DNA from: Polyangiaceae bacterium | GTDB lineage: Bacteria > Myxococcota_A > Polyangia > Polyangiales > Polyangiaceae | Assembly: GCA_022842465.1 (NCBI GenBank) | Contig: JALHPN010000008.1 | Coordinates: forward strand, 1-64,000 | Direction of reading: 5' to 3' | Length of the DNA stretch: 64,000 nt | Shown here: positions 1 through 64,000 of the stretch, one piece after another | Layout: each line of letters begins with the position of its first letter | Position numbering within the stretch: position 1 is the first letter of the stretch | Program-made: the position numbers and the translations under genes | Notes under the pieces: generated by a model | Seen by the model: only the letters and a program-made list of their open reading frames with translations | What the model was told of the DNA's origin: nothing | Databases searched by the model: none

Positions 1-1208
1 GCCTCCGGCGATGCCTCCGCGAAGGCGCGGAGGCGCGCGACGAGCGCCGCCGTGATCGCGCCGACGTCCCGCGGCGCGACGACGTCGCCGAGGTGGTGCC
101 GCCGCGCGAGCCGCGTGAGCGCGCCCTCCGGCGAGAGGACGAGGACGGGGCGCCCGAGGTACATGAGCTCGAAGATCTTCGCCGGGTAGATGCGCTCGAC
201 GTTCGGCACCGCGTCGAGGATGCAGAGGGTGAGGTGGCTCGCGGAGAGCGAGGCGAGGACCTCCCCGTGCGGGACGTACCCGTGCGTCGTGACGCCGAGC
301 GACTCCGTCCCGTCGAACGCGGCGCGCTCCGTCTCCACGATGCGACCGAGGAAGCGCACCTGGAGGAGCTTCGCGAGCTCGGGCTCCTCCGCGTGGACCC
401 GCCTCACCGCGTCGAGGAAACCCTTCGCGCTCGTGAGCTTGAAGACCGTCCCGGCGTACGTCACGACGAAGCGGTCCGCGGGAGGAAGCGGCAGCGTGCT
501 CGGGTAGTCGTCGGGGTCGAAGCCGTTTGGGATGCACGTCACGTGGCCAGGGTCGAGGAAGCGGTAGCGCCGGAGGAGCTCCTCGCGGAACTCCTCGGTC
601 GCCGTCGTCACGCGGTGCGCGCAGCGGAGCAGCGTCGGCTCGAGCACGTCGCCCGCGAGGCGGGCCGCGCCGCCGCCCATCATCTCGTACGTCGTCCGGT
701 ACGTGCTCCACTCGTCGCGGTAGTCGAGGACGACGCCGACGCCCCGCCGCGCGCGCGCGAGCGGCGCGAGGAGGAACTGCGAGAACGGCGGGGCGCTCAC
801 GACCATCACGTCATCAAGGTTCTTGCGGAGGCGATCCGCGAGCGCGAGCTCCGCGGCCGGCACCCAGAGTACCTGCGGATCGGGCACGAGCGCCGTCTTC
901 GCCGCCGCCGTCAGCGCCGAGAGGACGCGTCGCTGGACCGTCGGGGTCGTGGTGGTCTGCCACGCGGCCTGCTTCAGCGCGTAGCCGGGCTCGAACGTCC
1001 GCGCGCGCGTGATCTCGAGGCCCTCGGGGAGGTCCCCCTCCAAGGACGCGTCCGTCAGCGGGACGGACGGATTCGCCACCGTCAGCACGGACGGTCGGAC
1101 CCCCTGCGACGGTAGGTACTTGACGAGCTTCGACACGCGCTGCACCCCTGCGCCGCCCACGGGCGGGAAGTTGTAGGCGACGACGAGCGCGCGGAGAGAG
1201 CCGTCCAC
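1..1208 (-). CDS. Glycosyltransferase family 4 (GT-B), 3' end cut off by window edge
   Basis: Own reverse-strand translation VDGSLRALVVAYNFPPVGGAGVQRVSKLVKYLPSQGVRPSVLT... with C-terminal IYPAKIFELMYLGRPVLVLSPEGALTRL, a typical GT4 pattern. GTG start at 1208. Missing from ORF track as one ORF because of start rules. Confidence 0.8.
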   Translation of the reverse strand, partial: MDGSLRALVVAYNFPPVGGAGVQRVSKLVKYLPSQGVRPSVLTVANPSVPLTDASLEGDLPEGLEITRARTFEPGYALKQAAWQTTTTPTVQRRVLSALTAAAKTALVPDPQVLWVPAAELALADRLRKNLDDVMVVSAPPFSQFLLAPLARARRGVGVVLDYRDEWSTYRTTYEMMGGGAARLAGDVLEPTLLRCAHRVTTATEEFREELLRRYRFLDPGHVTCIPNGFDPDDYPSTLPLPPADRFVVTYAGTVFKLTSAKGFLDAVRRVHAEEPELAKLLQVRFLGRIVETERAAFDGTESLGVTTHGYVPHGEVLASLSASHLTLCILDAVPNVERIYPAKIFELMYLGRPVLVLSPEGALTRLARRHHLGDVVAPRDVGAITAALVARLRAFAEASPE

Positions 1209-1329
1209 CTCGCCCGGAGTACCACGCGCTCACGCGCGACGTCGACGCTTCCGTGCCGCGGCCACGACGGTGTCACGGCGCCATTCCGTCGTTGACCGAA
1301 GCGGTCCCCCACGTGACGATTCGAGGCTC

Positions 1330-2787
1330 ATGCGAAGCTTCCTCCTCTCGGCCGCTATCCCCCTCGCTTGCGTCTCGGGCGCCCTGCTCCTCGTCGCCGC
1401 CTGCGAAGACGACCCCAACGGCTTCGGCGGCTTCGACGCCGGCGCCGAAGGCTCCCTCACGCCGACGCCCACGTCGACGAGCCCGACGCCTCTGCCGGAC
1501 GGCGCCGTCCCCGAGGCGGGCTCTCGGCTCGTCACCGTTCGCGTCCGCGACAGGGGAAACCAGCCCGTGGCGTCCGCCTCCGTGCTCTTCAGCAACGCCG
1601 CGGGCGACGCGCTCGGGACCGTCCAGGCCGACGCGACCGGCGTGGCCACCTTCGCCGCGCCGTCCGGCGCGCAGGTGACCGTCGGCTTCGGCGACGAGCT
1701 CACGCCGAGGCTCGTCACGATCACGGGAGTCGAGCCTGGCGATGACTTGCTCGCCGCCGACATGCGTCCCGGCGCGAGCGGTGACTCGCGCACCTTTCGG
1801 ATCGCGTCGCTCCCTCCGGACCCGCCTGCCGGGTCCCAGACCTACGCCCGCCTCGGCGACTGCTACGAGAACGTCGGCGCGCCCCCCACCAGCGTCGCGT
1901 TCTCCCCGGACTGCTCTCAGGGGGCGACGACGGTCCCGCTCGTCGTCGAGACGACGGACGGCCTCGTCACGGTGGGGTGGACCGCCGCGAAGAACCTCGC
2001 ACCCCTCGCCGACGGCGGAGAGACGCCCGTGACGCTGCCGGCGTGGTCCACGAGCACCCTCGCGCAGACCGTCACGGCGACGAACGTGGCCGGCGCGGGT
2101 GGCAGCTTCTACGTCTCGTTCGGCGAGATCGCGAGCGGCGTCGTTCTCCGGACGACGGAATACGCCGGGTCCGAGGGCGCCGAGCGAAGCGCCACGTTCC
2201 TCGCCCACCCAGGCTTCGGCGAAGCGCTCCAGGCCGGCGCCCTCGCCTACGACTACTCCGTCTCCGGCAGCGGCATGGGGATCGTCGGGGCCAGCGTGCG
2301 CGCGGCGGCGCCGACGGCGGACGGCGGCGTGAGCATCGATTGGGCGAACCAGCTTCCCGGCTTCACCTCTGCCGGGATCGACGCCGGCGCGCCGTCGCGT
2401 CCTTACGTGTCATGGACCTCCGGCGGATCGCTCGCGAGCGCCGACGGCACCTTCGTCATCCTGTTCTGGGACGAGCCGCGCGACGCCGGGACGGCCCAGG
2501 GCTCCTGGACGATCCTCGCACCGCCGACCGCCACCTCCGTGCAGACGCCCGCGCTCCCGCCCGGCTTCAAGGGCGCGCCGAGGACGGTTCCGAGCTACGA
2601 CGACCCGCCGCGCATCGTCACGGTGGAAGCCTCGTTCGTGCCCGGGTACGCGCAGCTCCGCGCCGCAGCGACGGCCTTGTCCCCGTCCGACGGGCTCCTC
2701 AACGGCAACACGAGCGCGAACGCGCCGGCGCTGCCGAGCAATGGGGCCGCCGTCCGGTTCACCGCGTACACGCGGAACAACGACTGA
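1330..2787 (+). CDS. Lipoprotein with carboxypeptidase-regulatory/Ig-like segment
   Basis: Start re-set to MRSFLLSAAIPLACVSGALLLVAACEDD (lipobox LVAAC); RLVTVRVRDRGNQPVASASVLF segment resembles CarboxypepD_reg-like fold. Confidence 0.7.
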   Translation: MRSFLLSAAIPLACVSGALLLVAACEDDPNGFGGFDAGAEGSLTPTPTSTSPTPLPDGAVPEAGSRLVTVRVRDRGNQPVASASVLFSNAAGDALGTVQADATGVATFAAPSGAQVTVGFGDELTPRLVTITGVEPGDDLLAADMRPGASGDSRTFRIASLPPDPPAGSQTYARLGDCYENVGAPPTSVAFSPDCSQGATTVPLVVETTDGLVTVGWTAAKNLAPLADGGETPVTLPAWSTSTLAQTVTATNVAGAGGSFYVSFGEIASGVVLRTTEYAGSEGAERSATFLAHPGFGEALQAGALAYDYSVSGSGMGIVGASVRAAAPTADGGVSIDWANQLPGFTSAGIDAGAPSRPYVSWTSGGSLASADGTFVILFWDEPRDAGTAQGSWTILAPPTATSVQTPALPPGFKGAPRTVPSYDDPPRIVTVEASFVPGYAQLRAAATALSPSDGLLNGNTSANAPALPSNGAAVRFTAYTRNND

Positions 2788-2804
2788 CCGACAGGCGACG
2801 CACG

Positions 2805-4007
2805 GTGCGAGGCTGGTTTGATGCCCGCGCGCGCGTGATCGCCGACGACCCCGTGCTCGCGCGCTACGGCGCGATGCTCGGGCTCCTCCAGGCGGTCACG
2901 GCGATCGCCTGGCTCGACCTCAAGCACGTCGCGCGTCTCCTGACCGGCGACGACGTCGTCTGCTGGCCCTTCTTCCCGGCTTGCGACGTCGTCCGCGCGC
3001 ACCTCTCGCCGTCCCTCGTGCGGCAGCTCGTGGCCGTCTACGCCGGCCTCGGCGTGGCCGCCGCCGTCGCCTTCCTCATGCGACGCGCGGCGGGGCTCGG
3101 CACGCTGCTCGCGTCCGCCTCTGTCGGCGCGTTCGTGCACGCGCTCGACTACCGCATGCGCCTGAACCAGACCTACATGCTGGCCTGGGTGGTGCTCGTC
3201 TTCGCGCTCGCGCGCGACACGCGCAAGGCGCTCACCGCGCTCCTCGTCGCGTTCTACGTCGCGTCGGGCGTCCTCAAGCTCGGCCCCGAGTGGCTGAGCG
3301 GCCGGGCGCTCTACGCGCGTCCGTGGCTCGTCCCCGACGCGCTCGTGCCGGCCGCGTGCGCCTACGTCGTGCTCCTCGAGGTCGTGCTCGTCTGGGGCCT
3401 CCTCTCGCGGAGACGCGTCGTGCGCGCGCTCACGCTCGCGCAGCTCGCGCTGTTCCACCTCGTCTCGTTCCCCGTCGTCGGCTGGTACTACCCGGTCCTC
3501 ATGGCAGGCCTCCTGTCGCTCTTCGTGCTCGGCGACGGAGCGCCGGTCACGTTCGCGATCCTCCTCGAGGGCCTCGGCCCGCGCGCGTCCGCGCTACGCG
3601 TGGTCGGGGTCTTCGGCGCGCTCCAGCTCGTGCCGGCGTGCTTCCGGGGCGACGCGGCGCTCACGGGGGAGGGGCGGCTCGTCGCCCTGCACATGTTCGA
3701 CGCGAAGGTGAGCTGCGAGGGCGGCGCCGTCGTGCGTGCGGGAGCGCGGGCGCCGGTCACGATCCCGCTCGTGGCCGAGGGCAGCGACACGCGATCGAAG
3801 TGCGACCCCATCATCCTGCTCGCGCACGCGCGCCTCGTTTGCAGAGAGCCGTGGGCGCGCGCGCCGGACACGCGCGTGTCCGTGGAGGTCGACGCGAAGC
3901 GCGCGACCGATCCCGCGATGCGACCGCTCGTGCGGATCCCCGACGTGTGTGCGCACGCGCCCGACTATGCCCTCCTCCGAGAGAACGCCTGGATCGTGGC
4001 GCGCTGA
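2805..4007 (+). CDS. Polytopic membrane protein, HTTM/VKGC-like
   Basis: GTG start in ORF 1977..4007; several TM segments (MLAWVVLVFALARDTRKALTALLVAFYVASGVLKLGPEWLSGRALYARPW). Confidence 0.45.
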   Translation: MRGWFDARARVIADDPVLARYGAMLGLLQAVTAIAWLDLKHVARLLTGDDVVCWPFFPACDVVRAHLSPSLVRQLVAVYAGLGVAAAVAFLMRRAAGLGTLLASASVGAFVHALDYRMRLNQTYMLAWVVLVFALARDTRKALTALLVAFYVASGVLKLGPEWLSGRALYARPWLVPDALVPAACAYVVLLEVVLVWGLLSRRRVVRALTLAQLALFHLVSFPVVGWYYPVLMAGLLSLFVLGDGAPVTFAILLEGLGPRASALRVVGVFGALQLVPACFRGDAALTGEGRLVALHMFDAKVSCEGGAVVRAGARAPVTIPLVAEGSDTRSKCDPIILLAHARLVCREPWARAPDTRVSVEVDAKRATDPAMRPLVRIPDVCAHAPDYALLRENAWIVAR

Positions 4008-4029
4008 GGGACCGACCCCCACCACGCGC

Positions 4030-5529
4030 TCACGCGCGGCGTCGACGCTTCCGCGCCGCGGCCACCACGGTGAGGAACTCGCGCGTGATGCCGGGCGCGA
4101 GGACGAAGGCGCCGCCCACGAAGGCCGCCGCGCCGACGAGGATCTCGAGCGGCAGCCCGACCAGCGGGGGCGCCCCGAAGCCTCGCCACGCTTGCCGCAC
4201 TCCGTAGACCGCCGCGACCATCGGCGCGCAGGCGAGCAGGGGCGGGACGCAGCGTCCGAGGAGCGTCGACATCGGGATGCCGTCGGCCTTCCAGACCGAG
4301 TACTGCCCGATGAGCAGCGCCGCGGCGAAGCCGAACCCGACCGAGAAGCATGCGACGAGGGGACCCAGGCGGCCGATCGTGAGCATGGCGACCACGATGA
4401 CGACGAGCTTCACGAAGGAGCACATCATCGCGACGCGCGGTCGGTCGTTCGCGATGAGGTATCCCGAGAGGTGCCAGGTGAGCGGCCGGAGGAGAGAGAG
4501 GACGCAGAGGATCGTGAGCATCGGCGCCACCGGCGCCCACACCGGACGGAGGACGAGCGTGACGAGCGTGTCCGCGACGGCGCCGAAGCCGATGGCGACG
4601 GGGAAGATGACGAAGGCGAGGAGTCCGGCCGTCGAGACGAGCGCCCGCTTCCGCTCTTCGCCCTCCATCGCGACGAAGCTCGGGAGGAGCACCTCCGCGA
4701 CCTGCTCGCCGATCTGATCGGCCGGGACGTCGGCGAGGTTGTAGGCGACCTGGTACTGCGCCATCACCTGCGGCCCGTAGAGGTACGAGACGAGCAGGTT
4801 GTCGACGCGCGCCGCAGCGAACTCGCACACGGCCTGGAACCAGGTCGGGAGCCCGAAGGCGAGGATGGATCGATAGACGTCGCCCGAGAGGCGATGCGGC
4901 GCAGCCCAGGCCTTCCGATCGGCCATCGAGATGTAGAGGATCGCGCGGAGGCCGCTCCGTACGAGGTTCGCGATGATGATGGCCCACCCGCCGAAGCCGA
5001 GCACGGCGAGGGAGAGCGAGACGACGGTGTTCGCGAGGTCCGTCCCGGCCCGCGCGCCGGCGATCGCCCGGAAGCGAAGGTTCCGGAGGACGATCCGCTC
5101 GGGGACGTACCCGATGCGGTCGAGGAGGATGACGAGCGCCGCGCCCGGGACGAAGACGGCCGCGTGGGGCGCGTTCAGGAGCGTCGCGAGCGGGACCGCG
5201 AGCGCCGTCACGGCCGCGAGCGCGAGGACCCCGGTGCCGAGGTGGAGGACCGTGGCGTGGAAGACCACGCGCGGACCCTCGCCGCCGCGGGCGAGGACGA
5301 ACTGCCCGACGCCGAGGTTCGAGGCCTGGTTCGTCAGGAGCATGAGGATCATCGCCGCACCCACCTCGCCGATCGCGCTCGGATCGAGGTAGTGCGTGAT
5401 CGCGACGGAGCCGACGAGGCCGAGCACGCGCGTGACGAGGCCGGCGGAGATCGTCCAGCTCGCGCCGCGCACCGCGGTCGCCTCCATCGACGGCTGCGGC
5501 TCGGACGGCTCGGACGTCGGCTCGGACAT
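4030..5529 (-). CDS. Polysaccharide flippase (Wzx/MOP superfamily)
   Basis: ATAVRGASWTISAGLVTRVLGLVGSVAITHYLDPSAIGEVGAAM...; ~12 TM pattern. Start set to MSEPTSEPSEPQ. Confidence 0.8.
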   Translation of the reverse strand: MSEPTSEPSEPQPSMEATAVRGASWTISAGLVTRVLGLVGSVAITHYLDPSAIGEVGAAMILMLLTNQASNLGVGQFVLARGGEGPRVVFHATVLHLGTGVLALAAVTALAVPLATLLNAPHAAVFVPGAALVILLDRIGYVPERIVLRNLRFRAIAGARAGTDLANTVVSLSLAVLGFGGWAIIIANLVRSGLRAILYISMADRKAWAAPHRLSGDVYRSILAFGLPTWFQAVCEFAAARVDNLLVSYLYGPQVMAQYQVAYNLADVPADQIGEQVAEVLLPSFVAMEGEERKRALVSTAGLLAFVIFPVAIGFGAVADTLVTLVLRPVWAPVAPMLTILCVLSLLRPLTWHLSGYLIANDRPRVAMMCSFVKLVVIVVAMLTIGRLGPLVACFSVGFGFAAALLIGQYSVWKADGIPMSTLLGRCVPPLLACAPMVAAVYGVRQAWRGFGAPPLVGLPLEILVGAAAFVGGAFVLAPGITREFLTVVAAARKRRRRA

Positions 5530-5651
5530 GGTGAGAACACGCGGAACCCCGCGGCCCGGCCGTCGTACCACAGGTCGCGCGCCGCCGGATGCGATAGCCT
5601 GACCTAGCCCTGGCGACCTTCGGCGCGCTCCTCCTCGTCCTCTTCCTCCTG

Positions 5652-7010
5652 ATGCGGCCGATGGACATCTGGTCGTGGATGGGGAAGCTGCACGCGCTCG
5701 AGGTGTTCGCGACCGTCACGGCGATCGGGATCGGCGTCGACGCCTCGCGCGGGAGGCGCGGCGCAGGCTCGTCGCCGCAGCTCCCCTGGCTCGCCGGCTT
5801 CTTCGCGTGGGCGTGGCTCGTGACGATCGCGCGGCACGGGGTCGATCACGGGGCGAAGGCCTCGTGGGCGATCACGCTCGGCCCGATCTTCATGGTCCTC
5901 GTCGTCTTCGCCCTCCGCGACGCAGCGCGCCTCCGGAAGGCGGCGTGGCTCCTCATCGCGTGCGCGGCCTTCGTCTCGGGGGTCGCCATCCACCAGGGGA
6001 TGCAGCCCCGCCAGTGCGTGGCGCTCATCCTCGAGGACGGCGAGACGGAGCCCGAGATGGAGCCGGACGGGCGCGAGTGCGAGGGCGCGCGTATCTGCGA
6101 GCAGGGCGGAACGCACGCCGGCGACTACATGTGCGAACGCGCCGGTCTCTTCGGGACCTTCAGCACGCAGGGGCGCGTGCGCTGGCGGGGCCAGCTCGAC
6201 GATCCGAACGAGGTCGCCGTCCTCATCGGCGCGGTCGTGCCGTTCCTCATCATGTTCGCGGCGAAGCGGAAGTCGAAGGAGGGCGAGGAGCTCGGCCGGA
6301 GCCCTTTCGCCACTGCGGTCGTGATCGCCTGTCTCGCGCTCGGGCTCTGGGCGATGGTCTACACCCAGTCGCGCGGCGGGCAGCTCGTCCTCGGTGCCGT
6401 CGTCCTCATGGCGTCGATCCGTCGCTTCGGCTGGTGGAGCGTGCTCGGCGCCGTCGCCGTCACGCTGCCGATCGCCCTCCTCTCGTGGCGCGAAGGAGAC
6501 GCGGCCGAGTCGTCGTCCGCCGAGCGCGCGGAGATCTTGAACGAGGGGCTCCTCATGCTGAAGGGCCATCCGATCCTCGGCGTCGGCATCGGGCAGTTCG
6601 CGAGCGAGAACCCGATGAACATGGCCGCGCACAACTCGTATCTCCTCGTCTCGACCGAGACGGGGGTGTTCGGCTACGTCGTCTGGTGCGGGCTCATCTG
6701 GATAAGCGTGAAGATCCCGCTCGCGATCGCGCGGAACCCGCCCGAGAACCTCGATCCGCTCCTCCTGCGCTTCGCGGACGCGCTCGCCGCGAGCCTCATC
6801 GGCATGCTCGTCGGGGTCTTCTTCCTCTCGTTCGTCTACAAGAGCATCTTCTTCGTCTGGCTCGGCCTCGCCGGCGCGCTCTACGGGGCCGTCCGGATGG
6901 AGGCCCCCGACTTCCGCGTCCGCTTCACGGGCAAGGACTTCGCCGGCACGATGGCGCTCGTGGTCCTCTCGCTCGCCTTCGTCCGGGTCGCCGCGATGAC
7001 GGTGCGGTGA
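5652..7010 (+). CDS. O-antigen ligase/polymerase family membrane protein (WaaL/Wzy-like)
   Basis: Multi-TM; LNEGLLMLKGHPILGVGIGQFASENPMNMAAHNSYLLVSTETGVFGYVVW signature. Confidence 0.75.
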   Translation: MRPMDIWSWMGKLHALEVFATVTAIGIGVDASRGRRGAGSSPQLPWLAGFFAWAWLVTIARHGVDHGAKASWAITLGPIFMVLVVFALRDAARLRKAAWLLIACAAFVSGVAIHQGMQPRQCVALILEDGETEPEMEPDGRECEGARICEQGGTHAGDYMCERAGLFGTFSTQGRVRWRGQLDDPNEVAVLIGAVVPFLIMFAAKRKSKEGEELGRSPFATAVVIACLALGLWAMVYTQSRGGQLVLGAVVLMASIRRFGWWSVLGAVAVTLPIALLSWREGDAAESSSAERAEILNEGLLMLKGHPILGVGIGQFASENPMNMAAHNSYLLVSTETGVFGYVVWCGLIWISVKIPLAIARNPPENLDPLLLRFADALAASLIGMLVGVFFLSFVYKSIFFVWLGLAGALYGAVRMEAPDFRVRFTGKDFAGTMALVVLSLAFVRVAAMTVR

Positions 7011-8060
7011 TCAGGAGTAGACGACGGCCGGATCGGGCCGGTCTTCGGCGGTGAGGCGCTCGGGCTTCTCCGGCCAGTCGCGATCGAAGAGGCCGTGCCG
7101 CACGAGCCCGACCGCGAAGCCGACGCCGTGCGAGACGTGGAGGACGGGGAAGATGCTCCACACGAGCGGGATCGTCGCGAGCCCCTCACGCCGGCCGACG
7201 CGTACGGCCTCGAGGGCCGTCGCGAGCGCGTAGGAGCCGAAGGCGAGGGGCGCGAGGCGGTGCCAGCGGTTCGTGGCGAGGAGCGCCGCGCCGCCCACCG
7301 TCATCAGGAAGGGGAGGGCGGGGCGGAGGGAGAGGAACTTTCCGTGCTTCACGAGCGTCCGCGCCCGCCCGCGGCCGTACTTGAAGTACTGCGTGGCGAG
7401 CGCCTCGTACGACGCGCGCGGGTGGTAGAAGACGACGATGTCGCGCGAGAGGTAGACCTTCCCGCCCGCCGCCACGATGCGCTGGTTCAGCTCGGCGTCC
7501 TCGTTCGTGACGGCCTTCGGATCGTAGAGGCCGACCTCTTCGAACACGGACCGGCGGAACGCGCCGAGGAAGACGGTGTCGACGAAGCCCTCGCTCTCGG
7601 CCGATCGGTACTTCGCGCCGCCGACGCCGAGCGGGCTGTCGAGCGCCGCGCACAGCGCGCGCTGGAAGAGCGTCGTCGCGCGCGCGCGCTGGGCGCCGCC
7701 CACGTTGTCCGCGCCCGTCTTCGCGAGCGCTTCGACGCAGTTCCGGACGTAGTCCGGGGCGTACTCGCAGTGCACGTCCATCCGGACGACGACATCCCCT
7801 CGTGACGCGCGGATCATCGCGTTCATCCCGGCGGCCTGGATCCGATCGGGGTTGTCGATCATGCGCACGCGCGGATCGGCCTCCGAGATGCGAGCGAGGA
7901 TCTCGCGCGTCCGGTCGGTGCTCCGTCCGTCGGCGACGAGGACCTCGAAGCGATCGGCGGGGTAGTCCTGGGCGAGCACGCTGCGGAGGCAGGTCTCGAG
8001 GAAGGCCTCCTCGTTCAGGCATGGCATCGCGATCGTGACGAACGGCAGCGGGCTCGGCAT
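7011..8060 (-). CDS. Glycosyltransferase family 2 (ExoA-like)
   Basis: PFVTIAMPCLNEEAFLETCLRSVLAQDYPADRFEVLVADGRSTDRTREIL; start at MPSPLPF. Confidence 0.85.
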   Translation of the reverse strand: MPSPLPFVTIAMPCLNEEAFLETCLRSVLAQDYPADRFEVLVADGRSTDRTREILARISEADPRVRMIDNPDRIQAAGMNAMIRASRGDVVVRMDVHCEYAPDYVRNCVEALAKTGADNVGGAQRARATTLFQRALCAALDSPLGVGGAKYRSAESEGFVDTVFLGAFRRSVFEEVGLYDPKAVTNEDAELNQRIVAAGGKVYLSRDIVVFYHPRASYEALATQYFKYGRGRARTLVKHGKFLSLRPALPFLMTVGGAALLATNRWHRLAPLAFGSYALATALEAVRVGRREGLATIPLVWSIFPVLHVSHGVGFAVGLVRHGLFDRDWPEKPERLTAEDRPDPAVVYS

Positions 8061-8268
8061 GGACGGACCGCGAGGATACCGGCGGGAGGGGTGGCGCGGT
8101 ACTCTCCAGCGGCTTCCAGGACGACACGAGGTGCCCAAGTCGCGCGTGCGGAGCCGCGTAGGCATGACCGCACCGTCGCGCAGTTGTCGTCGATGTCCGA
8201 ACGCGTAGCGCGGAAGTGGCTGGAAATCCTGGTAGCTTCAGCGGCACGCGGTGTGTTGAGGCTGATAC

Positions 8269-9282
8269 ATGCGTTCGCTCCCCGTACTCGTCGCCGTCGC
8301 CATGCTCACCACCGTCGCCACGGTCCGCGAGGCGCGCGCCTGCTCTGGGTTCTGCTTCCCGGCTCGTCTCCTGCCGTCGGGGCAGGGGGCGACGGTGCCG
8401 GCCAACGCGGGCGCGTTGCCGTTCTACCTCGGAGGGAGGCTTGCTGCGGCGCCGTCCGACGCCGGCGCCGAGGTCCCGACGCTCCGTGACGGCGCCGGGA
8501 ACGTCGTTCCGACGAGCGTCGAGGCGTTGCCGGAGGGCTCGCTGCGACGGAGCGGCTTCGAGCGCGTCGTCCGGTGGAGCTCCGAGCTGGCTCCGGGGCC
8601 GTACACCTTCGAGGTGCCCTCGCCGTGCGCGACCAGCTTCTCCGCGAAAGCGTCGTTCACCGTCGTGCCCGCGGCGCCGCCTCCGGCGAAGCTCGGGACG
8701 GTGACGGCGACGTCGGCTCGGGGCCTCGTCCTCGCCGAGGAGAGAGCAGCCTCGTGCGTCGCGAACATCGACGCCGCGCAGGCGAAGCTCTCGCTCGTGC
8801 CTGATCCGAGCTTCGCGCCCTTCGCGGCCGTGGCGCTCTACGAGGTCGAGGTCGACGGCGCGCTCTGGCGCGGCTCCGTCGTCGACTACGGGCCCGGGAG
8901 GCTCGGGCCCCCCTCGGCGTTCGACGCTTTCACGCTGATCGCGGATTGCAGGCCGAGCAGCGTCGGCGACAGCGTGACGGTCCTCCCCGAAGGGGACCAC
9001 GACGTCACCGTCCGCGCGAGGCTCCCGGCTCTCGCGGGCGTCCCGGAGCTCTCGACGACGACGCGCGTATCGCTGTCCTGTGCCTCGGCCTCGAGCGGCG
9101 CAGCTTCGAGCGGCGCGCCTTCGAGCGGCGCATCTTCGAGCGACTCCGGCGGGGAAGGCGGGTGCCGCATGAGCCCGGGATCGGGCTCGGGAGCTGGCGG
9201 ATTCGCGGGCGCGCTCGGGCTGGCCGCAGCGCTCGCCACGACGCTCCGCCGCGCGCGACGCACCTCCGCGCGGCCGAGCTGA
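8269..9282 (+). CDS. Secreted protein with Ser/Gly repeat and MYXO-CTERM-like tail
   Basis: N-terminal signal peptide; C-term GGCRMSPGSGSGAGGFAGALGLAAALATTLRRARR (Cys - hydrophobic - Arg cluster). Confidence 0.6.
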   Translation: MRSLPVLVAVAMLTTVATVREARACSGFCFPARLLPSGQGATVPANAGALPFYLGGRLAAAPSDAGAEVPTLRDGAGNVVPTSVEALPEGSLRRSGFERVVRWSSELAPGPYTFEVPSPCATSFSAKASFTVVPAAPPPAKLGTVTATSARGLVLAEERAASCVANIDAAQAKLSLVPDPSFAPFAAVALYEVEVDGALWRGSVVDYGPGRLGPPSAFDAFTLIADCRPSSVGDSVTVLPEGDHDVTVRARLPALAGVPELSTTTRVSLSCASASSGAASSGAPSSGASSSDSGGEGGCRMSPGSGSGAGGFAGALGLAAALATTLRRARRTSARPS

Positions 9283-9536
9283 GCTCCGCGAGCGCTCACC
9301 GCGGGAGGCCTCGCGGGGCGAGCTGGCGCAGCCGCTTGCAGCGCTCGGAGCTGAAGATCCAGGTGGTCCATGCCGCAACATCTGCTGCAGGGGCTCTTTC
9401 CGGGGCACCTCGTATGGCGCGGCGTTTGCGGTGTGTGCCAGCCACGAAGGAAGGCCTTCACATGGTCGGGGTGAGACGGTCTCGCCTCCATCTTCGTCGG
9501 AGGCGCAAGAGCCTCCCACCTTCAGATGAGGTCATC

Positions 9537-10688
9537 ATGCGCGCCCGGTCGCTCCTGCAGATTGCCGCCGTTCTCGTGCCGTGTGTCGCCGCGTGCTCCC
9601 TCGTCAACGAGGACGTCGGGGGGGCCGACTCCGCGTTGCGGAGCGACGCGGGGCAGCCGGCCGATGGCTCCGTCGACGCAGGGGCGACCGATTGCCAGGA
9701 GGCTGCGACGACCCTCCTCGACGAGGACGATGCCTCGTTGTCCTTGGAAACCGTCCAGGCTACCTCGCTCGGTATCGTCGTTCTCAACACGACCGGACAA
9801 GTGATGAGCAACGGACAGCCCGCGGGCGAGATCCTTCGGTACGACGCGAACGGCGCCGCCACGCGGCTCTACGCGCCGCAGCTGAACGCCGGAGCGCTGA
9901 GCTCGATGGCTGCGAAGCGAAACGGCGACGTGTTCTTCGTCGAGGCCGACTTCACGTCGCCTCGCTCGGAGTATTACAAGCTGGTTGCCCTTCGAGGAGG
10001 CCAACGCAGACCTCTGATCTCGTTCCCTGAAGGGGCCGGAATCAGGCTGATCCGGGCCACGGACGACGCTCTCTTCATCGAGCGAAGAGATGTCGCCGCG
10101 CCCCGGGCTCGCCACATCACGCGCATCGACCTCTCGAACAACGTCGCAACGGACATCGGTGGGAGCGGGTACGATCTCCACAGCGAGCAGGTGTCGGGTG
10201 CGGACTTCTGGTTCGGGGAGTTCGACGCTTCCACGCGGGAGTTCAAGAAGCTCTGGAGGACGCCGACGACCGCAACGAGCGCAGGCGCCCAGGCCGAAGT
10301 CGCGCACGACTGCAAGGGTGAGGTCACGGTCCTGCCCTCGGGCTTCGCGTGTGCGTCGCCTGCCCTGCAGCGTCTCCAGCGCTACGACAGCGCTTTCGCG
10401 AACCCGGTGACGCTCTTCCAGCCGTCGTCACCGGCCTCCGTGAGAGTGTGGGGGCACACCGACTCGACGCTCCTGGTCGCGCAACAGGGATCACGGGGAG
10501 CAGGACCCGTCGAGGCGAGCATGTACACGGTCCCGGTCAGCGGCGGGGCGCCCACGCGCCAATCCTGCGGCGATTGGCACGTTCAAGGAGCCGACGTCTA
10601 CGCGGGTCGCGCCTACTGGTCCGAGTGGTTGAACGACGAGACCTCTCTCACGGTCCGACAGCGACTTCGAAGCACCTCGATGCCCTGA
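9537..10688 (+). CDS. Lipoprotein, probable beta-propeller-like
   Basis: MRARSLLQIAAVLVPCVAACSLVNED lipobox; in frame within ORF 8946..10688. Confidence 0.6.
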   Translation: MRARSLLQIAAVLVPCVAACSLVNEDVGGADSALRSDAGQPADGSVDAGATDCQEAATTLLDEDDASLSLETVQATSLGIVVLNTTGQVMSNGQPAGEILRYDANGAATRLYAPQLNAGALSSMAAKRNGDVFFVEADFTSPRSEYYKLVALRGGQRRPLISFPEGAGIRLIRATDDALFIERRDVAAPRARHITRIDLSNNVATDIGGSGYDLHSEQVSGADFWFGEFDASTREFKKLWRTPTTATSAGAQAEVAHDCKGEVTVLPSGFACASPALQRLQRYDSAFANPVTLFQPSSPASVRVWGHTDSTLLVAQQGSRGAGPVEASMYTVPVSGGAPTRQSCGDWHVQGADVYAGRAYWSEWLNDETSLTVRQRLRSTSMP

Positions 10689-10787
10689 CGATCTCGAGAG
10701 CATCTCCGCGCGGGAGCTCGCGGTCCGGCCTGAAGACCGGACCGCGAGGATTCCGGCGCGAGGGAAGGCGCGGTACGCTCGCGAGCG

Positions 10788-12146
10788 ATGTCCGGGACCT
10801 CGCGACGCAAAATCTTGATGGCTGCCGGCGCGATCGGCCTCACGGGGACGGCGCTCGCCCTGCGGCGGAAGCTCGGGACCGCCGTCGGCAAGTACACCCA
10901 GCACGCCTCCTTCACCGCCACGCCTCCGCTCGTCCCGCACGATCCGGCGAAGGATCGGACGCGCCTCCACGTCGCCCGCGGGGGCTCGCCGGCGGCGAAC
11001 GTCGACGACGTCCTCGCGAAGCTCGGCGGCATCGGCACGGTCGTCGGGACGGACGACGTCGTCGTCGTGAAGGTCTCCGCCCAGTGGTGGAACCAGGGGA
11101 TGACGAACGTGGCGGCCGTGAAGCGCCTCGTCGAGCACGTCCTCGAGCGGCCCGGCTTCAAGGGAGAGATCGTCGTCTTCGAGAACACGCATTTCCGCCT
11201 CGCGAACGGCTCCGGCCTCTCACGCGCGTGGACGCGACCCTCGGATCGCAACGTCGACGTCCCCGGGTGGACGACGATGGGCGATCTCGTCGCCCACTTC
11301 CGCGACCGCAAGGCCCCCGTCTCGTTCGTCGGCCTTGTCGACGCGGGCGAGAGCAGCTTGTCCGGCGACGCGTGGCACGACCCCACCCACGAGCACGGCA
11401 CCTACGGCGGCGACGGCCGCGGCCCGATCCCGAAGGGCGACCCGCGTGACGGCTACCACTGGGACTTCGAGCGCGCGTTCCGCCTCGCGAAGAGCTGGAC
11501 GGAGGAGGCGCGGACGCCGCTCAGCTGGCCTCGCTTCACTTCCGGCGGAGGCCTCGTCGTCGATCTCCAGGACGGCGTCTTCCGTCGCGAGGGCGCCCGC
11601 CTCGTGAAGACGGACCGGAAGCTCGTCTGGATCAACATGACGACGGCGAACGAGCACGGGTCGACCGGCTTCACGGGCGCCTGCAAGTCGACGATGGGCG
11701 TCGTCGACATGAGCGCGGGGAGGCTCGGCACGCATCCCCTCGCGTCCGGCTACGCGTCGGTCCACTACTTCGGTCACGGCCGGCCGAGCGCGACGTGGCG
11801 CATGGCCGGGCCGCTCGCGCACTTCGCGCGCGAGGTCCGCTCGCCGGATCTGATCCTCACCGTCGCCGAGTGGGTCGCGTTCGATCGCGCGGGCTACGCG
11901 GGCACCGAGGACATCCGGCACTCGGCGGAGACGTGCTCGCAGACGAAGACGATCATCGCCGGAACGGATCCGGTCGCGATCGACGTCTGGGCGGTGCGAA
12001 ACCTCCTCGCGGACGTCCCGAGCGCGAACACGAAGGCGCTCCTCGACCTCGACGATCCCGACGCGATGGTGACGAAGTTCCTCCGGTACTACCGCGAGGT
12101 CCGCGGGAAGGGCACGCTCGAGACCGCGCTCGTGGACGTCGCGTGA
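10788..12146 (+). CDS. DUF362 family protein with Tat-like signal
   Basis: MSGTSRRKILMAAGAIGLTG N-term; TGFTGACKSTMGVVDMSAGRLG and DPVAIDVWAVRNLL motifs typical of DUF362. Confidence 0.75.
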   Translation: MSGTSRRKILMAAGAIGLTGTALALRRKLGTAVGKYTQHASFTATPPLVPHDPAKDRTRLHVARGGSPAANVDDVLAKLGGIGTVVGTDDVVVVKVSAQWWNQGMTNVAAVKRLVEHVLERPGFKGEIVVFENTHFRLANGSGLSRAWTRPSDRNVDVPGWTTMGDLVAHFRDRKAPVSFVGLVDAGESSLSGDAWHDPTHEHGTYGGDGRGPIPKGDPRDGYHWDFERAFRLAKSWTEEARTPLSWPRFTSGGGLVVDLQDGVFRREGARLVKTDRKLVWINMTTANEHGSTGFTGACKSTMGVVDMSAGRLGTHPLASGYASVHYFGHGRPSATWRMAGPLAHFAREVRSPDLILTVAEWVAFDRAGYAGTEDIRHSAETCSQTKTIIAGTDPVAIDVWAVRNLLADVPSANTKALLDLDDPDAMVTKFLRYYREVRGKGTLETALVDVA

Positions 12147-12964
12147 CCACCGCGCGCGTCCTCTTCGTGAGCGGCGTCCTCGGCGTCGTCGCCGGCTGCT
12201 CCTTCCTCCTCGACGTCGAGGGGCCGCTCCCTACCATCCCGGCGCCCGACGACGCGTCGGCCGAAGGCGGCGGGGAAGGCTTCGCCGACGGCGCGGCTCC
12301 CGATGCCTTCGCAGAGGACCCCCTCGAGGCGAGCACGGGGTTCTGCGCGCTCGCGGGCACGGTGCGTTTCTGCGACGACTTCGGGCGCCCGGGCGGGGAC
12401 GCCGGCGGCGACTGGCTCGTGCGCCTCGCCTCGGGCGGATCGCTCGCCGTCGAGGCGGACGGCACCTCGGGCGGGTTCCTCCGCGCGCGGCTGACGGCGT
12501 CGCCGGAGACGGGGCGCGCCGCGCTCGCGCGATCGTTCGAGGCCACGCCGCAGACGCGCCTCCGCATGACGTCGCATCTCCGCTTCACGACGCGCCCCGC
12601 GAGCGTGGTCTCGACCGCGAGCGTCGTCCTCGGTCCTCTGCCGGGCGCGCATGCGTTCACGCTCCTCGCGGGGCCGGACACCTTCACGCTCCTCGAGCAG
12701 GCCCTCCCCGGGGGCGCCGTCGTGGAGCACCCGCTCGCGATCGCGGTGCCGCTCGGCCGCTTCGTGGAGCTCGAGGTCCGCCTCGGGCTCGACGTCTCGC
12801 CACCGAACCTCGACGTGATCCTCGACGGTCAGACGGCGCTCTCGGTCCCTAGCATGCAGGGCACGACGACCGGAGTGCCGAGCGTCGTCGTCGGGATCGG
12901 TGAGGCCACGCCCTCGCCGGCGTGGGAGGTCGACGTGGACGACGTGGTGGTGGACTTCGAGTGA
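12143..12964 (+). CDS. Lipoprotein with LamG/concanavalin-like domain
   Basis: GTG start overlaps preceding TGA; VTTARVLFVSGVLGVVAGCSFLLDVEG lipobox. Confidence 0.6.
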   Translation: MTTARVLFVSGVLGVVAGCSFLLDVEGPLPTIPAPDDASAEGGGEGFADGAAPDAFAEDPLEASTGFCALAGTVRFCDDFGRPGGDAGGDWLVRLASGGSLAVEADGTSGGFLRARLTASPETGRAALARSFEATPQTRLRMTSHLRFTTRPASVVSTASVVLGPLPGAHAFTLLAGPDTFTLLEQALPGGAVVEHPLAIAVPLGRFVELEVRLGLDVSPPNLDVILDGQTALSVPSMQGTTTGVPSVVVGIGEATPSPAWEVDVDDVVVDFE

Positions 12965-13947
12965 GCCGCGGGCGCTTCTGGCAGGGGAGGGGAGGCAAGG
13001 CGGCGGTCGGGCTCGTCCTCGTCCAGATCGCCGTCCAGGCGCTCTTCGTCGCGCTCCTCCTGCTCGGGGAGAGCACGCGGCTCGGGTTCATGGCGCTCTA
13101 CCTCCCGCGTCACCCGATGGCGCTCGGCGCGACCCTCGCGCTCGGTCTCGCGCTCCTTGCGCGCCGGCGCGCGCTCGCGGCGGTCCAGGGAGCTGTCACC
13201 GTCTTCGTGGTCGTGGGGGTGATGGGGCTCCACCTCCACGGCGAGGGGGCGCCGCCGACGGTGCCCGTCCGGCTGGCGTCGTACAACGTGTACTTCGGCA
13301 AGATCGATCGGCCGCGTCTCGATCAGGAGATCGAGGACGCCTTCGCGGACGTGGTCGTCCTCCAGGCGGCGTACGACTCGCTCGGCGACCGGCTCCGCAA
13401 GCGCTTCCCCGATCGCGTCGTCCACCAGGAGCACGAGCTCCTCCTCCTCTCGCGCCTGCCCTTGATCGAGGTCGAGGTGCCGCCGATCGACGCGATCGAG
13501 GGCGAGCAGCGCCCGATGTTCGTGACGTACGTGCTCGAGGCGCGTGGCCGGCGTTTCGCGGTCGTGAACCTCCACCCCTTCTCGCCGCGCCACGCGCTCT
13601 TCGGGGAGGGGGACTTCGCGGCGGACGTCCGCGTCCGCGAGGCGCAGGTCGAGATGGCGATGGCATCCGCGAGGCGCCGCGGCCTTCCGTTCGTCGTCGC
13701 GGGCGACACGAACCTGCCCGAGTGGTCGGCCATCGCGCGGAGGCACTTCGCGGGCCTCACCGACGCGTTCGCGGACGCGGGCTTCGGCTTCGGCTACACG
13801 TTCCCGGCGAAGCGGCCGTGGATGCGCATCGACCGCGTCCTGCTCGGGCCGGACGTGAGGGCGGTCGACGCGCGCGTCGCGGCGACGGGGTCCCCTCCGG
13901 CGAGCGACCACCGCATGCTCTTCGTCGTGCTCGACGTGGCGCGCTGA
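12961..13947 (+). CDS. Endonuclease/exonuclease/phosphatase family protein
   Basis: GTG start overlaps preceding TGA; VRLASYNVYFGKIDRPRL...VVAGDTNLPEWS...SDHRMLFVVL. Confidence 0.8.
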   Translation: MSRGRFWQGRGGKAAVGLVLVQIAVQALFVALLLLGESTRLGFMALYLPRHPMALGATLALGLALLARRRALAAVQGAVTVFVVVGVMGLHLHGEGAPPTVPVRLASYNVYFGKIDRPRLDQEIEDAFADVVVLQAAYDSLGDRLRKRFPDRVVHQEHELLLLSRLPLIEVEVPPIDAIEGEQRPMFVTYVLEARGRRFAVVNLHPFSPRHALFGEGDFAADVRVREAQVEMAMASARRRGLPFVVAGDTNLPEWSAIARRHFAGLTDAFADAGFGFGYTFPAKRPWMRIDRVLLGPDVRAVDARVAATGSPPASDHRMLFVVLDVAR

Positions 13948-13965
13948 GGTAACGTCGACGGTCGC

Positions 13966-14814
13966 ATGGGGGTCCCTCTCGCCTTCTCCGCGTATCCGCC
14001 GACGAGCTTCCCGCTCCGGGATCTGCTCGTCATCCATCACCTCCGCGTGTCGCCGGACGATCGCGTGTGCGAGATCGGCGTCGGCAGCGGCGGCACCACC
14101 GTGCGGCTCGCCAAGGTCTGTCGGGAGGTGGTCGGCTTCGAGATCTCGAAGGCGACGGTCGCGGCGCTCCGCTACCTGGAGGCCCGGCATCCGAACCTCC
14201 GCTTCGTGCACGCGGACATCACGAGGCCCGACGACACGGCCACGCACGAGGGCACGTTCACGCGCGCGCTCGCGTGCGACACGCTCGAGCACGTCGAGGA
14301 TCCGGAGGGCTTCTTCGCGTCGGTCGCGAAGCTGCTCGCGCCGGGCGGCGAGATGCTCGTCACGTTCCCGAACGAGCCGCCGGAGAAGATGCACGGCATC
14401 ACGCGCTTCGAGACGCGCGAGGAGCTCGAGCGCCTCGTCACGGGCGCGGGCCTCCAGGTGACCGGCTTCGGCGCGGCGAAGCTTTCGCCGTGGGCCGATC
14501 GCGTCGCCGAGACGCTCGGGTGGGGTCCGCTCCGTGCCACGCGCGCCGTCCTCCGCGGGCGCGGCAAGAAGCCGTCGGCTGCGGCGTCACCGCCCGCCGC
14601 GGCGCCGCCGCAGACGTTCGAGGAGACGCACTTCATGCGTCAGATGAGCGGCTGGAAGAAGCTCTCGCCGGTCGTGAACCTCTACTGGCACGGTGTCCTC
14701 CACCTCATGGAGCAGCGCGGCCCGAGCTTCGAGATCGACGAGGGCTTCCGCGCGACGGACTTCCGCGACTGTCAGGTGTTCGTCACGGCGCGGAAGCCGA
14801 CCGGCTCGGCGTGA
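13966..14814 (+). CDS. Class I SAM-dependent methyltransferase
   Basis: VCEIGVGSGGTTVRLAKVCREVVGFEIS; CDTLEHVEDPEGFFASVAKLLAPGGEMLVTFPN. Confidence 0.85.
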   Translation: MGVPLAFSAYPPTSFPLRDLLVIHHLRVSPDDRVCEIGVGSGGTTVRLAKVCREVVGFEISKATVAALRYLEARHPNLRFVHADITRPDDTATHEGTFTRALACDTLEHVEDPEGFFASVAKLLAPGGEMLVTFPNEPPEKMHGITRFETREELERLVTGAGLQVTGFGAAKLSPWADRVAETLGWGPLRATRAVLRGRGKKPSAAASPPAAAPPQTFEETHFMRQMSGWKKLSPVVNLYWHGVLHLMEQRGPSFEIDEGFRATDFRDCQVFVTARKPTGSA

Positions 14815-14822
14815 GGGCCCGA

Positions 14823-16091
14823 TCACCTGACCCTTCGGAACACCTCCCAACCTCGGACGGCCTCGTCGGCGAGGGATCGGGAGAGGTCGTGCGCCCGCTC
14901 CCGGGTGAGGTCGAAGGCGCGGAGCTGCGCCATCCGCTGCGTCATGCGTAGCGGCTCGGGGAACGTCGTCCAGAACGCACCGGCGAGCTGCTTCGCCGCG
15001 TCGACGGCGAGCTCCTCGAGGTCTGCCTGGCTCTCGAGATCCTCGATGCCGAGCTCCGTGTAGCCCGGGTCCCAGCTCTGGAGCCAGTACTCGGGGGTCT
15101 TCGGCGTCCGATCGAGGGCGGCGAGCCCGAACACCTCCGGCATCCGCGGGCCGAGCAGCGACATGAACATGAGCGTCTGCATCGAGCCGCCGTAGCTCGG
15201 TCGCCAGACGCAGGTGTCGGCCGGCGGCGTGATCGACCGCGCCTCGATGACGAGATCGTCGTCGGGCGACGCCGTCCTTCCGCGCACGCGGAAGAGGAGC
15301 TTCGTCTCGAGCGCGCTCCCGATGCCGATCTGGAGACCGACGACCTTCACGAGCTCGTAGGAGGCGCTCGGTCGGTCCGGGGTGACGGACTTCTGCTGGG
15401 TGACGAACTCCGTCCACCGCTCGCGCACGACCTTCTCGACGTTGGGAGGAAGCGGCTGACCGAGCGTCTCCGTCCACGCCAGCCACCCCGGCGTCGTCGG
15501 GAGTCGCCTTCGGATCCGATCGACGAAGGCCGGAGGCTCCCGGGTGGGAGGGAAGTCGAGCGCGCGGCGGTACGCGTCGAGGAAGGTGTTCGTCGCGCGC
15601 TCCCCATCACACCACCACGTCACCTCGCGGCAGACGAGGTGGAGCGATGCACCGAAGCGCACGAGGTCGACGATCGCCGGGCCGAAGCCGGCTTGATCGT
15701 AGTCCTCGATCCCGTACGTCGCCGCCGTGACGACGTACTGCTCGACGTGCGCGTCGCCGTGGACGGCGACCGCAGGGAGGATCCATCGCGCGTCTCGGAG
15801 CTCCCAACACACGCGGGACGAGGTCTCGACCGCGAGCGCGCGAAAGTAGCGGTGGGGGCTCGCGTCGAGCCGCGCGAGGAGCTTCGGCGAGGCGCCAGCC
15901 GCGATGAGCTTCTGACGATCGAGGTCGAGCTTCATGGGCCGGCCGAAGCTCGTCGCGCACTCCGCAGCCGCGATCGTGGGCCGCTCCGTACCTGGTCCGG
16001 AGGTGGCCGCCCGCGTCGTCGCGCGACGACATCCCGCAAGAGCGCCCAGCGACAGGGCGAGGGCTCCGAAGTGCACCAGGGCGCGCGACAT
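14823..16091 (-). CDS. DUF2252 family lipoprotein
   Basis: MSRALVHFGALALSLGALAGC lipobox; AVHGDAHVEQYVVTAATYGIEDYDQAGFGPAIVDLVRF. Confidence 0.75.
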   Translation of the reverse strand: MSRALVHFGALALSLGALAGCRRATTRAATSGPGTERPTIAAAECATSFGRPMKLDLDRQKLIAAGASPKLLARLDASPHRYFRALAVETSSRVCWELRDARWILPAVAVHGDAHVEQYVVTAATYGIEDYDQAGFGPAIVDLVRFGASLHLVCREVTWWCDGERATNTFLDAYRRALDFPPTREPPAFVDRIRRRLPTTPGWLAWTETLGQPLPPNVEKVVRERWTEFVTQQKSVTPDRPSASYELVKVVGLQIGIGSALETKLLFRVRGRTASPDDDLVIEARSITPPADTCVWRPSYGGSMQTLMFMSLLGPRMPEVFGLAALDRTPKTPEYWLQSWDPGYTELGIEDLESQADLEELAVDAAKQLAGAFWTTFPEPLRMTQRMAQLRAFDLTRERAHDLSRSLADEAVRGWEVFRRVR

Positions 16092-16143
16092 GGCTCGGCG
16101 CGCGAGCGTCGCCGAAGCGCGACCGTGACGCAACGCCGCGCTC

Positions 16144-17766
16144 GTGTCTTCTCGTCGTTCGTGGCATGGAGCTGTCGTGGGCGGCGCGAGTCACGTGAGT
16201 CAAGCGATCCTCGCGGCAGACGAGCTGCCGGTGGCCATCTGGCTGGGGGAGGTGCCGTCGGGCGCCGTCGTCTACACGAACAGGGCCTTCCGCGAGGTGC
16301 TCGGCATCGAGCCGCCGGAGGGAGCTGCGCGGAACGCGTTCGTCGAGCCCTACGGCGTGCACACGACGGACGGACGGCCGTACCCCGAGGACGCGATGCC
16401 CTTCGAGCGCGTCCTCGCGGCGCGGGCGCAGGTCGTCGTCGACGATCTCGTCATCCACCGTCGCGACGGACGGAGAGTCCATCTCCGCGTCTTCGCGAAG
16501 CCGCTGTTCGACGAGCACGGGACGATGACGCACGTGCTCGAGGCGTTCACGGACATCACCCGCGAGATCGAGGCGGACCGTGCGCGCGTCGAGGGCGAGC
16601 AACGCCTCGCGCGCGCGCATCGGCTCGAGTCGATCGGGCAGCTCGCCGCGGGCATCGCGCACGACTTCAACAACCTGCTCACCGTGACGAAGCTCGTCGC
16701 CGGGAGCCTGCGTCAGTCGGAGAGGGATCGTCAGCGAGCCGAGATGATCGGACAGATCGACGCCGTCACCGACAGCGCGATCGCGCTCGTCAAGAACCTC
16801 CTCGGGTTCGCCAGCCGGCGGAGGACGTTCTCCGTCGCGCTCGCCCTCGACGAGGTCGTCTCGTCCGTGGTCTCGCTGACGGCGCGCACGTTCGACCGCC
16901 GCGTGGTGATCCGGACGGAGCTCGCCGGCGACGGCGCGTCGGGGAGCGCGCCGGTGGTGATGGGAGACGCGTCCGAGCTCGCGCAGGTCGTCATGAACCT
17001 CCTCGTCAACGCACGCGACGCGGTCACGGGCGAGGGCACGATCATCGTTCGCACCTACGCGCGGGCGTTCGAGGCCGGAGAGAGCGGCGCACCGGCCGCC
17101 GGCGCCTACGCCGTCCTCGAGGTCGAGGACACGGGCGCCGGCATCGAGCCGTCCATCCTCGAGCGCGTGTTCGAGCCCTACTTCACCACGAAGACGTTCG
17201 GGCCGGTCAAGGGGACCGGGCTCGGCCTCGCGACCGTGCACGGCGTGGTGCAGCGCCACGCGGGGTTCGCCGCCGTGGCGCGCTCTTCGGCGGAGGGGAC
17301 GCTCATGCGCGTCGGCATCCCGCTCGCGTCGGCGACCGAGCGCGCTGGGCTCGTCGCGGCCAGCGCACCCGGACGCGGGGAGGCGGGGCTGCCGCGCGGA
17401 GCGGGGGAGCTCGTGCTCGTGGTCGACGACGAGCCGTTCGTCCGCGCGTCGGCGTCGGAGACGATCCGCTCGCTCGGCTACGACGTGCTCGTCGCCGAGG
17501 ACGGCAAGAAGGGGCTCGACGTCTTCACCGCGCACTCCGAGCGGATCGCCCTCGTCCTCCTCGACATGGTCATGCCCGAGATGAACGGCAAGGAGCTCTT
17601 CCGGGCCATCCGCCGCACGCACCCGAACACGCCCATCGTCCTCAGCACGGGCTGCATCGACGATCGAGACGCGCGCGAGCTCGCCGCCGAAGGGGCCGAG
17701 GAGTGGCTCCCGAAGCCCTACGACGTCGCTCAGCTCGCGGCGACGCTCTCGCGCGTCGTCAGGTGA
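16144..17766 (+). CDS. PAS-domain hybrid histidine kinase with C-terminal receiver
   Basis: LAAGIAHDFNNLLTV (H box), VMNLLVNARDAV, GTGLGLATVHGVVQ, receiver LVVDDEPFVRASA...VLLDMVMPEMNGKELF. Confidence 0.9.
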   Translation: MSSRRSWHGAVVGGASHVSQAILAADELPVAIWLGEVPSGAVVYTNRAFREVLGIEPPEGAARNAFVEPYGVHTTDGRPYPEDAMPFERVLAARAQVVVDDLVIHRRDGRRVHLRVFAKPLFDEHGTMTHVLEAFTDITREIEADRARVEGEQRLARAHRLESIGQLAAGIAHDFNNLLTVTKLVAGSLRQSERDRQRAEMIGQIDAVTDSAIALVKNLLGFASRRRTFSVALALDEVVSSVVSLTARTFDRRVVIRTELAGDGASGSAPVVMGDASELAQVVMNLLVNARDAVTGEGTIIVRTYARAFEAGESGAPAAGAYAVLEVEDTGAGIEPSILERVFEPYFTTKTFGPVKGTGLGLATVHGVVQRHAGFAAVARSSAEGTLMRVGIPLASATERAGLVAASAPGRGEAGLPRGAGELVLVVDDEPFVRASASETIRSLGYDVLVAEDGKKGLDVFTAHSERIALVLLDMVMPEMNGKELFRAIRRTHPNTPIVLSTGCIDDRDARELAAEGAEEWLPKPYDVAQLAATLSRVVR

Positions 17767-18470
17767 TGCTCGGTCCCCTGACGAGAGGCGCGGCGCGGCT
17801 CCTCCCGGCGCTGGCGCTCGCGCCCGTCGACAACGCGGCGTCCTGGCGCGCGGCGTCGCGGGCGTCGCGCGCGATCCTCGACGACTTCGGCATCGAGACC
17901 CGTACGTCCGATCACACCGGCCTCTCGCCCGCCGACGTCGCGCGCGGAGGGTACCTCTACGTCCATCTCGATCAGCAGACGCTGCTCTCGACGTGCCTCT
18001 ATCCGCTCGTGCTCCACGGCCCCTGCTCGCTCGTGATCAACGTCGAGTTCGCGCTCCTGCCCGTCGTCGGATGGCTCTCCCTCCTCCAGGGCGCCGTCCC
18101 CATCGTCCGGCAGCGGCCGGCGCAGGCGCGGCGCGCGGTCGGGAGGGTCGCGCGGCGCCTTCGCGATGGGGAGAACTTCGGGATCTCGATCGAAGGAAAG
18201 CGCACGACGGACGGGAGGCTCTCCCCGTACAAGAAGGGGCCCGCCGTGATCGCGATCGAGGCGGGCGCGACGATCGTGCCGTTCATGTCCCACGGCGAGT
18301 ACCGCCTGTGGCCACGCGGCGTGCGCCGGCCGCGTCCGGGCCTCGTCGACCTCGTCGCCTATCCCCCGATCGCGACGCGCGGCCTGACGTACGCCGATCG
18401 TGACGACGTCGTCGCGACGTTGCGCGCGCTCGCCGAGCGCGAGCGGCGTGCGCGCGGCATCGAGGCGTGA
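17766..18470 (+). CDS. Lysophospholipid acyltransferase (PlsC-like)
   Basis: YLYVHLDQQTLLSTCL...FGISIEGKRTTDGRLSPYKKGPAVIAIEAGATIVPF. Confidence 0.7.
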   Translation: MLGPLTRGAARLLPALALAPVDNAASWRAASRASRAILDDFGIETRTSDHTGLSPADVARGGYLYVHLDQQTLLSTCLYPLVLHGPCSLVINVEFALLPVVGWLSLLQGAVPIVRQRPAQARRAVGRVARRLRDGENFGISIEGKRTTDGRLSPYKKGPAVIAIEAGATIVPFMSHGEYRLWPRGVRRPRPGLVDLVAYPPIATRGLTYADRDDVVATLRALAERERRARGIEA

Positions 18471-18471
18471 G

Positions 18472-18915
18472 CTACTCGGCCTTCGCTTGGCGGTTCGCGT
18501 CGCCCGCGAGCTCGAGGAGCCAGCGCTTGTCTTCGGGATCCTTGCTGAAGGACGCGGCCCTCTTGAAGGCCGATCCCGCGCCGCGATAGAGCGCCTGCGC
18601 GCGTCGCCGCTTCGTCGCGCTCGTCGTGCGCGAGGCGAGGAGCTCGCACGTCTTCGCGAGCGTGCTCCACGCGCTCTTCTCCTCGGGGACGAGCTTGGTC
18701 GCGCGGACCGCGTAGTGGAGCGCCCGGGCGGGCGACTTGCGGCGTGCCCAGCCGCGGGCGAGCTCCTCCGCGACGACTGCCGTGTCGTCCGCGACGCCGG
18801 CCTCCTCCGCGATCGCGTACGCCTTCTCGAGCTTCGCGACCGCCCCCTTCGCGTCGCTCTTCATCGACGAGGCGGCTTCCTTCAGGAGTCGGGCGATGTC
18901 GTCGCGGGCGGCCAT
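18472..18915 (-). CDS. TPR-like helical hypothetical protein
   Basis: 147-aa Ala-rich helical ORF converging on PlsC gene. Confidence 0.55.
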   Translation of the reverse strand: MAARDDIARLLKEAASSMKSDAKGAVAKLEKAYAIAEEAGVADDTAVVAEELARGWARRKSPARALHYAVRATKLVPEEKSAWSTLAKTCELLASRTTSATKRRRAQALYRGAGSAFKRAASFSKDPEDKRWLLELAGDANRQAKAE

Positions 18916-19141
18916 TCCGGGTCGAGGATACGACGCCCCCGCCGCGCATGTCGACGGGCGCGGAGGCGCGTTTCACAGCGCGACAGCGAAGCTCCCCGGC
19001 GCAAGCTCGGCACGATCGGGTCATTCCGGCTCACGGCTCATGGAGGGTGTCGGGTTCACGTCGCGGAACGCGCGCCGAGGGCCGTGGCGCGCTCCATGCT
19101 TGTCCGTACTGGCTGCAGAACGCGGCCGGAAGGAGCGACCA

Positions 19142-19972
19142 ATGACGAGAGGGCGAGGCAATCGCGCACCGTTCGCGCGCGCCACGGGGCGCGCGGCGAA
19201 GAGGGTCGCAGGGAGGACGGACGTGACGACCACGCCGCTGAACGTCCGAACGACGGGGCTCTCGGTGGACGACGCCAGCCGGAAGACCGTCCGCGCGCGC
19301 CTGGGCGCCAAGCTCGGGAAATTCGCCGCGCGCATCGAACGGCTGAGCGTCCGATTCGAGGACATCAACGGTCCTCGAGGCGGCGTCGATACGCGGTGTC
19401 GCGTGAAGGTCGTGCTCAGTGGACTCGACTCCGTGGTCTTCGAGGCGACCGGCCGAGACGTCGCGGAGGCAACCAGCATGGCGGCCTCTGGGATCGAGCG
19501 CGCCGTACGCAGAGAGCTCGGGCGCGCCGGCGGCGGGAAGCGCTCGTCTGCGGCGCGCACGTCCGCCCGTGCCGAGCGAGGCGAGGAGACCCACCGCGTC
19601 CCGCGAAGCGCGCAGACACCCGCGACCGGAAGCCTGATCGGGAGGCGCGTCGGGCAGCGCGCGGACAACCTCGAGGCCGCCCTCGAGAGGCCCGAGAAGC
19701 GGCGTCGCGACGTCCCGGTCGATACCTCCCAGCCTGGCGCGAGCGCTTCGGATCGACGCGCCGGCGGAGGTCACACCGCGCGTCGGAACACGAAGCGAAA
19801 TACGGCACGGGCGACGTCGGCGCTCGAAGACTCGACTCTGGACAGGCCCTCGCGAAAGTCGACACGCCGCGCCGCGAGTCGCTCGAAGCGTGACTCGAAC
19901 CTCCAGCGACGACAGGTGCGGCGGGTGCACTCGTCGAAGGCGCGCGCCGCGAGGAGCGCCGGTGAGCGTTAG
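19142..19972 (+). CDS. HPF/RaiA-like ribosome-associated protein with long basic tail
   Basis: PLNVRTTGLSVDDASRKTVRARLGAKLGKFAARIERLSVRFEDINGPRGGVDTRCRVKVVLSG followed by ~180 residues rich in R/S/K. Confidence 0.6.
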   Translation: MTRGRGNRAPFARATGRAAKRVAGRTDVTTTPLNVRTTGLSVDDASRKTVRARLGAKLGKFAARIERLSVRFEDINGPRGGVDTRCRVKVVLSGLDSVVFEATGRDVAEATSMAASGIERAVRRELGRAGGGKRSSAARTSARAERGEETHRVPRSAQTPATGSLIGRRVGQRADNLEAALERPEKRRRDVPVDTSQPGASASDRRAGGGHTARRNTKRNTARATSALEDSTLDRPSRKSTRRAASRSKRDSNLQRRQVRRVHSSKARAARSAGER

Positions 19973-19984
19973 GGAGCAGCGGCC

Positions 19985-21376
19985 ATGATCGAGCGTTTCG
20001 CGATCCTGGGAGCCGCGGGCGATCTGACGCGCCGCTACCTCATGCCTGCGCTCGCTCGGCTCTCGGCCGAGGGCGCGTTCGAGCCCAGCCGGGAGCTCGA
20101 GGTGGTCGGCGTCGCGCGCGACGACTGGAGCACCGCGGACTTCAGAGCTCGGATCCGCGCAGGTCTCGAGGAGCTGGCGCCGGACTTGTCCCGCGAGAAA
20201 CTGGAAGCGTTCGTGCGTCGCCTCCGATTCGCGCGCTCCGACGTGACCGATCCCCAGACGCTGAAGCGGGTCCTCGAGCCCGCGAGGGGCCCCGTGGTCG
20301 CGTACCTCGCGCTTCCGCCCGCCGCCTTCGGGCCGACGATCGCCGCGCTCTCGGCCGTCGGCCTGGCGGACGGGAGCCGCATCGTCGTCGAGAAGCCCTT
20401 CGGCGACGGCCTGGCGTCGGCCAGAGAGCTCAACGGCCTCCTCCACGATTCGTTCGACGAGCGCTCCGTCTTCCGCATCGACCACTTCCTCGGCAAGCAG
20501 ACGGCACAGAACCTCCTCGGCCTCCGCTTCGCCAACCGGCTCTTCGAGCCGATCTGGAACAACCAGCACATCGAGCGCGTCGAGATCCGGTGGGACGAGA
20601 CGCTCGCCCTCGAGGGCCGAGCCGCCTACTACGACCGGGCGGGCGCGCTCAGGGACATGCTGCAGAATCACCTCCTCCAGCTCCTCTGCTTGGTGGCGAT
20701 GGAGCCGCCAACGAGCCTCGGAGAGCGCGATCTGCGCGATCGCAAGGTCGACGTCCTGCGTGCGGTACGGCGCCTCTCCGGCGAGGAGATCGCGAAGCAT
20801 ACCCTGCGGGCACGCTACGGCGCGGGCACGAGCGGCGCGCGAAGCATTCCCGCGTACGTCGACGAAGACGGCGTCGATCCCGCGCGCGATACCGAGACGT
20901 TCGCGCAGGCGACCTTGCTCCTCGACAACTGGCGGTGGAGCGGTGTGCCGTTCACGCTGCGGTCCGGCAAGGCGCTCGCCGAGGACCGCCACGAGATCAC
21001 GGTCCACTTCCGTCCGGTTCCGCACCTCGCGTTCGGGCAAGACGAGGACCCGGCACCCAACGCCGTCCGCATCACGTTCGACCCCGACCGCGTGCGGGTC
21101 GACCTGAACGTGAACGGCCCCGGGGATCCGTTTCGCCTCGAGCCTGCCGCGCTCACCATGAGCCTCTCGCCGCAGCGGATCAGCGCGTACGGCAAGCTCT
21201 TGCTCGACATCCTCGAGGGCGACCCGACGCTCTCGATCCGCGACGACGAGGCCGAGGAGTCGTGGCGCATCGTCGAACCCATCCTCGAGCACTGGCGTAC
21301 GGGCGCCGTGCGGATGCAAACGTACCCATCAGGCGAGGCCTTCGAGCCGACGACGACGGGAGGAGAGCCGCGATGA
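19985..21376 (+). CDS. zwf: Glucose-6-phosphate 1-dehydrogenase
   Basis: ILGAAGDLTRRYLMPAL; RIDHFLGKQTAQNLLGLRFANRLFEPIWNNQHIERVEI. Confidence 0.95.
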   Translation: MIERFAILGAAGDLTRRYLMPALARLSAEGAFEPSRELEVVGVARDDWSTADFRARIRAGLEELAPDLSREKLEAFVRRLRFARSDVTDPQTLKRVLEPARGPVVAYLALPPAAFGPTIAALSAVGLADGSRIVVEKPFGDGLASARELNGLLHDSFDERSVFRIDHFLGKQTAQNLLGLRFANRLFEPIWNNQHIERVEIRWDETLALEGRAAYYDRAGALRDMLQNHLLQLLCLVAMEPPTSLGERDLRDRKVDVLRAVRRLSGEEIAKHTLRARYGAGTSGARSIPAYVDEDGVDPARDTETFAQATLLLDNWRWSGVPFTLRSGKALAEDRHEITVHFRPVPHLAFGQDEDPAPNAVRITFDPDRVRVDLNVNGPGDPFRLEPAALTMSLSPQRISAYGKLLLDILEGDPTLSIRDDEAEESWRIVEPILEHWRTGAVRMQTYPSGEAFEPTTTGGEPR

Positions 21377-22173
21377 CCCAGGACACCTCACGAGAGCGCC
21401 CACGGCCGGACCTCGGCGAGGCCTCGTCGGCGCTCGTTCGCGTGTACGCGACCGAGGCGGAGGCGTCGCGCAGCGGCGCACGGTCGTTCGCGGACCGCGC
21501 GCTCGAGGCGGTCGCAGAGCGAGGCCGCTTCACCGTGGCGCTGAGCGGCGGGGACACGCCCCGCCTCATGTACGAGATGCTCGCGACGCCCGAGCTCGCG
21601 CGCTCGATCCCGTGGGATCGGGTGCACGTCTTCTGGGGAGACGACCGCGGCGTCGCGCCGGATCATCCTCGGAGCAACTTCCGGATGGCGCGCGAGGCGC
21701 TGCTCGACCACGTCGACATCCCCGCCGCGAACGTCCACCGCATTCAGGGCGAGCTGCCGGCGACCGAGGCCGCGAGGCTCTACGAGAGCGAGCTTCGCAG
21801 CGTGTTCGGTGGGGGTCCCGCGCTGCCACGCTTCGATCTGATTCACCTCGGCATCGGCGGGGACGGGCACACGGCGTCGCTCTTCCCCGGCGAGCCGAGT
21901 CTGCACGAGAGCTCGAGGTGGGTGCTCGACGCGATCGATCGCAGTCACCACGACGAACCCCGTGTGACCTTCACGTTTCCGGTGATCAACGCCGCGCGTG
22001 CGGTCGAGGTCCTCGTCCTCGAGCCAGCGAAGGCCGACGTCGTGCACCGCGTGCTGAGCGAGCGAGGAGAGGTGGACGTGCTCCCCGCGCGTGGCATCGC
22101 GCCGACGGGCGAGCACGTCTGGCTGCTCTCGACGGGGGCCGCCCGACGGCTCGCGTCAGCGGGGCAGCGATGA
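21373..22173 (+). CDS. pgl: 6-phosphogluconolactonase
   Basis: RFTVALSGGDTPRLMYEML; VFWGDDRGVAPDHPRSNFRMAREALLDH; 4-nt overlap with zwf. Confidence 0.92.
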   Translation: MTQDTSRERPRPDLGEASSALVRVYATEAEASRSGARSFADRALEAVAERGRFTVALSGGDTPRLMYEMLATPELARSIPWDRVHVFWGDDRGVAPDHPRSNFRMAREALLDHVDIPAANVHRIQGELPATEAARLYESELRSVFGGGPALPRFDLIHLGIGGDGHTASLFPGEPSLHESSRWVLDAIDRSHHDEPRVTFTFPVINAARAVEVLVLEPAKADVVHRVLSERGEVDVLPARGIAPTGEHVWLLSTGAARRLASAGQR

Positions 22174-23978
22174 CCGACCGCGTCGCGAACCAGGAGATGC
22201 GAATCGAGGACTACGCCCTCATCGGCGACTGCGAGACGGCCGCTCTCGTGTCGATCGACGGGTCGATCGACTGGCTGTGCCTTCCGCGCTTCGACTCCCC
22301 CGCGTCCTTCGCGGCGCTCCTCGGGTCGAGCGCGCATGGTCGGTTCCGGGTCGCGCCGTGCGCGCCCGCGCCGAAGGTCACGCGGTCGTATCGCCCGGGG
22401 ACGCTCGTCCTGGAGACGCGCTTCGACACGCCGGACGGCGCCGTCACCGTCATCGACTTCATGCCCGTGCGGTCGGGTCTGGCGGACGTCGTGCGCATCG
22501 TCCGAGGCGAGCGGGGGGCCGTCGCGATGCAGCTCGAGCTGGCGCCGCGCTTCGACTACGGCTCGAGCGCTCCGTGGCTGTCCGTGGTCGACGGGGGCGC
22601 CCTCGCCGTCGCAGGTCCGGACGCGCTCCGGCTGACCATCGGCGTGCCGCTCGTGATCGAGGACGAGGCCGTCACCGCCACGTTCACGGTGCGCGCGGGC
22701 GAGCAGCTCGCGATGCACCTCACGTGGGCGCCTTCCCACGTCACGATGCCTCCGGCTCCTGACGCGCGCGAGCGGCTCGAGGCCACGACGCGCTTCTGGA
22801 CCGAGTGGTCCCGTGCCTGCACGGTCGAGGGCCCGGACCGGGAGGCAGTGATCCGCTCGATGATCACGCTGAAAGCGCTGACGTACGCGCCCACGGGCGC
22901 GATCGTCGCGGCGCCGACGACCTCGCTCCCCGAGCACGTCGGCGGCGTCCGCAACTGGGACTACCGCTTCTGCTGGCTGCGCGACGCGACGTTCACCATC
23001 CTCGCGCTGATGGATGCCGGCTACGAGAGCGAAGCGCTCGCCTTCCGCGAGTGGCTCCTCCGAGCGACGGCAGGCAAGGCCTCGCAGGTGCAGATCATGT
23101 ACGGCCTCGCCGGTGAGCGGCGCCTCGATGAGCGCGAGCTCCCTTGGCTGCCCGGGTTCGCCCGCTCGGCGCCCGTTCGGATCGGTAACGGCGCGTACGA
23201 CCAGTTCCAGCTCGACGTCTTCGGCGAGGTGATGGACGCGCTGCATCAGTGCTGGCGTCGCGGCCTCGGCCCCGGGCTCGTCGGCTGGAAGCTCGAGCGC
23301 GTGATGATGGACTTCGTGGAGACCGCCTGGGAGCGCCCCGACGAGGGGATCTGGGAGGTGCGCGGCCCGCGACGTCACTTCACGCATTCGAAGGTGATGG
23401 CGTGGGTCGCCGTCGACCGCGCCGTGCGCGCCGTCGAGGAGCTCGGACTCGAGGGCCCGCTCGACCGCTGGCGCGCGCTCCGCGCGCAGATCCACGAGCA
23501 GGTCTGTCGCGAAGGCTACGACGCCGACAGGGGCGCGTTCGTGCAGTTCTACGGATCGAAGCACCTCGATGCGAGCTTGCTCACGATCCCGCTCGTCGGA
23601 TTCTTGCCCGCCAAGGACCCGCGTGTCCGCGGAACGATCGAGGCGATCGAGCGAGAGCTCACCACCGACGGCTTCGTGGCGCGGTACCGGACCGACCCCG
23701 ACGTCGACGGACTCCCGCCGGGGGAGGCCGCCTTCCTGCTCTGCTCGTTCTGGTTGGTCGACTGTCTCGGCCTGCTCGGTCGGCGCGCCGAAGCGCGCGC
23801 GCTCTTCGAGAAGCTGCTCGCGATCCGGAACGACGTCGGGCTCCTCTCGGAGAGCTACGACGTGGGCTCCCGTCGCCTCGCGGGAAACTTTCCACAGGCC
23901 TTCTCCCACATCGGCCTGGTGACGGCGGCGGGGCTCTTCGCGAAGCGTCTCCACGACCCCGACGCGCGGTCGCGGTAG
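22170..23978 (+). CDS. Glycoside hydrolase family 15 protein (glucoamylase/trehalase-like)
   Basis: IEDYALIGDCETAALVSIDGSIDWLCLPRFDSPASFAALLG; VRNWDYRFCWLRDATFTILALMDAGY. Confidence 0.92.
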   Translation: MTDRVANQEMRIEDYALIGDCETAALVSIDGSIDWLCLPRFDSPASFAALLGSSAHGRFRVAPCAPAPKVTRSYRPGTLVLETRFDTPDGAVTVIDFMPVRSGLADVVRIVRGERGAVAMQLELAPRFDYGSSAPWLSVVDGGALAVAGPDALRLTIGVPLVIEDEAVTATFTVRAGEQLAMHLTWAPSHVTMPPAPDARERLEATTRFWTEWSRACTVEGPDREAVIRSMITLKALTYAPTGAIVAAPTTSLPEHVGGVRNWDYRFCWLRDATFTILALMDAGYESEALAFREWLLRATAGKASQVQIMYGLAGERRLDERELPWLPGFARSAPVRIGNGAYDQFQLDVFGEVMDALHQCWRRGLGPGLVGWKLERVMMDFVETAWERPDEGIWEVRGPRRHFTHSKVMAWVAVDRAVRAVEELGLEGPLDRWRALRAQIHEQVCREGYDADRGAFVQFYGSKHLDASLLTIPLVGFLPAKDPRVRGTIEAIERELTTDGFVARYRTDPDVDGLPPGEAAFLLCSFWLVDCLGLLGRRAEARALFEKLLAIRNDVGLLSESYDVGSRRLAGNFPQAFSHIGLVTAAGLFAKRLHDPDARSR

Positions 23979-24043
23979 CGGCGCCAGCCCCGCGCTCCAC
24001 GCGCGGCCGAGCCGCCGTGAGAAGCGTGATAGACCGTCGAGGA

Positions 24044-24649
24044 ATGCACGACGCCTACCGGTACCGCGCCGAGGACGGACGGTTCTGCATCGACATCCGC
24101 TTGAAGAGCTCCCGGCAGCTCTTCGACGGGCGCGATCCGGCGCCGTTTCGCGAGCGAGACCTCGATGAACGCGCGGTCGAATACCTCGTGGGCGCCGTGC
24201 AAGAGCTCCCCCGCGACGCCGTCTTCAAGATCGTCTTCTGGATCTCCGACGAGCCGTCACCGCAGCTCTCCGACGCCATGCTCGTCGAGGCCGTGCAAGG
24301 GCACTTCCGCTACGAAGAGCAGCATCTCGATCGGCAGCTTCGCCAGCACGTCCGGCGCGGACAGCTCTATCTCCTGCTCGGGCTCACCATCCTCGTCGTC
24401 TTCCTGACGTTGGCGGAGCTGACGACGGGCCTCCCGGCGGGGCATGTGCGGCAAGTCCTCCGCGAGGGCCTGGTGATCACGGGGTGGGTGGCGATGTGGC
24501 GCCCCCTCGAGGCCCTCCTCTACGACTGGTGGCCGCTCCTCCAAGCGCGTCGGATCAGGCGACGGCTTCGCCAAGCCCCGATGCAGGTGCTGCAGGAACC
24601 CGGTCCAGACGCGGGAGAGAGACACAGCGATCACGCACGCGCACCGTAG
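24044..24649 (+). CDS. Conserved hypothetical membrane protein
   Basis: FCIDIRLKSSRQLFDGRDPAPFRERDLDERAVEYLV; one or two TM segments. Confidence 0.6.
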   Translation: MHDAYRYRAEDGRFCIDIRLKSSRQLFDGRDPAPFRERDLDERAVEYLVGAVQELPRDAVFKIVFWISDEPSPQLSDAMLVEAVQGHFRYEEQHLDRQLRQHVRRGQLYLLLGLTILVVFLTLAELTTGLPAGHVRQVLREGLVITGWVAMWRPLEALLYDWWPLLQARRIRRRLRQAPMQVLQEPGPDAGERHSDHARAP

Positions 24650-24657
24650 AGCGACAA

Positions 24658-25164
24658 TCACGGGACGGCGCCGCCGACGCGAGCGAGGGCGCCGCGGACG
24701 AGGGAGACGACCTCGTCGGGAGGGGCCGCGCAGTCCACCGTGAGCGCGTCTTCGGGAGGTTCGAGCGCGGCGAGCTGGCTCTCCAGCAGCTCTCTCGGCA
24801 TGAAGTGGCCATCGCGCTCGCGCAGCCGAGCTGCCAGCGTCTCGACGGGGACGACGAGATGCACGAAGCGGACGTGGCCGCGCCCGCTCTCCCGGAGCGC
24901 ACGACGATGTGAGCGGCGGAGTGACGAGCACGCGACGACGACGTTCGACTCGGCGTCCACCCAGCCCCGGACGGCCGCAGCAAGCGCTGCGATCCACGGA
25001 GCGCGGTCGTCGTCGTCGAGCGGCCTACGCGCCGACATCTTCGCGATGCTCTCGGGCGTGTGGAGGTCGTCGGCGTCGACGAACGCATATCCCATCTCCG
25101 CAGCCAGTCGCCGGCCAATGGTCGTCTTGCCCGCGCCCGAGACGCCCATGACCACGATGACCAT
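24658..25164 (-). CDS. gntK: Gluconokinase
   Basis: MVIVVMGVSGAGKTTIGRRLAAEMGYAFVDADDLHTPESIAKM; DGHFMPRELLESQLAALE. Confidence 0.92.
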   Translation of the reverse strand: MVIVVMGVSGAGKTTIGRRLAAEMGYAFVDADDLHTPESIAKMSARRPLDDDDRAPWIAALAAAVRGWVDAESNVVVACSSLRRSHRRALRESGRGHVRFVHLVVPVETLAARLRERDGHFMPRELLESQLAALEPPEDALTVDCAAPPDEVVSLVRGALARVGGAVP

Positions 25165-25622
25165 CAGAACCTCGCGCCGCGCGCCTCATAGCCGTGGCGG
25201 ACGATGGCTCGGACGTCGGGCCAATCCTGGCAACCGACGTCGCTGCGGCGCTCCCACTCTTCGCGCAGCTCTTGCTCGAGAGCGGAGTCCCACCCCTCGT
25301 GCTTCCCGCCGAACTCTTCGCGGGCGCAATACCCGTAGCAAAGCGCCGGCTCGGCATCATCCCATCGAAGGCCCGTGCTCCACGCCCCGCCCTCCGGGGC
25401 CGCCGGGTCCCGAGGCGTGGTCGCATGCGGCGCCGGCATGGCCGCCGTGCCGATCGCTTGCTTCACCGTGTCGTCGACGTCCTGGCCGAGCTCGCGGCCA
25501 CCGAGGTGCAAGTCGGACTTCGTCTGCTCCCAGTCGCGGCGTAAGGCCTCCTTCGCGCGCTCCCACGCGCTTCCGTGCCTCTCGTTCGTCCACCAGACCG
25601 GCTGCCACCCTGCGCTACTCAT
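25164..25622 (-). CDS. Hypothetical 152-aa protein
   Basis: WERAKEALRRDWEQTKSDLHLGGRELGQDVDDTVKQ; stop/start overlaps on both sides. Confidence 0.6.
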   Translation of the reverse strand: MSSAGWQPVWWTNERHGSAWERAKEALRRDWEQTKSDLHLGGRELGQDVDDTVKQAIGTAAMPAPHATTPRDPAAPEGGAWSTGLRWDDAEPALCYGYCAREEFGGKHEGWDSALEQELREEWERRSDVGCQDWPDVRAIVRHGYEARGARF

Positions 25623-26014
25623 CTCGGCTCCTCTGCGGTCGCGCTCGGCGCGATTCGCCGCGCTGGTCGACGAGCTGCAACGGGCGGGCCACCCCCGCGC
25701 TCCGGTGCGCCGGAGATGTTCGGCAGCGCCAAGTGGAGCGCCGTCTTGACGACGAGATGGGCGCTCACGGGTGCGGTCAAGAAGAGGAAGACCGTGACGA
25801 GAAGCTCGTGGAAGCTCGGCGCCGCCGTGGTCGCGCTGAAGTACAAGGAGGAGCCGATCAACGTCGCGCCGACGCCGAGCGTCGTCGCCTTCGTCGGCCC
25901 GTGGACCCGCGAGTAGAGATCGGGAAGCCGAGCCAGCCCGATCGAGCCGATCAGCGCGAAGGACGCACCGACCAGAAGCAGCGCGGACACGACGGTCTCC
26001 AGGATGATGGACAT
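25619..26014 (-). CDS. mnhG: Mrp/Mnh antiporter subunit G
   Basis: GSIGLARLPDLYSRVHGPTKATTLGVGATLIG signature. Confidence 0.85.
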   Translation of the reverse strand: MSIILETVVSALLLVGASFALIGSIGLARLPDLYSRVHGPTKATTLGVGATLIGSSLYFSATTAAPSFHELLVTVFLFLTAPVSAHLVVKTALHLALPNISGAPERGGGPPVAARRPARRIAPSATAEEPR

Positions 26015-26021
26015 GGTGAGG

Positions 26022-26291
26022 TCACTCCACGATGTCGCCGCGCAAGAGGAACTTGCAGAGGGCGACGGTACCCACGAAGCCCATCATCGCGATGACGAGG
26101 GCGGCCTCGAAGTACAGCTGGCTCGAGCGGTGGATCCCGAGGAGCACGACGAGCGCGATCGAGTTCACGTAGAGCGTGTCGAGCGCGAGCACACGATCGA
26201 CGGCGCTCGGCCCGCGGACGATTCGCGCGAAGTTGAGGGCCAGCGCCGCCGTCACGAGCACGAGCGCACAGCGAACCGCCACCGCTAGCAT
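26022..26291 (-). CDS. mnhF: Mrp/Mnh antiporter subunit F
   Basis: FARIVRGPSAVDRVLALDTLYVNSIALVVLLG; start at internal ATG of ORF track entry. Confidence 0.85.
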   Translation of the reverse strand: MLAVAVRCALVLVTAALALNFARIVRGPSAVDRVLALDTLYVNSIALVVLLGIHRSSQLYFEAALVIAMMGFVGTVALCKFLLRGDIVE

Positions 26292-26782
26292 TCGAACGCC
26301 TCCTTCACGAGGGTCTCGTATCGATCCTTGATACGGGCGATCTCCGCGGCGACGTCGTCGATCGCGAGGCCGTGTACCAGCAGCGTGCGGCGGTCGCCGC
26401 TGAGATTCGCGGACACGGTTCCTGGCGTCAGCGAGATCACGCTCGCCAGGAGGGTGATGGCGTGCCCGGTCTCGACGGCGAGCGGTAGCTCGAGGAAGCG
26501 CGGTCGGAGACGTCGCTTCGGTCCGAGGACGAGCAGGGCGACGCGCACGTTGGCGATGACGATGTCCGCGCCCACGCGAACCGCGAGTCGAGCCAGCGGG
26601 AGATAGCGAACGTGCGCGGGATACTCGGGCCAGAACCGCGCCGAGAACAGCGGAATGCCGATCGCGAGCGCCGCGCCCAGAAGCACGGCGGCGACGGTGA
26701 CGCCGTTCTGTGCGAGCAGCCAGGTGAGAAGGACGGCGACGCTGACGGCTGGCTGGGGGAAGACCTTGTGGAGCACGTTCAC
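26285..26782 (-). CDS. mnhE: Mrp/Mnh antiporter subunit E
   Basis: GHAITLLASVISLTPGTVSANLSGDRRTLLVHGLAID; GTG start. Confidence 0.85.
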   Translation of the reverse strand: MNVLHKVFPQPAVSVAVLLTWLLAQNGVTVAAVLLGAALAIGIPLFSARFWPEYPAHVRYLPLARLAVRVGADIVIANVRVALLVLGPKRRLRPRFLELPLAVETGHAITLLASVISLTPGTVSANLSGDRRTLLVHGLAIDDVAAEIARIKDRYETLVKEAFEC

Positions 26783-28257
26783 CTCGCACCGAGCACGGCT
26801 CGAACATAGGTGTCGCGGTCGCGGAGCTGCTCCTCCGTGAGCGAGGCATAGTCCATCAGTGGACCAGCGAAGACCGAGGACGCGGCGATGACCGCGAACA
26901 GGGCGAGGGGTACGCCGAGAGGGGCGCGGCTGACACCGCCGGTTTGCTCGGCGGGGACGTCCCAGAACACGGTGCTCGCCGCACGCGCACATGCGACGAG
27001 GCCGAGGAGGCTGGAGACCAGCATGACGCCGAGCGTGGTCGCGCCGAGCGGCGTGTCGGGGAGCGCGGCGAGGAGCGCCGCCTTCCCCAGGAAGCCCGAG
27101 AGCGGTGGAAACCCGACGACCGCGATCGACGAGAACAGAAAGCACGCACCGAGCGCGCCAGCCTGGGGTCCGATCGCGCCTCGCTCGATGCGATCGCCCG
27201 AAGGGCGCCGCGCCTGCGCGATGCAGCCGACGACGAGGAAGGCCGCAGCGACGCTCACCGTGCTGTGGCCGAGGTAGAAGAGCCCCGCGCCGACCGCGTG
27301 CCCTGCGAGCAGCACGCCCGTGAGCATCACGCCGACCGAGCTGACGAGCAGGTAGCTCTGCATTCGGCCGAGCTCCCGACTGACGACCGCGCCGACCCCC
27401 GCGATCAGCTGCGTCGCGAGGGCGGCGGGCAAGAGCCACGCGACGACCTCCCGCGTGGCGTCTGGCGCGAGCGAGATCGCGCGAACGATGCAGTAGACAC
27501 CGACCTTGGTCATGATCGCGAAGGAGGTCGCCACCTCCGGACGCGCGACGGGGTACGCGCGCGTGAGCCAGAAGTGGAGCGGCGCCACGCCCGCCTTGAG
27601 GGCGAACACGATCGCGAAGAGCGCGAACGCGACGTGCACGAGAGGGCGATCCGACATCGGCAGCTCGGAGAGGCGGCTCGCGACGTGCGCCATGTTGAGT
27701 GCCCCCGTGCTGCCGTAGAGGACGGCGAGCCCCACCAGGAAGAGAGTCGACGCGATGAGGTTCGCCACGACGTAGGGGATGGCCGCGCGCATGCGTGGGG
27801 CGCCCTTTCCGTGGAGGAGCAGGCAGTACGACGCGATCAGGAGGACCTCGAAGAACACGAACAGGTTGAAGAAGTCCCCCGTGAGGAACGCGCCGTGGAC
27901 CCCGGCGAGTTGCAGATGGACGAAGGCGTGGAAGTGTCGGCCGCGGGCGTCCCCGCCGCGGAGCGCGTGGGCGATGGCGGCGAGCGTGACGACGTCTGCG
28001 AGGACGAGCATCGCCGCCGAGAGCCGGTCGACGACGAGCAGGATTCCAAAAGGCGACTCCCAGCCGCCGACCCGGTACACGATGGTGTCCTCGGCCGTCG
28101 CCGAGAGCGCGAGCGCCGCGGAGACGGCGAGCGAGAGCACGATGGCCGACGCGGACACCACCCGCCGGGCGCCCTGCCGGTCCGCGGCGCCGAGCAGCAC
28201 CAGCACGGCCGCGGCGAGCAACGGAATCAGGACGGAGACGACGGCGGTGTGCGTCAT
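26779..28257 (-). CDS. mnhD: Mrp/Mnh antiporter subunit D
   Basis: Proton-pumping-subunit pattern LKAGVAPLHFWLTRAYPVARPEVATSFAIMTKVGVYCIVR. Confidence 0.88.
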   Translation of the reverse strand: MTHTAVVSVLIPLLAAAVLVLLGAADRQGARRVVSASAIVLSLAVSAALALSATAEDTIVYRVGGWESPFGILLVVDRLSAAMLVLADVVTLAAIAHALRGGDARGRHFHAFVHLQLAGVHGAFLTGDFFNLFVFFEVLLIASYCLLLHGKGAPRMRAAIPYVVANLIASTLFLVGLAVLYGSTGALNMAHVASRLSELPMSDRPLVHVAFALFAIVFALKAGVAPLHFWLTRAYPVARPEVATSFAIMTKVGVYCIVRAISLAPDATREVVAWLLPAALATQLIAGVGAVVSRELGRMQSYLLVSSVGVMLTGVLLAGHAVGAGLFYLGHSTVSVAAAFLVVGCIAQARRPSGDRIERGAIGPQAGALGACFLFSSIAVVGFPPLSGFLGKAALLAALPDTPLGATTLGVMLVSSLLGLVACARAASTVFWDVPAEQTGGVSRAPLGVPLALFAVIAASSVFAGPLMDYASLTEEQLRDRDTYVRAVLGAR

Positions 28258-28586
28258 GCGTCCTCCTCGCCACCGTCGACGTGGTCGCTCCCCGTCGCGC
28301 GCCGCGCACGCAGCGCCAGCACGACGAGGAACGCCGTCATGCCGAAGCCGATCACGATCGCCGTCAGGACGAGCGCCTGCGGAAGGGGGTCGGCGTAACC
28401 CGTTCCTCCCGGCTCGATGATCGGCGGCCGCACGGCGCTCAGCCGTCCGCTCGCGAGCAGGAAGAGGTTGGTCGCGTACGAGACGAGGGTGAATCCGAGG
28501 ATGACCGAGAACGTGCGCGCCTGCATCAGCAGGTACGCACCGCTCGCGAACAGCACGCCGATCACACCGGCGATCAGGGCAGCCAT
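28254..28586 (-). CDS. mnhC: Mrp/Mnh antiporter subunit C
   Basis: NuoK-like MAALIAGVIGVLFASGAYLLMQARTFSVILGFTLVSYATNLFLL; DPLPQALVLTAIVIGFGMTAF. Confidence 0.88.
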   Translation of the reverse strand: MAALIAGVIGVLFASGAYLLMQARTFSVILGFTLVSYATNLFLLASGRLSAVRPPIIEPGGTGYADPLPQALVLTAIVIGFGMTAFLVVLALRARRATGSDHVDGGEEDA

Positions 28587-31405
28587 GGGCTCGCTTCGCG
28601 CCGGAAGGTTTCGTCGACGGGGGAGCTCGCGCGGGAGATCTCGCCGAGTCGCGCGAGGATGACGACGCTCGAGGAGACGACGGCGAGGTAGACCCCGAAG
28701 TCGAACACCATTGCCGTCGCGAGCTCGATCTCCCCGAGGACGGGGACGTCGACGTGCGTGGACCACATCGTGAGAAACGGCGCGCCGAGCAGCGTGGACG
28801 CGAGCCCGGCCCCAAGCGCGACGAGGAGCGAGACGCCGAAGACCGGCAAGAAATCGCGACGCAGGCGCTCGTGCGTCCACGTGGTTCCGCTCGCCAGGTA
28901 CTGGAGGAGGAGCGCGATGGTGGTGACGAGCGCTGCGACGAACCCGCCGCCGGGGCGGTTGTGGCCGCGCAGGAACAGGAAGGCGCTGAACACGAGCGCC
29001 AACGGAAGCAGCGTACGACTGATCGTCACCAGGATCACCGGCGCGCGATCCCTCGAGCGCACCTCGAGCGCGTCCGGCGCGTCGCGGGGCATCCCGTCGA
29101 GCATGACGGCCGCGCCGAGCCCAGCCGCTCCGAGCACGGTGATCTCCCCGAGCGTGTCGAAGGCGCGAAAGTCGACGAGGATGACGTTCACGACGTTGCG
29201 GCCGCCACCCGCAGGAACGCTCTCCCGTAGGAAGAACGCCGAGATTCCCTCGGGCGCCGGACGCGAGAGGAGCGCCCACGAGAGCGCGGCCGCGCCGAGC
29301 CCCACGAGCGCCGCGAGCGCGACGCGGCCGATTTGCGCGGCGCCGGCGCGCGGAGCCGCCGGCTGTCGGGGCAGGTGATGCAGCGCGAGCAGCATCAGGA
29401 GAATGCTGACGATCTCCACGAGCAGCTGCGTCAGCGCGAGGTCCGGTGCCGAGAGGCGAACGAAGGCCAACGCGACGATCGATCCGACCGCAGACAGGAC
29501 GACGACCGCCACGTACCGGCGTTCGTGCACGACCGCGACGACGACGGCGCCGGCGCCGGCGACGAGCCCTAGCGTCCCAGAGAGTGGGTCCGGAGCAACG
29601 AAGGCCGCGAGCTCCGGAGTGCCGCCGCTCAGAACGGGGAGAGCGACAGCCGCCGCCGCGGCCACGAGGAGGAGGGCGACGTACCTTTGGAGCGACCCTC
29701 TTCCGAGGAACGCCGTCACCGACGCGCCCGCGCGCATCGCGCGGCGCCCGCTCGCCTCGAGCATCGCGGCGGCGCGCGCACGAGGAACGACGCGATCATG
29801 AAGCGCGCGAACGCGACCGAGGCTCGCATAGAGGCCGACTCCTCCCACGAGCGCGATCGCCGTCATGAGCAGGGGCCACGTGAGGCCGTGCCAGAGAGCG
29901 ATGTCGTAGGGCGGAAGATCGGCCCCGACGACGACGCGGGCCGCCATCGCGACGAAGGGCTCGTCGATCGCGGCGGGCACGACGCCGACGACGATGCACA
30001 CGAGCGACAAGAGCTCGACGGGGACGCGCATCCACGCACGCGGCTCGTGCGGGAGCTTCGGCATCCCGGTCCCTTCGCCGCGAAAGAACACGTCGTGGAC
30101 GAAGCGCGCCGAGTACGTCACGCCGAAGAGCCCCGCCAGGGTGACGCCGACGATCAGCGTCCACCGCGCGAAGGCCGGCAGCTCCGCGGCGATCGCCTCG
30201 GCGAAGAACATCTCCTTGCTGAGGAAGCCGTTCAAGAGCGGCACCCCGGCCATCGCCGCGGCCGAGACGCAGGCGAGGACCGCCGTTCGAGGCATGTGTC
30301 GGTACACGCCGTTCAGAACGCGGATGTCGCGCGTACCCGTCTCGTGATCGAGGATGCCGGCCGCCATGAAGAGGGAGGCCTTGAACGTCGCGTGGTTGAG
30401 CGTGTGGAAGACGGCCGCGATGGATGCCGCCGGCGTGCTGAACCCGAGGAGGAGCACGATGAGGCCGAGATGGCTGATGGTCGAGTACGCGAGCAGGCCC
30501 TTGAGGTCGTCTTGGCGCGTCGCTGCATAGGCGCCCCCGACGAGCGTGACGAGGCCGACGCTGCACACGACCCCGAACCACAAGTCGGTACCTGCGAGCG
30601 GCGCGTGGAGCCGGGCGAGAACGAAGATGCCCGCTTTCACCATCGTCGCGCTGTGGAGGTAGGCGCTGATCGGGGTCGGCGCGGCCATGGCGCGCGGCAG
30701 CCAGAAGTGGAAAGGAAACTGCGCGGACTTGCTGAAGGCGCCTGCGAGCACCAGCAGCACCGCCGGCGCGTAGAGGCGATGCGCGCGAATCGCCGGCCCG
30801 GAAGCGAGGACGACGTCGACATCGAAGGAACCGACGATCCTCGCGATCAGCACGACGCCGCCGAGCAGAGCGAGTCCCCCCGCGCCGGTCACGGTGAGCG
30901 CGGTGAGTGCGGCCCGTCGCGCCTCGGCATCATCATGCCAATACGCGATCAGAAAGAACGAGGTGAGGCTCGTGAGCTCCCAGAAGATGACGAGGAGCAG
31001 CAGGTTGTCCGAGAGGACGAGGCCGGTCATCGCGGCGGCGAAGAGAAGGAGGAGGGCGAGGAACCGCCCGAGACGGTCCTCGATGGGGAGGTAGTACGCC
31101 GCATACAGCACGACGAGCATCCCGATGCCGAGCACGAGGACCGCGAACACGAAGGAAAGCCCGTCGAGCCGCAGCGCGATCTCCAGACCGAGCCGAGGCA
31201 CCCAGGGGACGCGAAGCTTGGCGATGGCCCCTGTCGCGACGGACGGTCCCTGCGCTGCAACGAGGGCGAGCGCGCTCCCGAAGGCGAGGGCGGAGACGCC
31301 GCCCGCGAGCCGGCGCGATACGCGAGCGGCCGCTGGCGCGGCGATCGCGCCAGCGAGAAGGACGAGCATCGCGATAGCCAGCGCCACGGAAGGCGCGTCT
31401 AGCAC
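28574..31405 (-). CDS. mnhA: Mrp/Mnh antiporter subunit A fused to subunit B domain
   Basis: MrpA core (SAQFPFHFWLPRAMAAPTPISAYLHSATMVKAGIF) followed by MnhB-like RGHNRPGGGFVAALVTTIALLLQYLASG; GTG start at 31405 is approximate. Confidence 0.85.
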   Translation of the reverse strand: MLDAPSVALAIAMLVLLAGAIAAPAAARVSRRLAGGVSALAFGSALALVAAQGPSVATGAIAKLRVPWVPRLGLEIALRLDGLSFVFAVLVLGIGMLVVLYAAYYLPIEDRLGRFLALLLLFAAAMTGLVLSDNLLLLVIFWELTSLTSFFLIAYWHDDAEARRAALTALTVTGAGGLALLGGVVLIARIVGSFDVDVVLASGPAIRAHRLYAPAVLLVLAGAFSKSAQFPFHFWLPRAMAAPTPISAYLHSATMVKAGIFVLARLHAPLAGTDLWFGVVCSVGLVTLVGGAYAATRQDDLKGLLAYSTISHLGLIVLLLGFSTPAASIAAVFHTLNHATFKASLFMAAGILDHETGTRDIRVLNGVYRHMPRTAVLACVSAAAMAGVPLLNGFLSKEMFFAEAIAAELPAFARWTLIVGVTLAGLFGVTYSARFVHDVFFRGEGTGMPKLPHEPRAWMRVPVELLSLVCIVVGVVPAAIDEPFVAMAARVVVGADLPPYDIALWHGLTWPLLMTAIALVGGVGLYASLGRVRALHDRVVPRARAAAMLEASGRRAMRAGASVTAFLGRGSLQRYVALLLVAAAAAVALPVLSGGTPELAAFVAPDPLSGTLGLVAGAGAVVVAVVHERRYVAVVVLSAVGSIVALAFVRLSAPDLALTQLLVEIVSILLMLLALHHLPRQPAAPRAGAAQIGRVALAALVGLGAAALSWALLSRPAPEGISAFFLRESVPAGGGRNVVNVILVDFRAFDTLGEITVLGAAGLGAAVMLDGMPRDAPDALEVRSRDRAPVILVTISRTLLPLALVFSAFLFLRGHNRPGGGFVAALVTTIALLLQYLASGTTWTHERLRRDFLPVFGVSLLVALGAGLASTLLGAPFLTMWSTHVDVPVLGEIELATAMVFDFGVYLAVVSSSVVILARLGEISRASSPVDETFRREASPWLP

Positions 31406-31739
31406 TCGCTGCGCCAGACCCCGACGAGGCGGAGCGCGGTCGGTCGTCTGCCCGCCGAGCACGCGCTCCTTGTCGCGGGGAAGGATCGCCGCAGCGCGCA
31501 ATGAGCCACGGCGGCTCGAACCTCGAGCGCACGCTGCCGCGCGAGGTCGCGAGCTCGCGAAGCGCGGCATCCGCGCCGAGGCGTTGCGTGTTGCAGCGAG
31601 ATGTGACTGGCGCGCTCTACGAGGCAGCAAAGCGCCTCGCCGTGGAGGCTGCCTGTCTCGCGTCGTGCGGCCGCTTGGGCGCAGCTTTCGAGAGCGGATG
31701 CGTTACCGACTGGCGTGCGCCTTGCGTCGATGAGCGACC

Positions 31740-32363
31740 ATGTCCTTTCGTGTCCCCGACGTCGGCGCGTTGTCGCGATCGGCTCTTGCCGCAACGGGTG
31801 TGCTCGTCCTCGTGGGATGCGCGCGTCCGTCACCCGAGATGAGTGTCGCCGCGACCGAGGTCGCGACCGGCGAGGACGTCGTCGTCACATTCGACCGCCC
31901 TCACACGGGGAAGGCGACGAATCAGTACTGGATCGCGCTTCAACGCGCCGACGCACCCGAGTCCGAGACGACAGGCCGAGTCGTCCTCGAGCGTCACGAG
32001 ACGGTCGTGCACTTGCCGGCGCGTTCACCCGGTAGGTATGAAGTGCGACTGCACGGTCAGTTCCCGAAGAAGGAGCACCACCTTCTTCGGCGTATTCCCG
32101 TCGTCGTGCGCGGGTGGCCCGTCCGCGTCGGCGCTCCGTCGCACGTGGATGGTGGCGGCGAACCGTGCATGGACAGCTGGCTTGCGGAGCGCGACCTGGA
32201 CCCGTATGGCGCCGCGAGCGGCACGGCCTACGCCGGGGGTGACCCGCTCCTCGACGAAACGACGGGACGGAGCGTGACACGGTGGGAGCACGTCGTGGCC
32301 CAGCACCCGGAGCTCGAGCAGGTATGTGTGGGCCCGCGGCGGCGGAACACGCTCGATCACTGA
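31740..32363 (+). CDS. Lipoprotein of unknown function
   Basis: MSFRVPDVGALSRSALAATGVLVLVGCARPSP lipobox. Confidence 0.55.
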   Translation: MSFRVPDVGALSRSALAATGVLVLVGCARPSPEMSVAATEVATGEDVVVTFDRPHTGKATNQYWIALQRADAPESETTGRVVLERHETVVHLPARSPGRYEVRLHGQFPKKEHHLLRRIPVVVRGWPVRVGAPSHVDGGGEPCMDSWLAERDLDPYGAASGTAYAGGDPLLDETTGRSVTRWEHVVAQHPELEQVCVGPRRRNTLDH

Positions 32364-32435
32364 GGTGCGGGCGGTGGTAGCGGCCGCCAGGACGTCGATG
32401 GCGCGCATATGGAGTCGATCAGCCGGACGGCATCT

Positions 32436-32518
32436 CGTGTCAAAGGCCGCGCGCCCGTTCCGGGGCGTGCGGGGCTGTTACGAGACGCTGAAAGAACCGA
32501 AGCCGGCGTGACCTGGGG
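32436..32518 (+). repeat. Imperfect copy of island end sequence (83 bp, ungapped, roughly 78% to 35541-35623)
   Basis: Both start cgtgtcaaaggccgcg, share gttacgagac and end ccgaagccggcgtgacctggg. Confidence 0.75.
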
Positions 32519-32808
32519 TCTCGGGGGGCTCCGTGAGGACGTCGCCGAAGCCGACGTCGAGCCCGAACGGACCCGCGTAGATCTTCCCGGCGAGCATGGC
32601 CTGGACGCGGAACCTCCGGCGGTCGTAGACCGGGTGCTGCGCGCACGCTGGCGCGCTCGCCGAAGTGCTCGAACATGCGCGCGAGGAAGCGGTCGAAGAC
32701 GAGCACCTGCCGGAAGCGCCCCATGCCCGGCGCACCCGCCGCCGTGCGGATCCTGCGTTCGACCGCCTGCTTGAAGGCTTCGGGGCTAGCGTACGTCTGC
32801 GGCGGCAT
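32478..32808 (-). pseudogene. AbiEii-family nucleotidyltransferase toxin remnant
   Basis: MPPQTYASPEAFKQAVERRIRTAAGAPGMGRFRQVLVFDRFLARMFEHFGERA in one frame, then YDRRRFRVQAMLAGKIYAGPFGLDVGFGDVLTEPPE in another; the catalytic middle is absent. Confidence 0.6.
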
Positions 32809-32984
32809 CTCGCTCGGGGCCGAGCCTGGTCGTCGCCGTCTTCGGTACGTCCGCGAAGTGAAGAACCAGGCCGCGAGGGAGCCGAAGCCTGCGCTGCGAC
32901 CACGATGCGGGCGCGGAGTGAAGGCCCCGTTCATCGAGTTGTGGCGAGGGAGAACGGCGTCCGGGGAAGAGTCGAGTCCGCGCC

Positions 32985-34484
32985 TCAGCGTGCCTTGCGG
33001 CGTCGCACCACCGCGGCGAGTCCGAGGAGAAGCACCGCGCCTCCGAGTCCGCGCGACGGAGCGCCCGAGGTCGGCTGCGAGACCGAGCAGCCGCCCCCGG
33101 CGGCGGGCTTCGAGGCGGCTTCCTCGGTCGGCCCCGACTCGTCGTCTCGGGAGGTCGTGCTGTCGGAGTCGGAGTCGCTGGGATCGCTGCTCGGGTTGTA
33201 GTCTGCGGCAGGGGCCGGGGTCGTCGTTGCCGGCGCCGCCGCGGACACGCGCAGCGCGAGGGTCTGCGACGCGCCGTTCTGCGAGCCGTCGAGATCACAG
33301 TCGGTCCACGTGAGGCCGCCGTCCGCCGAGGCACGGAAGAGCACGACGTAGTCGCCTTCGGTGGTCGGGGCGTCGAGCCCGCCTTGGATGCGAACGTCGG
33401 CGCGCGCGCCCGTCGTCTCGGCGACCGTGGCGGGCGTCCAGGTCATCTTCGTCGGCGCTGCCTTCGGCGCGATGCCGATCTGCGCGCGCGCCTCCCCCGC
33501 GCGAAGGTTCGTGTACGTCGCCGTCGCCTCGAGGACGGCCGTGCGCGCGCCGCTCTTCACCTCGGCGAGCGTCTGCGTCACGATCGAGCACGACTGCAGC
33601 TCCGCCTTCGTGGCCGGGGAGCCTGCGTTCGGGGGCTTTGGCGTAGGCTTCGGGGGGGCGAACTTCGCGAGCCAGCCTGCCTGGGCGGCGACGGCGGCCG
33701 CGCTCCAGGGGCCGTTCGCGCAGCCCTTGTCGATCGAGGTGGTGGTCGCGGTCGACGGGTCCGTCTTGGACGTGTCCGACGGGGTCGCGGCAGTGTCGGT
33801 CGCGGCGCTCCTTCCGGAGACCATGCCCGAGAGGACCCAGTCGCCCGTCTTGAAGAGCCACGCGGTGTACCAAGCCCGCTTGGGCTTCTTGGCGAACACA
33901 GGCGCGCCGAGGTCCGTGGCGCACAGCTGCTGGTCTCTCTCGGTCAGCACGAGCTTGCCCACCGCGCCCGTCTGGGACTCGATGCGCCCTTCGACCTCGA
34001 CGGCGTTCTTGTCCTTCGGGTCGAGCGTGTTGGCCCCCAGGACGGTGTATCCGTCCTTCAGCGTGAGCGCCCCGAGCTTGACGTCGGGGCCCTCGATCTT
34101 CGAGGCGAGCTCGAGGACGCGGAGGTCGGAGGTGTCCGCCGTCGAGCTGCCCGTCGGCGTGAGGACCTTGCTGATCGCGATCGGCTTCGTGGCGCCGTCG
34201 GCCGAGGCCTGGCGCACGACGGAGGAGTCGCTACCGCACCCCTTCACCGTCAAGACATGCTTGTCGCCGATCTTCGCGCCCATGCAGACGGGCCCCGCGG
34301 CCGAGTCCTTGTCGTCGAAGACGTAGACGAGCGGGGAGTTCTTCTCGGTCTCGTCGCTGCCCGTGACCGCCGCGCCCTGGCCGTCGACGTCGTCGAGCGC
34401 CGGAGCCCCGCAGCCGAGGGCAAGGCAGGAGACGCTCGAAGCGACGAGCAGGGCAAGCGGGAGGGAGACGATGCGCGGCAGCAT
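32985..34484 (-). CDS. Trypsin-like/secreted protein with MYXO-CTERM-like tail
   Basis: Lipobox-like signal; C-term GGGCSVSQPTSGAPSRGLGGAVLLLGLAAVVRRRKAR. Confidence 0.6.
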   Translation of the reverse strand: MLPRIVSLPLALLVASSVSCLALGCGAPALDDVDGQGAAVTGSDETEKNSPLVYVFDDKDSAAGPVCMGAKIGDKHVLTVKGCGSDSSVVRQASADGATKPIAISKVLTPTGSSTADTSDLRVLELASKIEGPDVKLGALTLKDGYTVLGANTLDPKDKNAVEVEGRIESQTGAVGKLVLTERDQQLCATDLGAPVFAKKPKRAWYTAWLFKTGDWVLSGMVSGRSAATDTAATPSDTSKTDPSTATTTSIDKGCANGPWSAAAVAAQAGWLAKFAPPKPTPKPPNAGSPATKAELQSCSIVTQTLAEVKSGARTAVLEATATYTNLRAGEARAQIGIAPKAAPTKMTWTPATVAETTGARADVRIQGGLDAPTTEGDYVVLFRASADGGLTWTDCDLDGSQNGASQTLALRVSAAAPATTTPAPAADYNPSSDPSDSDSDSTTSRDDESGPTEEAASKPAAGGGCSVSQPTSGAPSRGLGGAVLLLGLAAVVRRRKAR

Positions 34485-34777
34485 GGTGCCCGGCGAGGTC
34501 CAAGAACCATGCCCGGTCGGCGCGTCGACGTTGCCGGCAGTTACGGCCCTCGTCCCTGGGGAAAGGCGCGGCGACCCTCTCCGATGGTGATCGCGTATCG
34601 AGCGGTTGACGCGTCGGGCGCAGTCGCGCGCGCGCGACCTGGGCCCGCACGGTCAACGATCCGGTGACCGCTCGACGCAGAGGGCCGGGAGCCGTCCGTC
34701 GACACGGCGACAGCTTCGACTCCTGCAGTTGTCACCGTCTCCGCAGACCCCGGACCGAGCGAGAGCCGCTCGGTGTG

Positions 34778-35308
34778 TCAGAGCGCGGCGGCGATCTTCT
34801 GCACGGTGTTCCAGTTGCGGGCCGTGCCCACGAGGCCGAGGGCGCGCCACCCCGGGTTGGCGCTCAGCTTCGAGCGGCCGATACCGTCTGGATACGTGAT
34901 GTAGAGGCAGCCTTCACCGACCTCGAGCTCCTCGGGGCCCGGCGCGCGGAGCTGGGCGAGGGCGGCCAGCTCTGGCTTGCCGCGCGTGACCAGCACCACG
35001 AGATGGCTCGGGTCACGCTTCGCCATCTCCGCGAACGGGTTCGCCGTCACGATGGCAGCCCACTGTGCCGGCGTGCGAACGAAGACCTCCGTCTCGAGGC
35101 CGAGGCGGGACGCGAGCGCGGCTTCGAGCTCCTTCTCGACCGCGGACGTCGTCCTTGCCTTGGAGTCGAAGACCGCGTTGCCGCTCTGAAGGAGAGTCTG
35201 CACGCGGGAGCACTCGAGCGACTCGAGAAGGTCGCGGAGATCGGCCATGGCGATCTTGCCAATCTTGCCGAGGTTCACGGCGCGAAGGAGGGCGACGTAT
35301 CGAGCCAC
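34778..35308 (-). CDS. DUF1697 family protein
   Basis: ARYVALLRAVNLGKIGKIAMADLRDLLESLECSRVQTLLQSGNAVFDS; GTG start. Confidence 0.85.
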   Translation of the reverse strand: MARYVALLRAVNLGKIGKIAMADLRDLLESLECSRVQTLLQSGNAVFDSKARTTSAVEKELEAALASRLGLETEVFVRTPAQWAAIVTANPFAEMAKRDPSHLVVLVTRGKPELAALAQLRAPGPEELEVGEGCLYITYPDGIGRSKLSANPGWRALGLVGTARNWNTVQKIAAAL

Positions 35309-35458
35309 GTGCGCATGCGTACCCCTCGGTGATGCGCTCGTCAGCCCCAGGTCCCAGCCCCGCCCCAGCCGCGACCCTGCACCCGCCGCCGACTGGGCAC
35401 TCAGAGGGGCGATACGCGAACGCCGAGGTACCGAGGACACTGTGAGGGACCAAAGCAG

Positions 35459-35489
35459 AACGGGCTGAGAGCTTTGCTCTCAACCCGTT
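35459..35489. terminator. Hairpin downstream of tRNA-Val 3' remnant
   Basis: AACGGGCTGAGAGC-TTT-GCTCTCAACCCGTT, 14-bp stem with one mismatch. Confidence 0.65.
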
Positions 35490-35502
35490 CGTTCACTGCG
35501 GT

Positions 35503-35548
35503 TTTGTAGGCGCGATTGGGGTTGAACCAACGACCCCTACCGTGTCAA
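35503..35548. repeat. Left att site: 46-bp perfect copy of tRNA-Val 3' half
   Basis: tttgtaggcgcgattggggttgaaccaacgacccctaccgtgtcaa, identical at 60778-60823. Confidence 0.92.
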
Positions 35549-35744
35549 AGGCCGCGAAGGCGTTGCCGAGCGTGTCAGGTCGTTACGAGACCGCAGAAAA
35601 ACCGAAGCCGGCGTGACCTGGGCGTTCCACCCGTTACGACGCGTTTCGGGCGAAGTGGTGAGGATGGTGGGGAGGCAGAGGGCGGCAGGTGGGGAGGGCG
35701 GCCGAGGTCGCGCTGCCTGCCCTCCGCGCTCGGCCGACCTGGAC

Positions 35745-35790
35745 GGTACGAAACGTTGTGTCATAATCGTACTAATCAACGTTTCGTACC
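35745..35790. promoter_or_regulatory. Palindromic operator of abiE operon
   Basis: GGTACGAAACGTTG-N18-CAACGTTTCGTACC, perfect 14-bp inverted repeat ending at the abiEi ATG. Confidence 0.75.
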
Positions 35791-36420
35791 ATGCCTGCTC
35801 CTGTCCCCTCGAAGGCCGATGTTCTGCGGCGCCTCGCGCGCCGGGGGCCCCTCCGCGCGCGCGATCTCGACGATGCGGGCGTTCCGCGCTCGTACCTCGC
35901 GCGTCTCGTCGAGCGCGGCGAGCTGGAGCACGCCGGGCGCGGCCTGTACCGCCTCCCGGACGCCGATGTCACCGAGCTCCACAGTCTCGTCGAGGTGAGC
36001 CTCCGCGTTCCGCACGCGATCGTCTGCCTCCTGAGCGCGCTCCAGGTGCACGGCCTCACGACCGAGCTGCCGCACGCGGTCTGGATCATGATCGACACGC
36101 GCGCGCGCGCGCCGAAGATCGACACGCCGGCCATCGAGGTCGTCCGCGCGCATGGCGCCGCGCGCGAGCACGGCGTCGAGCGCCGCCGCGTCGAGGGGGT
36201 CGAGGTGCAGATCACGAGCCCCGCGAAGACCGTCGCGGACTGCTTCCGATACCGGCGACACGTCGGCACGGAGGTGGCCGTGGCCGCGCTCCGGGACTAC
36301 CTCACGCTTTCGCGTCGCCGGGACCGACCGGCCCATGTGACGATCGATGCGCTCGCCGCGGCCGCAAAGGCCGACCGCGTGAGCACGGTGCTCCGTCCCT
36401 ACCTCGAGGCGCTCGCGTGA
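35791..36420 (+). CDS. abiEi: Type IV TA system AbiEi-family antitoxin
   Basis: VLRRLARRGPLRARDLDDAGVPRSYLARLVERGELEHAGRGLYRLPD; SPAKTVADCFRYR. Confidence 0.85.
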   Translation: MPAPVPSKADVLRRLARRGPLRARDLDDAGVPRSYLARLVERGELEHAGRGLYRLPDADVTELHSLVEVSLRVPHAIVCLLSALQVHGLTTELPHAVWIMIDTRARAPKIDTPAIEVVRAHGAAREHGVERRRVEGVEVQITSPAKTVADCFRYRRHVGTEVAVAALRDYLTLSRRRDRPAHVTIDALAAAAKADRVSTVLRPYLEALA

Positions 36421-37337
36421 CGAAGGCCCCCACGAACATCGGCGCGTCGGTTCGGGCGAGGCTCCTCAAGCTCTCGAAGGAGCGCCGGGAGGACTACCAA
36501 CTCCTGCTCGCGCGCTACGCGAACGAGCGCCTGCTCCATCGGCTCTCGACCTCGTCGCACGCCACGGGCTTCGTCCTCAAGGGCGCCGCCCTCTTCACCC
36601 TCTGGACGGGGCGCGCCCACCGCGCGACGCGTGACATCGATCTCCTCGGCTTCGGCGACCCGACCGAGGTGCGCCTGCGTGCCGTCTTCGAGGATGTCCT
36701 TCGCGCCGACGTCGTCGACGATGGTGTGCGCTTCGACGTGTCGTCGCTCGAGGTGGGCCCCATCCGCGAAGACCAAGAGTACGGCGGCGTCCGCATCACG
36801 CTGCGTGCCGAGATCGGGAGCGCTCGCGTCCGTCTCCAGGTCGACGTCGGGTTCGGCGACGCCATCACCCCGGGGCCCGAGCTCGTCGAGTTTCCAGCGC
36901 TCCTCGACTTCGACGCCCCGAAGCTGCGCGCCTACCCGCGCCCGACCGTCGTGGCCGAGAAGTTCGAGGCGATGGTGAAGCTCGGCATCGCGAACAGCCG
37001 CATGAAGGACTTCTTCGACGTCGTCATCATGTCGCGAACGTTCGCCTTCGACGGCGACGAGCTCGTGCGGGCGATCCGCGCGACGTTCAAGCGGCGGGGG
37101 ACGGCGCTGCCAGAGGCGCTCCCGCTGGCCCTCACCGACGAGTTCGCGGAGGACGCGACCAAGCGGGCGCAATGGGCGGGCTTCGTGCGCAAGGCCGGCG
37201 CATCGACCGAGCTTCGCGACTTCGGCGAGGTCGTACGCGAGGCCCGTGCCTTCCTCGCCGATCCGCTGGGCGCGTGCCGCGCGAGCGAGGCGTGGGCGCT
37301 TGAATGGCCGCCGCCCGGACCCTGGAAACGCCGATGA
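36417..37337 (+). CDS. abiEii: AbiEii-family nucleotidyltransferase toxin
   Basis: FVLKGAALFTLWTGRAHRATRDIDLLGFGD; VAEKFEAMVKLGIANSRMKDFFDV; GTG start overlaps abiEi stop. Confidence 0.87.
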   Translation: MTKAPTNIGASVRARLLKLSKERREDYQLLLARYANERLLHRLSTSSHATGFVLKGAALFTLWTGRAHRATRDIDLLGFGDPTEVRLRAVFEDVLRADVVDDGVRFDVSSLEVGPIREDQEYGGVRITLRAEIGSARVRLQVDVGFGDAITPGPELVEFPALLDFDAPKLRAYPRPTVVAEKFEAMVKLGIANSRMKDFFDVVIMSRTFAFDGDELVRAIRATFKRRGTALPEALPLALTDEFAEDATKRAQWAGFVRKAGASTELRDFGEVVREARAFLADPLGACRASEAWALEWPPPGPWKRR

Positions 37338-37402
37338 GCCTCCGCGGTTTCAGCGTCCAAGCGTGCATGCGGGGCCGGGCGAGTGGCCGTCGGCGCTGCA
37401 CA

Positions 37403-40400
37403 TCAAGTGAGGTCCCGGAAGTCGTGAAGGCCCCGTGCCCCCAGCTCGTTGACGATAGTTCGAACGGCCGGCCGCGCGGGCTCGTGCTTCGCGCAGGCCG
37501 TGAGAACAGTGCGGACCTCCTCGCGCCACGTGTAGATGTGGCTGCCGCTCTCATCATTCAGAAGGTACAGACGGAGGGCTTGGAGCACCTCTCCCGGGTT
37601 CTTCTTGGCGAAGTTGGCGAGCTTCTTCAGCAGGAATGATCCGCCCTCGACGATCGTACCGCCGCGCAGAACGTCAGCCAGGCAGCGCAGCAGCCATAGC
37701 GGATCGAGCTTGCCCGCGACGACCCACCAACCGAACGCCGTCTCCTCCGGGCGCACGGTTTCGATCGGCGTCTTGGCGTGAGTCGTGCGCCGATGGTCCC
37801 AGAATCGCGTGAGCCGCTCGGTCACTTCATCTGGCACGTCCTTTACCCGCCAGAGTCGCCTTCCGATGAACTCCACGAGCTCGTGTCGAGCGTCCGCGGG
37901 CGCCGCCTCAAAGAAGAGGTCGAGCAATCCGTCCTCCCCACCAGGCGCAATCAGCCCGAGCGCGGTCAGCTCCCCTAGGTGCTGGGCCAGACGTTGCCAA
38001 CGCTCCTTGGCACCGAGGTCCGTCGCTGCCGGACGCTTCGGCATCTGCGTGATGGCTGCGCGATAGCGCGGTGCGAGGAGGCCGAAGAGCGCTCGGGTCG
38101 GCCAGTTCCAGCGCAGGAAGGCACCGAAGGCCGCCACGCCTACGTCGTGTGCACCGAAGAGGCGCTCTTCCTGGGTCTCCGACCAACGCGGATCGAGGAA
38201 GTGAAGTACCCCGAACCACCAGCCGAAGATTGCTCGGACAGCAGGAGAGGTCTCTTCGCCGACTCGGGTGGCAACAACATCGCGGAACTCGGGAGGCAGT
38301 CCGGCGTTGCGCCGGTCGCGCGACACCCACCGCGCGTACGAGATGGCGGCTTCGGCGGCGCGCCCCCGAATCGTGTTGATCCCGTGATCCTCGGGGTGTC
38401 GCCACGAGGCAAGGTTCTCCCGTTCGGGCGTCGGGTCCACGTCCTCGAGGAGCACGTGGATTGTTCGCCAGACTGATGGGCGCCGCGCACGGGGGATCTT
38501 CTCCTTCTGCAGCGCGGTGACCAGAAGGTCGGCCACGCTGCTCCGGCAGGACGCCCACGTCGGGTCGCGCGACTCCCATGGCATGACTTCGGGAAGCGGC
38601 TCGTCCGCCTGGCTCACGATCCAGTAAGCGAGTTCGAGGGTCTTCTCCCAATCGACGTTCACCTCGTCGGAGACGAGCGCCTCGCGGACTCCATCGGTGA
38701 CGGCTCGGACATACGCCGGGGCCAACTCGCGAACACGATCTTGCCGCTCGATGAATCGTCCAGGGTCGCGGGCGATCGCCTTCGCGAGCTCCCGGCCGAC
38801 GCCGGCCCGAGAGTGGTCGAGGAGACCTCGCGGCGGAACCCAGGCCCTGAGTCTGTCGATGACGTCATCCACCGCGAGCGCAGCAAGCTCGTCGCTCGAG
38901 AAGGGGCTCGTCGGCCCCACCCAAGCCTCGCCAACGACGGGGCGCGCCCGGACGTCCTCCGGCTCACCGCTCCGGGCGACAGCCTGCAGATACAGACTCT
39001 TGGCGGTCGCGGGCAGCTTCTCGACGATCGGACGCAGTTTTCGGAGCATCCACCACTCGCGGAGCTCCGCTCGCCGTCTGTTCTCCTCCGGTTCACCGCC
39101 AGCGATCTCCTGGAACAACTCCGGGCCGCGGAGCGCCATTCCGAGGAGGCGAGTGCGGTCGGCCTCGTCGACGTCGGCGAACGCTTCCCCGAGAAGGAGG
39201 CCGTACTCCCGCTCAACTTCGTGGTCGAAGAGGAGATCTGCCCGCGTCACCCACGCAACGGCACGCTCGGCGAGCTTCTCCCGCCGGACAGCCAAGACGT
39301 AAAGGGCGATGCGGCGAAAGATGGCGTATGGCCGACGTCGAAGGCTCTCAAAGAGCCATTCGTCCTGCCCGAGGTCGACGAGATGGATCGCTGCATCGCG
39401 GACGGCATCAACCAGCGCATCGAGAATGTCTTCAGTCCAGCCGGCATCCTCGATCGCTGGCCGCCAGCCTGCGGAATGGTCGCGCTCATCGTTCTCGTTG
39501 AGAGTAGACCTCACCGCGGTGTGAAGATGATCCGAAACGAGTTCGAAGAACGTGCGCGCCGAGCATGCCAGCAGCGCGGGGCCACTCTTGGCGAGCGCTT
39601 CGCCGTAGGCTGAGGGCGACAGGCGTGCTCTCACGTCGCGTGCGCGCGATACGGTGTGTTCGCTTTGACCGTTGGGAGCGAACGGTTCGAAGAGGCGGCG
39701 GGCGAAAGCGAGTGCCTCCTTCACGCGACCGGCGAGTGCTAGGTGCGCTGCGACATCCCCGAGGCGGTTCTCAACGAAGGGTCCGACGGGCCTACGCTCC
39801 TCGATCGCCTTTGAGAGTGCGGAGGTAAGCGAAGCTGCCACGTCTGCCGGCAATCGAAGGACCACCGCGAGAAGCGTGGAGACGACGTTAGGGTTCGCGG
39901 GCTTCTGCCCCAAGATCGACTTGAGCGCGACGGCGACCGGCTGGGGCGCTCTGGCTGCAATGCGATAGAGGTATCCGAGCTGGGCCCAAGGAGGGAACCG
40001 CGTAGCTCCGCTGGGTTCTTCGATCGGCTCTGGTGGATTCTCAAAGAACCCCAGTTTCAACAGCGGAGCGAGCCAGCGCGGATCATCTAGTCGCTCGAAG
40101 AGGTACGCGACGTGTTCGGGATGGGCGAGGTGTGATGCGACGATCTGTATCGTTGTCTCTGTCGGCTCGGCCTGCTCGCGAAGCAGGCGGTCGAGATCGT
40201 CGATGGACGTGTAGAAGTCGAGCACGCGCGAGAGCAGCATCTTCTCGAACCGATCAAACTGGTCGAGGAACTCCTGGTCGTTCCGTGCACGGGCCCCCAC
40301 TTCGAGGTGCGTTCGCGCTACGAACCACTTGCCGAAGCTCATCCAGAGTGCGGCGAGCGGAGCTGCCGCAGAGCGGTCGTCTCGGTGCCCGACGAACAAG

Positions 40401-40945
40401 CGGGCCGCGTTGTTGAGGTTGTTCAGCTGAACGTCTTGGTGCGCCTTGATGAGCGCCTCGAGACGAGCACCGGCCGAGGCCGGGAGAAGGTAGTGCAGCG
40501 GCTCGCGGTCGCGCAGTGCTTCAAGCGGCTGCGGCGTGGCTTCGGCCAGAGCACCGACGAGCGGTCGGTACTCGAGACGCGGAACCAGCCGCGGACCCAC
40601 GAGGATCTCAGGGAGACGGTTGCAGATGTCGCGGACGGCGTGCGCGAGGAAGTACTGCCAACCGGGAGGTCGCGGTTCGACGTGTCGTAGCTGCACCGCC
40701 CCGGCGTAGAGCGCGGCGAGATCGGTCTGCTTCTCTGCCAGCGTCTCGAACGCACGGCGGCGTCGCTCCGTCCACCACACCTCACCGGGGAACGGAGGCC
40801 CGGAGGGCTCGCGTGCGCCTCGCGACCTCGTCGAGCGCACCTTCCGTACCGTCGCCGGAGGCGCTGGCGTTCGCCTCACGTTGCCATCGGAGCCCTTCGC
40901 CCTCCGGATCGCTCGGGTCGAACCCTTCGCGTTACGAGCGCTCAC
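37403..40945 (-). CDS. 1180-aa helical protein of unknown function, last gene of R-M operon
   Basis: Single long frame; GTG start overlaps mrr stop by 4 nt; predicted rich in helical repeats. C-term FGWWVVAGKLDPLWLLRCLADVL is vaguely DUF4020-like (unverified). Confidence 0.8.
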   Translation of the reverse strand: MSARNAKGSTRAIRRAKGSDGNVRRTPAPPATVRKVRSTRSRGAREPSGPPFPGEVWWTERRRRAFETLAEKQTDLAALYAGAVQLRHVEPRPPGWQYFLAHAVRDICNRLPEILVGPRLVPRLEYRPLVGALAEATPQPLEALRDREPLHYLLPASAGARLEALIKAHQDVQLNNLNNAARLFVGHRDDRSAAAPLAALWMSFGKWFVARTHLEVGARARNDQEFLDQFDRFEKMLLSRVLDFYTSIDDLDRLLREQAEPTETTIQIVASHLAHPEHVAYLFERLDDPRWLAPLLKLGFFENPPEPIEEPSGATRFPPWAQLGYLYRIAARAPQPVAVALKSILGQKPANPNVVSTLLAVVLRLPADVAASLTSALSKAIEERRPVGPFVENRLGDVAAHLALAGRVKEALAFARRLFEPFAPNGQSEHTVSRARDVRARLSPSAYGEALAKSGPALLACSARTFFELVSDHLHTAVRSTLNENDERDHSAGWRPAIEDAGWTEDILDALVDAVRDAAIHLVDLGQDEWLFESLRRRPYAIFRRIALYVLAVRREKLAERAVAWVTRADLLFDHEVEREYGLLLGEAFADVDEADRTRLLGMALRGPELFQEIAGGEPEENRRRAELREWWMLRKLRPIVEKLPATAKSLYLQAVARSGEPEDVRARPVVGEAWVGPTSPFSSDELAALAVDDVIDRLRAWVPPRGLLDHSRAGVGRELAKAIARDPGRFIERQDRVRELAPAYVRAVTDGVREALVSDEVNVDWEKTLELAYWIVSQADEPLPEVMPWESRDPTWASCRSSVADLLVTALQKEKIPRARRPSVWRTIHVLLEDVDPTPERENLASWRHPEDHGINTIRGRAAEAAISYARWVSRDRRNAGLPPEFRDVVATRVGEETSPAVRAIFGWWFGVLHFLDPRWSETQEERLFGAHDVGVAAFGAFLRWNWPTRALFGLLAPRYRAAITQMPKRPAATDLGAKERWQRLAQHLGELTALGLIAPGGEDGLLDLFFEAAPADARHELVEFIGRRLWRVKDVPDEVTERLTRFWDHRRTTHAKTPIETVRPEETAFGWWVVAGKLDPLWLLRCLADVLRGGTIVEGGSFLLKKLANFAKKNPGEVLQALRLYLLNDESGSHIYTWREEVRTVLTACAKHEPARPAVRTIVNELGARGLHDFRDLT

Positions 40946-41865
40946 ACATCCTCGAAGTAGTCGCCGTCGACCTTTGGAATGCGGAGTGCCTTGTGGCTGA
41001 CACCGATGCCGTAGTCCATCATCAGGGCGGAGAGCTGGGCCCCGTCGACGAGCACGATGCTCCCGCGGGCGCGGCCCGCGGCTTCCTTGGCATCTCGCGT
41101 GAACGCGCTCGTCGTGATGAACACGCCCTTGGACGCGGCTTGCAGCTGTAGTGCGCCCATGAAGCCCTGGACCTCCGGGCTGCCGACCGTGTTCTTCCAC
41201 CGCTTGGCTTGGACGTAAACCTTCTCGAGGCCGAGCCGATCGAGGGAGATGATCCCGTCGATGCCTCCGTCGCCCGAGCCGCCTACGCGCTGGAGATCGG
41301 AGCGACTCGTCCCGTAGCCCATCGCGTGCAGCAGATCGAGCACGAGCTGTTCGAAGAACTCCGGTGGTGCGCGGCCGATGTTCTCAAGCAGATCGCGGCC
41401 GACGCTCTCGCGCAACTCGGCGAGTGCCGCCTCGATGCGTTCCTCGGGGCTCGCCTTCGCGGTGGTCTCGGTCGGCACCGCGGGCGCTGGCGGGACATCG
41501 TCGGGGGCGTCCTTCTTCGGGCGGAGCCTCTGACTGCGGTCGACGTTGGCTAGGCGGTCGATCTCCTCCTCGGAGAGATTCGAGTTCGCGGCGGCGAACC
41601 TCTGTCCCTCCGGGGTGAGGCGCCAGAAGCCCTGTCGCGGGCTACTGGAGAAGCCCGCGCGCTTGAGCCGGTCGTGCGCCCAGCCGTTGCGGTTCTTGTA
41701 GAGCAGCTGCACCCCGCTCGGCACGCGGTCAGCTCGGTCCTCGGCGCTGAGACGAAGCGCGTTGGCAACCGCCTCGTGCGCATCGGCAGTGCGAACACCG
41801 TCGGGGTGCTCGGCAAGGTAGCGAAGAAGCGGAGCGATGAACTGGTCGTAGGTGGGAACGGACAT
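40942..41865 (-). CDS. mrr: Mrr-type restriction endonuclease (N-terminal winged helix + Mrr_cat)
   Basis: YDQFIAPLLRYLAEHPDGV...; FEQLVLDLLHAMGYG...GDGGIDGIISLDRLGLEKVYVQAKRW (D...QAK catalytic motif). Confidence 0.9.
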   Translation of the reverse strand: MSVPTYDQFIAPLLRYLAEHPDGVRTADAHEAVANALRLSAEDRADRVPSGVQLLYKNRNGWAHDRLKRAGFSSSPRQGFWRLTPEGQRFAAANSNLSEEEIDRLANVDRSQRLRPKKDAPDDVPPAPAVPTETTAKASPEERIEAALAELRESVGRDLLENIGRAPPEFFEQLVLDLLHAMGYGTSRSDLQRVGGSGDGGIDGIISLDRLGLEKVYVQAKRWKNTVGSPEVQGFMGALQLQAASKGVFITTSAFTRDAKEAAGRARGSIVLVDGAQLSALMMDYGIGVSHKALRIPKVDGDYFEDV

Positions 41866-41872
41866 GGGAGGC

Positions 41873-42859
41873 TCAACGGGACGGGACCGCACCGAGATCG
41901 ACGCGGTCGGGATGACGGAGCGCAGCGTCGATCACCAGAGAGGTGGCCTCGTTCAGCGTCCGGGCGAGCACGCTAAGAAGCACCTGAGATCGGGGCGATG
42001 TGAGGCCTGCCAGCTTCGCGACTGCGGCGACACACTGCCGATGGTGTCTCTTCTCGATCGAACCGATGTTCTCTGCGATGCGTTCAAGCAATCGTCGCCA
42101 CCGCTGTTTCTCCCAGTAAGCATCGGGCGACTTCCGCAACCACTCGGGCGCGAACCGGGTCAGCTTCCGCGTCGCTCTCTCTAGCTTCGTTTCATCCTCC
42201 CAGCCGACGGCCGTAGGCATGAACAGCGTGACATCTTGCTCGACCCCGCCCGTGATCGGACCCTTCTGGGTCGGTGTCTTCGTGTGGACGATGAAGTCGT
42301 TCCGAAAGTGTCGAAACCAGAAGACGAGCCATCGGAGTGCGGCGGCATGGGGCCGGAGCGCGGCGATCGGCTCGGGAGCGTCAGCTGCATCGAGGCGTTC
42401 TTCAACAAGCGGGAAGAAGGAGATGTCCGTGGGCTTCGCGAACCCGGCGAGTCTCGACACCATGTACGACCACTGGTCGAGCATTACGGCTCCAAAGAGG
42501 AAGACGGCCTCGAGGTCGACGCGGAGCGCGTGAACGAGTTTGCCGATCGAGCGCGATGCCTGCGCGACGTTTGCGGGCCAAGGCACTCCCGCGGGAATAT
42601 CGAACGGGCGCAGAGCCTGGAACTGTGCGTTTGCGCGCTCACGCCGAGCGCGAACGCGGAACATGCGGCGCGTGATCAATGCAAGGTCCTTCGCGCGAGT
42701 GATGACCTCGACCTGGTGGTAATAGAGGGCGTATGGTCCCTTTGGAATCGTGATACCGAGTTGCTGCGTAGTGGGCGGGTTCTCGGCAAGCCGCGTACAA
42801 AGGCTCATGAAGTGCCCCACGATCTCATCTTCGGACAACACGACCAGGTGACCGGTCAC
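41873..42859 (-). CDS. Hypothetical protein with putative HEPN-type RNase motif
   Basis: GTG start overlapping upstream stop; LRWLVFWFRHFRNDFIVHTK contains RNx4H. Confidence 0.7.
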   Translation of the reverse strand: MTGHLVVLSEDEIVGHFMSLCTRLAENPPTTQQLGITIPKGPYALYYHQVEVITRAKDLALITRRMFRVRARRERANAQFQALRPFDIPAGVPWPANVAQASRSIGKLVHALRVDLEAVFLFGAVMLDQWSYMVSRLAGFAKPTDISFFPLVEERLDAADAPEPIAALRPHAAALRWLVFWFRHFRNDFIVHTKTPTQKGPITGGVEQDVTLFMPTAVGWEDETKLERATRKLTRFAPEWLRKSPDAYWEKQRWRRLLERIAENIGSIEKRHHRQCVAAVAKLAGLTSPRSQVLLSVLARTLNEATSLVIDAALRHPDRVDLGAVPSR

Positions 42860-44295
42860 GCGGGCTCCACGTTTGGGACTGATTCGGCACTGGCTTCGTA
42901 GAGCTGTCGTGCCGCGATGAGAGCTCCTTCCGATGGTCCGAACCAATCCGCGCGGCCGGGCCATCCCTGCTCGTCGAGGTCCCACCCGTTTAGCGCACCG
43001 TCGTAGCCGACGTGGCGCAGGAGCACCGCCGCGAGGAGCGCGCGCACGATCCGAATCCTGCGGACGTCGCGCTCGATGACGTAGTCCTCTCCGTCCTTGT
43101 TCATGAGGCCGGTGTGCGCAACGGTGTTCCGTCCTCGGATCTCGCGGAGTGCCTCATCTGGAACCGTCATCCCCCAAGCGTCGAACAAGTTGCGCGTGAG
43201 GCTCGACGTCGTCGGTCGGGCCACGTCCTTCAACTTCGAGTACATGTCGGCCGCCGCGCGGTCGTCGCGAGCGTGGGCCGCCCACATCTCGCGCGTCGTC
43301 TTCAACCATGCTTTCCAGTCAGCCTTGCTGCGCACCAACGGCACCTTGGACGGCGTCAGCCGATTCGCGAGCGCTTCGAGGCCGATCTGAGCAGAAAGGT
43401 ACTGACCGTCCACGTGCCCGGCCGTGGAATCCACGTAGCTGCACGTCGCCATTGTCGTCGGATTCGGAGGCGCGCCGCTGAGGGCGCGTGCCAAGAGCGG
43501 AAAGGCAACGGCGATCCAGGCGTGGTCCCGTTCATCAGGTAGTGGAGGCGCCTGGCTGACGTCTTCGCGGTAGCGGTAGCCGAACGACGCCCCGTACGCA
43601 GCCACGGGCTGATTGTCGGCATCCACACCGATGAGCGTGTCGAGATGCAGAGGCGTTCCGAGCAAGAACTCCAACGCGGCGAAGTCGTGCCAAAGCGGCT
43701 CACGTCCAACGACGGCATCCTGCGTTTCCAGTACAACGACGCACGACCGGGGACCAAAGGCGCCCTTTCGCGTGAGGTGCCAGGTCGCGTTCCCCTGCAA
43801 GCGCAAAGAGTTGAAGCAGCGCGCGCCGTGACCGTAGACGAAGAGGTTGTACGCACGGCGGACGCGCACACCCTTGAGGGCACCGACCCACGCGACGGCC
43901 GCCTTCCCTGTCGACCAATGCCATTCCGTGAACTGCAGCTCTGTCGTGAGCTCCGCTGCGTGCCCTAGCTTGATCGACGTGCCTTGAGTCGTGACGTGCG
44001 CGTGGCGAGCGGTGACGATCGACCCGTCAGCAAGTAGTGCTTCGATGCCGTCGTCGGAATCCTCGTGCAGCCGCCTGAAGTGGCCCTCAAGGGACACGAG
44101 TGCATGGCCCGACTCCTTGATCGTGACCGCGCCTCGCGCCCCCGATCCTGAAGCAGAGGCAGCGCCACGAAGACTCTCAACCGCGGCGAGCGAGAGCGAC
44201 GGGATGTCGGCATGAGCGTGGGCATAGAGCGCGAGGATTGACGCGAGCGGCTTGGGCAGCTCGATCACCTCCGGCCTCGGCTCCGACGCGCTCAC
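42856..44295 (-). CDS. Putative HEPN (ApeA-like C-terminal) protein
   Basis: LREIRGRNTVAHTGLMNKDGEDYVI: RNx3H motif within predicted helical C-terminal domain. Confidence 0.7.
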   Translation of the reverse strand: MSASEPRPEVIELPKPLASILALYAHAHADIPSLSLAAVESLRGAASASGSGARGAVTIKESGHALVSLEGHFRRLHEDSDDGIEALLADGSIVTARHAHVTTQGTSIKLGHAAELTTELQFTEWHWSTGKAAVAWVGALKGVRVRRAYNLFVYGHGARCFNSLRLQGNATWHLTRKGAFGPRSCVVVLETQDAVVGREPLWHDFAALEFLLGTPLHLDTLIGVDADNQPVAAYGASFGYRYREDVSQAPPLPDERDHAWIAVAFPLLARALSGAPPNPTTMATCSYVDSTAGHVDGQYLSAQIGLEALANRLTPSKVPLVRSKADWKAWLKTTREMWAAHARDDRAAADMYSKLKDVARPTTSSLTRNLFDAWGMTVPDEALREIRGRNTVAHTGLMNKDGEDYVIERDVRRIRIVRALLAAVLLRHVGYDGALNGWDLDEQGWPGRADWFGPSEGALIAARQLYEASAESVPNVEPA

Positions 44296-45872
44296 GCTTC
44301 GACCGCCTCCTTGCCGCGCGCGCGTCGTGCGGCGCGCTTGGTGCGACCACCGTAGGCGGACGGGCCAAGTGTCTCGCCCTCGTCAACCCGTTGCCGCCGG
44401 AGCGTCGTTGCCGCCGGCTCGTCGGACGGATCCTGGGGCACGAGGTCTCCCCGGAACGCCTTGCCGAGAACCGAGCGAACGAGCGTCTTCAAGCTCGCGC
44501 TCGCAGCAACGTGGGTCGTGTCCAATCTCTCGACCACTCGCAGCATGTCTCTTGCTCGGGCAACGACGGCCTCCTGCTCAGCGACAGGTGCGAGCGGAAG
44601 CGCCGCCGCTCGCAAGTCGACCAGATGGATGTGGAGCAGGCCGGACCCCGTGGCTTTGAAGCGCTCCTGGAAGAACGGCGACCAGAACGCGAGTTCGAGG
44701 AACTCGCCCATGTCGCGCACTACGGGCTTCACCAATGCGAGCGATACAAAAATGCTGAACACCGCGTCCGTCTTGATGAGCCGCGCGACGCCCAGCGTTC
44801 CGTCCTTGCTGATGAGGATGTCGCCTCGTGCCGGGTCGGTCCGCTTGATGTACTCCTCGTGATCGGCCTGCGTGACGTGGTTCACGTCTGCGAACGAGAT
44901 TCCAGGCCCGGCCGTCAGATTCTTAACCGTGAGGAAGGGGACGCCCTCCGCCACGTACGTCGGCTTCTTGTGAACCCCGTCAACGACTTTCGTCGAGAGC
45001 TCCTCGACGCTCGCCCAGCACCACCCCTCCGGCAGCTCGGGCAGCCCTGTCGTGTCCACCGGCGCGGGCTCGTTGTACTTCGCCTTCCACTTGTCGTCGA
45101 TCGGGGGCTTGCCCTTGGCCTTCATCTTGGCGAGCTCGGACCCCTCCCACCTCTTGCGGCGCTCGGCGCGGATGCGCTCGAGAAGCGTGCTCGCGGGCTC
45201 GACGTTCGGGTTCTTTGCGCGCCAGTCCTTCGTGAGGTCGCCGCGGAAGGCCGCCGCGAGGATCGACTGGCGGAGCTTCTCGAGCAGCGGCGGGACGGTG
45301 TCGAGCGCCTCGCGCGCGCGGCGGTTCCGCGCCTGGAGGGCTTCGAGCTTGGCGACGATGCGGCGCTGCTCGTTAAGCGGCGGGAGCGGCAAGCGCACGG
45401 TGCGGAAGCGCTCGAGGCTCAACTTTTGCTGAGCCACTCCTGCCGTCTGATCAAGGATCTGAGTCCTGACGGGCTCGGCTCTAAAGGCATCGCGGAGGAA
45501 CTCGGCGATGGTGAGCCCCGTATTCGGCGTCAGCTTGATGCAGTCCGCAGTGATGATGGCGGGCGGACGGGTGGACGGGTACACCGCCGTGTCACCCGGA
45601 GGATCGCCCATCTTGGTTACAAGCAAGTCCCCGGGCCGAACGTAGTGCCGCGCCAGCTTTGCCGCTTTCGCCTCATCAACGAACTTGGTTCGAGCATCAC
45701 CGAAGCGCCCGGCGCGAATCTCTCTCACGAAAACGAGAGGGACGCCCTCGGCGCGGTAGTCGGGCACCTTCAGGTCGCTACCGAAGGGCCCAATCGTGAG
45801 CGCATTCGGAACGTTCGCCGCGATCTCATCCGGCGTTGCCCAGGTCCATCCGCGAGGCAGCGTGCCGCTCAC
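44292..45872 (-). CDS. hsdS: Type I restriction-modification specificity subunit
   Basis: Two target-recognition segments with LPLPPLNEQRRIVAKLEAL central repeat and LPLAPVAEQEAVVARARDML distal repeat; GTG start. Confidence 0.93.
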   Translation of the reverse strand: MSGTLPRGWTWATPDEIAANVPNALTIGPFGSDLKVPDYRAEGVPLVFVREIRAGRFGDARTKFVDEAKAAKLARHYVRPGDLLVTKMGDPPGDTAVYPSTRPPAIITADCIKLTPNTGLTIAEFLRDAFRAEPVRTQILDQTAGVAQQKLSLERFRTVRLPLPPLNEQRRIVAKLEALQARNRRAREALDTVPPLLEKLRQSILAAAFRGDLTKDWRAKNPNVEPASTLLERIRAERRKRWEGSELAKMKAKGKPPIDDKWKAKYNEPAPVDTTGLPELPEGWCWASVEELSTKVVDGVHKKPTYVAEGVPFLTVKNLTAGPGISFADVNHVTQADHEEYIKRTDPARGDILISKDGTLGVARLIKTDAVFSIFVSLALVKPVVRDMGEFLELAFWSPFFQERFKATGSGLLHIHLVDLRAAALPLAPVAEQEAVVARARDMLRVVERLDTTHVAASASLKTLVRSVLGKAFRGDLVPQDPSDEPAATTLRRQRVDEGETLGPSAYGGRTKRAARRARGKEAVEA

Positions 45873-47284
45873 GCTCCCAGTTCCTCTTGGAGCGCCTGCA
45901 TCTCCTCCAGCGCGGTCTGGAGCTGCGCGACGATCTCCGCGGCAATGACGTCCGGCTCCGGCAGGTCGGCATGGTCGGTCACGCTGTCGTCCTTGAGCCA
46001 AGCGATGTCGAGGTTCTCGCCGCGCTTCGCGATCTCCTCCCGCGTGAACTTGCGGAAGCGCCCCGCCTCGCCCTGGTCCTTGCGCTTGCTCTTGCCGTGC
46101 GGATCCTCGCCGAACGCCTTCTCGAACTCGGCAAAGTGCGCGCGGGTGAACGGCGTCCGCTTGCCGAAGGACGGCATGTTCGTCCGCATGTCGTAGAACC
46201 AGACGCCCTTCGTGCTCGCCTTGTCCTTCGCGCCGCGCGTGAAGAAGAGGACGTTGGTCTTCACGCCCTGGGCGTAGAAGATGCCGGTCGGCAGGCGCAG
46301 GATGGTGTGGAGATCGCACTTCTCCATGAGGTCGGCGCGGACCTTCTGGCCGACGCCATCCTCGAAGAGCACGTTGTCGGGAAGGACGACCGCCGCGCGG
46401 CCACCGGGCTTGAGCCCGCGGTAGATGTGCTGGAGGAAGACGAGCTGCTTGTTGCTCGTCGGGTACGTGATGTCGTCGCGCGTCGGCCCGCCGCCACCCT
46501 TCTTCGTACCGAACGGCGGGTTCGTCAGAATGACGTCCGCCTTCGGGAGCTTCGCGCCGCTCGGACCGAGGGCGTCGCCCAGCAAGATGTCGCTCTCGAT
46601 GTCATGGAGCATCGCGTTCATGAGCGCGAGCCGCTGCACGTCGGCGACCAGCTCCATGCCGTAGAACGCCTCGCGGCGCTGGAAGTTTTGCTGCTTCGTC
46701 GACAGGTCGAAGTGCTCGTTCGTGTGCTCGTAGACGTAGCGGTGCGCGTTGATGAGAAAGCCCCCGGTGCCGACGGCGGGGTCTTGGACGAGCTCGCCGG
46801 CCTGGGGCTTCACGAGGGCGACCATGCACTCGATGAGCGGGCGCGGCGTGAAGTACTGCCCCGCGCCGCTCTTGGTCTCCTCAGCGTTCTTCTCGAGGAG
46901 CCCCTCGTAGAGATCTCCGAGCCCCTCGGCCTTGGCGCTGTACCAGTCGAGCGCGTCGATGGCCTCGACGACGGTGCGGAGGTTTCGCGGCTGCCGGAAC
47001 GACGTGTTCGCGTTCGCGTAGATCGCTTGCACGCGGCCGGCGCCCTTGCCGCCGAGCTCGACGAGGAGCGTCTTGTAGAACTGGAGGAGTTCGACGCCGT
47101 CCTTCGACGCGAGGTCATCCCAGCGATAGCCGGCCGGGACCTGCTTCTCGGCGCCCGTCTCCTTCGCCATCTTGAGGAAGAGGAGGTAGGTGAGCTCGGT
47201 CACGTACTGGAGGTACGTGATGCCGTCGTCGCGGAGGACGTGGCAGAGGTTCCAGAGCTTCTGAACGATGTCTTGCGTCTTCAT
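45869..47284 (-). CDS. hsdM: Type I DNA methyltransferase subunit M
   Basis: YFTPRPLIECMVALVKPQAGELVQDPAVGTGGFLINAHRYV; DVILTNPPFG. Confidence 0.96.
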   Translation of the reverse strand: MKTQDIVQKLWNLCHVLRDDGITYLQYVTELTYLLFLKMAKETGAEKQVPAGYRWDDLASKDGVELLQFYKTLLVELGGKGAGRVQAIYANANTSFRQPRNLRTVVEAIDALDWYSAKAEGLGDLYEGLLEKNAEETKSGAGQYFTPRPLIECMVALVKPQAGELVQDPAVGTGGFLINAHRYVYEHTNEHFDLSTKQQNFQRREAFYGMELVADVQRLALMNAMLHDIESDILLGDALGPSGAKLPKADVILTNPPFGTKKGGGGPTRDDITYPTSNKQLVFLQHIYRGLKPGGRAAVVLPDNVLFEDGVGQKVRADLMEKCDLHTILRLPTGIFYAQGVKTNVLFFTRGAKDKASTKGVWFYDMRTNMPSFGKRTPFTRAHFAEFEKAFGEDPHGKSKRKDQGEAGRFRKFTREEIAKRGENLDIAWLKDDSVTDHADLPEPDVIAAEIVAQLQTALEEMQALQEELGA

Positions 47285-47871
47285 GTCGTTGTCTCGAGAG
47301 CCTTGATGCCGGCCCGATGCCAGCGGGCGATGTAGCGATCGGCGAGGAGCTCGGGGTGCGCCGCGAGGAACTCGCGGCACCAGCCGACGAGGCCGTCCCA
47401 CGCGCTGGTGGCGTCGACGGGGCGGAGCGACCAACCTAGCTCATCGAGGGTCCAGTTCGACTTGGCGGCGTTCCGTAGCATGGACGTGGTCACCCAGTTC
47501 GTCGGGTCGTCGGCGCCGCCGCGAGCGACCGGCTGCACGTGATCGATGCTCGGAAACAGCTGCCAGAAGGCGATGTGGCTCTCGCTCATCTTCCAGTTCG
47601 GGTGAGCCGGAAACTCTTCCGGCATCACCTTCGAGAGGAGACGGAGCGTGGCGGGGAAGACGAGGCGTGCGCCGGAGTAACGGTCGGTGAAGCGGTCTCG
47701 CAGAAAGACGTGCATCGACTGGAGCTCGGTATAGGCGCGGCCCGCGTTCGCCACGGGGACGAAGGGGTACTCGGCCGTGGCGATCGCTCGCGCCGTGTCG
47801 GGCTCGTTCCGAAGCAGCGCCCCGCAGACGCGGGTCAGCACGTCCGCTGGATCGCCCACGTCAGCCCGCAT
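47281..47871 (-). CDS. HNH endonuclease-like protein
   Basis: FPSIDHVQPVARGGADDPTNWVTTSMLRNAAKSNW HNH pattern. Confidence 0.75.
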   Translation of the reverse strand: MRADVGDPADVLTRVCGALLRNEPDTARAIATAEYPFVPVANAGRAYTELQSMHVFLRDRFTDRYSGARLVFPATLRLLSKVMPEEFPAHPNWKMSESHIAFWQLFPSIDHVQPVARGGADDPTNWVTTSMLRNAAKSNWTLDELGWSLRPVDATSAWDGLVGWCREFLAAHPELLADRYIARWHRAGIKALETTT

Positions 47872-50800
47872 CTTTCCAGACCTCGTCGGCGAGGTCGCCG
47901 AGGACGGCCTCGAGCTTGCCGTCGAACGCCTTGTTCAGGTGCGCGAAGCCGCCACGCGCCTTGAACTCCCCGGTGTCGAGGGCGGCGCGGTCGACGACGG
48001 TCTCGATCTTGAGCTGCGCGCAGATCCGGTCGAGCCACTTCTTCTGCGGCTCGGTGAACTTGCCCGATTGGAGGACGCGCACCCGCGCCCGCTCCACGCG
48101 CTCGGCGTACGGAATGAGGGGCGAGCCGATGGCGAGCTTGCGAACGAACCCAATGATGGTCGCGGCCACGTCCTCGTTCTTCGCCTCGCGCCAGGCCGAC
48201 TGGAGGTACGCCTCGTTGTAGCCCGCCTCGTCGAGGGCGAGCTTCAAGCTCTTGAGGTCCTCGCGGGTGAGGTCGCGCGGGCGCTGGGTGACGACGAGAA
48301 GCGCCGGGAGCTTGTTCAGGTTGCCCTCGATGAATGCACGAAAGTCTTCGAGGTAGTCGACCGGAGGCCGGCTCTGGTGTTTGCCGTAGCCGCGGGTGAT
48401 CTCGCGGATCTCGTCGACGCGCTCGGACACCACGACCTTGTAGGCGCCATTGCCGGTCGCGCGGTCGAGATATGGGGCCAGGGCGGTCTGGCTGGCGAGC
48501 CAGGCGGCGACGTCACCGACGCTCGCGCTCTTCAAGAAGGCGAGCGCCTCGCCCACGGGCATGCCGGCCGCGGTCTCGAACTTCTCTTCCGCCTGGCCCT
48601 TGAGAGCGCGGCGCTTGCGCTGGAGCTTTGCGACGAGCTCCTCGATCGACTCGCGGCGCATCTCCTCCTCTTTGCCGGTGACGATCTCCTTGACGAGCTG
48701 CTCGAAGGTGACGAGCGGGTTGACGACGACCGGCTTCATATCGGTCATGTCCTTGATGGCCGAATAGAGGTCGACGGCGTCGAAGATGCGGAATCGCTCC
48801 TTGCCGATCTCCGGGCAGAGCCGGGTCGCGCGGCCGATCATCTGCTCGTAGAGGATGCGGCTCCGCACGCGCCGCAAGAAAACGAGGTTCGCGATCTTCG
48901 GGACGTCGATGCCGGTGGTCAGCAGGTCGACGGTGACGGCGACGCTGGGCTGTCGCTCGTTCCGGTAGCGGCGGATCGCCTCGAGGCACCTGTCGGTCGC
49001 GCCGGTGATCTTGAGGATGGCGTCGTCGTCGACGCTGCCGTACTTGGCCGCGAACAGCTCCTTGAGCAGGAGCACCACCATGTCGGCGTGCTCGTCGGTC
49101 GCCGCGAAGATGAGCGTCTTTTCGTCCTGCTCGGGATCGATGTGGTTCACGATCTCGCCGAGCACGGCGCGGTTGAACCCCTCGGTGATCACACGCCGGT
49201 TGAAGGCGTCGACCTCGAAGGCGAGCTCGTCGGGTAGCTCCTCCTTGTTCACGGTCTGCGTCGCGCGGTCGAGGACCAGCACCTCCTCGCGGGCCTTGTA
49301 GTGAATGCCGTCCTGCGCGAGCTTCGTGACGATGCGTATCGGCGGCTCGTGATCGACGAGGAAGCCGTCGATGACGGCCTCGCGGTACGAGTACGAGTAG
49401 ACCGGCGCGCCGAAGATCTCGGTCGTGTGCAGCGCGGGCGTCGCCGTGAGTCCGACCTTCACGGCGTCGAAGTGGTCGAGCACGCGGCGGTACTTCGAGA
49501 TGTAGTCGTCCTCGTCGCGGAACTGGAACTCGCGCTCGGACAGCTCGCGGTCGAGGAGATAACCGCGATGACATTCGTCGACGACGATGCAGTCGTACTG
49601 GTCGACGGGCGGGATGTTCTTCTCGCTCTCGTCATCGTGCGGCCCGAGGACGCGCTTTACCATCGCCTGGATGGTGGCGATCTGGAGCTTGGTCTCGCGG
49701 TCGGGCTTGAGATCGGCCAGCTCCTTCACGTCGAAGATGTCCGTGAACGTCTGGAGGTTCTCCAGGCGGAGATCTTTGAGCGCGTCGGCGGTCTGCTTGC
49801 CGAGTGCGTTTCGGTCGACGAGGAAGAGCACCCGACGAAAGCGCTTCGTCTTGAGAAGGCGGTAGGTGAGCCCGATGCACGTCCGCGTCTTGCCCGTGCC
49901 CGTCGCCATCGCGACGAGCAGCTCGCGCCGTCCATCGGCGAGCGCCTTCTCCACCGCGAGGATGGCCTTCCTCTGGTACTCGCGGTCGATGTACGGCATC
50001 GGCTCGACCTCGAGCTTCGCGTGCGCGTCGTCGACATCTTGCTTGAGCAGATCGAGCAGGCCCTCCGGGCTGTACCAGCCTTCGAGCGGCGCGGAGTGGT
50101 TCGCCGCGCGCCGCGCGTCGAGAAACCAGATCCCGCTCTTGGTCTTGAGCTGGCGAAGGAAGGGGCGGCCGTTCGTGGCGAAGAGGAACGGCACGCGGAG
50201 CCCTGGCTCGCCCTTCGCCGGATCACGGCACCACGGACCCCCGGGCGGCGGAGCCTCGTCGCCCTTCACGACGTAGCCGCGGGAGTACCGCTTGGCCTGG
50301 GGGATGACGCCGGCCACGTCCTTGTGCTTTCGCTTCGCCTCGACGACCGCGAGGACCTGGAGCCCGGCGAAGAGCACGTAATCGGCGCGCCCCTCCTTGC
50401 CGTCGACCACCGTCGGCCACTCCGCGATCGCGAGGTTCTTGCCGCGCGTCGGCCGCGCGCCGCGCTCGAACGTCAGATTCGCCGAGTCCGCCTCCCAGCC
50501 GGCCACGCGAAGCTGATGGTCGATGACCTTGCGGGTGGCGGCCTCGTCGAGGACGATCGCGTCACTCGCCTCGGCGGCGCGCTCGATCGCTTCTCGGACC
50601 ACCGGAGCCGGCGCCGCCTCTGCTGCCGCCTGGAGCGCCGCGAGCTCGGCGGCGAGCTTTCGGTTCTGATCCTCGAGCTCCCTCGAGCGCGCTTCGTTCG
50701 TCGTCGTCGCCTTCTCGCGCGCGACCATCTGCTCGGAGGCGAGCGCCTCCCAGATGGCGGCGTCCTCCCGCGCCTTGGCGGCGCGCTCCTCGGCGGAGAG

Positions 50801-51433
50801 GCGGTCCTTCGCTTCCTTCTCGGCCGTGAGCCGTATGGCCTCGATCTGCGCGCGCGCCTCATCGGCCTCCTTCGCGTGGGCGGCGAGCTGCTCCCGGAGC
50901 CTCGCGAGCTCGTTGTGAAGCGCGGGGCTCGCCGCCTCGGTCTTCGTGGGCGCGGTCGGCGGCACGAACGGCCCCGGATCGAACTTGCGGTTGTTGCCGT
51001 AGGTCCGCTGGAACCAGACGCCCAGCTCCCGCGCCATCCGTAGCTGGTGGAGCGCCTCGGTGGCGTCGCCGCGGTTCTCGTGGACGGCCGCGTTCCCGGC
51101 CCGCCGCATGTCGTGAAAGAGCGAGCGCTGGGTCGCTCCGATGACGTTCCTCTCGAACAGCCGATCGACGAGCGTCTGCTGGGTCTCGTTCGGCAGAGGC
51201 AGGAGACCGATCTTCGCGGCCGCGCGCTTGGCGAGCACCTCGGCGAAGAGGCGGAGCTTCGCGATGCTTGTCGGCGGATCGCTCGCGAAGTGCTCCTCGG
51301 CCTGCGTGGCGAGGGCCACGAGTCGCGCGTCGTGATGCGCGAGGTAGGCGAAGTTCGGAGAGGGTTTGCTCGGCACCGCGTCGGCCCCCCGGATCCAGCC
51401 CGGCGAGGGAACCCCTCCGTCCGCCGGCACCAT
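47861..51433 (-). CDS. hsdR: Type I restriction endonuclease subunit R (DUF4145 N-term, DEAD helicase)
   Basis: ELLVAMATGTGKTRTCIGLTYRLL; YDCIVVDECHRGY; GLTATPALHTTEIFG; IGRATRLCPEIGKERFRIFDAV. Confidence 0.95.
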   Translation of the reverse strand: MVPADGGVPSPGWIRGADAVPSKPSPNFAYLAHHDARLVALATQAEEHFASDPPTSIAKLRLFAEVLAKRAAAKIGLLPLPNETQQTLVDRLFERNVIGATQRSLFHDMRRAGNAAVHENRGDATEALHQLRMARELGVWFQRTYGNNRKFDPGPFVPPTAPTKTEAASPALHNELARLREQLAAHAKEADEARAQIEAIRLTAEKEAKDRLSAEERAAKAREDAAIWEALASEQMVAREKATTTNEARSRELEDQNRKLAAELAALQAAAEAAPAPVVREAIERAAEASDAIVLDEAATRKVIDHQLRVAGWEADSANLTFERGARPTRGKNLAIAEWPTVVDGKEGRADYVLFAGLQVLAVVEAKRKHKDVAGVIPQAKRYSRGYVVKGDEAPPPGGPWCRDPAKGEPGLRVPFLFATNGRPFLRQLKTKSGIWFLDARRAANHSAPLEGWYSPEGLLDLLKQDVDDAHAKLEVEPMPYIDREYQRKAILAVEKALADGRRELLVAMATGTGKTRTCIGLTYRLLKTKRFRRVLFLVDRNALGKQTADALKDLRLENLQTFTDIFDVKELADLKPDRETKLQIATIQAMVKRVLGPHDDESEKNIPPVDQYDCIVVDECHRGYLLDRELSEREFQFRDEDDYISKYRRVLDHFDAVKVGLTATPALHTTEIFGAPVYSYSYREAVIDGFLVDHEPPIRIVTKLAQDGIHYKAREEVLVLDRATQTVNKEELPDELAFEVDAFNRRVITEGFNRAVLGEIVNHIDPEQDEKTLIFAATDEHADMVVLLLKELFAAKYGSVDDDAILKITGATDRCLEAIRRYRNERQPSVAVTVDLLTTGIDVPKIANLVFLRRVRSRILYEQMIGRATRLCPEIGKERFRIFDAVDLYSAIKDMTDMKPVVVNPLVTFEQLVKEIVTGKEEEMRRESIEELVAKLQRKRRALKGQAEEKFETAAGMPVGEALAFLKSASVGDVAAWLASQTALAPYLDRATGNGAYKVVVSERVDEIREITRGYGKHQSRPPVDYLEDFRAFIEGNLNKLPALLVVTQRPRDLTREDLKSLKLALDEAGYNEAYLQSAWREAKNEDVAATIIGFVRKLAIGSPLIPYAERVERARVRVLQSGKFTEPQKKWLDRICAQLKIETVVDRAALDTGEFKARGGFAHLNKAFDGKLEAVLGDLADEVWKDAG

Positions 51434-51600
51434 GCCCGCGAGCCCGTGAGAGGCTCAGCATCAGAGGCTACACGCGATCGCGCGTCTCATGTGGCCGATG
51501 TCGCGCCGAGAGCCCTCTCGGTTTTCACAATGTGGTGTGTCTGCGAATCGCGGATGCCGTGCCGGGAAACGTCGCTCGGAAACGGACTTTCGCGTCTCGG

Positions 51601-52359
51601 TCAACTTGAAGAGGCGGGGGTGCCCTCGGTGCTCGCGCGCCACGGGCTGTCGCAGCTCTGCCGACGGAGCACTCGGTGGACCGTAACCGGGCGCCACTCC
51701 CCGCCTCGCTTGGTGGGCCGGCCCTCGTTCGTGAGCGCAGAGGCGATCGCGCGCAGCGAGAGGCCATGCCCTCGCAGCTCGATGATCCGGTTAACGGTCG
51801 CGAGCTCGTCATCGAGCTTGTACACGAGGAGGCGCCCGTCGGCGTCGCGCTCGTCCGCGCGCGTCCACCCAAGCGCGGGGCGGCCGAGCCGAACCCCCTC
51901 GCGGCGGAGATGCGCGAGCGCCTCGCGTGTCCGCTCGGAGGTCGCCTCGCGTTCCCACTGTGCGACGGACGTCAGAACGTTCAAGACGAGGCGTCCTGCT
52001 GCCGTGCGGGTGTCGATGGCGTCGCCAACGGAGAGCAGGGAGAAGCGCGCGCCGAAGTACTCGTCGACGAGCGTGCCCAGATCGCGAACCGAGCGAGTGA
52101 GCCGATCGAGCTTCACCACGAGCAGCCCGCTCGCGCGTCCGTCCGCGAGGGCCTTGAGGGCGACTTGAAGGCCGGGACGCGCGAGCGTCTTCGCCGAGTA
52201 GCCGGCGTCTTCGATGACGTCGACGAGCTCGAGGTCGAGCGCGAGGGCGTACGCCGCGAGCTTCTGCCGTTGGGCCTCGAGCGACACGCCGCCGTCGGCC
52301 TGACCCTCCGTGGAAACCCGAACGTACCCGATCACCTTTTCCCGTTGTCCGTGCGCCAT
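51601..52359 (-). CDS. Serine recombinase (resolvase family)
   Basis: VIGYVRVSTEGQADGGVSLEAQRQKL; VVKLDRLTRSVRDLGTLVDEYF; recombinase domain follows. Confidence 0.9.
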   Translation of the reverse strand: MAHGQREKVIGYVRVSTEGQADGGVSLEAQRQKLAAYALALDLELVDVIEDAGYSAKTLARPGLQVALKALADGRASGLLVVKLDRLTRSVRDLGTLVDEYFGARFSLLSVGDAIDTRTAAGRLVLNVLTSVAQWEREATSERTREALAHLRREGVRLGRPALGWTRADERDADGRLLVYKLDDELATVNRIIELRGHGLSLRAIASALTNEGRPTKRGGEWRPVTVHRVLRRQSCDSPWRASTEGTPASSS

Positions 52360-52430
52360 GAGTTCCGACGTTCACCATCGATCGGACCCGAGACGACCGT
52401 TTCGTGAACGCGGGACCGGGAGGTGCAGGG

Positions 52431-53537
52431 ATGATGCAGGGAATGGACCAGGGGGATCGAACGGCGGCGCGCGTCAAAGGGTGCTTCCTCGGCGGCGCCG
52501 TCGGGGACGCGCTCGGCGCCCCGGTGGAGTTCATGGCGCTGACCGACATCCGGCGACGGTTCGGGCCGGCCGGGATCCAGGACTACGTGGAGGCGTACGG
52601 CCGCGTGGGGGCGATCACGGATGACACGCAGATGACGCTCTTCACCGCCGAGGGACTCGTGCGTGCGTACGTGCGCCAAGCGCTCAAGGGCATCTGCGCG
52701 CCGGAAGCCGTCGTGCAGCATGCGTATCTGCGATGGCTGCTCACGCAGGGCGTGAAGCCGCAGGCGGAGATCGCCACCAGCGGCGTGACCACGTGGCCGG
52801 ACGGCTGGCTCGTGCGGGAGCGCCAGCTCTGGGCACGCAGAGCGCCGGGGAACACTTGCCTCGCCGCGCTCGGCGAAACGATCACGCTCAGGGAGCGCGC
52901 GAAGAATGACAGCAAAGGGTGCGGGACAGTCATGCGTGTCGCCCCGGTCGGTCTCGTCTGCCGGCCGTACGGCGACGGCGGCCGGTCCCCCGCCTACGAG
53001 CTCGGGGCGGCCGTGTCGGCGCTGACTCACGGGCACCAAGCTGCCATCACTGCGGGCGGGGCGTTCGCCCTGCTCATCTCCTTCCTCATGGAGGGCCTCG
53101 CGCTCGATCGGGCACTGCGGGCAATGGCCAGCGTCGTTCGCCCGATGCCCGGCTCCGGCATCCTCACGCGCGCGATCGACATGGCCTTGAGGCTCGTGGT
53201 CAAGGGCCGCGAGGCATCGGCCGAGGAGGTCGAGAGCCTCGGCGGAGGCTGGGTCGCCGAGGAAGCACTCGCCATCGCCCTCTACTGCGCTCTCCGGGCC
53301 GAGAGCTTCGAGCATGGCGTCCGCCTCGCGGTGAATCACTCGGGCGACTCCGATTCGACGGGGAGCCTGACGGGGCAACTCCTGGGAGCGGCATGGGGCG
53401 CCGAGGTCGTCCCGGAGCGCTGGCTCGCCGACCTCGAGCTACGAGACCTGATCGAACGCATCGCCGACGACCTCGTTGCGGTACGAAACGAGACGCTCGA
53501 TCCCGATGCGGCGTGGTCTCGGTACCCGGGGTGGTGA
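52431..53537 (+). CDS. ADP-ribosylglycohydrolase family protein
   Basis: RVKGCFLGGAVGDALGAPVEFM; GAITDDTQMTLFTAEGLVRA; NHSGDSDSTGSLTGQLLGA. Confidence 0.93.
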   Translation: MMQGMDQGDRTAARVKGCFLGGAVGDALGAPVEFMALTDIRRRFGPAGIQDYVEAYGRVGAITDDTQMTLFTAEGLVRAYVRQALKGICAPEAVVQHAYLRWLLTQGVKPQAEIATSGVTTWPDGWLVRERQLWARRAPGNTCLAALGETITLRERAKNDSKGCGTVMRVAPVGLVCRPYGDGGRSPAYELGAAVSALTHGHQAAITAGGAFALLISFLMEGLALDRALRAMASVVRPMPGSGILTRAIDMALRLVVKGREASAEEVESLGGGWVAEEALAIALYCALRAESFEHGVRLAVNHSGDSDSTGSLTGQLLGAAWGAEVVPERWLADLELRDLIERIADDLVAVRNETLDPDAAWSRYPGW

Positions 53538-53548
53538 TCGTCGGAGGC

Positions 53549-53728
53549 ATGCCCCAAGCCCGTTCGGACAAGCTCCTCGCCCAAGCTCTGCGCCTCGCCC
53601 GCAAAGGGCTCGAAGAGCGCGCGAACGCCGAAGACCTCGAGGAGCTGGCGCTCGTCGTCCTCGAGCTCGACGAGGCGATCGTCGTCGACGGCGGACGCGG
53701 GCCGAAGCGATGGTGCCGGCCCCTGTGA
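53549..53728 (+). CDS. Small hypothetical protein (59 aa)
   Basis: MPQARSDKLLAQALRLARKGLEERANAEDLEELALVVLELDEAIV. Confidence 0.4.
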   Translation: MPQARSDKLLAQALRLARKGLEERANAEDLEELALVVLELDEAIVVDGGRGPKRWCRPL

Positions 53729-53796
53729 GGGCGCGGTTTAGAGCGCTCCTCGTCGCGTTTAGACAGCGCCGCACTCCGTATAGACCGCACGAACGT

Positions 53797-54045
53797 TCAC
53801 CGCGAGGCCCCAACGCGCTTCTTGAAGTACCGCGGCGCCAGGAGCTGCCACGGCTCGACCTCGAGCGCCGCTGCCACCTTCGCGAGCCAGTCCGTCGTGG
53901 CGCTCGACGTCCCTGCAAGCACGTTGAACATCTGCGCGCGGGAGACGGTCGCGAAGTCGGCCAGAGCGTTGATCGTCACCCGCTTTCGCTTCGCGGCGGC
54001 GCGGATGTTCTCCGCGACCACGGCTCGCAAAGCATCGGCGTCCAC
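53797..54045 (-). CDS. XRE-family HTH regulator
   Basis: TINALADFATVSRAQMFNVLAGTSSATTDWLAKVAAALEVEPWQLLAP. Confidence 0.85.
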   Translation of the reverse strand: MDADALRAVVAENIRAAAKRKRVTINALADFATVSRAQMFNVLAGTSSATTDWLAKVAAALEVEPWQLLAPRYFKKRVGASR

Positions 54046-54132
54046 GTCCCGGACGCTAGGTAGAGTCCGGGATGGTGGACTCCAATATACTGGACTATCT
54101 TCGCCAATTCACTCGAACGAGAGGGGTGCTCG

Positions 54133-54507
54133 ATGCTCAAGACGTCGCTCGTATGCGCGGTTCTCCTTGGTCTGCCTGCTGTCGCCGCGTGCCGCCCGAA
54201 GACGGATCCGAGTGCTGGTGCCACGCCCGACGCGGAGGCGGCGCCGAGCGCCGTCGCGCCAGCCCGTCCGGCGTTGCCGCCGGAGCCCGCGCCTCCGGTC
54301 GCCGATAAGGCCGGCGAAGTCCCCGACCTCGAGGCGAAGGTCGCCGCGGACAAGGCTTACGCCGCGGTCTGGATGGGCCCGCGCGCCGACCTCAACGCGT
54401 TCCTCTCGTATGTGAGCGAGCTTCTCGCCACCGGCGGCGCTCCGACGCCGCTGGCGAGCGCGGTCAAGGCCAAGAAGCTCCAGGACCCGGCCATAAGCTC
54501 TTCATGA
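54133..54507 (+). CDS. Lipoprotein, N-terminal part
   Basis: MLKTSLVCAVLLGLPAVAACRPKTDPS lipobox; continues in the next frame at 54504. Confidence 0.5.
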   Translation: MLKTSLVCAVLLGLPAVAACRPKTDPSAGATPDAEAAPSAVAPARPALPPEPAPPVADKAGEVPDLEAKVAADKAYAAVWMGPRADLNAFLSYVSELLATGGAPTPLASAVKAKKLQDPAISSS

Positions 54508-55220
54508 TCTTCGCACGCGTCGGGAAGTTCCCCGATGACTTCGCGAAGAAGCTTGCCGCGCACCTCGACACGACGAAGGGTGAGCCGCACGCGGGAACGT
54601 GGTCCGCCTTCACGAAGGGCGGTCCCATGCATGACTACGCGGCGCTTGCGGCGTGGTCGCGTCCCGAGGACGCGAGGCTTCTCCGCGAGCACATCGCATC
54701 GCGGCAAAGCGGCGCTGGGCCGTTCGGGTGGGAGGGGTGGCAGGGGACCGGGGAAGCGCCCCGTCCCTGGCTCGTCGAGGAGAAGGCTGCGCTCGATCGG
54801 GTCGCCATCGTCGACAAGCTCACGGCCGAGGAGGAGCAGCGCCGTAACTCGTTGCAGGCCGTCGCCAAGAAGGAGGCCGCGGCGAAGGCGGAGCTGGCCT
54901 CGGCGGTGTCGGTCACGGCGAAGGAGCTCTTCGCCGCGTACGAGGCGAACGAGGTGAGCGCCGACCAACTGTACAAGTCGAAGAAGCTCCTCGTGAGCGG
55001 CACGGTGTCGTCGATCGACAAGGGGGGCATCACCGGCGAGGCGATCCTGTTGAAGCTGGCGACGCCGAATGAGTTCATGCCCGTGACTGCATCCATGGAG
55101 GACGAGGAGAAGGCAAAGGCGGGCAAGCTCGCGAAGGGCGAGCAGGTTCGGCTCTTCTGCACGGGTGGCGCCATGAAGGTGATCGGGTTCATCCAGCTCT
55201 CGGACTGCACCCTGCGATAG
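54504..55220 (+). CDS. OB-fold (tRNA_anti-like) protein, possibly continuation of preceding ORF
   Basis: AKELFAAYEANEVSADQLYKSKKLLVSGTVSSIDKGGITGEAILLKL. Confidence 0.55.
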   Translation: MIFARVGKFPDDFAKKLAAHLDTTKGEPHAGTWSAFTKGGPMHDYAALAAWSRPEDARLLREHIASRQSGAGPFGWEGWQGTGEAPRPWLVEEKAALDRVAIVDKLTAEEEQRRNSLQAVAKKEAAAKAELASAVSVTAKELFAAYEANEVSADQLYKSKKLLVSGTVSSIDKGGITGEAILLKLATPNEFMPVTASMEDEEKAKAGKLAKGEQVRLFCTGGAMKVIGFIQLSDCTLR

Positions 55221-55815
55221 GGGTCTGCCGGCGACCGCGGGAGCGGGTCCGCGAGATCGAGCACCACGTGTCGGCGGATGCACGACCTCTGCGGCGGCGC
55301 GCTACCGTCGGTCGCGGCGCCCCGGTCGGGCTCGGTCGCGTGCGCGTGCGCCGGGCGCGCACGCGCAGAGGCGCTTCCTGTTCGCATACGCGACGTTTCC
55401 TGCTCATACGCGCTCGCGTCGGAGGCCAAGCTCGCGGGACTGCTCCATCTTGTCGGTGATCGATACGGCCGTTCGTGGCGCCCTCGAACGCGGAACGTGA
55501 CCAATACGCGCCCGAACCTGCATTCGGTTCTCGTATCGCCAGCGTAAGAGGCGCGCTTCGAGGGTTCGGACCGTGCGAACGTGCCTCCGATGCGTTCGTT
55601 TGCGTCCAGATGTGGACACGTCGCGTGCGACTCCGATGCCGGAGCGGCGCCCCCCGGAACCCCTGCCGGTCAGGACGGCGGCTTTGCGGGCATCACGGCT
55701 CGTGTCTGGGCATCGGCGAGACGGGGCCGCAAGCCAGATGGTCCTGGTCCGCATCGTCACGACCGTCATCGTCGTCATCGGCGGCAATGACGATGATGAC
55801 GGTCATGACGGTTGC

Positions 55816-58074
55816 CTAGAGCTTGCGTACGAGCTCGATGCGGCGTTGCGTGGCCACGCGGGTCGTCTTGACGCCGACACCGACCTCACGAAGCGTCGGG
55901 GCCAGCCGCCGGAGACGGTTCGCGAGGCTGGGGGGTGCGCTCGGAAGCTCACGACGCCCCTCTGCATCGGCGCGGTCGCGGAGTTCGGTCAACAGCTCCG
56001 TTGCCGAGCCCGACCAGTGACCGCCGGTCGTCTGGAGGAAGTCGATGATTGCGTTTCCGAGTCCGTCCACCTCAAGCGCGAGAGCCGTCGCTTCGGCCTT
56101 GGAGCGCTCGAGGGCGCGGTGCAGATCCTTCTCCGAATAGCCGAGGGCCGGGAGCCCAGCAGCGGCCCAGCGAACGAAGTCTGCCATGCGCGGCGTGCTC
56201 GTCAGCTTGACCGTCGCTTCGTCGCGAAGCGCCATCGCCGCCCCATCGAGCAATGCGCCGAGGATGTCGGGGAGCGAGCGCTTCAGCTTGTCGAACATGT
56301 GCGCTTCGGCCTGCCGCTGGCTCGGAGGGATCTCTGCGAGGGGAACGAGCAGCGCGCGGTCGGCGAGGTCCGGTCGCGTAAGAAGGTCGTCGATCCCGTT
56401 CAGGATCATGGGACGGCTTGCGTAGAAGATCGTCTCGTCGGCGTCAGAGTACAGCTTCCGCGTGGCGAACGCGCTGCCGGTCGCGAGCCGGCAGAGGGCA
56501 TCGCTCAGCCAGTCCGAGAGGCCGGAGAGGTTGTCGTAGGCGAGCAACCATCCATTCCGTGCAGCGATGACCAGGTCCTGCTCGCTACGTGGAGGCGCTC
56601 GGACGGGAGCGGCATTCGGGTCGATGAGCGCGCGAAGGATGCGCGCGGTCGTCGACTTCGCGGAGCCGTGCCGGCCCTGGAGAACGAGCACGGGGAAAGG
56701 GCCGCTCGGCCGGAGAGCGGCGAGGAGCCATGCCAGGATGAGCATATAGTTCGCGCTGGCGCCGCGGTTGAGGAACGACAGTATCTCGTAGACGTCTCCC
56801 CCTGGAGTCGGCGTCGGAAGCTCAAGGATGCCGTCCGGCCGAAGGAAGTTCACCGGGCAGGAGGTGACGATGCGCCACCCGGCCGTGTCGACTTCGACGG
56901 CTTCGTGGCGTTCGTTCGCGAGATCGAGGTAGATGCGACCGGAGTGAGCGGCCACTCGAACGGCGACTTCCTCGTGGGGGGAGTCGTGGAGAGCGATCCC
57001 CTTCAGAGTCGCGAGCGCCTCGTTCTTCGCGGTGCTCGCTGCGCTCCTCCCATACACCTTGAAGTGGAGGCTGCCGAGGAAGAGGTCGAAGGCACCCGAC
57101 CGCAGCTGCATGACCGAACCATTGCTCGCGCGTGCGTACGGCGTGCGCACCGAGTCGTGGAAGAAGGTGCAGTGTTCGCGCGCGAGCGCGACCAGCAGGT
57201 CGGCCTGCTTCTTCGGCGCGCCTTCCGCCGACGCGGCAACGTCCCCGCCGATCCTGAGCCAGTCCTTCGCCTGACGAACAACCGCTTCGCCGAGCAGCTT
57301 CTCGAGCGTGGGCCACCCCGTGACCTCGTCGCCCTCGGCGAGTTTCTTCGCGGTGTCCGACACGGACTTCACTCGCTCCGACGCTTCTTCATCGCGTGCA
57401 GCCGCGGCTACGGCGCGGATGAACGCCTCCGTCCCAGCTGCGGACCAACCCGCGCGGAGGAGGCCGCCCGCTACGGCGAGGCTCGCGTCGTGGCGCGTCC
57501 CCTTCGGCCAGTGACGCGCGAGTAGCGCAGCGGCGGCGACGCGGCCGAACATCTCGATGAGCATCGCCGGCTCGACGGTGGCGGGGTCCGGGGTCGTCGT
57601 CGCCGACCACCTGATCGACTCGCCGGAGGGGTGCGTCGAGCCCGGAAAAACCGTCTGATGCCCCTCGCCTCGGAACTCGACGAGCATCTGGCCGTCGCTC
57701 CGGTCGACGTACTTCGTCGTCGGGCAGCCGTCGGCGTAGAACAGGTAGTGGGAATCGGGGCGGCTCGTGCGGCCGAACCTGCACGTCGTCGGCAACAGGA
57801 CGTTGGCGGCGATCACCGCCTCGTCGCAGTCCATGTCGCCGTCGATGAGCCCGCCGCTCGCACCGCCCAGGAGGACGCCGATGTTGCCCGGGCCCTCACC
57901 GAAGTGCACCTCGACGGTGTTCTCGTCGATCCGCGTGTTCTGCCAATCCTTGAAACCGGGGTTCTTCTTCCGATGCGGAATCGGGATCGGGCTCCACCCG
58001 CGCCCGACGTACCCGAGCGCAACCTCCACCGGCTGCGGCCGCGCGCGGCTCTTCGTGCTCTGCTTGCTCTTCAT
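55816..58074 (-). CDS. Bifunctional primase-polymerase + helicase-like ATPase replication protein
   Basis: ALGYVGRGWSPIPIPHRKKNPGFKDWQ...GNIGVLLGGASGGLIDGDMDCDEA (Prim-Pol); VLVLQGRHGSAKSTTARILRALIDPN (Walker A). Confidence 0.82.
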   Translation of the reverse strand: MKSKQSTKSRARPQPVEVALGYVGRGWSPIPIPHRKKNPGFKDWQNTRIDENTVEVHFGEGPGNIGVLLGGASGGLIDGDMDCDEAVIAANVLLPTTCRFGRTSRPDSHYLFYADGCPTTKYVDRSDGQMLVEFRGEGHQTVFPGSTHPSGESIRWSATTTPDPATVEPAMLIEMFGRVAAAALLARHWPKGTRHDASLAVAGGLLRAGWSAAGTEAFIRAVAAAARDEEASERVKSVSDTAKKLAEGDEVTGWPTLEKLLGEAVVRQAKDWLRIGGDVAASAEGAPKKQADLLVALAREHCTFFHDSVRTPYARASNGSVMQLRSGAFDLFLGSLHFKVYGRSAASTAKNEALATLKGIALHDSPHEEVAVRVAAHSGRIYLDLANERHEAVEVDTAGWRIVTSCPVNFLRPDGILELPTPTPGGDVYEILSFLNRGASANYMLILAWLLAALRPSGPFPVLVLQGRHGSAKSTTARILRALIDPNAAPVRAPPRSEQDLVIAARNGWLLAYDNLSGLSDWLSDALCRLATGSAFATRKLYSDADETIFYASRPMILNGIDDLLTRPDLADRALLVPLAEIPPSQRQAEAHMFDKLKRSLPDILGALLDGAAMALRDEATVKLTSTPRMADFVRWAAAGLPALGYSEKDLHRALERSKAEATALALEVDGLGNAIIDFLQTTGGHWSGSATELLTELRDRADAEGRRELPSAPPSLANRLRRLAPTLREVGVGVKTTRVATQRRIELVRKL

Positions 58075-58180
58075 GTGACCTCTCGGCGACCGCGCTTCTG
58101 AACGCGCGTGACGTGGATCACGTATGCCGCGGCCGCCGTACGCGACCACGGCACGCGCTTCGTGCTGTAGAGATCGCTGT

Positions 58181-58936
58181 ATGGCGAGCTCACGAACGAG
58201 AGCGGACGCGGGCGCTCCCGAAGCCAGCTCAGGCGCGCAGTCGCCCCGCCGGCGTCGGCTGCTCACTCGTCACTTCAGGCACGACCTCCACGCGCCCGAC
58301 GAATCCAAGCTCACCGACGTCCAGTGGTTGGTCGCCGATCTCATGACGAACCTCGAGCGAGCCTTCTTCGACGAGAACCTCTCCACGCCACGGCGGCAGG
58401 CAATCGCGCGTATGCAGGTCGAATGGCAAAAGGCGGAACTTGGGGACCAGGACCTGCGCGTTTTGCGCGCGGTCCAGGCGGTAGAGCAGGCGATGGCGGA
58501 GCTGCGTGAGGCCCGGACACGTGCGGTGAGCGGATTGAAGCAGAAGAAGCCGACGAGGAGGTTGCAGCACGGACGCTGGGAGTTGTCTGAAGAGGAGCGA
58601 GGCGTCGTGTCCGCCGCCCGCAACGCCGCTCCCTCTGCTCTGCAGGGGGTTGGGCGTGACGCCGAGTTTCTCGTTCAGATGGTCACGGGAGCGTTCGGCG
58701 GCGAGGTCTTCGGCAGCGCGCTCGACCTGCGCGAACGTGTGCTCGGCCCACCAACGCGAATGGAGAATGTCGAAAAGATCGTGGACGCGATGAATCGCTT
58801 CGGAGTCGCTCGTCGAAAGCGCGGGCTTCGCGCATCCGGCGTGCTCGCCGTGATCCTCGAGCTCGGGGGCGTGCCGACGCAAGGCTTGGTGAAGCGAATC
58901 GACTCAGCCTGCACACGCGCGCGAAAGGCTCGATAG
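58181..58936 (+). CDS. Hypothetical island protein
   Basis: Long frame divergent from the primase gene; no domain recognised. Confidence 0.5.
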   Translation: MASSRTRADAGAPEASSGAQSPRRRRLLTRHFRHDLHAPDESKLTDVQWLVADLMTNLERAFFDENLSTPRRQAIARMQVEWQKAELGDQDLRVLRAVQAVEQAMAELREARTRAVSGLKQKKPTRRLQHGRWELSEEERGVVSAARNAAPSALQGVGRDAEFLVQMVTGAFGGEVFGSALDLRERVLGPPTRMENVEKIVDAMNRFGVARRKRGLRASGVLAVILELGGVPTQGLVKRIDSACTRARKAR

Positions 58937-58993
58937 TTTTCGGCACGAGCGGCGTGCCGTGATCCAGCGATCGCGACACGCCAATGTCGGCGC

Positions 58994-59188
58994 ATGACCC
59001 CGCGCCGAAAGCTCTCCAGCTTTGAGCTCCGTTGCATCGCAGCCGACGCTTCCTGCGATCTCGCATGCATCCAGGCCTACCTTCTCGACCCGGCGAGCGT
59101 CGCACGGCCGGTGGCCGCCCGCATCGACCGGGCCATGCACCGTCTCATCGCAGCCTGGGGCGCGATCGGCGAGCCCGTCGATGGATGA
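58994..59188 (+). CDS. Small hypothetical protein
   Basis: 64-aa ORF just upstream of excisionase-like gene with short overlap. Confidence 0.4.
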   Translation: MTPRRKLSSFELRCIAADASCDLACIQAYLLDPASVARPVAARIDRAMHRLIAAWGAIGEPVDG

Positions 59189-59741
59189 GCGTGAGCGGGG
59201 CGGTCCAGCGCGCCCTCTCCTGACAACCAGGGAAGCCGCCGCCTACTGCGGCTTCCGTAACTCGAGCGCGCTCCGCAAGGCCCACCTCGAGGGCCGCGTT
59301 TTCCCGGTGGGGAAGCGCGGCGGCCGAGGCACCTGGATATGGGCGATCGAGGATCTGAACCGCTTCCTCCGCGGCGAGCTTCCTGGGACGATCTCCTCGG
59401 AACGCTCAGGCGCGCCTCGAACACGAGGTGACGAAGATGAGCACGAAGAAGGACTGGAAGTTGCTGCGAGGAACCTGGATCTCGAGCCGGCCCGTGCTGC
59501 CCGGGGTCTGGCAGAGGAAGGAGGGAGGGCACGTCGTCCGGGGCAGAGCCACGGACCCGGCGACGCGGCGGCTCCGCGAGATCTACAAGGTGCTGCCGAA
59601 GGCCGACGCGGCGACGGCGCTGAAGTGGTTGAGCGAGGAGCAGGCGCGCGTCCGGGACGGCGCCGCCTCTCCGAAGAGTCCGAGCGTGCGCTTCAGCGAA
59701 TTCGCGGCGTCGCTGTTCGAGCACAAGGTGAAGGTGGGTGA
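59181..59741 (+). CDS. Excisionase/AlpA-like HTH protein (3' end uncertain)
   Basis: LLTTREAAAYCGFRNSSALRKAHLEGRVFPVGKRGGRGTWIWAIEDLNRFL; overlaps integrase out of frame. Confidence 0.55.
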   Translation: MDERERGGPARPLLTTREAAAYCGFRNSSALRKAHLEGRVFPVGKRGGRGTWIWAIEDLNRFLRGELPGTISSERSGAPRTRGDEDEHEEGLEVAARNLDLEPARAARGLAEEGGRARRPGQSHGPGDAAAPRDLQGAAEGRRGDGAEVVERGAGARPGRRRLSEESERALQRIRGVAVRAQGEGG

Positions 59742-60738
59742 CATCCGCAGCGCGATGGGACGCAACCGGTGGAAGTACACCTTGCAGCGCCTCATCGAAG
59801 CCTTCGGCGATCACTACCTCGACAGGCTTCACGTCTCGCACGTCGAGGCGTGGCGCGCCGAGCAGGCCGCTCGCGTGACGAAGGGAGAGCTCTCCCCGAC
59901 GACCGTGAACGGCTACCTCGCGATCCTCCGCGTCGTCATGAAGGCGGCGCGGCGCAAGTATCAGCTCGCGCACGACGCGCTCGACGGCGTCGAGAACCTC
60001 GACACCTCCGAGCACGAGACGTACACGGAGGAGGAGCCGAACGCCCTCGAGCCCGAGGAGGTGGCGCCGTTCGTCGCGAAGTTCAGGGAGGTGTACCCCC
60101 AGCACTTCGCGATGCTCTACCTCGGCCTCGTCACGGGCCTTCGGCCCTCGACGCTTCGCCCGCTCCGGCGGCGCGGCGCCGAGTGCGACGTCGTCTGGGA
60201 CGAGGGTCGCCTGCTCGTGCGGCGCTCGCACTCGCTCGGCGAGGAGGTGATGCGGACCACGAAGCAGAAGCGGCGCTACGCCATCGACCTCCCGCCCGAG
60301 GCGATGAAGGTGCTCCGCTGGCACGTCGCCACGCAGCTCACGACGCCGGAGCAGGAGGACTCGGACCTCCTCTTCCCGTCTATCACGGGCGGCTTCCGCA
60401 CGCAGAAGGTGCTCAACGTCCCGATCGCCGAGACCGCCGCCGAGCTCGGCATCACGAAGCACCTCACGCAGCGCGCGCTCCGGCGCACGTTCAACGATCT
60501 CGCGCGGGCCGCCGCCGTAAGCGACCTGGTCACGCGCTCGATCTCCGGCCACCTCACGGAGGCCATGCAGCGGCACTACTCGACGGTGAACGGAGCCGAG
60601 CAGCGCGCCGCGCTCGCGAAGGTCATCCGCCTCGTCGACCACCGCTCCGCCGCCCCGGCGACCGCGGCCAACGCGCCAGGTGGTGAGGATGGTGGGGAGG
60701 GGACCCGCGCGAGTGGTGAAGAAAGCGGAACGGGCTGA
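59428..60738 (+). CDS. int: Tyrosine recombinase/integrase
   Basis: LGLVTGLRPSTLRPLRRRG; LTQRALRRTFNDLARAA; ISGHLTEAMQRHYSTV (R...HxxR-like...H...Y). Confidence 0.93.
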   Translation: MTKMSTKKDWKLLRGTWISSRPVLPGVWQRKEGGHVVRGRATDPATRRLREIYKVLPKADAATALKWLSEEQARVRDGAASPKSPSVRFSEFAASLFEHKVKVGDIRSAMGRNRWKYTLQRLIEAFGDHYLDRLHVSHVEAWRAEQAARVTKGELSPTTVNGYLAILRVVMKAARRKYQLAHDALDGVENLDTSEHETYTEEEPNALEPEEVAPFVAKFREVYPQHFAMLYLGLVTGLRPSTLRPLRRRGAECDVVWDEGRLLVRRSHSLGEEVMRTTKQKRRYAIDLPPEAMKVLRWHVATQLTTPEQEDSDLLFPSITGGFRTQKVLNVPIAETAAELGITKHLTQRALRRTFNDLARAAAVSDLVTRSISGHLTEAMQRHYSTVNGAEQRAALAKVIRLVDHRSAAPATAANAPGGEDGGEGTRASGEESGTG

Positions 60739-60760
60739 GCGCCGAAGCGCCCAACCCGTT
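60729..60760. terminator. Hairpin between integrase stop and tRNA-Val
   Basis: AACGGGCTGAGCGC-CGAA-GCGCCCAACCCGTT, same outer stem as 35459-35489. Confidence 0.65.
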
Positions 60761-60777
60761 GTTATCGTAAGTGCTTG

Positions 60778-60853
<76 letters not shown>

Positions 60854-61276
60854 AGGGGAGCGCTGAAGTACCGCCCCCCCGACCCGATGTCAACGGGATC
60901 GTTTGCCGAGCCCTGGTACCTCCCGCTCGGGCCCCGAGTGGAGCCGGGCGGTGACGGGGGCATGTCTCCAAAGTCAGACCTCGCGAGGCCTCGGGCGGCC
61001 CGCGGGGCCCTCCGGCGAGCCCTCGGCGGCGCCGTCTCCCTGGAAAATCCCACATTTGCTCGCCTGGCACGGCCGCTGCTCTTGGACCTCTCGCTTCCTT
61101 CGACTGACTTGGTCGCCGCGAGGGAGGGGCAGGGGGGCCGGGAGGGCCTCGGCTTTCCTGCCCCCCTCGCGGTGACGGATTCGAGCCCTCGAGGGAGGGC
61201 GATATCATCATGCCGACGTCCGCTCCGCGCGTGACGTCTACGAACCCGCGGCTCGCCCGCGTGGTGGAGGGTTTCC

Positions 61277-62059
61277 ATGTCTCGTTCTTCACGTTGGGCG
61301 TTGGTCGGAACGGCGAGCGCATTCGCGCTCGCGCTCGTCGGGTGCGCCGATAGCAACGACCCCGTACCCGGGAGCGCGGCCTACAAGGCCGGCGCGCTCG
61401 GCAACGGGGGCTTCACGTTCTCTTGCGCCGACACCAACCAGACCTGCCTCGCGCAGACGACGGGCGACGCGAAGACGTTCCCCGCCGGCGTCGCGAAGGG
61501 CTCATCCTTCCGCGTCCGCTACATCCCGCGACCGGAGCTGAGGACCACGCTCAACGTCGAGATCGACGACACGTCCGGCAACGCCTCGGCCGGCGCCGGG
61601 GGGGCGAGCGTGGGCAGCCTCGACACGGTGGGGACGCAGTTCCTCGAGCGAAACTCGAACGGCTTCTTCGCCAAGACCGCCGGCGTCGGCACCGTCCTCG
61701 CGCGGGACGCGTCGGGCGCGCTCATCGAGTTCACGACGATCCCGATCCGCGAAGCCAAGCGCCTCCTCGTCTACGAAGCCGCGACGACGACCACCACGCC
61801 GTCGGGCCCGAGCGTCCTCTCGACGACGATGAAGGTGAACGACCAGCGCTCGTTCCGTGTCGTCGCCCAGGACGTCACGCAGCAGAACCTCGGCGGATCG
61901 TTCCTCACGACCTGGTCTTCCGACGACAACGCCGTCGCGGACGTCGAGAGTCAGGACAAGGCGATCGTGAACGTCGTCGCGCGCAAGGCGGGGACGGCGA
62001 AGCTGTCGGTGAAGGGCGTCGAGCTGACGACCGAGATCAACGTGGAGGTGACGCCGTGA
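61277..62059 (+). CDS. Lipoprotein with Ig-like (BIG2-type) domain
   Basis: MSRSSRWALVGTASAFALALVGCADSNDP lipobox; AVADVESQDKAIVNVVARKAGTAKLSVKG. Confidence 0.65.
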   Translation: MSRSSRWALVGTASAFALALVGCADSNDPVPGSAAYKAGALGNGGFTFSCADTNQTCLAQTTGDAKTFPAGVAKGSSFRVRYIPRPELRTTLNVEIDDTSGNASAGAGGASVGSLDTVGTQFLERNSNGFFAKTAGVGTVLARDASGALIEFTTIPIREAKRLLVYEAATTTTTPSGPSVLSTTMKVNDQRSFRVVAQDVTQQNLGGSFLTTWSSDDNAVADVESQDKAIVNVVARKAGTAKLSVKGVELTTEINVEVTP

Positions 62060-62448
62060 GCCGCTCGATTAAGAATCTCCTCGCCTCCGCCGCCGTCCTC
62101 CTCGGCACCGCCGCGCTCACGGGGTGCGGTCCCGACTTCGAGCGGATGTCGATCGACGGCGTCGTCACGACGAGCACGTCGGCCGGCCGCATCGACACCG
62201 CCCGCGTCACCGTGCCCGTCGGCATGGTCGTGAAGGCGCGGGTCGTCGCGTACAACGACGACGACGAGGTCATGCCGACCGAGATGCGGACCCGGAACGG
62301 CGGAACGCTCTCGATCAGCCGCGTCATCACCGAGAACGACTGGGCCTTCTACGGGATCAGCGAGGGCGAGACCGAGGTCGAGGTCTACGCGGACGACAAG
62401 CTCGTCCTCGTCATGCGCGCGTCGGTCACCCCCCAGCCTCCGCCCTGA
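62056..62448 (+). CDS. Small lipoprotein
   Basis: GTG start overlaps preceding stop; SRSIKNLLASAAVLLGTAALTGCGPDFE. Confidence 0.65.
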   Translation: MSRSIKNLLASAAVLLGTAALTGCGPDFERMSIDGVVTTSTSAGRIDTARVTVPVGMVVKARVVAYNDDDEVMPTEMRTRNGGTLSISRVITENDWAFYGISEGETEVEVYADDKLVLVMRASVTPQPPP

Positions 62449-62468
62449 GACGGCCGCCGTGCCGTGAC

Positions 62469-62499
62469 GCCCGCACCTCGTCCTGGTAGAGGTGCGGGC
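62469..62499. promoter_or_regulatory. Perfect 11-bp stem hairpin abutting start codon
   Basis: GCCCGCACCTC-gtcctggta-GAGGTGCGGGC directly followed by ATG at 62500. Confidence 0.65.
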
Positions 62500-64000
62500 A
62501 TGGAAAGCAAGTACGTCGACGGCGACGCCGCGCGCGTGGTCGCGGACCGCGGACCCTCGGTCAGCGAGCTGCTCGCGCTCCGGACGTACACGGCGCGGCT
62601 CCTCGGCAGCTCCCCGTCGCTCGTCCTCCACGGGGGCGGCAACACGAGCGTGAAGGCCGAGGCGCGGACGATCTTCGGCGAGCTCGTCGACGTGCTCCAC
62701 GTGAAGGGCTCCGGCTGGGACCTCGCGACGATCGAGCCGCCCGGCCATCCCGCGGTGCGCATGGAGCCGCTCCTCCGCCTCCTCGAGCTGCCGGACATGA
62801 CGGACGAGCAGATGGTGAACGAGCTCCGGCTCGCGCTCCTCGACGCGAACGCGCCCACGCCGAGCGTCGAGACGCTGCTCCACGCCGCGCTCCCGGCTCG
62901 GTTCATCGACCACACGCACGCAGACGCGATCCTCGCCGTCGCCGATCAGGAGGACGGGCACCGCATCTGTCGGGAGATCTTCGGGGACGCGCTCCTCTGG
63001 GTTCCTTACGTCATGCCTGGCTTCGGGCTCGCGCGGGCCTGCAAGAAGGCGTGGGACGGGGCGAAGGCGGAGGGGCGGACGCCGACGGTGATGGTGCTCG
63101 AGCGCCACGGCGTCTTCACGTTCGGCGAGACGGCGAAGGAGAGCTACGAGCGGATGATCGCGGTGGTCACGAGCGCCGAGCGGCACGCCGCCGACCGCAT
63201 GGGCACCGTGAGCGTCGGCGCGATCGATCGCAACGAGGCCCTGGAGGCCGCCGTCCTCCCCATCGTGCGCGGCGCCCTCGCGACCGTCTCGAACGAGGCG
63301 CCCGAGCGTGGACCCATCGCGGTCGTCCGCTCGAGCGAGTGGATCCTCCAGTTTCTCGCGCGAAAGGACGCCTACGAGCTCGTGCAACGTGGCTGCGCCA
63401 CGCCCGACCACGTCATTCGCACGAAGCCGACGGCGCTCTTCCTCCCCGACGTGAAGTACGACGACGAGGCGGCGCTCGCGGCGCGCCTCGAGCGCGACAT
63501 CGCGGACTACGCGCGCCGCTACGACAAGTACGTCGAGGAGATGTGCGCGAAGAAGAAGGTCACGCGTACGAAGCTCGACCCCTGGCCGCGCGTCGTCCTC
63601 CTCCCCCAGGTCGGCATCGTCGCGTTCGGCAAGACTCGAAAAGACGCGGAGATCGTCGCCGACGTCTACGAGCACACGATCCACGTGATGGTGGATGCGT
63701 CGGACGTCGGCGCGTACTCGCCGGTCAGCCGGGAGGACCTCTTCGACGTCGAGTACTGGAGCCTCGAGCAGGCCAAGATCAAGAAGCCCGCGCCGCTCCC
63801 GATGGCAGGGCGCATCGCCGTCGTGACCGGCGCCGCGTCGGGGATCGGACGCGCGACCGCGAAGCTCTTCCTCGAGCTCGGCGCACACGTCGTCGCGAGC
63901 GACCGCGACGGCGCCGCGCTCGAGAAGACGGCGAAGGAGCTCTGCGCGAAGCACGGGACGGCGCTCGCGACGGCCGTGGCGGACGTCACGAGCAAGGCCC
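62500..64000 (+). CDS. Bifunctional class II aldolase/short-chain dehydrogenase (RhaD/RhaE-like), 3' truncated by window
   Basis: Own translation MESKYVDGDAARVVADRGPSVSELLALRTYTARLLGSSPSLVLHGGGNTSVKAEART...; RFIDHTHADAILAV; MAGRIAVVTGAASGIGRATAKLFLELGAHVV. Open to the window end so absent from ORF track. Confidence 0.88.
   Translation, partial: MESKYVDGDAARVVADRGPSVSELLALRTYTARLLGSSPSLVLHGGGNTSVKAEARTIFGELVDVLHVKGSGWDLATIEPPGHPAVRMEPLLRLLELPDMTDEQMVNELRLALLDANAPTPSVETLLHAALPARFIDHTHADAILAVADQEDGHRICREIFGDALLWVPYVMPGFGLARACKKAWDGAKAEGRTPTVMVLERHGVFTFGETAKESYERMIAVVTSAERHAADRMGTVSVGAIDRNEALEAAVLPIVRGALATVSNEAPERGPIAVVRSSEWILQFLARKDAYELVQRGCATPDHVIRTKPTALFLPDVKYDDEAALAARLERDIADYARRYDKYVEEMCAKKKVTRTKLDPWPRVVLLPQVGIVAFGKTRKDAEIVADVYEHTIHVMVDASDVGAYSPVSREDLFDVEYWSLEQAKIKKPAPLPMAGRIAVVTGAASGIGRATAKLFLELGAHVVASDRDGAALEKTAKELCAKHGTALATAVADVTSKA

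Follow-up and report, generated by a model that had tools for sequence, protein, structure and literature searches.

Gene organization of the hsd operon and its surroundings

The window analysed here is a 64,000-nucleotide stretch of contig JALHPN010000008.1 from a Polyangiaceae bacterium. Its minus strand carries a gene run with the 5'->3' order hsdR, a 196-aa HNH-like protein, hsdM, hsdS, a 479-aa HEPN gene, a 328-aa orphan, mrr and a Dsr1-like protein. From upstream to downstream the features are:

51601-52359 (-), serine recombinase at the upstream island edge, where G+C climbs again
47861-51433 (-), hsdR (NF008521, 1496 bits) with an N-terminal DUF4145 (E 3.4e-7)
47281-47871 (-), 196-aa HNH-like protein in cargo slot 1 between hsdR and hsdM (HNH, E 0.0025, below the Pfam cut-off)
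45869-47284 (-), hsdM (N6_Mtase, E 2.9e-76), other genomes having relatives of up to 88% identity
44292-45872 (-), hsdS (PADLOC Specificity_I, E 4e-78), its start overlapping the hsdM stop
42856-44295 (-), gene of the predicted HEPN-type protein (479 aa, GTG start), with a beta-rich N-terminal and a helical HEPN C-terminal domain
41873-42859 (-), 328-aa orphan gene containing RNDFIVH, in GTGA overlap with the HEPN gene
40942-41865 (-), mrr-type restriction nuclease (Mrr_cat, E 5.4e-37; Mrr_N, E 3e-21)
37403-40780 (-), large Dsr1-matching protein, last of the same-strand run (PADLOC Dsr1, E 3.2e-23, profile 292-1215)

Most of these genes interlock. hsdR and the HNH-like gene overlap by 11 bp, the HNH-like gene and hsdM by 4 bp (ATGA), and hsdM and hsdS by GTGA. 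The HEPN gene has 4-bp GTGA overlaps on both sides, its GTG start lying on the hsdS stop and its own stop on the GTG of the orphan, which ends 7 bp from mrr. With such tight junctions from hsdR to mrr, these genes form by every sequence sign one transcription-translation unit. The island has a G+C content of ~65% against ~70% in its surroundings, which together with the bordering serine recombinase is as expected of an acquired island. The DUF4145 on hsdR is itself a domain of known HEPN type. The Dsr1-matching protein, in which no SIR2 domain and no Pfam match at E <= 1 were found, sits behind the Mrr nuclease and is perhaps a sensor whose effector became a separate gene.

For the orphan, no relative turned up in 310 class genomes, in plasmids or in viral contigs, and no counterpart lies beside any homologue of the HEPN gene. 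Being without relatives, it is possibly a very fast-evolving partner. Its RNDFIVH could have been another HEPN motif, but this reading was dropped, as the gene had no relatives and its profile comparisons were weak and off the motif.

The first-pass annotation had placed a 479-aa protein with an RNTVAH motif at 42856-44295 in an hsd operon. The frame exists, but it runs on the minus strand (stops interrupt the other one), and the gene indeed lies directly behind hsdS. The protein includes EIRGRNTVAHTGLMNKDGEDYVIERDVRRIRIVRALLAAVLL, the region of RNTVAH, and comprises the following parts:

43591-44268 (-), residues 10-235, beta-rich N-terminal domain (AlphaFold2), a putative region for sensing or partner binding
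42994-43518 (-), C-terminal helical domain, residues 260-434, predicted ApeA-related HEPN (hhalign, shuffle controls, models)
43375-43377 (-), codon of E307 (QIGLEAL), candidate second conserved acidic HEPN residue, invariant in 13 homologues
43114-43131 (-), residues 389-394 (RNTVAH), Rx4H motif of the predicted RNase active site (conservation, ApeA alignment)

No match to the protein was obtained in Pfam, NCBIfam, PHROGs or PADLOC, so the annotation libraries used here overlook its family completely. The Pfam search returned neither an ABC ATPase nor any other domain, in line with the earlier remark that a PrrC/RloC ABC ATPase signature is absent. An AlphaFold2 model (pLDDT 84, pTM 0.85) and a second model (pLDDT 83) are rich in beta structure at the front and, with fair confidence, helical at the back, with the motif at the start of a helix. 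In Foldseek searches, the C-terminal model matched nothing in the PDB at E <= 0.001, a Csm6 entry standing at rank 32 (TMq 0.36), and the full model gave no significant HEPN match. The top matches of the N-terminal half are mostly Hcp or phage tail-tube folds at E 0.026 or worse, none significant, and this model-based resemblance is taken as a lead only.

Conservation of the RNTVAH motif and relationship to ApeA

By itself the Rx4H motif carries little meaning, because it is commonplace in shuffled versions of the 479-aa protein: R[NDH]x3-5H is present in 37% of the shuffles and Rx4-6H in 98.5%. What makes it more than chance is its conservation across homologues. Single-sequence searches of GTDB contigs, plasmids, phages and viral contigs returned zero relatives. 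Genomes from the phylum and class of the bacterium yielded two good relatives by sequence and then about 12 by a profile built from them, with one further relative in Anaeromyxobacter terrae; those with names are Myxococcota. An early match (L004/L007) was discarded because it lay antisense to an ordinary gene. DUF2934, matched by one homologue, was set aside, since neither the 479-aa protein nor the other homologues have it.

Mean pairwise identity across 13 sequences is 28%, and only 9 columns are invariant among the 13 homologues, R389, H394 and E307 being included. The residue after the arginine is N in 10 of 13 sequences and D, G and Q in one each. Ranked by conservation among 381 scored columns, H394 is 4th, N390 18th, E307 19th and R389 24th, with the spacer residues V392 and T391 at 230th and 380th. 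An Ex3[KR] form around E307 is found in some family members only, and in one homologue (L034) the motif region has diverged and a stretch of the preceding helices is missing. Fixed R and H, a following residue that is mostly N or D and a free spacer are the behaviour of a catalytic Rx4H motif. The proposed fit of RNTVAH to the HEPN Rx4-6H motif with Asn after Arg is thus borne out, and a lack of conservation among homologues, named beforehand as evidence against it, is excluded by the invariance of R389 and H394.

The suggested likeness of the C-terminus to those of ApeA-type proteins also held in profile comparisons. The ApeA set comprised two proteins above the Pfam HEPN_Apea cut-off in the phylum and nine plasmid-borne ones (n = 11), all 11 with HEPN_Apea (PF18739) and 10 with ApeA_NTD1 (PF18862). 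Aligned to this set with hhalign, the family profile gave E 3.3e-5 at full length, over 155 columns within the C-terminal half, and E 2.2e-5 for the C-terminal half by itself. RNTVAH lies opposite RNYLTH, and QIGLEA (E307) opposite the ApeA LET motif with its invariant E (AQGLET/AQALET), so that RNxxxH and LEA/LET are both in register. The score was 43.0 against 13.8 for the reversed profile, and column shuffles reached at most 20.1 (200 of one side) and 20.4 (100 of the other). The match persists without the most distant member or without the myxobacterial ApeA, at a weaker E of 3-4e-4; the hhalign probability is 72-77% despite the low P-value, and the comparison is significant with all 11 ApeA sequences but not with two alone. 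One homologue, moreover, matches PADLOC Cas13-ApeA (E 1.7e-4).

Two more distant proteins (L036 8703-10211 and L044 8095-9573) join the family at the C-terminal half only, forming a subfamily with another N-terminal half and the same HEPN half (RNRPVH, RNHPAH). This subfamily matches the family of the 479-aa protein at the HEPN half with E 7e-9 and matches ApeA independently with E 1.9e-4.

At the Pfam cut-off, HEPN_Apea matched neither the 479-aa protein nor 13 homologues, ApeA_NTD1 had no match in the protein or its homologues, and the N-terminal profile showed no detectable similarity to the N-terminal half of ApeA (E 0.22). Against PDB sequences, the C-terminal profile scored best with Csm6 (6tug), aligned at RNKVAH, but not significantly (E 0.37). 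Taken together, the profile comparisons support homology between the C-terminal half and the HEPN domain of ApeA, while the four-helix up-down bundle of HEPN is a candidate fold for this half, which is helical in the models but has no significant Foldseek match in the PDB.

Genomic contexts of the relatives and cargo slots of the hsd backbone

The relatives occur in varied defence neighbourhoods. One is split over two contig ends (L037 1-489 and L030 3-923) with 11 bases in common, flanked by DrmD and DrmMI on one side and by DrmA, DrmB, DrmC and a UvrD-like helicase on the other; judged from the matching gene halves, the contigs would join and the relative would lie inside one DISARM operon. 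Another shows a 4-bp overlap with an Avs2/PDC-M54A-like NTPase near a DruE-like helicase, and a third a 4-bp overlap with a PIN-domain gene. Further relatives adjoin a SIR2_2 protein or are separated by 9 bp from one with Mrr_cat, and for several no defence partner was recognised. A type I operon was seen only once, around the gene of the window, and for none of the relatives detected.

Of 300 class genomes, 53 have the same hsdRMS backbone by the threshold applied, with HsdM identities of up to 88%. The HEPN gene was found in none of the 20 hsd loci inspected, some of whose contigs end near the operon. The cargo positions elsewhere hold GIY-YIG/DUF4357, a HipA-like kinase, an AAA/AbiEii-type ATPase, DUF4917 (SIR2-like), a KAP NTPase, Schlafen, Mrr or Abi_C. 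Given the varied contexts of the relatives and the varied hsd cargo, the HEPN gene is best regarded as one of the cargoes of an exchangeable slot.

In the hsd backbone of loci L068-L087 there are two cargo positions, the gap between hsdR and hsdM and the place behind hsdS, and their contents differ by genome. In L087 an Abi_C protein with RNRISDGH (1342-2163, -) stands directly behind hsdS, where the window has the HEPN gene; a profile comparison between it and the HEPN family detected no similarity.

Predicted role of the HEPN-type protein and alternative explanations

HEPN enzymes cleave RNA as dimers via a conserved R and H (PMC3710099; Tha, PMC11087260), and at least 16 HEPN clades are associated with R-M systems (PMC3710099). 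We consider it probable, at about two chances in three, that the 479-aa protein is a two-part abortive-infection RNase with an ApeA-type HEPN C-terminus and a beta-rich N-terminus, carried as second-line defence cargo. The best reading is that it represents a new family of ApeA-related HEPN RNases with a putative sensor domain of its own, acting as a back-up suicide effector and probably serving as an exchangeable emergency weapon that halts phage spread by RNA destruction. The HEPN domain would pair with a second copy, and R389, N390 and H394 of both, helped by E307, would form a metal-independent RNA-cutting site. The beta-rich half, for which the sensor role raised in the earlier annotation is plausible, would keep the RNase silent until it recognised a sign of infection such as a phage protein or a DNA-breakdown product; the activated enzyme would then cleave tRNA or bulk RNA of the cell and stop phage production at the cell's expense. 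The gene sits in the cargo slot behind hsdS of the type I operon and would act as a second line of defence, to which the operon would contribute only co-inheritance and co-expression.

Since DISARM and other operons carry relatives, the trigger need not be the restriction enzyme. Those relatives presumably work with partners of very different kinds, which makes it simplest to suppose that the N-terminal half of the protein itself reads the trigger. Candidate triggers are DNA-breakdown products and phage structural proteins, the former suggested by the title of a 2026 preprint cited in PMC13405049, according to which deoxydinucleotides activate ApeA.

An alternative is a guard of the PrrC kind, in which the HsdR/M/S complex, with the N-terminal half docked on it, would hold the HEPN RNase inactive until a phage protein that inhibits or overwhelms the restriction enzyme set it free. 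PrrC, the HEPN anticodon nuclease found with PrrI, is likewise encoded within a type I hsd operon, and Anantharaman et al. suggested this analogy for R-M-linked HEPN proteins generally (PMC3710099); the 4-bp overlap couples the present gene directly to hsdS, and in L087 the corresponding place is taken by Abi_C. However, PrrC has an N-terminal ABC ATPase where the 479-aa protein has a beta-rich domain and no ATPase of that kind, the relatives are found in DISARM, NTPase, PIN, SIR2, Mrr or partnerless contexts and are not tied to hsd operons, and there are closely similar hsd backbones (HsdM 84-88% identical) that lack the HEPN gene. This explanation is therefore weakened, and we regard it as unlikely. 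A toxin-antitoxin pair, with the HEPN protein as toxin and the overlapping 328-aa orphan (41873-42859) as antitoxin, would agree with the GTGA overlap between the two genes and with the common occurrence of HEPN toxins next to a partner antitoxin (PMC3710099). The orphan accompanies no relative, which makes it an unlikely antitoxin; it has no relatives of its own in the class genomes, plasmids and viral contigs, the relatives of the HEPN gene have different neighbours, and the orphan resembles no nucleotidyltransferase antitoxin. Such a pair thus appears very improbable.

The remaining alternatives concern the protein itself. Catalysis has been lost in some HEPN families (PMC3710099), and the fold and activity of the HEPN half are predicted, with no significant Foldseek match, so that the domain might be inactive and serve as a structural subunit of a defence complex, binding nucleic acid or a nucleotide without cutting. 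The invariant R and H, the N or D next to R in most homologues and the free spacer form the pattern of a catalytic site and argue against this, and we judge it quite improbable. A chance occurrence of Rx4H in a helical protein unrelated to HEPN, as the motif's frequency in shuffled sequence and the lack of a significant structural match in the PDB (Foldseek) might suggest, is close to refuted, with a motif invariant at 28% mean identity and an ApeA profile match that has both motifs in register and lies far above the shuffles. It is also conceivable, though a long shot, that the N-terminal half is a decoy subunit with a tail-tube/Hcp-like fold, which would co-assemble with the tail tube of the infecting phage, pair the HEPN domains and trigger RNA destruction.

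Several known systems come close to the 479-aa protein. ApeA has a similar length (~465 aa) and also combines an N-terminal domain with a C-terminal HEPN bearing RN-x3-H and an upstream LE[AT] helix, the C-terminal halves being homologous by profile comparison, and ApeA is likewise on record in R-M operons (PMC3710099). The two differ in that the Pfam ApeA domains are absent from the present family, the N-terminal halves are dissimilar and the family's context is hsd, DISARM and other operons. Tha, a tail-activated anti-phage HEPN RNase (PMC11087260), similarly places a C-terminal Rx4H HEPN (R265NSIMH270, dimer predicted) behind a separate N-terminal region and is a single-gene abortive effector; compared by description only, it differs in being 301 aa long and prophage-encoded, with an overlapping antisense inhibitor gene. 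Csm6, the type III CRISPR HEPN RNase (6tug), shares an RNxVAH motif followed by an [IV]RT[ML]L helix at the non-significant E value given above, whereas no CARF domain was detected in the 479-aa protein and no CRISPR context was seen.

The family is new but of a known kind. The concept of HEPN RNase effectors linked to operons for restriction and other defences dates from 2013 (PMC3710099) and was extended to BREX in 2026 (PMC12839542). It adds an unrecognised HEPN effector family, with a new N-terminal domain, to those that move between restriction, DISARM and NTPase-type operons. As the HEPN halves are homologous and the front halves are not, comparison with ApeA would reveal the infection-sensing part, and as some relatives are coupled to DNA-degrading systems, DNA-breakdown products as the trigger of a back-up RNase are directly testable.
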